From Centroberyx gerrardi (Eukaryota; Chordata; Actinopteri; Beryciformes; Berycidae), in the NCBI RefSeq assembly GCF_048128805.1, contig NC_135997.1, forward strand, positions 9,489,116 to 9,553,115: a DNA stretch of 64,000 bases. The letters are read 5' to 3'. A program made the translations under genes and the position numbers. Below the pieces are notes generated by a model. The model saw only the letters and a list, made by a program, of their open reading frames with translations, was not told where the DNA came from and made no database searches. Every line of letters begins with the position of its first letter. Position 1 is the first letter of the stretch. Below, piece after piece: positions 1-64,000 of the stretch.

Positions 1-722
1 ACTGAACCAAAAATCCCATGTTATTGCAAGTTCAGTTCCTCATCGCAGAAAAATGACATTTCAGCTCTGCTCCAAGCAGTTGACTTGGGTTCACGGACTG
101 TGCTGTAATAAACCCTTTCACAATATCCTGCAGTTTGTGAAAATCCAGGTTGTTATAAAAGAGCTGGCACTGCCTGTGAATGGGCTGGTAGGCAGAAAGG
201 ATGGAAAATGAACCAATCAGGAGCTGGTGGGGCTTAAATGGTTAAATAGCAATACTCTTCATCTTTAAATGGAAATTCAATTCAAATATTCTTGTCAAGC
301 TGAAATGCTTGCATTAAAGAGGAATTGACCCTAAATGTGTATTGCGCATCCTCCAACACCAACCCAATTATGTAACTGGCTGGCTGGCTGTCAAGCTCCA
401 GCCTCCCGGCAGCTTCCCAGTTGTATTACCATCCATCCAGGGCGTAATCCAGGCTGCATTTGGAGGCTTGGCCTTGGCGTTAGGCAGATGTGTCCGCTGC
501 TCAGTGGGATTACCAACCGGATTGAGGAAGTGAGTGCCAGGGCGGCCGGGATCAGAATAGCTAGAGCTACGGCGCCAAAAGCCATACTCGCTGTGCCATA
601 CCGGCTAAAGCACGACATCTGATAGACTGTGTGCGCAGGGAGCTAAGAGAGAGGAGGCAGGTAATGGGAATGACAACCTCATTCATTGGGCTAATGGCAG
701 GCGAGGTGTAGAAATCGCTCTA

Positions 723-18642
<17,920 letters not shown>

Positions 18643-18849
18643 CTGTGGAAGATGAACCAAATGTTAAAGTTGAATTAGGAACTCAACATTAGTCCCATTA
18701 ACATCCCTCCTACTATTAGTTCAATATTCTACCACAACTAATTTGTGCAGGTTTGTTAGACCAGGATGGCATCTGTTTAGTTTGCAAGAAAGAGTCATTT
18801 CATTAGAAAGAAAATAAAGTTGTCATCCTAAAATTAAGCCTGAAGTTAC

Positions 18850-18975
18850 CTGCTCTCACGTCTTCTTTGTTGCCTGCATATTTTCCTCATAAATTCACAG
18901 GAAGCTGGTCGAAGACAATTTGTATCCGCGAACTGCAATTTAGATTTCCCTCCTCTGTCAATTAGTCACAGATTG
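18850..18975 (-). other. tanc1: Possible non-coding first exon of tanc1
   Basis: The first coding exon starts at 18642 after a good acceptor (TTCCACAG), with 31 nt of 5' UTR, so an upstream leader exon is needed. On the minus strand a stretch ending at 18850 is followed by a plausible donor (GAGCAG then GTAACT). GC-rich, CpG-containing sequence lies upstream at about 18990-19040. The 5' limit is a guess. The exon is inferred from a donor and its position, not from homology. Confidence 0.35.
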
Positions 18976-19682
18976 AACTCAGAATGAAGGAGGTAGAGTC
19001 GGGCGCGCACACATGCACATGCGTGGTCGCGCACGTACCCAATGGGCTATATGTGGGTAAGAAAAAAATGTTTGGGGGGATGTTGCAGTTATGGATCCTA
19101 ACGTTATTTATTAGATTCTCCTATTTTCAATAAACACAACACTGGCTACAATTGTGCTGCACGTGTTTATTATTCCATAGGCTATATCATCAGATTTAGC
19201 CTACTGATAAAAATATGAACCCTTGTTGCTAAATGGAAGGAAAATTATAACTGCGGATGCGTTCATTTTAGAGAAAATCCCCACTAATTTTCCATTGACA
19301 ATTATTTTTTTTTATATTATGAACAATCAAACAAAATGCACAAATTTACATTACAAATGTTCAAAAACGACTGATTAAGTTGGAAAAGATCAACTATAAC
19401 CTACAGTAAAGTTATTGGCGATAAAACCTTGAAAACGTCCTCTATAACACCCTCAAGTAATTCAAATCAATAAAGTAAGTTTGTTTCTATATATATGTGA
19501 GGGAACGAATTGGGGTCATGATTAATTCAATGTGTAATTCTCTATAAATTATAGAGAAGTTGTGTTTTTTCTCGTTGACTGCTTGTGAACACTAGAGGGC
19601 GACATAATGCATTTCCCTCCTCATCCTGAAGGGGGCGGAAAGTCGCACACCGGTCGCCTATTTAACTCTGGAAGCTCCGTTT
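18976..19682. promoter_or_regulatory. Head-to-head intergenic region between tanc1 and the tpt1-derived gene
   Basis: About 0.7 kb separates the inferred tanc1 leader (minus) from the first exon of the tpt1-derived transcript (plus). It has a CpG-rich patch near 18995-19040, a GC box-like GGGGGCGG near 19631-19638 and a TATA-like TATTTAA at 19659-19665. The middle is AT-rich and I see no coding potential. Shared regulation is an inference from the geometry only. Confidence 0.4.
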
Positions 19683-19694
19683 CCTCGTTCTTTC
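19659..19694 (+). promoter_or_regulatory. TATA-like box and TOP-like initiator of the tpt1-derived gene
   Basis: TATTTAA at 19659-19665 is followed 18-31 bp later by a pyrimidine-rich start (TTCCTCGTTCTTTCACC, 19681-19697). This layout matches 5'TOP genes, the translational-apparatus and snoRNA-host class to which TPT1 belongs. The exact start site cannot be fixed without transcript ends. Confidence 0.5.
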
Positions 19695-20267
19695 ACCAGG
19701 AGAACTTAGTCTAGGAAGGATCGACAGCCATCGTCTCTCAAAAGTAACATCGAAAACGTTGTAATTCGGTCATCTTTAACGACATGATCACTTGTAAGTA
19801 TATCATGTCGACCTGCCTCGCCTTACTATGATAACAGAAGTGCAATCTTAAGACTCAAATCTGTTCATGTGTAGACCTAGTGTCACAGGAAGGGCCTCCT
19901 TGCTACCGTTGGTGTTCCTGCTAGCTAACGTTAATGCTAACTAAACTAAATGCTAAGTAAACCAGTCATGATAAGTGTCCCAATACCACGGTTTTGGGGT
20001 GTTAATTGAAATTGGTGCGTTTTGTAGAGACACTCGTAATTAACCACTTAAAGCTAGGTAACGTTAATCGTTAAGTTATGGGGCATTTCGTCGAAAAATA
20101 ACTTTTGCTAGGTGTTAATTTCTCTAAATATTCTCACTTTAGCCTTGAATTCTCTCGATATTGCATTATACTGCTTTATCTTAAGTATTCAGCAAGTTGT
20201 TCACTACTACTCTGATAAACTGTAAGAGTAGGAGGCAATCTTTTAATATTTAAGAATTGATATTAGT

Positions 20268-20340
20268 GCTGCAGCTATGAATCATTATAATTTTCGAATA
20301 ATTCTTGGATTTTATAGCAGATATTTGAGTAATCTATATA
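20268..20340. mobile_element. Fragment of a hAT-like MITE
   Basis: AGTGCTGCAGCTATGAATCATTATAATTTTCGAATAATTC resembles, in part, the end of the element at 16328-16661 and common fish hAT MITE ends. Only one terminus is recognisable. It lies in intron 1 of the tpt1-derived gene. Confidence 0.4.
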
Positions 20341-20861
20341 AAACACAATATGGCAGTTTTGCTCACATAACAGTGTAGCAAATATTGCGCTGGACAGTTC
20401 TCCCAGTCTTCAGAGCACAAGTATGTGGACAGACTGATGATCCTTAGGAAGCAAACTCTCTTCACATTTCAAGCCGTGAAGAGAGCTGCTATTCATTCTG
20501 TTATGTAGGTACAGTACTCCAATAAAGGCTAACCTATTTCTCTTGCACGTTCCTTGTTTCTAGGTGATCATATGCCATTTGGTGGAGGCTTTTATCAGCA
20601 GGATGGAGGATGATGGCTGTGCATCAGCAGAAGATCCGGGTGATAATGGTGCTGATGTTACCTCAGTCTGCCGTGTCGGTATAGTCACTGACAAATGGCT
20701 GCAAGAAACCAGCTCCAACCAGAAGAGCTATAACGTATACTGATCTACATCAAATCATGGGTGAAAATGTGAGTAAAGGTGACAGAAGCAGTTTAGTTTG
20801 TGAAAAAAATATGTTTCGTTATTGAACTGAATGTTGGACCAAGCCTTGAACCCAATGACAT

Positions 20862-20997
20862 GCTGCATCTTTGACAGCCTGGGCCTTCTGATGTGGGGAA
20901 CCTCGGGTTTTATTATTACAGATGCAATATTAACATCCCTGCGCTTTCTGCCCGCTTATTTTCCATGGCGTCTCGGATTGAATAGGGGATGACAAAT
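20862..20997 (+). ncRNA. snora31: H/ACA box snoRNA, SNORA31-like, copy 1
   Basis: It lies in intron 2 of the tpt1-derived gene. The 5' hairpin closes with TGCATCT (20864-20870) pairing AGATGCA (20920-20926). Box H ATATTA (ANANNA) is at 20927-20932. The 3' hairpin closes with CATCCC (20934-20939) pairing GGGATG (20986-20991), followed at once by ACA at 20992-20994. All hallmarks and spacings of an H/ACA pseudouridylation guide are present. SNORA31 is known from TPT1 introns, and the 3' pocket shares GCGCTTTCTG and GATTGAAT with the second copy. The family name rests on host and shared motifs, not on an alignment. Confidence 0.82.
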
Positions 20998-21316
20998 GAA
21001 AGCAATGTTTTAATGTCATTAACTTGGGGCTCCCAATAATCTTCTGCTTTTCTCATTACATTAGTTGTTACTATCTCAAGACACTTGCAGGGTGTCTGCT
21101 AAAATGGGCTTAAATGTGACGTTTGTCTCTTCTCCTTCCAGTGTCAAGGTTGAAGTTGGAGGAGGTGAAACCAGGAAGCAGAGGAATTTGCAGACGCTGC
21201 ACCAGACTCAGTCAAGCAAGTGTTGGACAAAAGTGATGCTTTGCAGGTGAGCAATGAGCATTAACTCATTCCTAGTATCATTCGTAGCGTTGTCTTTACT
21301 TGATGTAGATTTAAAT

Positions 21317-21448
21317 CTGCATCCACTGATAGACCTGAAGCAGGTTACCTTGGCTTTTAGGTTTGCATAGAGATGCTAAATTGAACTTTCCTCGCGCTTT
21401 CTGACTGCCACATTACATGGTGGCCCAGATTGAATTGAGGAATATATT
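21317..21448 (+). ncRNA. snora31: H/ACA box snoRNA, SNORA31-like, copy 2
   Basis: It lies in intron 3 of the same host. The 5' hairpin closes with GCATC (21319-21323) and GATGC (21372-21376). The 3' hairpin closes with TTCCTC (21388-21393) and GAGGAA (21437-21442), with an inner stem GCCAC/GTGGC. The guide-pocket motifs GCGCTTTCTG and GATTGAAT are shared with copy 1 at equivalent places. The tail box is ATA (21444-21446) rather than ACA, and the hinge (TAAATTGAA) is not a perfect ANANNA. The 5' hairpin differs from that of copy 1, so the two may differ in one target. It is either a functional variant or a decaying paralogue. Confidence 0.7.
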
Positions 21449-22355
21449 TAAACCCATTGAGTGACAATTTTGAAATTAATTGCTGTTCAGAGCAAAGTCT
21501 AATCTACATAGGAACTTTTCTAGTGTGTGACTACTAAAGGGTGTATCCCTTTTTATAAACTAAATCACATTAAGTGGAAAAAGGTTTGTTAGATCTGCTT
21601 GCTAGAAATAAGCATTACACTAAAGTATACTGACTCACTCTAGGGTAGAAGTTTTGTCAGTTCAGCTTTACCACCCATCATGGCAGCCATTACAAAACCC
21701 TGAAGCAGCTCTTAACTTGCAGCAAGAAAGATGACAGAATTTCTTCCTCAGGAAACATAATTCATCACTGTTCGTCTTTTATTTCCACCCCCTCAAACAT
21801 TATCGGTTGTGGTTGCTGGGTATTTGGTTTGTGCTGTCACCGAGGAGATGCACCCACATTCTTCAACCGAAAGTCATATTTGCTTATTTAATAGGCAGAT
21901 TTTAAAAGTATTTTGTCCATCTACTTGGGACGTGTCTGGTTTAGATCTGGAAGTACAAAACTTCCATTTGTTGCAGGATGATGATTTGTTATGTGTTTGC
22001 ATGCTGTGTGGCTCTTTGCTGTGTTCTACTAAATAGTGGACTGACCCTTGTTCCCATCTCCTTCCAGGGAATAATCAAGAATGCTGGAAAGGCGTCATTC
22101 AGACACATTTTGCCCACTGGACAGACTGTGGACCTTAACATTCAGACCTGGGGAACAGCTGTTTGCCTGTTAAGAAGTTTGTTTGTTTTTTGTTTTGTAG
22201 TCCAGATAAACACACAATCTTGTTTTTCTGTTTGTCACTTTGACCCTCTGGGAAGAAATCTGGATGCTGGCATGTTGAACTTGCTGTGCATGTCATATGT
22301 GTAAATTGGCACCCTTACTGTCTTTAAAGAAATAAATGGGCCATTGGCTGAAACA

Positions 22356-24159
22356 CCAGTCAACTTCATGTGTTTTGAAGTTTTTTTTATTTATTTTTTT
22401 GAGTAGGATGTGGCCAAGTAACAGCTTCACTACTATTCCCATCACATCTTGAGTACCAAGTAGTAAGTGGCTAAGGCAGATTATTGAGCACTTTGTGGAA
22501 AAACTACAAATTTGGCACATATGTAGCAGAGGTAAATTGTATTTTCAGCTGCTGGGCCACCAGACTGTGCCTGTGGCCCCCATATTCCCTGTCATGGGGC
22601 CAGACTATACAGACTTTGTGACCATAACCCAACGCAAATGCAGTAAGATCAATAATGGCTTGAAATGCTGGAGTACAAGGAAAGAAACTTGAGTTGCCTT
22701 AAGTGCATCATCTGAGAGCTTTTGTTATGTGAAAATGAACTCAAATCTTTTGGGGGCACCAACTTTCCAAAACATGCACTGAGCAGCTTCTTTGGCTCCA
22801 ATTGAAGTTCATTCCAAAGACCATAATTAAGCCACTTTAAGATGGAAAAACTCTATAAATCTATGGATTGCAGAGAAAGTAATCTACTACCACAGCGTGT
22901 TGCATAGGTAGAATATGTATATTCAAGAACAGACCCCAAATTGCTGCAGTCCAGTCTCTTAGGTGGCCATTTGAAAATGATGCACAATAACCAGGTTGGT
23001 TGTTTAGTTCTCAGTGTTTTATCATGATTTTTTTGTTTTCTGCCATTACACTGTTGTATGAAGCTTTTGAAAATGTTGTTACCACACTTGGCTGTTAGTA
23101 AACATGTATTAGACTTCCAACAGTGGGATTGTTGTACTAAAATTATTTTATTGCAGGAGTCAATCAATTGAAAAAAAGACAATGAAATTTAACATCAACG
23201 TGAAGACAGGCTACTCCTACGACACCTTAAACACAGACTTGAAGGTTTATAGTAGTGGTAAAGTTACTACTGGCCTCTTGTAATGGAAATAACAAAAGCT
23301 GAGGCTGAATGATTTTCTGGGAGTCATGATGCAGAAGCCTGTTATTAAGTTGTTGGAAAAAAGCACATTACACTTCATCTGAAAACGGCATATAAACTAC
23401 AGTTTAAAAAAATAAGTAAAATGGCACAATGTCCAAACATCTCAGAAAGACAAACTATCTCCGTTTTTGTCGGCTGAAGAGGAGCTCAGTTAGTCTCAGG
23501 TAACATAATACAGTATTTTAATTCCTGTCATTGTAAGTAGAAATTTGTTCCTAATTGCCACCCACTATATCAGTATTTTGTATGAGCTTGGTTGTTTCAT
23601 TGCTCTTTAAAATAAGCCTGTCTTGGCGGGCTGCTGCAGGTATACAGATGATACATCGAATGGCCACAGCTGTGAGCCGTGTCACATCATCCCTCTCCAT
23701 TAGGTTTTTGTTCAAAACACTGAACCTTTTCCCTCTGGGTGTACTCTAGTATCAACACAATCAATACTAAGAAACCAGTGGTTCATAAACTCAATTCTTT
23801 GCCTCCTAACACTATATGCTCTATGCCTCTGATGGACAGAACAACTAATTCAAAACACTGAAGGCCCTTTCCTCGGGGTGTGTGCCACAGCTGTGATGGA
23901 AACATCCTGAACTGATAGTGCACACTTGAGAGTAAAACCTTGAATTGTTCCCCGTGTCCCCTCTTCATGCCAGTACCTGGAGAAGATATACAGCTTCTCT
24001 CTTTAAAACTCTGCCTTTGCTTCACCCCATCATCCAGTGTGTTTTGAGACCCGATGCAAGGAAATCGGCTAAGAACTCCCAAGATCCAACCAAGGCCCGG
24101 TTTGGGAGCGAGCCCCGAAAGATGAAGCGGTGGTCTGTCGGCCTTGGTAGGGGGCAAAG
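22356..24159. other. Convergent intergenic / 3' UTR region between the tpt1-derived gene and gtf2f2
   Basis: No coding signal is visible. It should hold the gtf2f2 3' UTR (minus strand). A minus-strand AATAAA (TTTATT at 23147-23152) is one possible end, leaving a 3' UTR of about 1 kb. A diverged repeat pair beginning CAAAACACTGAA lies at about 23712 and 23851. Confidence 0.5.
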
Positions 24160-25937
24160 CTACTCGTCAGTCTTTTCCTCGCCTTGGTAGTGTCTGTACT
24201 CTGGCCTGAGTTCCCAGGTGTTCTTGTGAGTTCCCTTCACATTGTAGATGCCGATGTCACGCAGGATTTCCTTCAAGTAAATCTAGAAGAGATAAAAAGG
24301 ACCGTTTGTAAGGAATGTCAAATTCACTGCTCTTGTTCTGTCAAAAAGCAAGAGACAATGTACTGTATGTTTATGAGCAACAGAAGCCTTTTGACTTGAA
24401 TAGTCAATGGACAGAAATAAGTTATTACACATTAACATATGTCTGCAAGTTTCAAATTAGATTGAAGACTTTTTAAGACCATATCAATGCCTGTTAGAAT
24501 GAAACAAGACCAATTTCATGATTGAAACTTTCAACCTATCAGAATATAGCTCTGATTTCTCACCAGAAAAAGCAGTGCACCAAGAAATCTGAACATTTTT
24601 AAGACCTCTAATCCTTTATTTAATTGTATTCAAGACCTTTTAAGGCTTTGAGTTTAGATTATATACTTTAAGACATTAAGACATTTTCAGGACCTGCAAA
24701 TACCCAATTAAGGAAAATGTATATACTTGGAAATCGGTATCTCTATGAAAATGAGTTCTTCTTGCGTTAAGTTATCTGTAGTCTTATGCAACAGACGCAG
24801 CCCATGGCCTGATTCACTCAAAATGACCCAGATCTGATGGCTTTTTCTGTGTTTAGCCAGCAATGTTCATCAGATTTTCTCCTCCTGTGTAAATCCCAAC
24901 TTCATCATTGTAAAAGTAACATTATATCTGATAACCGAACCATCTGTTGCCCAGTAGCCTTACCACAGGCTGTTTGGTGATATCCACCAGGTCTTTGATG
25001 TTGTAGTATTGGTGCTTCTCAAAAGCGGAAAACAACATGTCCAACACTTGCTGTTTGTCGGCTCTTGCTCTCTTGCCCTCCTCCTTCTTTTTCCTGTCAT
25101 ACTCGAGCTACAGAAAAGCAAATAGACAAAAGTCCGTCATCATACACAGTGTAAACTTAGGGTGAATACATGCCCAGGTACACCGATGCACAATGTTGCA
25201 TGTGTGGGCTACATTTTGTACAGACTAGAAAAATAACTGCTAGGTGAGTTATGAAACAAGACATAGACAGTCATGCTTGTTTTCTTACATTGTAAGCATG
25301 GTTGGCCACAGGTTTGTAGTTGTTGGTGACAGCCTTGTCCAACTGTTGAGACAGCCTGACAGGCTTGGAGGACTCTTCGATTTGTATCCTGTCACATAAG
25401 CAGAATCACTTTACTTGCTGAGTACAATACAGGAGTTTTCCATACTAACACACATGGAACGATGACATTCAGTTTTTGATGGTTAGATGGTACAAAGCTT
25501 TTAGGACCGAGTGAAAGCCGAACCTTCCACTGAAGCCAATTTCTATCTTTGGGGAACAAACATCCAGTGTTGGAGTTTCGGCAACCAGCAACAATGGAGA
25601 CATGGAGATTTTGGCTACTTTGACATGTAGCTGGCTATTGTCTTACAGACTATGGGGCACCTCATTAACTATGCATACTGATGACCAATCAGAACATTCA
25701 TTAAAACCTGGGTGTAGGTGGCATCATTTACACCAGGAAGTAGACTGGAATTCTAAATCAGTTTGATCCATCATCAGGACATTAGTCAGATTTCCACAAT
25801 TCTGACAGTTATAATAATTTGGGTAACTTTACATTAACAGGTCCTTTGTTAAATTATTTCATGAAATTGAGAAATGCAATTCTCTTTGCACTGGATCCTT
25901 GAGACCTTCACATACAGTCCCAGACATACATGTATAT

Positions 25938-25974
<37 letters not shown>

Positions 25975-28900
25975 CATATATATATGTATATATCCAACAT
26001 TACAAACAGCATATAAATATTTTGGTATAGATACAAAAATTGTGTGTGTGTACTGTTTCACTGAGCGCTCACCTCTTCAGCTTCATATAGTTTTCACTGA
26101 CAGCAGGTCTGCATTCTGCTCTCTGTACCACCACTCCCTCCAAGGCTAATTTATCTAAAGAAGAGAGTTAATCAAACTGTCAGTCCAAACTAAATAACTT
26201 CATGTGTTCCCATGCATTTGCAGTGCATGTTTATTTCATAGGTAAGAAGGGGTGTGTGGGTGCATGTGTGTAAGAGAGAAGGCAAGAAAACAGACACACA
26301 GAACAAACCGGATCCACCCTAAATCCACCCTAAAAACAGAATTTAATTGTGCTATTCAAATGATTCTGGTTCAATCCAGTCAATAGACATGAAGCTTTCT
26401 CCCAAAGCTGGAAACCAGAGAAAAAGATTTGAGCAATCATGATGCTGATGATGTCCATTTTTCCCCCTTAATCAGAAATTGCAACTGCACTCATATCTGA
26501 TATCACTACAGATAGTTACAAGTAAACTATATGTTACCATGTTTATTGTAGGCTTCTTCTGTGGATTCCCTCTTTTGATTGATCGCTCTTTATAAGTCAA
26601 TTATGGTTTCAGCTTTCTGGTGGCAGCAGTCCACGCTGCAAGTCCACTTTAAGTAAACAAAATGAACGAGTCTGATGGCGACGATGGTTATTAAGTTGTG
26701 GACCCAAGAATGGTGATTTGTCTCACGCACACACACAAAAGCTTAATTAGTGCAGTTGTTGGCCATAATATTAACCCAAATACCAGGAGAAGAATAAATA
26801 AATAAAATACCACCCAGGGAACTTGTCCATAATGTCCACCAACATGCTCCCCTATTCATTGTCAAGAGAAGACTAGAGTATTAGCTCTGTTACTTCTAGC
26901 TTTGGGAGAAGCTTGCTTATGTACATTGTACATAAATCTAAACCAATGTTTCCAAGAACATAATAACATTCTTTAGGGCAGATTATTTATACAAGTTTGC
27001 TGCTAATCATTGAGTCGGATCTGCATTCTCTTCACCAACACCACATCACAACTGGCCTGGCCTTCCAAACAAATAGCACTCCATCCATCACCGCCAGCAA
27101 GATGCAATTCTGGATCCCGTTTGACCGCAGTCCCACCACCTTTCCATCCTCCACTGGAGACGGTGGAAACGAAGTATTGAAGCTCCAAATGGAAATTCAC
27201 ACATTTTCCCAAAGAGACAAGAGGCCTTAGCTCTGCTTCAGGGCAAAGTTGGCCACCTATATGGATCGGCGTCTAGGGTTTCGGTGCCAAGACAAGCACC
27301 TACCAAGGCATGTATACTGGGTAGTTTAACCAAAAAAGTAAACTATTGAAAAATATTTTTTTAAAAAGACTCTCGTCCTGTATGATTCCCAGTGATGCAG
27401 CTCTGTGACTCACTGGGGATAGAGACGGAGGACTCACCTGGACCTGCCCCTGCCCCCGAACCTGAGCAGCTGCCATCAGATCTCTCTTCTGACTGGCCTA
27501 CAGGGAGGGAGGGAGGGAGGGAGGGATGGTGAAATGAAAATACAGGGGTGGAAGACGGAGGGGAGGAGGAGGGGATCGAACAGTAAGAACCACACCCAGG
27601 GTTTAGTTGGCCCTCAAGTCTCAGACCAAACAATTAATGACACAGAGAGCTTCTCAGTGTATTCACCTCTTATGAGCACACAAGCGTGCATATGAGCAAG
27701 CAAGCATGCGCTCACACAACAAGCGAGCACAGATACACCCCCCCCCACCACCACCCACCCACACAGCAGGGCTGCACGATATTGAAAGAAAACAAAAAAT
27801 ATGAATCTTCTGCTGAATACTATAATTACAATATGAATTGTGATACATGTGGACAGATTTGTCTATATACTTTTGTTTTTTTAGCACACACACAATACAC
27901 AATTAGATGCTAGTGGTTGTTATGTGTGATTTGTATGTTATTGAAGATTTTCTCCAGTTTCAATTTGATTTGTAAACTGGGGATTCTGCACAACATGTTT
28001 ATGTAGCCGTCTGTAACACTTTTTCCTCTGATATAAAAACGCAGCCTTTTGCAATTTGGAAAATGCAGCAGTGAATATATCTCTCTCTCTCTTCCAACTA
28101 TTGCATTTTATATACTGTATCATTATTATGTGCAATCATGTCAAAAAGAGATTTTTAATCTCAAGGGAATCAAAATACCTATACTATGCAGCCCTAACAC
28201 ACACACACACACACACACACACACCTTAAATGGTGTCCCACTGTGAGCACAGTAGCACAAGCTCACCAGCACCCATAACGAAAAAAGACCTACATTACAA
28301 TCGAAGGGCAGACCAAGTTGGTGAAATTCAAACCAAACAAACCCATGCACAAATTAAAGCAACTCCACATTCAGCAAGATTTGTGTTGATTGATAAGTCT
28401 ATGTTAATGAGTCCCAAATCACAAAATATCCCGAGTGTTTGCACCACTGTCTCTGATCATATACCCACTCTGCTGAGCTGATTGGCAGTGGACTGAAAAG
28501 TGCAAACCACAAACAAATGATTGATAGAGAAACAAACAAAAAAATGAAAAGAAATAGTCACTTGTCTATGCGACAGTAGAAATAAGATAAAAGACAACCA
28601 GATTAGCTGATCAGTAGTATGGGATGTGAAAAAGGCACAATGAAAAGAGAAGCAAGGAAACATGTAGTGTATGTAGAGAGAAGAGCAGGTTGGGGATGAG
28701 TGAAGACAAATATCCAACGTGCCAATTCTCCTCCCTTTCGCCTTGAATGTTCACTTATCCACTACATACATGTCTTATGCATATTCTCTTAGGGTAGAGG
28801 ACAAAAACACACTCTAGGGAAAAGCTACTGAGAGTTTAAAACACACAGACAAGCAGGGCAAGGGAAAGACTGTGCATGACGACAGGAAGCTGCACACCAA

Positions 28901-31210
28901 GTAGCAGGATGAGCGCCTCCACCACCTGATCACACAGAGAACTTACCCTTAGGCTGTTCTACAAATAGATATCACACATCACAGATAACCATTAATTCAG
29001 TTAATGGATCGTTGGGTTATTAGAAAGCCTCATCCTGCAGCAGGGGCATTCAAAACAGGCAATTTTAGCACTTGGCCGTTTTTGTCCGACTCGGCTCAAA
29101 GACGTGCAGAAGCTCACCTGACGAAGTCTCGGTGAAGACTGCCAACGTCTGACCTCCCACTGTCTGCATGGTGAACGGGTGCTCACGAGGCGCACGCACC
29201 GATTTGTCTCCAATACCCTCAATCACAGTCAGCTCTTCGTTCAAAGTGAAAGACACCTGTAAAGAGCAGCGTCATCCAAGACTTAGTTACTTTAGCCAGT
29301 TTCCTTATTTTTGGTCTTACTGCCATTTTCCTGTGTCTAGAGTATGTATAAAGCAAGTAGAGTATAAACAGTGGATTCAAAAACACAGGCATTTGAGCAA
29401 TACCTGACACATACTGTGAGCTCTAAATGTATTTGTAAAGTGACACATTTTTTGGATGTTTTGGCCTCTCATTACTTTGGATGTGAAATCAGGTAATGAC
29501 TAACAAACTGTCAGTTTGACTTGGGGTACTTTCAGTCATATCAGAAGAACAGTTAATGAACATAAGTCTTTAGCCTATTTGTACAGCCCCCTCTCCCTAA
29601 ATCTGACATGGCATTCTAATTATTAGAATGCCATCTCTGGATTATTCTCTGCCATATACAGATTATCTAAGAATCTAATAACCTGTGTATTATGGGTGTA
29701 TTACATCATATGCATTGTTATCATAAATTATGCAAGTTTCAGAGTATTACATATCCAACCAAACAGATGCAGAAGGTAACTTAACCCTTTTAGCCCACTC
29801 ACACTCAGCAAAGAGTTTTTTTAACCCTCACTAAAGCTGTCCATCCCTTTGCTAGACTGCAAGCAGTGGACAGTGACAAGCAAGAGAGCGAGACATGACA
29901 TCCCATCGAAGCTGTGAGTATGACTCCAACCCAGAACGTTGCAAGTCCATGCGATACCTCTACCACCAGATGCACTGTGATTTTTTTGCGTTTCATTTAC
30001 CTCTGCTTTTCCTTGGTTTCTGAAAGAAATGACAGATAAACAAATAATTAGCAAGCTAGTTATCGTACCAATCAGAAGCTCTTTATTGTCAAGAATACCA
30101 GTAGTACACAGCAATGCCTAGTGCATAAGAGTAATAGCAACATTTACAAGGTAACAGAAATCAGCCTGTATAACTATCTAGTTAACCAAATGTATTTCTT
30201 CCAGTCTTTGAAAGCATACTTTATCAGCACATACTATATTTCCATTTTTTCCATTTCCCCTTCCAATACTCACGTTTTGTGTACGGATAACATAACTAGC
30301 TTGCACATACTGAGAGACACATAAATAAAGTTAGCTTCTGGGTTTACATACTTGGAGATCCTGAGTTTCCCGACATCGCCTCTGCCACTTGCTTTTGCCC
30401 ATTGCTGAGAGAGATATTTGGGCACCTGCATAAAAAACATGGGTATATTTTACACAACGGGGGAACAAAGGGATGTCTTCCACATCTTGATAAAGGTTAT
30501 TAATGGTTCAGATGGAATACATCATTTATAAGCATTATTTTAAACAATGTTTGTCCCTTTCATATGAGGTCATTTCTGGCTGCCACTTCAAACTACATGT
30601 AAGATGAAAACACGGTAAAAAGGACTTAAAGCAAGCTGTTGTGATAAATTGTCTGTCAGAAACGGTGTGTGTCTACGTTCATTTGGACTTCGCCTACCAT
30701 TAGGAAAACTGGTTACTCTGGTATATATTGAATAACTTGGTCAATCAATTATCTACAAATGCACGTTAAATGAAGTTAATAATATGGTTAAGTCTTCTCA
30801 TTCCGTCTCTTGTCCTCACTTGCCATATACCTAACGTTACTGAGACCACATAACACATTGTTTTCATTTCTACAATAGCCAAACGGTGGTCTCTGAACTA
30901 ATAATTAACATGGTTATATTACGTCTGTTTAATGCGAGTGATACATAGCCTTTAAAGAAGATTTTAAGAGGCCCAATAACTTACTTAGCTACATAATTTA
31001 ACTAACAACGTACATTAGGGTATCTGGATTACTACTGTTAACATGCTAAGCTACGCTACAGTTAGCATTAGCTGTGGTATCCTGCTAAGTTAATGATAAT
31101 ATATATTCAGTTATAATAAGGTTGTTTATAAACATTATACACACCTTTACCAACCATACACCCGTGTTCTGCTTGGCACCAGTTAGGTCAACTTCTCCTT
31201 TCTCCGACAT
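24160..31210 (-). CDS. gtf2f2: gtf2f2, TFIIF beta subunit (RAP30), complete
   Basis: Encodes RAP30, which with RAP74 forms TFIIF, recruits RNA polymerase II to the preinitiation complex and aids start-site selection in the nucleus (family knowledge). Exons in transcript order: 31210-31145, 30425-30352, 30019-30001 (19 nt), 29256-29118, 26154-26073, 25388-25289, 25107-24964, 24282-24160. They join in phase to 248 residues, against 249 in human. Key blocks are MSEKGEVDLTGAKQNTGVWL, VPKYLSQQWAKA, SFTLNEEL, APREHPF, LEGVVVQRAECRP, and the winged-helix C-terminus QVLDMLFSAFEKHQYYN with LKEIL and NTWELRPEYRHY. An optional 60-nt exon may add 20 residues between exons 4 and 5 (see separate entry). 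An NRF1-like CGCATGCG lies upstream at 31276-31283. Confidence 0.96.
24450..24720. mobile_element. Degenerate MITE-like repeat with TTTTAAGACC words
   Basis: It carries several copies of (T)TTTAAGACC/ACATTTT and ends resembling a fish repeat family rich in this phrase. A related short piece appears at about 60440-60490. It lies in gtf2f2 intron 7. Termini are not well defined. Confidence 0.35.
25939..25991. repeat. CA/TA compound microsatellite
   Basis: ACACAC units run into ATATAT units, in gtf2f2 intron 5 about 80 bp downstream of the exon 5 donor (26073). Confidence 0.8.
27438..27497 (-). CDS. gtf2f2: Candidate 60-nt cassette exon of gtf2f2
   Basis: On the minus strand, a long pyrimidine tract and CTGTAG acceptor precede 27497, and a consensus CAG/GTGAGT donor follows 27438. 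The 60 nt keep phase 1 on both sides, so inclusion between exons 4 (29256-29118) and 5 (26154-26073) adds 20 residues beginning GQSEERSDGS and ending in a Gly/Ala run, with no stop. Skipping gives the ordinary DKLALEG junction. The insert would sit in a loop of the N-terminal dimerisation domain. I know of no domain match. It could be an alternative or fish-specific exon, or a chance ORF with good sites. Confidence 0.5.
27767..28196. mobile_element. hAT-like MITE, about 430 bp
   Basis: Ends are CAGGGCTGCACGATATTG and ACTATGCAGCCCTA (inverted). The interior is AT-rich and non-coding. It abuts an AC microsatellite at 28197-28223, so the target-site duplication cannot be read. It lies in the large gtf2f2 intron, beside the candidate cassette exon. 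Confidence 0.6.
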
Positions 31211-32742
31211 GTTTTAAAATAATGCCTTCTTCACACTTTACCGTTATCACAAGCGACGAAACCACAATACACACACGCATGCGTAGAGGGGGACCGGGAA
31301 ACTATGGTGGCTGTACAGGAACAAATCCACATCAGCGTTGCGTGTTTATTACAGTGGAAGTCGCCAGTAGCCTAGGGGTTGTCATGAAAGCTCAAACGCA
31401 TAGTAGTGAATGTCATTTGTGGCCTTTATCCGTTTTCGTAGTTTGAAACTGTACATGTCGGAAAAACAAGGTTTTCATCCACCAGTGACGATTTACTATT
31501 GGTTAGGTCTGGGGGCGATGGGCAGTTACCTCCACTAGTCAGTAGATGGTGCTATAAGCTCTGTGGATAAAAGCATGTATAGGCCTTAGCAGGATGCCTG
31601 AGTACGGTATAGCGATGCCTTGGGTCTTCTTTTGTTAAAGTAAAACTCTATGAACACTGATCAGTGATCAAAGTACAGCAGATAATCGATATGACAAAAC
31701 TCCACTTCCATTATCAAAATGAATGAAATCATGAATCTTTACTTGCTATACGCCTACTCTATGGATTTTGACAAAGAACTATATTTTTTAAGAGGTTGTT
31801 ACAGTGCATTTAGGTGAGTTTATCCTCCAAAATACTACTACCTAATAGCAACTAACATCATCATCTAAGTATGAATAACAACATGAGGAAAAGTATGTTT
31901 CAAAATACAATTTTATCAACTTTTAAAAAACAAAAAGTAGCAAAAGGAGCTTATGAAGACACAGAAGTAGATCACAAAGCTACACGGGGAACAGAGGGTG
32001 CATGCAGCCCAACAGTGTGTTTTCACAGCAGTCTGCACAACTTGTTTTCAAAGAAATCAAATATATCACTAAGGATTTCATTTTACAAGTAAGGGTTATG
32101 TTCCTATAAAGGCTTGAGGCATTAAAGGATGATGGTTTTTATGTAATGAATGTGATATGCTGAAGAGCAGTCAGGTGACAGAAAGGCGTGGTTTGGTTCA
32201 CTGATTACAGACACAAACATCTAACAAAGTGAGCCACCTGTAATGTGGCTAAAATGAATGGGAATCATTGACATGCTTCTTAATTCTTGGTCAAATCACA
32301 CATACCCAACATTTGAACATGCCAGGATTATCTGTTGACTCCCATTCATTTAATTTCTGTGATTCTTCTTCTGTGTATGTATTTTTGTATACACTGTCTC
32401 ACGGGAAGCTATATAAGATAAGCTATATCAGCAGTTTTCTTTCACATCAACATATAATTGTCTGAACCACTTTACAACATTTGCTGTAGGCATTAGGCTT
32501 AATGACATGATCTCCCACAAATGGATACATCTTACAAAAGTCTGACATGTCATAGTCTAATATTTAGCCCAATTTAGTTTAGCCCACAGCCAAACATTTC
32601 ACCCAATATTCCTTTTGTCTAACGAACCAGCGTGCATGGAAACACAGTCCATATTATACAAACCCTGGATAAAACTTTCACCCTCCAGACACTAACTGGG
32701 GGTCTGCACACTCCTGCAGGCTGCAGCCCTCCTGACAGTTAT
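31211..32742. other. Intergenic region: gtf2f2 promoter and gpalpp1 3' flank
   Basis: Near the gtf2f2 start lies an NRF1-like palindrome CGCATGCG (31276-31283), followed by GGGACCGGGAAACTATGG. The rest to 32742 is AT-rich without coding signal and should include the gpalpp1 3' UTR. I see no RNA gene or complete mobile element in it. Confidence 0.5.
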
Positions 32743-35700
32743 TTACAGGAACATGCGGTCCTTGCTGTGGGAGAAGCGTGTGTTCAGTTCTTGAGACTTC
32801 TTCAGCAGTCGCTGCTTCTGCGCTTCGTCGAAGCGGTTGACCTGCAGGTCGTTGTCCCGATCGAACGGCCTCCTCTCCACTGGCTGGTCGGACTTCTCCT
32901 CTGCCTTCTGCTTCATCTTTTTTGTGTGCAAAGTCATCAGGGACTCGGCGCGCTTGGAATCCTGACAAAAAGGATTGGGAAGTGATGTTTAAACAAGTCA
33001 TCACATTTTGTATTAATCATACATTAGGGATAATTAGGGCGAATTAATATCTATTTCGTGTTATAAGTTCATAAAAACATCCCATAATTGTATTTAAATG
33101 TATAATTCCAATATACACTACCAGTCAAAGGTTTGGACACATCTGATTGAATGTAATATGTTTTTCATTATCCATTTTGATCTAAAGGCTTATGCTGAAA
33201 TGCTTGAAATTTGTTTCTTAGACAAATATAAATAGTGAAGTTGATGCCTATGTATGAATTTCTTTCCAAAGCCTTTGCCTTCTCATCAAGGCAAAGGGTG
33301 TCTACTTTAAAGAATCTAAAATATAAGATAGTTTTGATTTGTTTAACACTTTTTTGGTCACTGCATAATTCCATTTGTGCTATTTCATAGTTTTGATGTC
33401 TTTACTATTATTCTATAAAATAGTAAAAATAAAGAAATATGTGGTGTGTCTAAACCTTTATCAGTATTTTGGACAGTAGCACCACTTACATTATACTTCG
33501 ACACCTTCTCTGCCATTGCCAAGTCCTTGTGGGACATTTCTGGGACGCTGTCTTTCTCCTTCTCATCCTTCTTCTTTCCCTCAAGGCGCTCCTGTTGGTC
33601 AAGAATAAAACCATGAGAGACAGGGAGTCAAACATACAAGATAGTTAAGAAGAAGTATAGAGACAGTTATTTTTTATTTATCAGTGGGTTGAGGTGTTCC
33701 TACCATGATCTTGCGCTCCCTGTCTGCGGGTGTATCTGTCCAAATGGAGCGGTCTTTGTTCTCTGGACCCGACTTCTTCTTGAAAGTGCGAGCCCCCAAG
33801 CCGATGTGCTGCAGCTCTGGTGGGAGCTCTGTCATCCACGTTTCTCTGGTCAGCACCTCGGGACCATCCTGTGGACAAGATACACACAGACACAAACACA
33901 CAGACACACATGGACACACACACACACACACAAGAGAGGGAGAATACTTTTTATTCCCTAGCTACATCTACATCCCCAGTGTTAGTCTGAGTTTACCAAA
34001 TCAAGACCTAAACCTAAATCAGCTATTCAGAAAAAAAAAGTGCCCTCTATCACAGAGGCAAACACTGATCATGGAAATGCTACCATGTCATAGAAAAGTC
34101 AAGGGATCTGATCACAAAAAAAGCATTGGAACATAGTTAGAGAGCAGAAGCCCTGTCAGGAAAATCAACTCTTTACCATGTAGTGAGTTGTCCTTTCTTC
34201 TCAAACTAATGCATAACATTGTTGAAATCTCACTAGCTAGACACACACATTTTGCACAACTACTGTTTGCATATCTTATTTATAGGTTCCTGCCGCTTTA
34301 CCTGTTTTTATACTTGCAGTTGCTCAACTTACTTTGTATTATACTTTGATATTTTCATTAACTTTTATTGTAAATATTTTGCTTGGATCTTCCTACTTTA
34401 TATTAGTGTTTTTATGTTTACTATCTACTTTTTTTTTGCTGTCTGTTTAACGCTATTATCGAGAAGGTCCGGAAGTAAGCATTTTATTGCAGCGTTTGTA
34501 CCATGTGTAAACTGTGCATATGACAAATAAACTTGAACTCACATCTGAGGTCAGCTTCTCCTTCATCCTTTGCGCCCTGCGCTCAAAGTCCTGAGCCACG
34601 GAGTCCTGAACAGAGTGTTTGGCCGGCATCGGTCCGATCACGTCCTCATCCTCTCCGTCACTGCTGGACGGCTCGGCCTGGTAGCCCGGCGGCAGGGCCG
34701 GCCCCGGGAACCCCTCTCCATCTTCATCATCGTTATCGTCGTCATCCGCTGCTCTGCGGAAGCCTGGAGGTAAGGCTGGGCCGAGCACAGGCGGCCTGAA
34801 GGAGGAAACACTGTGAAATTAAAGCTTCACAGGGCAAACTCTTTATCCAACCACTCATCCACAACAAGTTAATTTCATTTCTGATCATTCAGTGGAATAT
34901 GTCTGGCAGAGGGGGACTCGTCAGACTCGGGTCACAATTTTAATAGCTTGAGACTTGACTTTGACTTGTACTTTGATGACTTGAAAAGGTTTCTTAAGTC
35001 TTGACAAAAGATCTTGAGCATGTGTAAATGACTTAGATTGAAAGTGATGAGATGTGTTCCACCAGACGACTGAATTTAAATTCTGTTTTCTGAATTTGCA
35101 TGGAATGATTGAATTTACTGCAGTTGAGACGGATTATAGAAATCAAACTCATAATGCACTTACCAAGTTTTTATACTATTAAAACGAGATTGCATTGAAA
35201 AGTCCAAGATATTTTGTTTTCTTTAAGCTATCAAATTGATACTGGACTCTTGGTTTGTTTAGACTTGGGACATGACATTAATGACATGACTTGATAATCT
35301 ACATTTAGACTTGAGACTTGACTTGAGACTTGTGCCGATCTTGACTTGAAGACTTGAAACTGACTTGGTCAGACCTCTGATGTCTCGAGTTGTTTTGCTC
35401 ACCTCTCTGGTGAACTCTGTTGCTTCTTAAATCCTGGAGGCAGAGCTGGCCCGAAGAAGCCATCATCATCGTCATCATCGTCATCATCATCTTGCGCTTT
35501 CGTCTCCTCCTCCCTGCACAAACGACATTATGTTTAGTTGTGTGAACTTTTGTTTTCTTTTACTTCCAGAGTAATGAACCTACCTCTCCGCGGGTCCATC
35601 TCCAGCTGTATGCTTGGTCTTGGCTCTCTTGAACACCACCTCCTGCTCACTTTCATCCGAAGAACTCGACGGTTCTCCCCGTTTGTAACCGGGAGGCAGA

Positions 35701-35960
35701 GCTGGACCAGCGACTAATAATACAGAAGAAGAAAAATCAGCAAAGAACGACAACAACTATCAGCTAATAACTGTTTACTATCCAAATCAGTCTCGTGAAA
35801 CACCGACTCAACTGACATGGTTATAGCCTTTGATTCCACTCAGAAAACTGAAAATTAGACAGAGACTTAACTTACATCCTTTTTCATTATCTGAATCTTC
35901 ATCGCTTGATTTGCTGAACGTCGGGGGCAACGCAGGTCCGATTACATTATGACAGGACAT
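32743..35960 (-). CDS. gpalpp1: gpalpp1, GPALPP motif-containing protein 1, complete
   Basis: Exons in transcript order: 35960-35876, 35713-35584, 35513-35403, 34795-34543, 33868-33704, 33591-33490, 32961-32743; phases join to 354 residues. The protein begins MSCHNVIGPALPPTF and carries five GPALPP motifs: one each in exons 1, 2 and 3 and two in exon 4, followed by a degenerate IGPMP. Acidic or Ser-rich runs such as a Asp10 stretch separate them. The C-terminal half holds the conserved ETWMTELPPELQHIGLGART block, a Lys/Glu-rich segment and a basic tail ending SHSKDRMFL. The molecular role is not well defined; a spliceosome-related nuclear role is possible but not shown here. In human it also lies near GTF2F2, as here. 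Confidence 0.95.
33112..33455. mobile_element. Tc1/mariner-like MITE remnant
   Basis: It starts TATACACTACCAGTCAAAGG with TTTGGACACA and ends GTGGTGTGTCTAAACCTTTA, the common Tc1-type ends in inverted orientation. The interior matches no ORF. It lies in gpalpp1 intron 6. Confidence 0.6.
34240..34541 (+). mobile_element. LINE 3' end fragment (L2-like) abutting gpalpp1 exon 4
   Basis: It reads TTGCACAACTACTGTTTGCA ... GTGTAAACTGTGCATATGAC then AAATAAACTTGAACTC, a layout typical of fish L2-type 3' tails. It is antisense to gpalpp1. Its end reaches the bases just inside the donor of gpalpp1 exon 4 (exon ends at 34543). Confidence 0.6.
34907..35379. mobile_element. hAT-like non-autonomous element rich in ACTTG repeats
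   Basis: Ends are CAGAGGGGGACTCGTCAG and its imperfect inverse GACTTGGTCAGACCTCTG. Flanks ATGTCTGG (34899-34906) and ATGTCTCG (35380-35387) match at 7 of 8 positions. The interior is built of many GACTTG(A) words. The right end is 23 bp from the gpalpp1 exon 3 donor. Confidence 0.75.
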
Positions 35961-36888
35961 ATTTATCACGGAGTCACTTAGTCACCTCTCCAAAAATACA
36001 AAACAATTTCGACTAAAGTAAGAAACGCGCTCTATTCAAGGTTAACTTGGGCCATACGCTGCAGAAAATAAGAGCTCAGCTGGTGAAAGATGTGTCTGAA
36101 GAGCGGATCCTCACAGAACGAATTTGACCGTTGCCTCAGGAAGTAAACAGTAACAAGCCAATTAACGAACAGATATAGGTCACATGACTATCACCACGGA
36201 AGGAAGCTCAGTAATGTGTGTGTGCGTGGTTCGCTTTGCGTCAAGCTAAAGATAGCCAGAATACGACCAGAAGGAAGGCCAAATTATGCTGTAAAAATAC
36301 AAGCGCAAAATTGCTATTTAAGATAATGTGGTTTAAGTTTACGTGCTTGTTAGGTTATATGTCTTTTGGTCTCATCTATAGTTTGTAAAATTAAAAATAA
36401 AATACAATAAAACACAAGATTTGTCACTCCAGCAGAATACATAATACTCAGTTGAATCATTGAAATAAATATGGAGTGCAAATCTAGCTGTTAAATAGAT
36501 ATTTTTGGAAAAATGTCAATTTCACAGCATACAGGGGATAGAGAAAATAACTGAAACACCTACCTAGTAATCAGTTGCCTTCAGAACAGCTTCAAATTCT
36601 ATTTTCACTTACTTTAGAGTCTTCTTTAAATGCTTTATTCATTTTCACTTTTGTACTTTAAACACTACATTACCTAGCTGTCAACAAGGGTTTTATTTTG
36701 AAGGTTACGACCGGAAGTCGTGTTTTTGTTTACTCCAGTTGCCTTGATACTGGTGTTGTGTCTGCAACTTTTGCATTATCACAATTCATCTTTGTAGAAT
36801 TTCTGTAGAACATCGGGCTAATGTTAGTTATCTGTTTTTTTCTAATATGTTTTAAAAAATATTAGATATCTTTTCATAGGCTTCTAAC
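35961..36888. promoter_or_regulatory. Bidirectional promoter region of gpalpp1 (-) and ercc3 (+)
   Basis: The two start codons are 929 bp apart in divergent orientation. A consensus ETS site CCGGAAGT is at 36711-36718, about 170 bp before the ercc3 ATG, typical of housekeeping promoters. Further GGAAG cores (near 36140 and 36200) lie closer to gpalpp1. No coding potential is seen between. Confidence 0.5.
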
Positions 36889-47025
<10,137 letters not shown>

Positions 47026-47945
47026 ATGCGCTGACTCAAACCCGGCCACCTACTGGGTCACTCAGAAAGCTACAGGGTAACGGAACTAAGGGAGGGACCA
47101 ATAATATATACTGAGGCTAAGGACCAGTTGGTCTGGAGAGGGAGAACAACTGGAGATAAGCTGAAGCTGAATATTAAATGATGTACGTTGCTTCTTTCTA
47201 ATGGATGATGTTGGTGTTAGTGACTTGTTCATCTGGTTAAGAAAGTGTAAAGAGGGGGTTCTGTGTGAAGACTAGCTAATGCCCTCTGGTCTCAGCTGCT
47301 CTCTGTGACAAACCTTACGTCCCGGATGAGCTCCATGTCCCTCCAGAACGATACCTAATGAGAGAGAGTGCTTTGCTGAAGTACGACGTAAAGTTGATAT
47401 TAACCTTTTAGGACAGCTAAGGGTCAACTTTCATTATTCTTACTTCTATCAGTCATTTGGCAGAGGGGGGGTAATTTGTGTCTGATAGTATCTCAGAGCA
47501 ATACAGTTAGCGGTTGCTTTACGAAGAACACAGCTGTGACCAGTTGTGTGAAAACCAAAAGGATATAGTATGAAGTGGACCTTTGTCTACGCAGCTTTTT
47601 TTGTAAATGTGGCTACATTTTACACATTAAAACACAAATTAAACCCACAGGCAGTGGACAGTCATCTGTCCCATACTAAGTAGCCCCATGTGTTTTCTTA
47701 AATGATTTCTTGATGTAATTTTCATTAATGTGTTGTGTGTTTTCTTCTGTAAAATCTTCTGGAATATTTATTTTTTGTTAAAGAAGCATTTTTTGGTAAA
47801 TCTGTTTTCGCCATAGATTCTCAAAAGGATGTGAAACCAAGCAAATAATATTTTTAAGTGTTAATCAGATGTTTTGGCAAGAAGAGATGATTCAGCTCTA
47901 CCTAAAAAGTCTGATAAAAGAATAAAAGTTGTAAAAGTTTTTGTT
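47026..47945 (+). other. ercc3: ercc3 3' UTR
   Basis: From the stop codon at 47023-47025 the sequence is AT-rich, without ORF or exon signals, to an AATAAA at 47921-47926. Cleavage is expected about 15-25 nt later. Confidence 0.6.
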
Positions 47946-49264
47946 TTTCCTTTCTTCAAACAGTTTTAATGAGCTGTAAGGGAAAAATCTGTCCACAACA
48001 TTAATTACAGGAGGCTTGAAGAAATGTTAGTCTCTCAGGGAATTAACAATGATGGTAACATCAAATGTGTTAAATACAGTAGAACTTGATGTAGTGCATT
48101 ACTGAATAAAATGTTAGTGCCATTTTAAAAGTTTATTAACAGTTTGCAGTAAACTGGAGCATTACAACCATGTAGAGCAATGCATAAAAACCCTCAGGAT
48201 TTAGTCAACATATATAAATAACTGCTATTATTGCCAACAATTGATAGATTTTGTCGCTATTGATTACACATTAAGTTTCTCTTTAATTTTCCCAGTACAC
48301 TACTTTCTTTTAATTTGGCTGAGTAAAGAAGTTGTACAGTTATGCACAAGATGCATTTTTCATGGTTTAATGGAGGAATGGAAGGAAGGAGGGCTGTGGA
48401 GCTTTATTTGGATTTGGCACGAGTCCAAGCCAGGGCCGGGGAGGGGAGATGGGGTCCACTTACCCCTCAGCTTGAAGACTTGAGGATATTCCAAAGGGAA
48501 CATCCGCAGCCTGGTGCCTTGTGCTAGCTGCCAAAATGGTGAGCGTGGGAAAATACCCACCTCTGCCCAGCCACCCATCACTGAACCACAGTGTGACATG
48601 AGGAGAGCAAGATTCCCCCTGAAGAGCCCCTCTGCAGCCTGGTGCCTTTGCTTTAATCCCTGTTTCTATACTAGATTTAGTAAAAGCTCAATGGTTCTGG
48701 AGGACGCTTTTATCACAAAGTGGAGAAGTAGTGGGGTAGATGTGAATGAAAGCGTCTGCCAAAATGGGTAGAGAGTGGAGTGTTGCTTGTGTCAGAGTAG
48801 AGCGGGAAGAAGACTACACAGAAAACAAATCAGAAAAGGAGTAACACTGTTCAGATGAGGGTAATAAAGGCAAACTATAGGTTAAAAAAACAGTGCCTGA
48901 CCCAGACTAACTCGATCAATTCTAAAGGTTATGAGCCTAAGTCTATAACAGTCTTTTCTAATGTGCAAATCTTAAAATTGCTGAATTGATACACAGTACA
49001 ACAATGGCGTACATGTATTTATGACTTGGAATGCATACCCAGTGTAGCCTGTAGGCTGCTTAAAGCATGGTCTGCTAACAGTTTCAGAAGAAATATCATG
49101 TTTTTCTTATTGATCATCATACAAAGTCAAGTACTCATACTATTTTGGACACAGTATTACTCTAGCGGGGAAATGATTTCCTTTGCTTGATACAGTGTAA
49201 TTCTAGAAAAGTAGGCTAATACAAAACTTTTGGGTCCCTGGATTGTGAAGAAAAGGGGGAAAAG

Positions 49265-49305
<41 letters not shown>

Positions 49306-49979
49306 GCTACCAGATATGTTTTATTGTGTTGTAATGTTATAATGTCAGGGATGGTAATTATCTACAAAAATGTCTACCATGCATTACATATGAATCTATG
49401 TAATGTCCATAGTTTTGCATATACTGATTTTTCCTATTCTTTATTGTTCCATATTAATCTATATTGTACATTAATTTCTCCTACTCTATTGTAATATGAG
49501 AGAGAGCGAGAGAGAGAGAGAGATTTTACAATGTTTTATAAACTTGTAATTTGGCTTCATGCTACGTTACTCTAATCCTCCCCTGTCTCCTTCCTGGGGA
49601 AGGTGGGGGGCTTGGACACACAGGTTGATTGATTGGTGATGTAACTGTGTTTTGGCACGTTGTAATCCACTCCTTCCCGATGGAAGAATGAACCCAACAG
49701 CTTTTTTGGAGGGAAACGCCCACTCCCGAATACAGAGTTATCCCTCCCTTCTTTTGAAGCGAACATCCAATCCTCTTCCGCTCCTTAGGTTGCACAAGCA
49801 GCTCTTTAAAAGTACACCACAATACAATCCTATCTAACATTACATTACCACACGCAGAGGACCGGTTTCTCACGTGCGAGGAACATGCATTTGCAGATGT
49901 GAACTCCGCGTTGAAAGACTTTGCAAGGGACTTGATCAAAACTTTTTAAGCAAGAAAACAACAAGAAAAGATTCAGACA
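47946..49979. other. ercc3-cyp27c1 intergenic region
   Basis: No gene is recognised. It contains a GT microsatellite (49266-49303), a GA run (49498-49522), a short duplicated phrase CAGCCTGGTGCCTT near 48508 and 48634, and the cyp27c1 5' flank with a TATA-like TTTAAAAG near 49804. Confidence 0.5.
49266..49303. repeat. GT microsatellite
   Basis: About 19 GT units in the ercc3-cyp27c1 intergenic region. Confidence 0.85.
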
Positions 49980-52900
49980 ATGGCACCTCTGAATCATATT
50001 ATAAATGTATGCTGCAGGAGTTTGCAAAGCGACCCGCTAAACAGGCAGTTGTCCCTCTTTTTGCGCGCTTTGCACAAGTCAGCGGCCAGCAAGGCGTTAC
50101 GGATCTCCGCGGATGGAGAAGAGGCGATGCCCGAGGGCTCGATCACACCGGAGGCTGTCGGCGAGAAAACCAGCATCAAGTCCCTGAAGGAGATGCCCGG
50201 ACCCAGCACCACATCCAACTTGATTGAGTTCTTCTGGCGAGACGGCTTTAGCAGAATTCATGAAATCCAGGTAATCACGTCTGTTTGTCTACCTTTAGGT
50301 TTGCCCCTTCGTCCGACGGCCCGGGGCCTGTGTGTAGATACAAGTATTCAAGGTTAAGTCGTATCTTTGGCCTTTTTCCCCTTGGCAAATTTGATATTAG
50401 ACTCAGTCTCGCCGCCAGCAGTTTTTGCCACCTATGCGTAAAATGGCACGGACTGTTGCGTAAAAGCGCATCAGGAGTCTGACCACTGGTCAGCTGTCCC
50501 AGTCAAGGTATGTTAACCCAGAGAGTTTTGTAATAGCTATATTATAGAGTCAACTAAAACACTGAGAGCTGGTTGCTCGGACATGGATTAAGCCTAGTCC
50601 TACACTAAAAACTTTACACCGATGGCGATCTCCATTGAAAATGAAATCCTAAATCAAGAACTAGGCTGAATCCATTTTCGACCAACCAGCCCTGAAAGTT
50701 CGTTTACTCACTTAAGGGTGAACATGGTTTCAGCAGGTAGGCTTACTACAAAAGCGCTTTGATCGCAGTCAACAATTAGAAAAGCTTCGAGTGGGAAAAT
50801 GTGCAAATTAGTTTCAATCACCATGACAAAATCAGGCTACTCCCTATTCTTTCCAAGTGAATACGCGACGCTAAAGTAGACGATAGTCTTATCAGGATAG
50901 GCTACCGGTTTCGTTACCTCACAGAGTAAATCAGTGGGAGGCATTGTATGAATCTGCTTTTGTAAATGGAAATGTTTTTATATAATGTCATCTAATCAGC
51001 CCCATTTTCTGTCTCTGTACTTATAATAAAAATAGAAGATCTGATGGATATTCACACCTCCTGTTTAATTAAATTTCTTTCTTATTTTTTATTGTATTTT
51101 CTTCTTCTTCTTCTTCTTCTTCTGCTTCTTCTTCTTATTATTATTATTATTATTATTATTGTTAGGATTATTATTATTATTATTATTATCATTATTATTA
51201 TTATTATATTTTTTCAAACATTAAGTAGGCTATTGGTATTGCAGGCTAACTCTTATCAGTGCTATTTTCTATTTCTTCCTTACCCACCCCACCCCACCCC
51301 AAGGGCTTGTATTTTCACATTTCCATTTTTTTTGTTTTTTTTGTTTTTTATTTAGCACAGAAAGCATTGTATGGTATCTACTTACTGACATTGTTCTGTA
51401 AGAGTATCAGCATGGTTTGATTTCCCATTTTACTGTAAGTTACACTTGCATAAGAAATGTTTCTTCATTTGATGTGGAAATTTAGGCCAAATGACAGTGA
51501 ACGGATGGCACATGTAGGCTGATAACAAATCATTCTCTGTATTAAGAAATTGCACTTCAAGCAATATTTGAAAAATGTTGTTCCAAAATTAGATGTCCAG
51601 CATCATTACAACATAAAAACAAATTAAGGTACTTTTGGATGCTGGGTAATGACTGAACTGACAACACTCTTACAGACTAGATCCTCTGGAGATATTAAAT
51701 GATACATAATAATCACATTAATAACTTTTAAGCATACTCCTCCAATATTAGCTGACCTCAGGATCTGCTGTCAGCACTGGCATTCAGGTTTTTTGTTTTT
51801 CCCAGTTCTATTGATAATTATAGACAGGAAAATATTTCCTTGTTTGTAGATTTTTGTTTGTAGAACATTTTTTAGACTTTTAGGTTTTAGGTAGGTATGA
51901 AAAGTAGTGATTGGAAGCAGCAGAATAGGGCAGCCAGTTTTGGTGGATTGCCATTCATAATATATAAATATAAGATCTTCTATTAAAATATCACTGTAAG
52001 AAATAAATATATATCAAAATGTAATATATTAACAATAACATTGTGTTGCTGAAAAGTACTCCATAAACATGATCAGTTATACATTGATACTATAGGGTAT
52101 TTTCACTATTTAAATTATACATAGCTAATTACCATACCTAGCATTGTGATCAGTTACAAAATTCATACTTAAGCTCAGTAATGTAATTTTATTATAAATA
52201 CTCAGCATAATAAAATTACATTACTGAGCTGAAGAATGGATTGTGTTACAGTTCAACCCAACAAGTATGATTGAAGTTTGATTTTAAAAGGGGCTGTGGC
52301 TTAAGAAATGTAGCAGAGCTATGAGATTGTGACATGTGAACGCTCATTGAAAATTAGGTTTGCTCCAGCTCCTAACAATATCTGCTTGAATTTGTGTCAA
52401 AGAAGCAAGAAATATGAAATATGACTACTTATCCATGCGTGTCTAGCAGAGAGAATGATTGTGTTGTGGTCATTATTGCTTTGTAGAATGAACACAGGCA
52501 GAAGTATGGGAAGATTTTCAAATCCCGGTTCGGACCCCAGCTGGTGGTGTCGGTTGCAGATCGTGATCTGGTGGCTCAGGTGCTGCGGGCGGAGGGTGTG
52601 GCCCCTCAGAGAGCCAACATGGAGTCCTGGAAGGAGTACAGAGACCTGAGAGGCCGTTCCACAGGCCTGATCTCAGCGTGAGTCCCGTTCCGCCTTTGAC
52701 CTTTGACACCTAACTTCCAAAATAAGCCACTCAGAGGGCCAGATAGGATGATAACTCTAGTTTCTGTGTTTTTGCACACATGTGTGTGTTTCTGACAGAG
52801 TGTGTGTGGGTACAGCACAAAATTTCTTGAACTAACTTGGTATCCATGCTAAATTTAGAGTTTCATCTCACTGTTGTATGTGTAGAAATGCCTGACAGGG

Positions 52901-55900
52901 AATAAGTCTGGCCAATTTTGTAGTGTGCATCGACCCTCAGTGAAAAACCACAGTGTGCATGCTGTTTTAATTCTAGTTTGCATGCTCCTTTACTTCTCAG
53001 TAGTCTACTTTTGTATGCCTATGATCTTTGAAATACTGTACTATAGTTTCTGTACAATAGTTTAATTCTTCATTAAAACAATCTTGCATTAAAGGAAGAC
53101 AATATCTGCGAAAGCTCACAATTCATCTTGTCTCCTGTATGTTGTTGTCCAGCGAGGGAGATGATTGGCTGAAGATGCGGAGCGTGCTCAGACAGCTCAT
53201 CATGCGTCCGCGCGACGTGGCGGTGTTCTCCGACGACATCAACGAAGTGGTAGATGACCTGGTGAAGAAAGTCTGTATGCTGCGCAGCCAGGAAGCTGAC
53301 GGAGCGAGTGTCTACAACGTGAACGACCTCTTCTTCAAATATGCCATGGAGGGTTGGTAAAGAGCGAAGGGGTTGGGTTGGTCCCAGGGTGGGTTTGAGT
53401 TGAGGGAAAGGAGGAGAGAAAGTTGGAAAAGGATAGGACAGGTGCAGTGTAGATGAGGGGGAGAAGGAGGGAAGGCAGGCAGGAAGAGATAGAGAAAGAC
53501 AGAAAATAGATGGTAAAATTAGTAAAATGAGTGTATCTATACTCTAACCATGATATTCAGTACTGAGGCTTATGTTGTAATGCTCTCAGACTCAGGATTG
53601 TCACATAGTGATACTTGCCAAGCACTGACATTCCATAGACAACTGCTAGAATTGTCACTGCTGTATTATTTATCCCAAAAAAAAATCATCTCCTTGCCAT
53701 GTTTGATGCAGAAAAACCTTATTTTCACAGACAAAGGCACCTCTGAGTTTGTCATTAACATTAACAGACTCCAGTGACTCTTACATGTAAATATTACAAA
53801 AAACGAGTCCTGGGCAAGAAATTATTGCAACAGCTCTTCTGGGCAAAGAATCAGTGTAGCAGTTTTAGTACAGAAAAGAAGTACAGAATAGATTGTTGAA
53901 ACTCTTTATTCCTCTTACCTCTTCCCTACCTTCGTCTTTGCAGGTGTGGCAGCCATTTTGTACGAGTGCCGGCTAGGCTGTTTGGAGAATGAGATTCCCC
54001 GGGACACTCAAGACTACATCACCGCGCTGCACCTCATGTTCAGCTCCTTCAAGACGACCATGTACGCCGGGGCAATCCCAAAGTGGCTGCGGCCCATTAT
54101 CCCCAAACCATGGGAGGAGTTCTGTAACTCTTGGGACGGCCTCTTCAGATTCAGTAAGTAGTTTACACATTGTTTTCTTTGAGAACTTTTTGGTAGATGT
54201 TGCCGCCGTTGTTTCCGGTGAATTGACTACTTACACCTCAGTGGGAGTGCTCTCTTATTAAGATTTGCTGTTTTTCTGAAAGACCGAGAATGTGGTTAAT
54301 AAAGTCTTAGCTTAGCTTTCATGAATTCTTGAAAGAATTATTTTCATTCCTAGAAACAAGTGGGACAGAGAAAAATTGTGTCCTACATGCCAATTTTTTT
54401 GTTTTAGGCTTTGTTTTCAGAAAGCCATTCTCCAATTCAGTGAGTTGGTGCCAAGTCCTTTGAAAAGATTATTGTAAAAGCTCCTTAGATGCGTAAACAT
54501 GTTATAGTAATGACATCACCATTGTCTTTTTTTAAATAAAAAAAACAGTAAAACTTAGATTTGGTTAAGAATTAGCTGAAATCTTGAGGATAAATCGTTT
54601 AGCATCAACAGAATGGAATGCAGAATTGCATATAAATCAATACTGCTGTGCTGTACTGTGGGAGTATGGGGTCCCTCTGTTACATAACCTGTCCTCCCCT
54701 CTGTTTCCTCCCCTTTACTACCCTCCCTCATCTCCGTCATTTTTTCTCCGTCTGGTCCCAGGCCAAATCCATGTTGATAAGAGGCTGGGGGAGATCAAGG
54801 CCCAGCTGGAGCGGGGAGAAGAGGTGAAGGGGGGGCTGCTCACACACATGCTAGTTACCAAGGAGATGAACCTGGAGGAGATCTACGCCAACATGACGGA
54901 GATGCTGCTGGCCGGGGTCGACACGGTGTGTGTGTGTGTGTGTGTGTGTGAATTCAGGGAGAAGTGTCAATGCATATGTGTAGAGAGGGGAGGGTTTGGT
55001 AGAGAGTATTGTGTGTAGTTGAGGAGTGTAGAGGTGCAGTGAGTGTGTGTTCAGCGGGGTGTAGGGGGCGCTGTGAATTGTGTGTGTGTGTGTGTGTGTG
55101 TGCATGTGTGTCAGTGTTGAGTTTCAAGGCTTGGGTTTCTGGCGCCACATCTATGCCTGTGTAGCTGTGCCAGCGTCAGGTCAGAGCGGTGAATCGGGGG
55201 GTTACAGAGTATCCCACTGACAAAGTTGTTCTCACTCAGATTTAGTTTCTTCTCATTTGTCTCTGCCTGTTAGATCTACACAGGGGGGCTTTTGTCTTTT
55301 TCTCTACCAGACATCTGTGTTAGGCAAGTGTGTGTGTGTGTGTGTGCATGTGTGTGTGTCTCCACATCATACAGTATGTGGGTCAAACAGTGCTTTCAAA
55401 TAATTGTTACTGTTGGTACCAGATGTTTCTTGCCACATAAATGAAAATCCAGCGAGTGACAGAAAAAGAAAGATGATCTCAGGAAATTATTCGAAAGTCA
55501 ATTCAAAAATATTTCTCTGTGATTGAAAACTTACCTGCCACTATCTGAACTGTCCTGATGCAGTAAAAGCCCTCCCATATTGTACTCTAAGGATGTAAAA
55601 ACACACTCAAAAAATTATTTGGAAATGTTATTTGACTCTGTCTGTTACGTGTGTGCGTGCGTGCATGTGTGAGTATGTGTATGTGTGTCTGCTGTGTGCA
55701 CAAATGCATAGTTATGGCTAGATTTGTTTTGGGTGCTGTCAGATTAACGAGAATTATCGAGGTAGGGGGTTTTTGCGTCGAGCTGGGGCCACGGGATGAA
55801 AGGGTGTGTGTGTTTTTGTTGAACTTGTTGCAACGGCCACATCCCGGTAGGGGGTGGGCTTAGCTGAGCCATTACCTGACCTCATGGTGCACTTGCCTTT

Positions 55901-58525
55901 ACTCAGCACACACAGGAGCTGTCGAGACACGTTAGCCACAGCCAGAGTTATAGCACAGGCTGGGCAGAGGTGAGATGAGGGGGGGGAGCCTGAGTAAGAG
56001 GGACACTTCTCAAAAAACTGTAAAGACGAGGGTAGTGGCGTGATGAGGGGGAGGGAAGAGGAGCCGAGCGTGAGACGAGATTTTGAAAAAAGGACAGAAG
56101 ATGTGGGGGGGATGGAGAGGAGAGCGGGTGGAAGCCATGTACAGCTGTGTTTGGATGAGTTTTCATCATATGATTCCTCTTTGGCTTTGTTTGAGGTGTT
56201 GCCAGAGTCTGTGCCAGCTGGGGTTGATTAGGAACAAATGGGGTTGGGTGGGGAGTGTGTGACGGCCGAGAGGGAAAGAGAAACTTGGGAAAGGCAGAGG
56301 GGCGAGGGGAGATGGAAGAGGCAACAATGAAAAAGATGGTGGTGAGGGGGCGGGGGGGCATAAACAAGGGGGAGACTCTTGGGCAGATATTCTTTTCATC
56401 CTTATTCAGTCCTCTGGGAGACGTTGACCTCGGACTGGCCTATGGAGTCTATTCACTGTGATGTTAGCAATAACAAGATCTCCAGATATATCTATTGAAA
56501 TGCATGGGTGTAAAAGTGAGGAGGCTGGTTGGAAAGTGGATGACAGGAAAATAATTGGTTAAGAACTAAGATGAGATAGTGCGGTGTGGTAATAAGGCAT
56601 ACAGCACAGTCAGTAGCAGCATGGCATGAATACAGGGAAGATGATCGCCCACATGTGCTGAGTAGAATTTCAGTGGTATTGACGTGCGGGCACATTTCTT
56701 CTCAATGAGTCAGAAAAAAAATGGGTAGGACAATTATGGCCAATGAGATAAGCAACTGAAAGACACATGAGAGTGGGAGGGGTTGGTTTGAATAAAGGAA
56801 AGAGGAAATTAAAATGATGAGGGTTTGTCTGAGAGGAAGGGAGAGCGTGAGACGAGAGGTGATGATTGAGACAGAAACCGATAAGGAGCGTGCTGTGGAG
56901 AGAGAGTGAAAGATTGGGCAATGTACTGGGAATTTGAAGGATAGAGGGAGATAGCACTAATGTAAGCTTACATACTGTACTAATAGAACTCTATTATCTT
57001 AAACACTGATTATGAATTATATTTTTTTGTATTTTGAATATCCATTACATTCAATCTATTATATTTCACCTAAATTGGATGGATGTAAAACTGTTAAGAC
57101 GGGCGCAACTGAACATGTTTATAGAATGTGCAGCAGTCAGTTGAGAATGGGTGAGTGAGATGGATATGACTGATGTAAGCTGGGGATAAGGAGCTGAGAG
57201 TGCAGCTGGTGATGTGACCTATAGTGTCACCACCAGTACCCCCCCCCCCCCCACAGCCCCCCCAAGGCCCCCCCAAGCCCTCCTCTGTTTCCTAACACTT
57301 ATGCAACATCATACAAGCTCTTATGTCAGCTCATAGTTGAAGTCCTTGCAAAACACCTTTCAAAACATCAAGAAAACAAGGCAACATCTCTAAAAGTCTC
57401 AATGATGCTTTTTGATGAGAGTTAATGGAAGATATAATGAACCATCACACCCAACCTAAATCCAAAGAGCAATTAATACATTTTCTTAAAAATAAAATAC
57501 TCTCTCTCTCTCTGTCCGCTTGTCTCTCTGTTTCTCTCACCACTCTACCTCTCCTAGACGTCTTTCACCCTGTCGTGGGCCAGCTACCTGTTAGCGCGTC
57601 ACCCTGAGGTGCAGCAGCAAATCTATACGGAGGTGACGAGGACTCTGGGACACGGGGCCGTCCCCACAGCTGACGATGTGCCTCATCTGCCTCTTATCAG
57701 AGGCCTGGTCAAAGAGACTCTCAGGTGCAGATTGCATGCAGCCCTCAACTCTCCCAACTTGCTATCTGTTGTTGTCTCTCATGTTGTCATGTTTTTTGTT
57801 TGCTTTCACTTGAACTGTTAGAAACAATTTAGCAATAGATTATGTAATGGAGTGCTTGCCTTTGCCCCATATCTCCCTCTCCATTTCTTTCCCTCTTTCT
57901 CTTACCTTGGAGTTGTTGAATAACAGTCTTTGTGTGCCCCTCCCTGGGAGCAGGCTTTTTCCAGTTCTCCCTGGCAATGGACGGATTACCCAGGATGACT
58001 TGGTGGTGGGCGGATACTTCATCCCCAAAGGGGTAAGAGTGATACGGAGCCTCCGGGCGACATAATAGATGTGGGTCCGGAGTGTGCATGTGTTTAAGAA
58101 AAAGCTGTCTTTAAGAATCAGCCAAAAACATTACAGTGGAACCAGATGTAACATGATCCTGCATTACTCATGCATCTCTCTTTGTCTCTCTCTCATACAA
58201 ATGCATGTGCAACGGCCAGCTGTTTTCATTACACCACTAGCATTTTTCTCTTTTCACTTTGTTAGACTCAGTTGGCCCTGTGTCACTACTCTACATCCTT
58301 GGATGAGGAGAATTTCCCTGGTGCTTCAGACTTCCGGCCTGATCGCTGGATACGGAAAGACACCACAGATCGTGTCGACAACTTTGGCTCAATCCCCTTT
58401 GGCTACGGCATCAGAAGCTGCATCGGCAGGAGAATAGCAGAGCTGGAGATGCACCTGGCACTCGCAAGGGTACGGGATTACATCCACTCTTACCCACAAA
58501 TGTACACACACACACACACACAAAC

Positions 58526-58584
<59 letters not shown>

Positions 58585-58841
58585 TCTGGCCACACCAATT
58601 TGTCCACAAATGTACCTGTAAGCATACCCACTTACAAATCCACTCAGAAAACATTTGACTTTGTTTATGACAGTGAATTATACCGGTTGATTGACAGTTT
58701 TGTGTTGTTTTCCTTGTTCAGCTCATTCAGAAGTTCCACATTGGCGTTTCCCCTCTCACTGCTGATGTCAAGGCCAAAACCCACGGCCTGCTCTGCCCTG
58801 CTGCTCCCATCAACCTGCAGTTTATCGACAGGCAGGACTAG
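49980..58841 (+). CDS. cyp27c1: cyp27c1, mitochondrial cytochrome P450 (retinoid 3,4-desaturase), complete
   Basis: In fish and amphibians CYP27C1 converts retinol (vitamin A1) to 3,4-didehydroretinol (A2) and red-shifts vision (established knowledge). Exons: 49980-50270, 52487-52677, 53153-53352, 53944-54153, 54762-54925, 57558-57724, 57954-58032, 58266-58469, 58722-58841; phases join to 541 residues. The N-terminus is basic and amphipathic, as expected for mitochondrial import. Motifs are MPGPST, I-helix AGVDT (about 348-352) followed by TSFTLSW, K-helix ETLR (about 404-407), FRPDRW, and the haem loop FGYGIRSCIG with Cys near 486. All P450 key residues are present. Adjacent ercc3 matches human synteny. 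Oddities: the exon 3 donor is GTTGGT with GTAAAG four bases on, and the exon 5 donor begins a GT microsatellite. Confidence 0.96.
50573..50691. mobile_element. Short palindromic MITE
   Basis: GGATTAAGCCTAGTCCTACACT near the left is mirrored by AAGAACTAGGCTGAATCC on the right, with outer CTGGTTG and CAACCAG. This is a common fish foldback repeat. It lies in cyp27c1 intron 1. Confidence 0.6.
51102..51208. repeat. TTC then TTA trinucleotide repeat
   Basis: TTC units grade into TTA units with few interruptions, in cyp27c1 intron 1. Confidence 0.85.
52172..52230. repeat. Perfect 24-bp inverted repeat (stem-loop)
   Basis: The arm at 52172-52195 (begins AGCTCAGTAATG) is perfectly complementary to 52207-52230 (ends CATTACTGAGCT), with an 11-nt loop. 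It lies in cyp27c1 intron 1. Function unknown. Confidence 0.85.
54926..54951. repeat. GT microsatellite forming the cyp27c1 exon 5 donor
   Basis: The exon ends GACACG at 54925 and the intron begins directly with about 12 GT units. Confidence 0.85.
58504..58582. repeat. CA microsatellite after cyp27c1 exon 8
   Basis: More than 30 CA units with a few interruptions, about 35 bp after the exon 8 donor. Confidence 0.9.
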
Positions 58842-60245
58842 ACACATACTCTTCTCTTGAAGGTCTACTGTATATTTTACGTTTGTCACTATTAGAGGGT
58901 TTGAACACATCTGCTTTTTAGTACGCCTTCCCTGTTGGATCACAAATTATCATTGCCGGTCTGTGACTGAGGTTTTACTCAGGCAAGAAATGTGTTTTAC
59001 CTTCTACTGTTTGATAGTGAAGAGGACACAAAAAATAGTACTGGAACAACGATGTAAAGACAAAAGCTCTGTTCTTTATTTGTTTATTGTTTGTAGTTAC
59101 TTAAAAACCACAGCAATGTGTTTGGACTGTTACTCCTTCCATTCGTCCTATTTAAAATAGTGAGTGGAAAAATGTTTTATAATCTAAATACTTTACACTG
59201 TATCTTTTCGCATGAACGTGCATGCATGTGCACACACAAACACAAAGATTATTACTTAATCACATTGTGTTGTTTCCTCCCCGTGTTTGAGAAAGCGATT
59301 CTCTGAGAATGTTGAAGGGTGACACTGAATGTACTGAAGACGTGCTGTTTTATGAAGTGTGGTATGTTAAATCACTTAAATGGCATTGCATGTTTTCCAT
59401 CAAAGTATATCCGTTATACATTAAGCATACAGTTAATTGTTAAAGGGGTTTATGCATAGGATCACAAAGGAGTAGGACATTATAATGCTGGCTGAAAGAT
59501 TTTGCAACAGAAAGTCCTTTGGCTCATTCTTTTTGTTTTTGTTGTGGTTTTTTCCCACATCCTGTGAGTTCCTATATAGATAAAAGATGATGTAACATAA
59601 ATAAAAGCCTGGCAGACAAAGTAAGTGAACCCGTATTTGGTAAAATTTCATTTAAACAAAATTTAGCTTAAAGTGTGAAATACATGGTTAATTAATTGGG
59701 CTGATATCAAGCAAAGCAGGCCACAAGTTGATAATGGGCCATTCATGACAGCTAATAAATTAGGCTAATGTTCTTAATGAACTCAAGAGGAAGATTAGCA
59801 TAGCAAATTAGCACTGATTAATGAGCCATCATTAACACAGAGCATAAATAATGAAATGTAATGACTTATCTGGTGTGTCACATAATGTCATAATAGGGTA
59901 TGCAATGATGAAAACATTTCTACAAACTCTCTGGTTTATATATTGTTTGTATATGAGTACAAGCAACAAAAACAACAAAGGTTGGTTAAATCATGATTTG
60001 TTGAGAGAGATATTGTATGTTATTGAACAGTTTGTTGAAAAGGGGAAGCGAAGAGGTGTGGGAGTGTGCCATTTTGATGGGTCACACTGGTTTGCATAGT
60101 AGAGGAAAACGGAAACATTTATAAGTCTATCTATTTATCCACTCTTGTGTCTTTCTGTTCCTGTTTCCTTTTTGTAACCTGTACATTTCTACTGTAGTTC
60201 CAGTGAAACTGGGAGCCAATAAAAATGATCTAATGATTCTTTTAA
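58842..60245 (+). other. cyp27c1: cyp27c1 3' UTR and flank
   Basis: No coding signal follows the TAG at 58839-58841. Poly(A) signals on the plus strand are at 59599-59604 (AATAAA) and 60219-60224 (AATAAA, followed by a T-rich, GTGTGT-containing stretch at 60250). Alternative 3' ends are plausible. Confidence 0.45.
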
Positions 60246-60824
60246 ACAGTGTGTGTCATTTTCTGTCAAGGGATACAAACCCAGAATACTTGTAAAAAGT
60301 CAGTATCGGCAGTGTATTAAATATAGAGATGACCAAGCAACAACTCAAAGTATCGGCTATAGATCCATAATACTACAGTCATAACCACTGAGCCATGAAA
60401 GAAAATACGGAATATCAACTGTAGAGGAAAGCTCTTTGCTCTGTACCTTTTAAGATTTAAGACCTTTTAAGATTCAATGTTTAAGACAACACAAGAGATT
60501 TAGAGTGTATAGAAGGTCAATGTTGCCAGGAAAAGTAAACTTTGGTGTCTACAGTTCAGGTTGATGCCCTGGTTGATGTGAACATTGAATGCTAATTTCT
60601 GACACAGCAACACAGCGACAGACATCCTGTGAGGGTGCAGAGTTAGCAGTTAGCTCGTCCCAAGGTAGATGCACTTGGTGCTGTATCCAAGTGTTGAACT
60701 GCTCAGTGTCAATTAATGAGTAAAGAAACCAATTCAAGCATTTCATGACAAAATCACAATCGTTTACACTGAGATTGAGACTGCATTGAGATTGGACATG
60801 GGACAAAATTCCGCATTTACTCTG

Positions 60825-61625
60825 GTTGGGGTCTATCAGTCTCAGTCAGCCTCAGTGGATTCCTTAGCCAAACTGGCAGAGCTCCTCTCCCCATATGTAG
60901 GACTGGAATTAATAATTATGGGTGAGAACTAATAATCATGGGTGACTTTAACTTTGGCTAACAAATGCCTTGGATAACCTTAAAGGAATCTGTGGTGAAT
61001 TTGGCATCACCCAACTGGTTACAGAGCCAACCAGGCGTAATTTAAAAAATCAAATAAATTAGAGGAAGTTACTGCCAATGGTGTTTTTGTCCTGGAATAA
61101 GTGACCACTGCCCAATTGCATGTATAAGACATGAAAGATTGAAAAAATCCCAACCCCAGTTTGCAGTTAAGAGAAACTTCATCAATTTCTATGAACAAGT
61201 CTGTCTTCACGATCTCTTTCATAGGCAATTATCTTATTCTCCTGAAATCCCAGAGAGCATGGAGGCATTAAATCATATAGGCTACTTTTAACTTGGTTGT
61301 TAATAACACTAATTCCACTAAAGAAGTTACGCACAAAAGACAGCTCTAGCCCTGGCTTCTTGTTCAGGGGATCCCTCTCATTAGCTTGCTTCTAGTAAAT
61401 TTAGGAATAAATGCATCTCATTTAACATATGGAAGCATATATGGAAATTTTCATCAAAATGTGATTTTGCTGAATGTTTCCATATATTTCTTATGCATAT
61501 TTAATTTTGGTGTAAAATTGGTGTTTTTTTTGTTACTCTGACCTCTTGCTCCACTGAAAATGAGACCTTGCCTCAATGTGACTCCAAGGTGAAATAAAAG
61601 TTATCTAAAAAATAAACGAATAAAC
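60825..61625 (+). mobile_element. LINE remnant: endonuclease fragment joined to a LINE 3' end
   Basis: Plus-strand reading gives pieces of an AP-endonuclease domain: SLAKLAELLSPYVGLELIIM, then GDFNFG, FGITQLVTEPTRR, SDHCPIACIRH and KRNFINFYEQVCLHDL. From about 61540 it ends with a typical fish LINE 3' tail (GAGACCTTGCCTCAATGTGA ... AAATAAAAG). The reverse transcriptase is absent, so this is an internally deleted, degenerate copy. The clade is not assigned. Confidence 0.6.
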
Positions 61626-61959
61626 AGCCAAGCAAGGTTTCAACAGGAGCTTACAGAAACTGACTTACAGAAATGACTTACAGTAATGTTAAATGTTAAA
61701 TGTCTTGCAAAGGTTTTTAATCTTTGAAATGTATAGACTTAGGACATACAGATGGTTCAGTTTTTGATGCAGTGTCATAACGTGCAGTAAGAGGCACAGA
61801 AAACAACTTATTTTGAGTTAATCATACTGTGAGGCAGCTTGCTTGAGGAGGAAGAATCAGACTCTAAATCTTACAAGTCAGCATTGTAGCTGCCTTTGCA
61901 CTGTGCTCTGAGGTAGAGAGGTAGACAGTTTTAAATCAACTTTACCGTCTGAATACTCG

Positions 61960-62432
61960 TGTAACACCAGTTACAACAATGAATACGTGTTCTTTCTCGC
62001 GATATTTTGCAAACGAGAACATAAGCGGAAGTAAATAGTCGCCAAGCCATGGCACGTTAGCTAATGAGGAGATAAAGTGGCAAGTTAAGAGTGGACGCTC
62101 CTAAAATTAGCAAACTGATAAGAACCATCCACAATCTTTGGAATTAATTGGGGTGGATGTTGAGCAAATAGGCTCTCCCCCTCTGCATTTCTACAATAAA
62201 TAAATCGCTACAGTCAGGGAATCGTATAGCACGTTTGGGCCTTGGGAGATATGTGCTAGCTAGCTAGCGCGGCTACGCTAACGTTGCCTTTAGCACCACA
62301 ACCTGGCCAAGTACCACTGAAGTGGCTAGTAGTTCACCGGCTAATGTCGGCTATCATTTTAGACAGATAAGTAACGTTACCAGCTAACGTGAACTCTGGC
62401 CGTTGTGGAGGAAAAGTTCGGCTGAATCTAAA
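61960..62432 (+). promoter_or_regulatory. rbm26: rbm26 promoter and 5' UTR region
   Basis: A TCTCGCGA element (61995-62002, close to the TCTCGCGAGA promoter motif) lies 22 bp before an ETS-like GCGGAAGT (62025-62032). This pairing is typical of CpG-type housekeeping promoters. The rbm26 ATG follows at 62433. Confidence 0.5.
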
Positions 62433-63882
62433 ATGATTATTGAAAACCTTGATGCCTTGAAAACATGGCTTTCTAAAACCCTCGAGCCCATGTAAGTAGC
62501 TAGCTAGCTGTTATCCCAACATAGCTTTAGCCAACTAGCTCAGGCTGAGTAGCATAGCTAACGTTAGCTTGCCTCACACCTGCTTGTATTTTGGAGGCAT
62601 ACAGTATTATGCATGCGGATTTAATTATTGTGTAAGATTATCTGCAATTTCCGTTATCTTACTGGGTAACTGATCCACACCCTAATCAAAATATAGCTAG
62701 CATGTCAATTTGCTGTATGTAAATCTACTTTTTTGTACTTCACTTTCCAGCTGTGAAGCAGATCCGTCTGCCCTCGCTAAGTATGTCGTTGCTTTGGTGA
62801 AAAAGGACAAAAGTGAAAAGGAACTAAAAGCCCTGTGTATTGACCAGTTGGATGTGTTTCTTCAGAAAGGTAATTGATCTCCCGCTAACATTCAATTTTT
62901 ATTGTCTAACTTTGCAAGCCACTTGCGACACAATTTCATCTGGCATGTGTTCGTTGTTATGTCTGCAGAAATGTTGGGTATATGTTGCTCTTATTGTCTT
63001 CCAGAGACCCAGACATTTGTGGATAAGCTATTTGAAGCTGTAAACAACAAAAGCTACCTCCCACAGCCGGAGCAGCCATCCTCTGTGATCAAAGTTGAGA
63101 TTCATCCGAAATTAGAGAAAGATGAGCAGAAAAAAGATGAGGTAATTTGATGATGATGTTAAGAATGTTGAAGGGGTAATTGGTTAAATGATAGTTTCAT
63201 TAAGTAAATACTACACAGTGCAACACAATATGGAGGAGCTCTCAAGTCTGTAGCAATCTGTCATTTCTTTTATATGTACCATATGTCTGAAATTATTATT
63301 ATTTTTTTCTTGTCCAGACAAATCGGGAAGAAGAGCGAGACAAGAAATTTTCTCGGAGAGTGAATCACAGCCCTCCACAATCAAGCTCTCGCTACAGCAG
63401 AGATAGCAGGTGTGTGCATCTGCCTGTTGCTTTCTGTTTTTCTGTTTTTCTGTGCCATCTGTATGTCTTCATTGCAGTGTGTCAATGATTGTTCCTTACA
63501 TGGTTTGTTTCTTTTTGAACTCGTATTAAACTAAGCTTTTGCCTTGAGCTCATTTGCATGTCTTTTCTTACCCAAATTCTTAGGAGAGGGGATGACCGGA
63601 GCAAGAGGGACGACCGCTCCAGGAAGAGAGATTATGACCGCAACCCTCCAAGGAGGGACTCGTACCGAGAACGCTACAACCGCAGGAGGGGCCGCAGTCG
63701 CAGTTACAGCCGGAGCCGCAGCCGGAGCTGGAGCAAGGACCGCGTCCGAGAACGTGACAGAGAGAGGGACAGGGATAGAGACAGAGACAGGGATAGAGAC
63801 AGGGACAGAGACAGGGATCGGGATCGAGACCGCAGCAGGAGCCGGTCACACAGCAGGAGTCGATCTAGAAGCAGGAGTAGAG
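62433..63882 (+). CDS. rbm26: rbm26, RNA-binding protein 26, 5' part (continues off the right edge)
   Basis: Exons: 62433-62491, 62751-62869, 63005-63141, 63318-63409, 63584-63882, about 235 residues with phase 1 at the end. The protein starts MIIENLDALKTWLSKTLEPI and holds the PWI-like N-terminal fold (ADPSALAKYVVALVKKDKSE, CIDQLDVFLQKET), then KVEIHPKLEK, FSRRVNHSPPQSSSRY, RKRDYDRNPPRRDSYRERYN and an Arg/Ser plus Arg/Asp repeat. This wording fits RBM26 rather than RBM27. Its zinc finger and RRMs must lie to the right. RBM26 takes part in nuclear RNA surveillance and poly(A) RNA binding (family knowledge). Exon 5 encodes an RD dipeptide run of nearly perfect 6- and 12-nt units at 63750-63831. 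Confidence 0.95.
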
Positions 63883-64000
63883 GTGAGAACCTGACGGGTC
63901 TCTAAAATGATCCAAGACTTACAGTTAGACTAGCTGTTGCTTAGCAGGTCAACTAATGACAAAATTCAGCAGAACAAAAGATGGTATTATCTGGCACAAG

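Follow-up and report, generated by a model that had tools for sequence, protein, structure and literature searches.

What keeps a tpt1 gene in place once it can no longer encode its protein? The question is raised by a locus in the genome of Centroberyx gerrardi (assembly of 778.9 Mb in 278 contigs), where a broken tpt1 copy occupies positions 19690-22352 on the plus strand of the window, the stretch of 64,000 nucleotides analysed here (contig C1, 9489116-9553115); positions below are window coordinates unless a contig or locus is named. The broken copy has three introns, all bounded by GT-AG, and two of the three contain SNORA31-type RNAs. The elements of the locus are as follows, the downstream RNA being called the first and the upstream RNA the second.

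19101-20100, plus strand: promoter region with preserved CpG, highest CpG observed/expected ratio (0.96) among the 1000-base windows of the 64 kb
19659-19665, plus strand: TATA-like TATTTAA, 31 bases upstream of CTTTC
19690-19793, plus strand: predicted exon 1 with a short TOP-like start, CTTTC at 19690 (putative transcription start), and the old start codon at 19784-19786
20564-20768, plus strand: exon 3 remnant, possibly joined to the ends of exon 2 (shuffle alignment, PDB matches), TGA at 20741-20743
20863-20997, plus strand: second, SNORA31-like H/ACA RNA of the SNORA31B type with a guide for 28S alone; its H box reads AUAUUA, and ACA lies 3 nt before the end (Rfam 38 bits, guide, boxes)
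21142-21246, plus strand: exon 4 remnant with, in our reading, TCTP-like pieces in different frames (shuffle alignment, frames)
21317-21449, plus strand: SNORA31 H/ACA RNA with guides of the 18S-218 and 28S-3713 types (Rfam 85 bits, guides, fold)
22068-22352, plus strand: predicted last exon, AATAAA at 22331 (exon 5 alignment; putative 3' end)
24163-31213, minus strand: neighbouring GTF2F2, tail to tail with the broken tpt1 (protein-family and genome searches)

The promoter and processing signals described in an earlier note on this DNA, a TATA-like and TOP-like promoter, GT-AG introns and an AATAAA, were thus all found.

The same note had supposed that a second tpt1 copy took over the protein, and the genome does contain one. 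A genome search with TCTP returned two matches (all five candidates scored), both of them exons of one gene on the minus strand of contig C10 (25281426-25284115); the broken copy in the window was not listed by this search. The gene on C10, the only TCTP gene that the search found, has a full frame of 170 codons and GT-AG introns. Its coding exons of 28, 74, 185, 106 and 117 nt served as the reference for the broken copy, in which three codons remain upstream of intron 1, a single exon of 205 nt replaces exons 2 and 3 of the intact gene (259 nt in total, separated there by an intron of 1458 nt), and the exon 4 remnant measures 105 nt against 106 nt.

The remnants were assessed by local DNA alignment to the exons of the intact gene, with 1000 single-base shuffles per exon. 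For exon 3 none of the 1000 shuffles aligned as well, and on this alignment the identity of the remnant is certain; exon 4, equalled by 26 of 1000, is a likely remnant. The likeness to exon 1 was matched by 15 of 1000 shuffles, but it consists of 7 bases only. Exon 2 was not recognisable in the shuffle alignment (245/1000 as good) and is either missing or perhaps fused with exon 3 in the 205-nt exon; a firm claim of such a fusion was dropped because the likeness is not significant. The first bases of the exon at 20564-20768 resemble the start of exon 2 in our reading. In the last exon no TCTP C-terminus was recognisable, the match to exon 5 being equalled by 128 of 1000 shuffles. When the open frame 20564-20740 (59 residues) was compared with the PDB, all five sequences listed at E values up to 10 were TCTP chains (E 0.012 to 0.018), and TCTP was the sole Pfam family listed for it, under the cut-off (13.6 against 24.3 bits, E 0.084). 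With the open piece of exon 4 (26 amino acids) as query, TCTP was absent from the Pfam listing, which named two unrelated families, both under their cut-offs. TCTP pieces spread over different frames, and a stop at 20741, had been read from the letters alone, and both observations hold.

The predicted spliced RNA is 699 nt long. Its first ATG is the old start codon and opens a frame of 19 codons, and its longest ATG frame has 46 codons, starts at 20603 with the third ATG and ends at the TGA at 20741-20743; neither the ATG frames nor the Pfam search, in which the match stayed under the cut-off, revealed an open frame with a TCTP domain in the broken copy. Might the locus nevertheless still encode a small TCTP-derived protein, for example from the 46-codon frame? 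This frame is open, and in comparison with the intact gene its third codon positions differ more (25 of 39) than its first and second positions (27 of 78; P 0.003). The same pattern can, however, arise from constraint on either copy, that is, from past coding or from constraint on the live paralog alone. Since the frame also begins only after the 19-codon frame, and most of TCTP is absent, we regard a surviving small protein as very unlikely.

The first RNA is recognised by the Rfam covariance model of SNORA31 (RF00322) with 85 bits at a gathering score of 40, and is the sole Rfam match above cut-off within the window. The second RNA scored 38 bits (E 2.5e-4), under the cut-off, and is therefore termed SNORA31-like. 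A genome-wide SNORA31 search (42 of 49774 candidates scored) gave one match over the cut-off, the one in the window; it did not list the 38-bit copy, and additional weak copies may have escaped it. When searched as DNA, each RNA retrieved itself alone and failed to retrieve its partner, and diverged SNORA31 copies would therefore go undetected in such searches. In a direct alignment the two RNAs resemble each other, and none of 300 shuffles did as well. The first RNA folds more stably than nearly all shuffles (z -3.56, 1 of 200 as stable), the second moderately better than its shuffles (z -1.49, 15 of 200). Compared with the published box consensus, ANANNA for the H box and ACA (PMC10234308, seen in excerpt), the boxes of the first RNA are each one base off (AAAUUG and AUA), and those of the second, AUAUUA and ACA, are perfect. 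Of the two structured H/ACA snoRNAs announced from the first inspection, the first scores well above the family cut-off, and the second falls just under it with a modest fold.

Guide strings were picked from the folds and the 14-nt rule, with the published targets known beforehand, and were scanned against every U in two loci holding parts of 28S and 18S rRNA (L029 and L030, both of which score as partial or diverged); a candidate U was counted where each guide arm pairs at least 3 bases. The 3' pocket of the first RNA had 12 candidates, with a best score of 14.5 on the 28S rRNA and a next best of 6.5. That of the second RNA also had 12, and its best (13.5, next 6.5) was the same 28S U. The pairing comprises 14 Watson-Crick pairs and one G-U pair in the first RNA and 13 and one in the second, at a distance of 14 nt to the box in both. 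For the 5' pocket of the first RNA there was a single candidate, an 18S U with a score of 10.5 (10 Watson-Crick pairs and one G-U); no 18S guide was seen by eye in the second RNA. We take these 28S and 18S positions to be the human sites 28S-3713 and 18S-218. The 28S copy in L029 (1085-2430; C10 near 32.24 Mb) is diverged or partial, scores 246.8 bits over model positions 1891-3399 and contains the one exact match to a 28S 20-mer.

The intact gene presents the opposite picture. No SNORA31 was found with Rfam in 10 kb around the C10 tpt1 at E values up to 5, nor in its intron 3 when this was searched alone. A weak likeness of intron 3 to the second snoRNA (L003 5743-5828, minus strand), at nearly the same intron offset, was equalled by 23 of 300 shuffles. 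It is not taken as a SNORA31 relic and may be due to chance: the non-corresponding pairing of the first snoRNA with intron 1 was better (6/300), among 20 comparisons, and Rfam recorded no SNORA31 in intron 3. When introns of the two copies were aligned with each other (12 pairs, 100 shuffles each), the one pair that beat all shuffles was again non-corresponding, and for the corresponding pair of third introns 7 of 100 shuffles did better.

Selection on the snoRNAs, as already proposed in the earlier note, is the natural reading of these results, because structure and guides have been kept in the broken copy while the intact gene is without detectable SNORA31. Provided that the ancestral gene carried SNORA31, the live copy demonstrates that tpt1 introns can lose this RNA when it is unneeded. 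A total of 40 guide bases in the dead copy (26 from the first RNA and 14 from the second, G-U counted) have retained their pairing. Had these bases drifted as far as the first and second codon positions of the dead exon (27/78), the probability of finding all 40 preserved would be near 4e-8; assigning only half of the divergence to the window copy raises it to about 2e-4. This arithmetic is rough, as exon and snoRNA histories may differ and the targets were known when the pockets were picked. The constraint argument as a whole draws on a single genome, the intact paralog and what has been published for human and chicken.

These data also bear on the simplest alternative, that the whole locus is a decaying pseudogene, with snoRNAs that are passive leftovers and no transcription. 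In its favour, exon 3, too, is still recognisable, which means that decay is incomplete; the first snoRNA has off-consensus boxes, and no 18S guide was seen in the second. Passive decay does not readily explain why both RNAs can still pair with 28S rRNA and the first also with 18S rRNA, nor why SNORA31 is undetectable in the intact paralog, and it is further opposed by splice signals equal to or better than those of the live gene and by the peak of the CpG ratio at the promoter. We consider it improbable.

Preserved CpG is the trace of a promoter that is unmethylated in the germ line. In windows of 300 bases the CpG observed/expected ratio ranged from 0.53 to 1.08 between 18901 and 20250, and from 0.0 to 0.53 between 20101 and the end of the gene. 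The promoter ranked first among windows of 600 bases (1.04), as it did among those of 1000 bases, and second among windows of 400 bases (1.08, after 1.26 at 38801). On a coarser scan with 212 windows of 600 bases, three reached the value of 0.89 obtained when centring on the start (median 0.37). Other high-CpG windows include the 5' end of GTF2F2 (0.79) and places not assigned to a promoter. The stretch with the top ratio of the 400-base windows, 38801-39200 (14 CpG), has ERCC3-like exons on either side in our reading. Around the first exons of the intact tpt1 the ratio was 0.91 and 1.03 in 300-base windows.

The splice signals of the broken copy are intact as well. At donor positions +3 to +6 its introns match the consensus at 4, 4 and 3 of 4 bases, compared with 2, 3, 4, 2 and 4 in the intact gene; among the 3714 GT sites of the window a score of 4 occurs in 0.9% and a score of at least 3 in 12%. 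The acceptor tracts contain 80 to 90% pyrimidine, versus 55 to 85% in the live gene. Taken together, the CpG ratio, the donor and acceptor scores and the spacing from TATTTAA to CTTTC suggest that promoter and splicing were maintained while the reading frame decayed. The promoter CpG ratio and the intact splice signals thus lend indirect support to continued transcription of the broken tpt1. The snoRNAs would then be carried in GT-AG introns, predicted to be spliced, of a gene whose first-ATG frame comprises 19 codons and which has no long frame.

The neighbourhood indicates how the two copies arose. A genome search with GTF2F2 gave four matches (all ten candidates scored), two exons at each of two loci, and each GTF2F2 locus lies tail to tail with one tpt1; this is the only neighbour gene shared. 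GTF2F2 is a neighbour of TPT1 in humans as well. Of the two neighbours named in the earlier note, GTF2F2 was recognised as the next gene; GPALPP1 remains a reading of a frame with GPALPP repeats (34456-34818) for which no Pfam family was found. The two GTF2F2 copies share 179 of 257 residues over the aligned exons and differ at 31 of 67 fourfold sites. The shared tail-to-tail arrangement with GTF2F2 and the divergence of the GTF2F2 copies mark the pair as the product of an old block duplication, whose obvious and most likely source would be the whole-genome duplication of teleosts. The GTF2F2 copies with open exons extend over about 7 kb in the window (24163-31213) and over C10:25243687-25279501, where the exons form two groups about 30 kb apart. 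Two further stretches of the window, 33098-33401 and 37848-38323, match C10 near 25214.9 kb and 25234.8 kb in several frames and on both strands, a pattern to be expected of a repeat or of conserved non-coding sequence.

A duplication alone does not give the direction of change. The window copy could have gained SNORA31 afterwards instead of C10 losing it, the loss of the protein being unrelated, and snoRNAs can indeed move between introns (PMC3511168, in excerpt). SNORA31 is, however, located in TPT1 in humans, and two RNAs of the ACA31 type occupy successive introns of one host in the chicken; the ancestral tpt1 therefore most likely had SNORA31-type RNAs, and a later gain is highly improbable.

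We thus favour reciprocal loss after duplication, which would have turned the window copy into a non-coding snoRNA host, and assign this reading a probability of roughly 0.8. The ancestral tpt1 would have encoded TCTP and housed two intronic RNAs of the SNORA31 type. It would have been duplicated together with GTF2F2, most likely in the teleost whole-genome duplication, and the copies would have suffered opposite losses, the C10 copy keeping the protein and losing the snoRNAs, the window copy keeping the snoRNAs and losing the protein. As a non-coding host the window copy would have a promoter that still fires and a transcript that is still spliced; H/ACA proteins would bind and trim both RNAs from the excised introns, with the exons serving as packaging, and the released RNAs would guide pseudouridylation of 28S rRNA (human 3713) and 18S rRNA (human 218). 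Since the 19-codon and the 46-codon frames both end before the last two exon junctions, nonsense-mediated decay probably eliminates the spliced RNA, as it does with GAS5. Transcription, processing, rRNA modification and decay, as well as how old the duplication is and which loss came first, are points that we infer from the genomic data. Against this reading stand the off-consensus boxes of the 85-bit RNA, the score of the second RNA under the cut-off, its moderate fold and the fact that no 18S guide was seen in it, and an order of the two RNAs opposite to that in the chicken.

The two jobs of one ancestral tpt1 seem to be split between its copies. It is likely that complementary degeneration divided the protein and the intronic snoRNAs between duplicates on two chromosomes, and the divided pair has possibly been kept across many teleosts. 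If this is true, the birth of a non-coding snoRNA host gene is visible within one genome. The origin of such hosts is an old question, and to our knowledge their coding ancestors, if there were any, are usually beyond recognition. Here a dead exon is readable, the genome also contains the sister gene for the protein, and the losses appear to be reciprocal; the route through duplication and complementary loss is therefore directly testable in fishes. Annotation may class a snoRNA host of this kind as a mere pseudogene. In the open-licence PMC literature searched, no prior report of a split between tpt1 protein and snoRNAs was found; a survey of TCTP describes paralogs in mammals and none in other vertebrates, and does not contain the word "fish" (PMC7202613).

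The comparisons with known systems below are based on excerpts of the papers cited. Human SNORA31 is hosted by TPT1 and assigned to 18S-218 and 28S-3713 (PMC6466398, PMC3766210), the assignment of 28S Ψ3713 being given in a further paper as well (PMC9941101). Host family, snoRNA family and assigned rRNA targets are therefore the same as at the window locus. Human TPT1, however, combines the protein and SNORA31 in one gene, whereas here they reside on separate duplicates and the host is unable to code for TCTP. The chicken provides the closer parallel for the pair of RNAs. One chicken RNA of 128 nt has both targets, 18S-209 (listed under ACA28/ACA31) and 28S-3223 (ACA31), and a second of 134 nt has 28S-3223 only; both come from a single host defined by ESTs (introns 5 and 6), which is not named TPT1 in the excerpt (PMC2653536). 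The 134-nt RNA is listed as SNORA31B in a later paper (PMC3349704). The division of targets equals that of the window pair, one RNA with both and one with 28S only, but the dual-target RNA occupies the earlier of the two introns in the chicken and the later one in the window copy.

With the non-coding snoRNA hosts (SNHGs) the broken tpt1 shares intronic snoRNAs and poorly kept exons, and the decay predicted here is stated for GAS5, a non-coding host described as subject to nonsense-mediated decay (PMC11405852, PMC10234308). Unlike in SNHGs, the coding ancestor of the window host is still legible and a sister gene in the same genome has kept the protein. The lncRNA fossils of protein-coding genes (PMC5577775) likewise represent coding genes turned non-coding. 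The term "snoRNA" is absent from the main text of that paper, whereas the retained intronic RNAs of the window locus offer a reason for its survival. The closest precedent found is MYH14/miR-499 in teleosts, where an intronic RNA has outlived its host after duplication and gene losses: miR-499 is expressed in medaka though its host MYH14 is absent from the medaka genome (PMC3716903). In that case the survivor is a microRNA, whereas at the window locus an H/ACA pair has been kept together with exon remnants, promoter and splice sites, and the sister copy shows the opposite loss.
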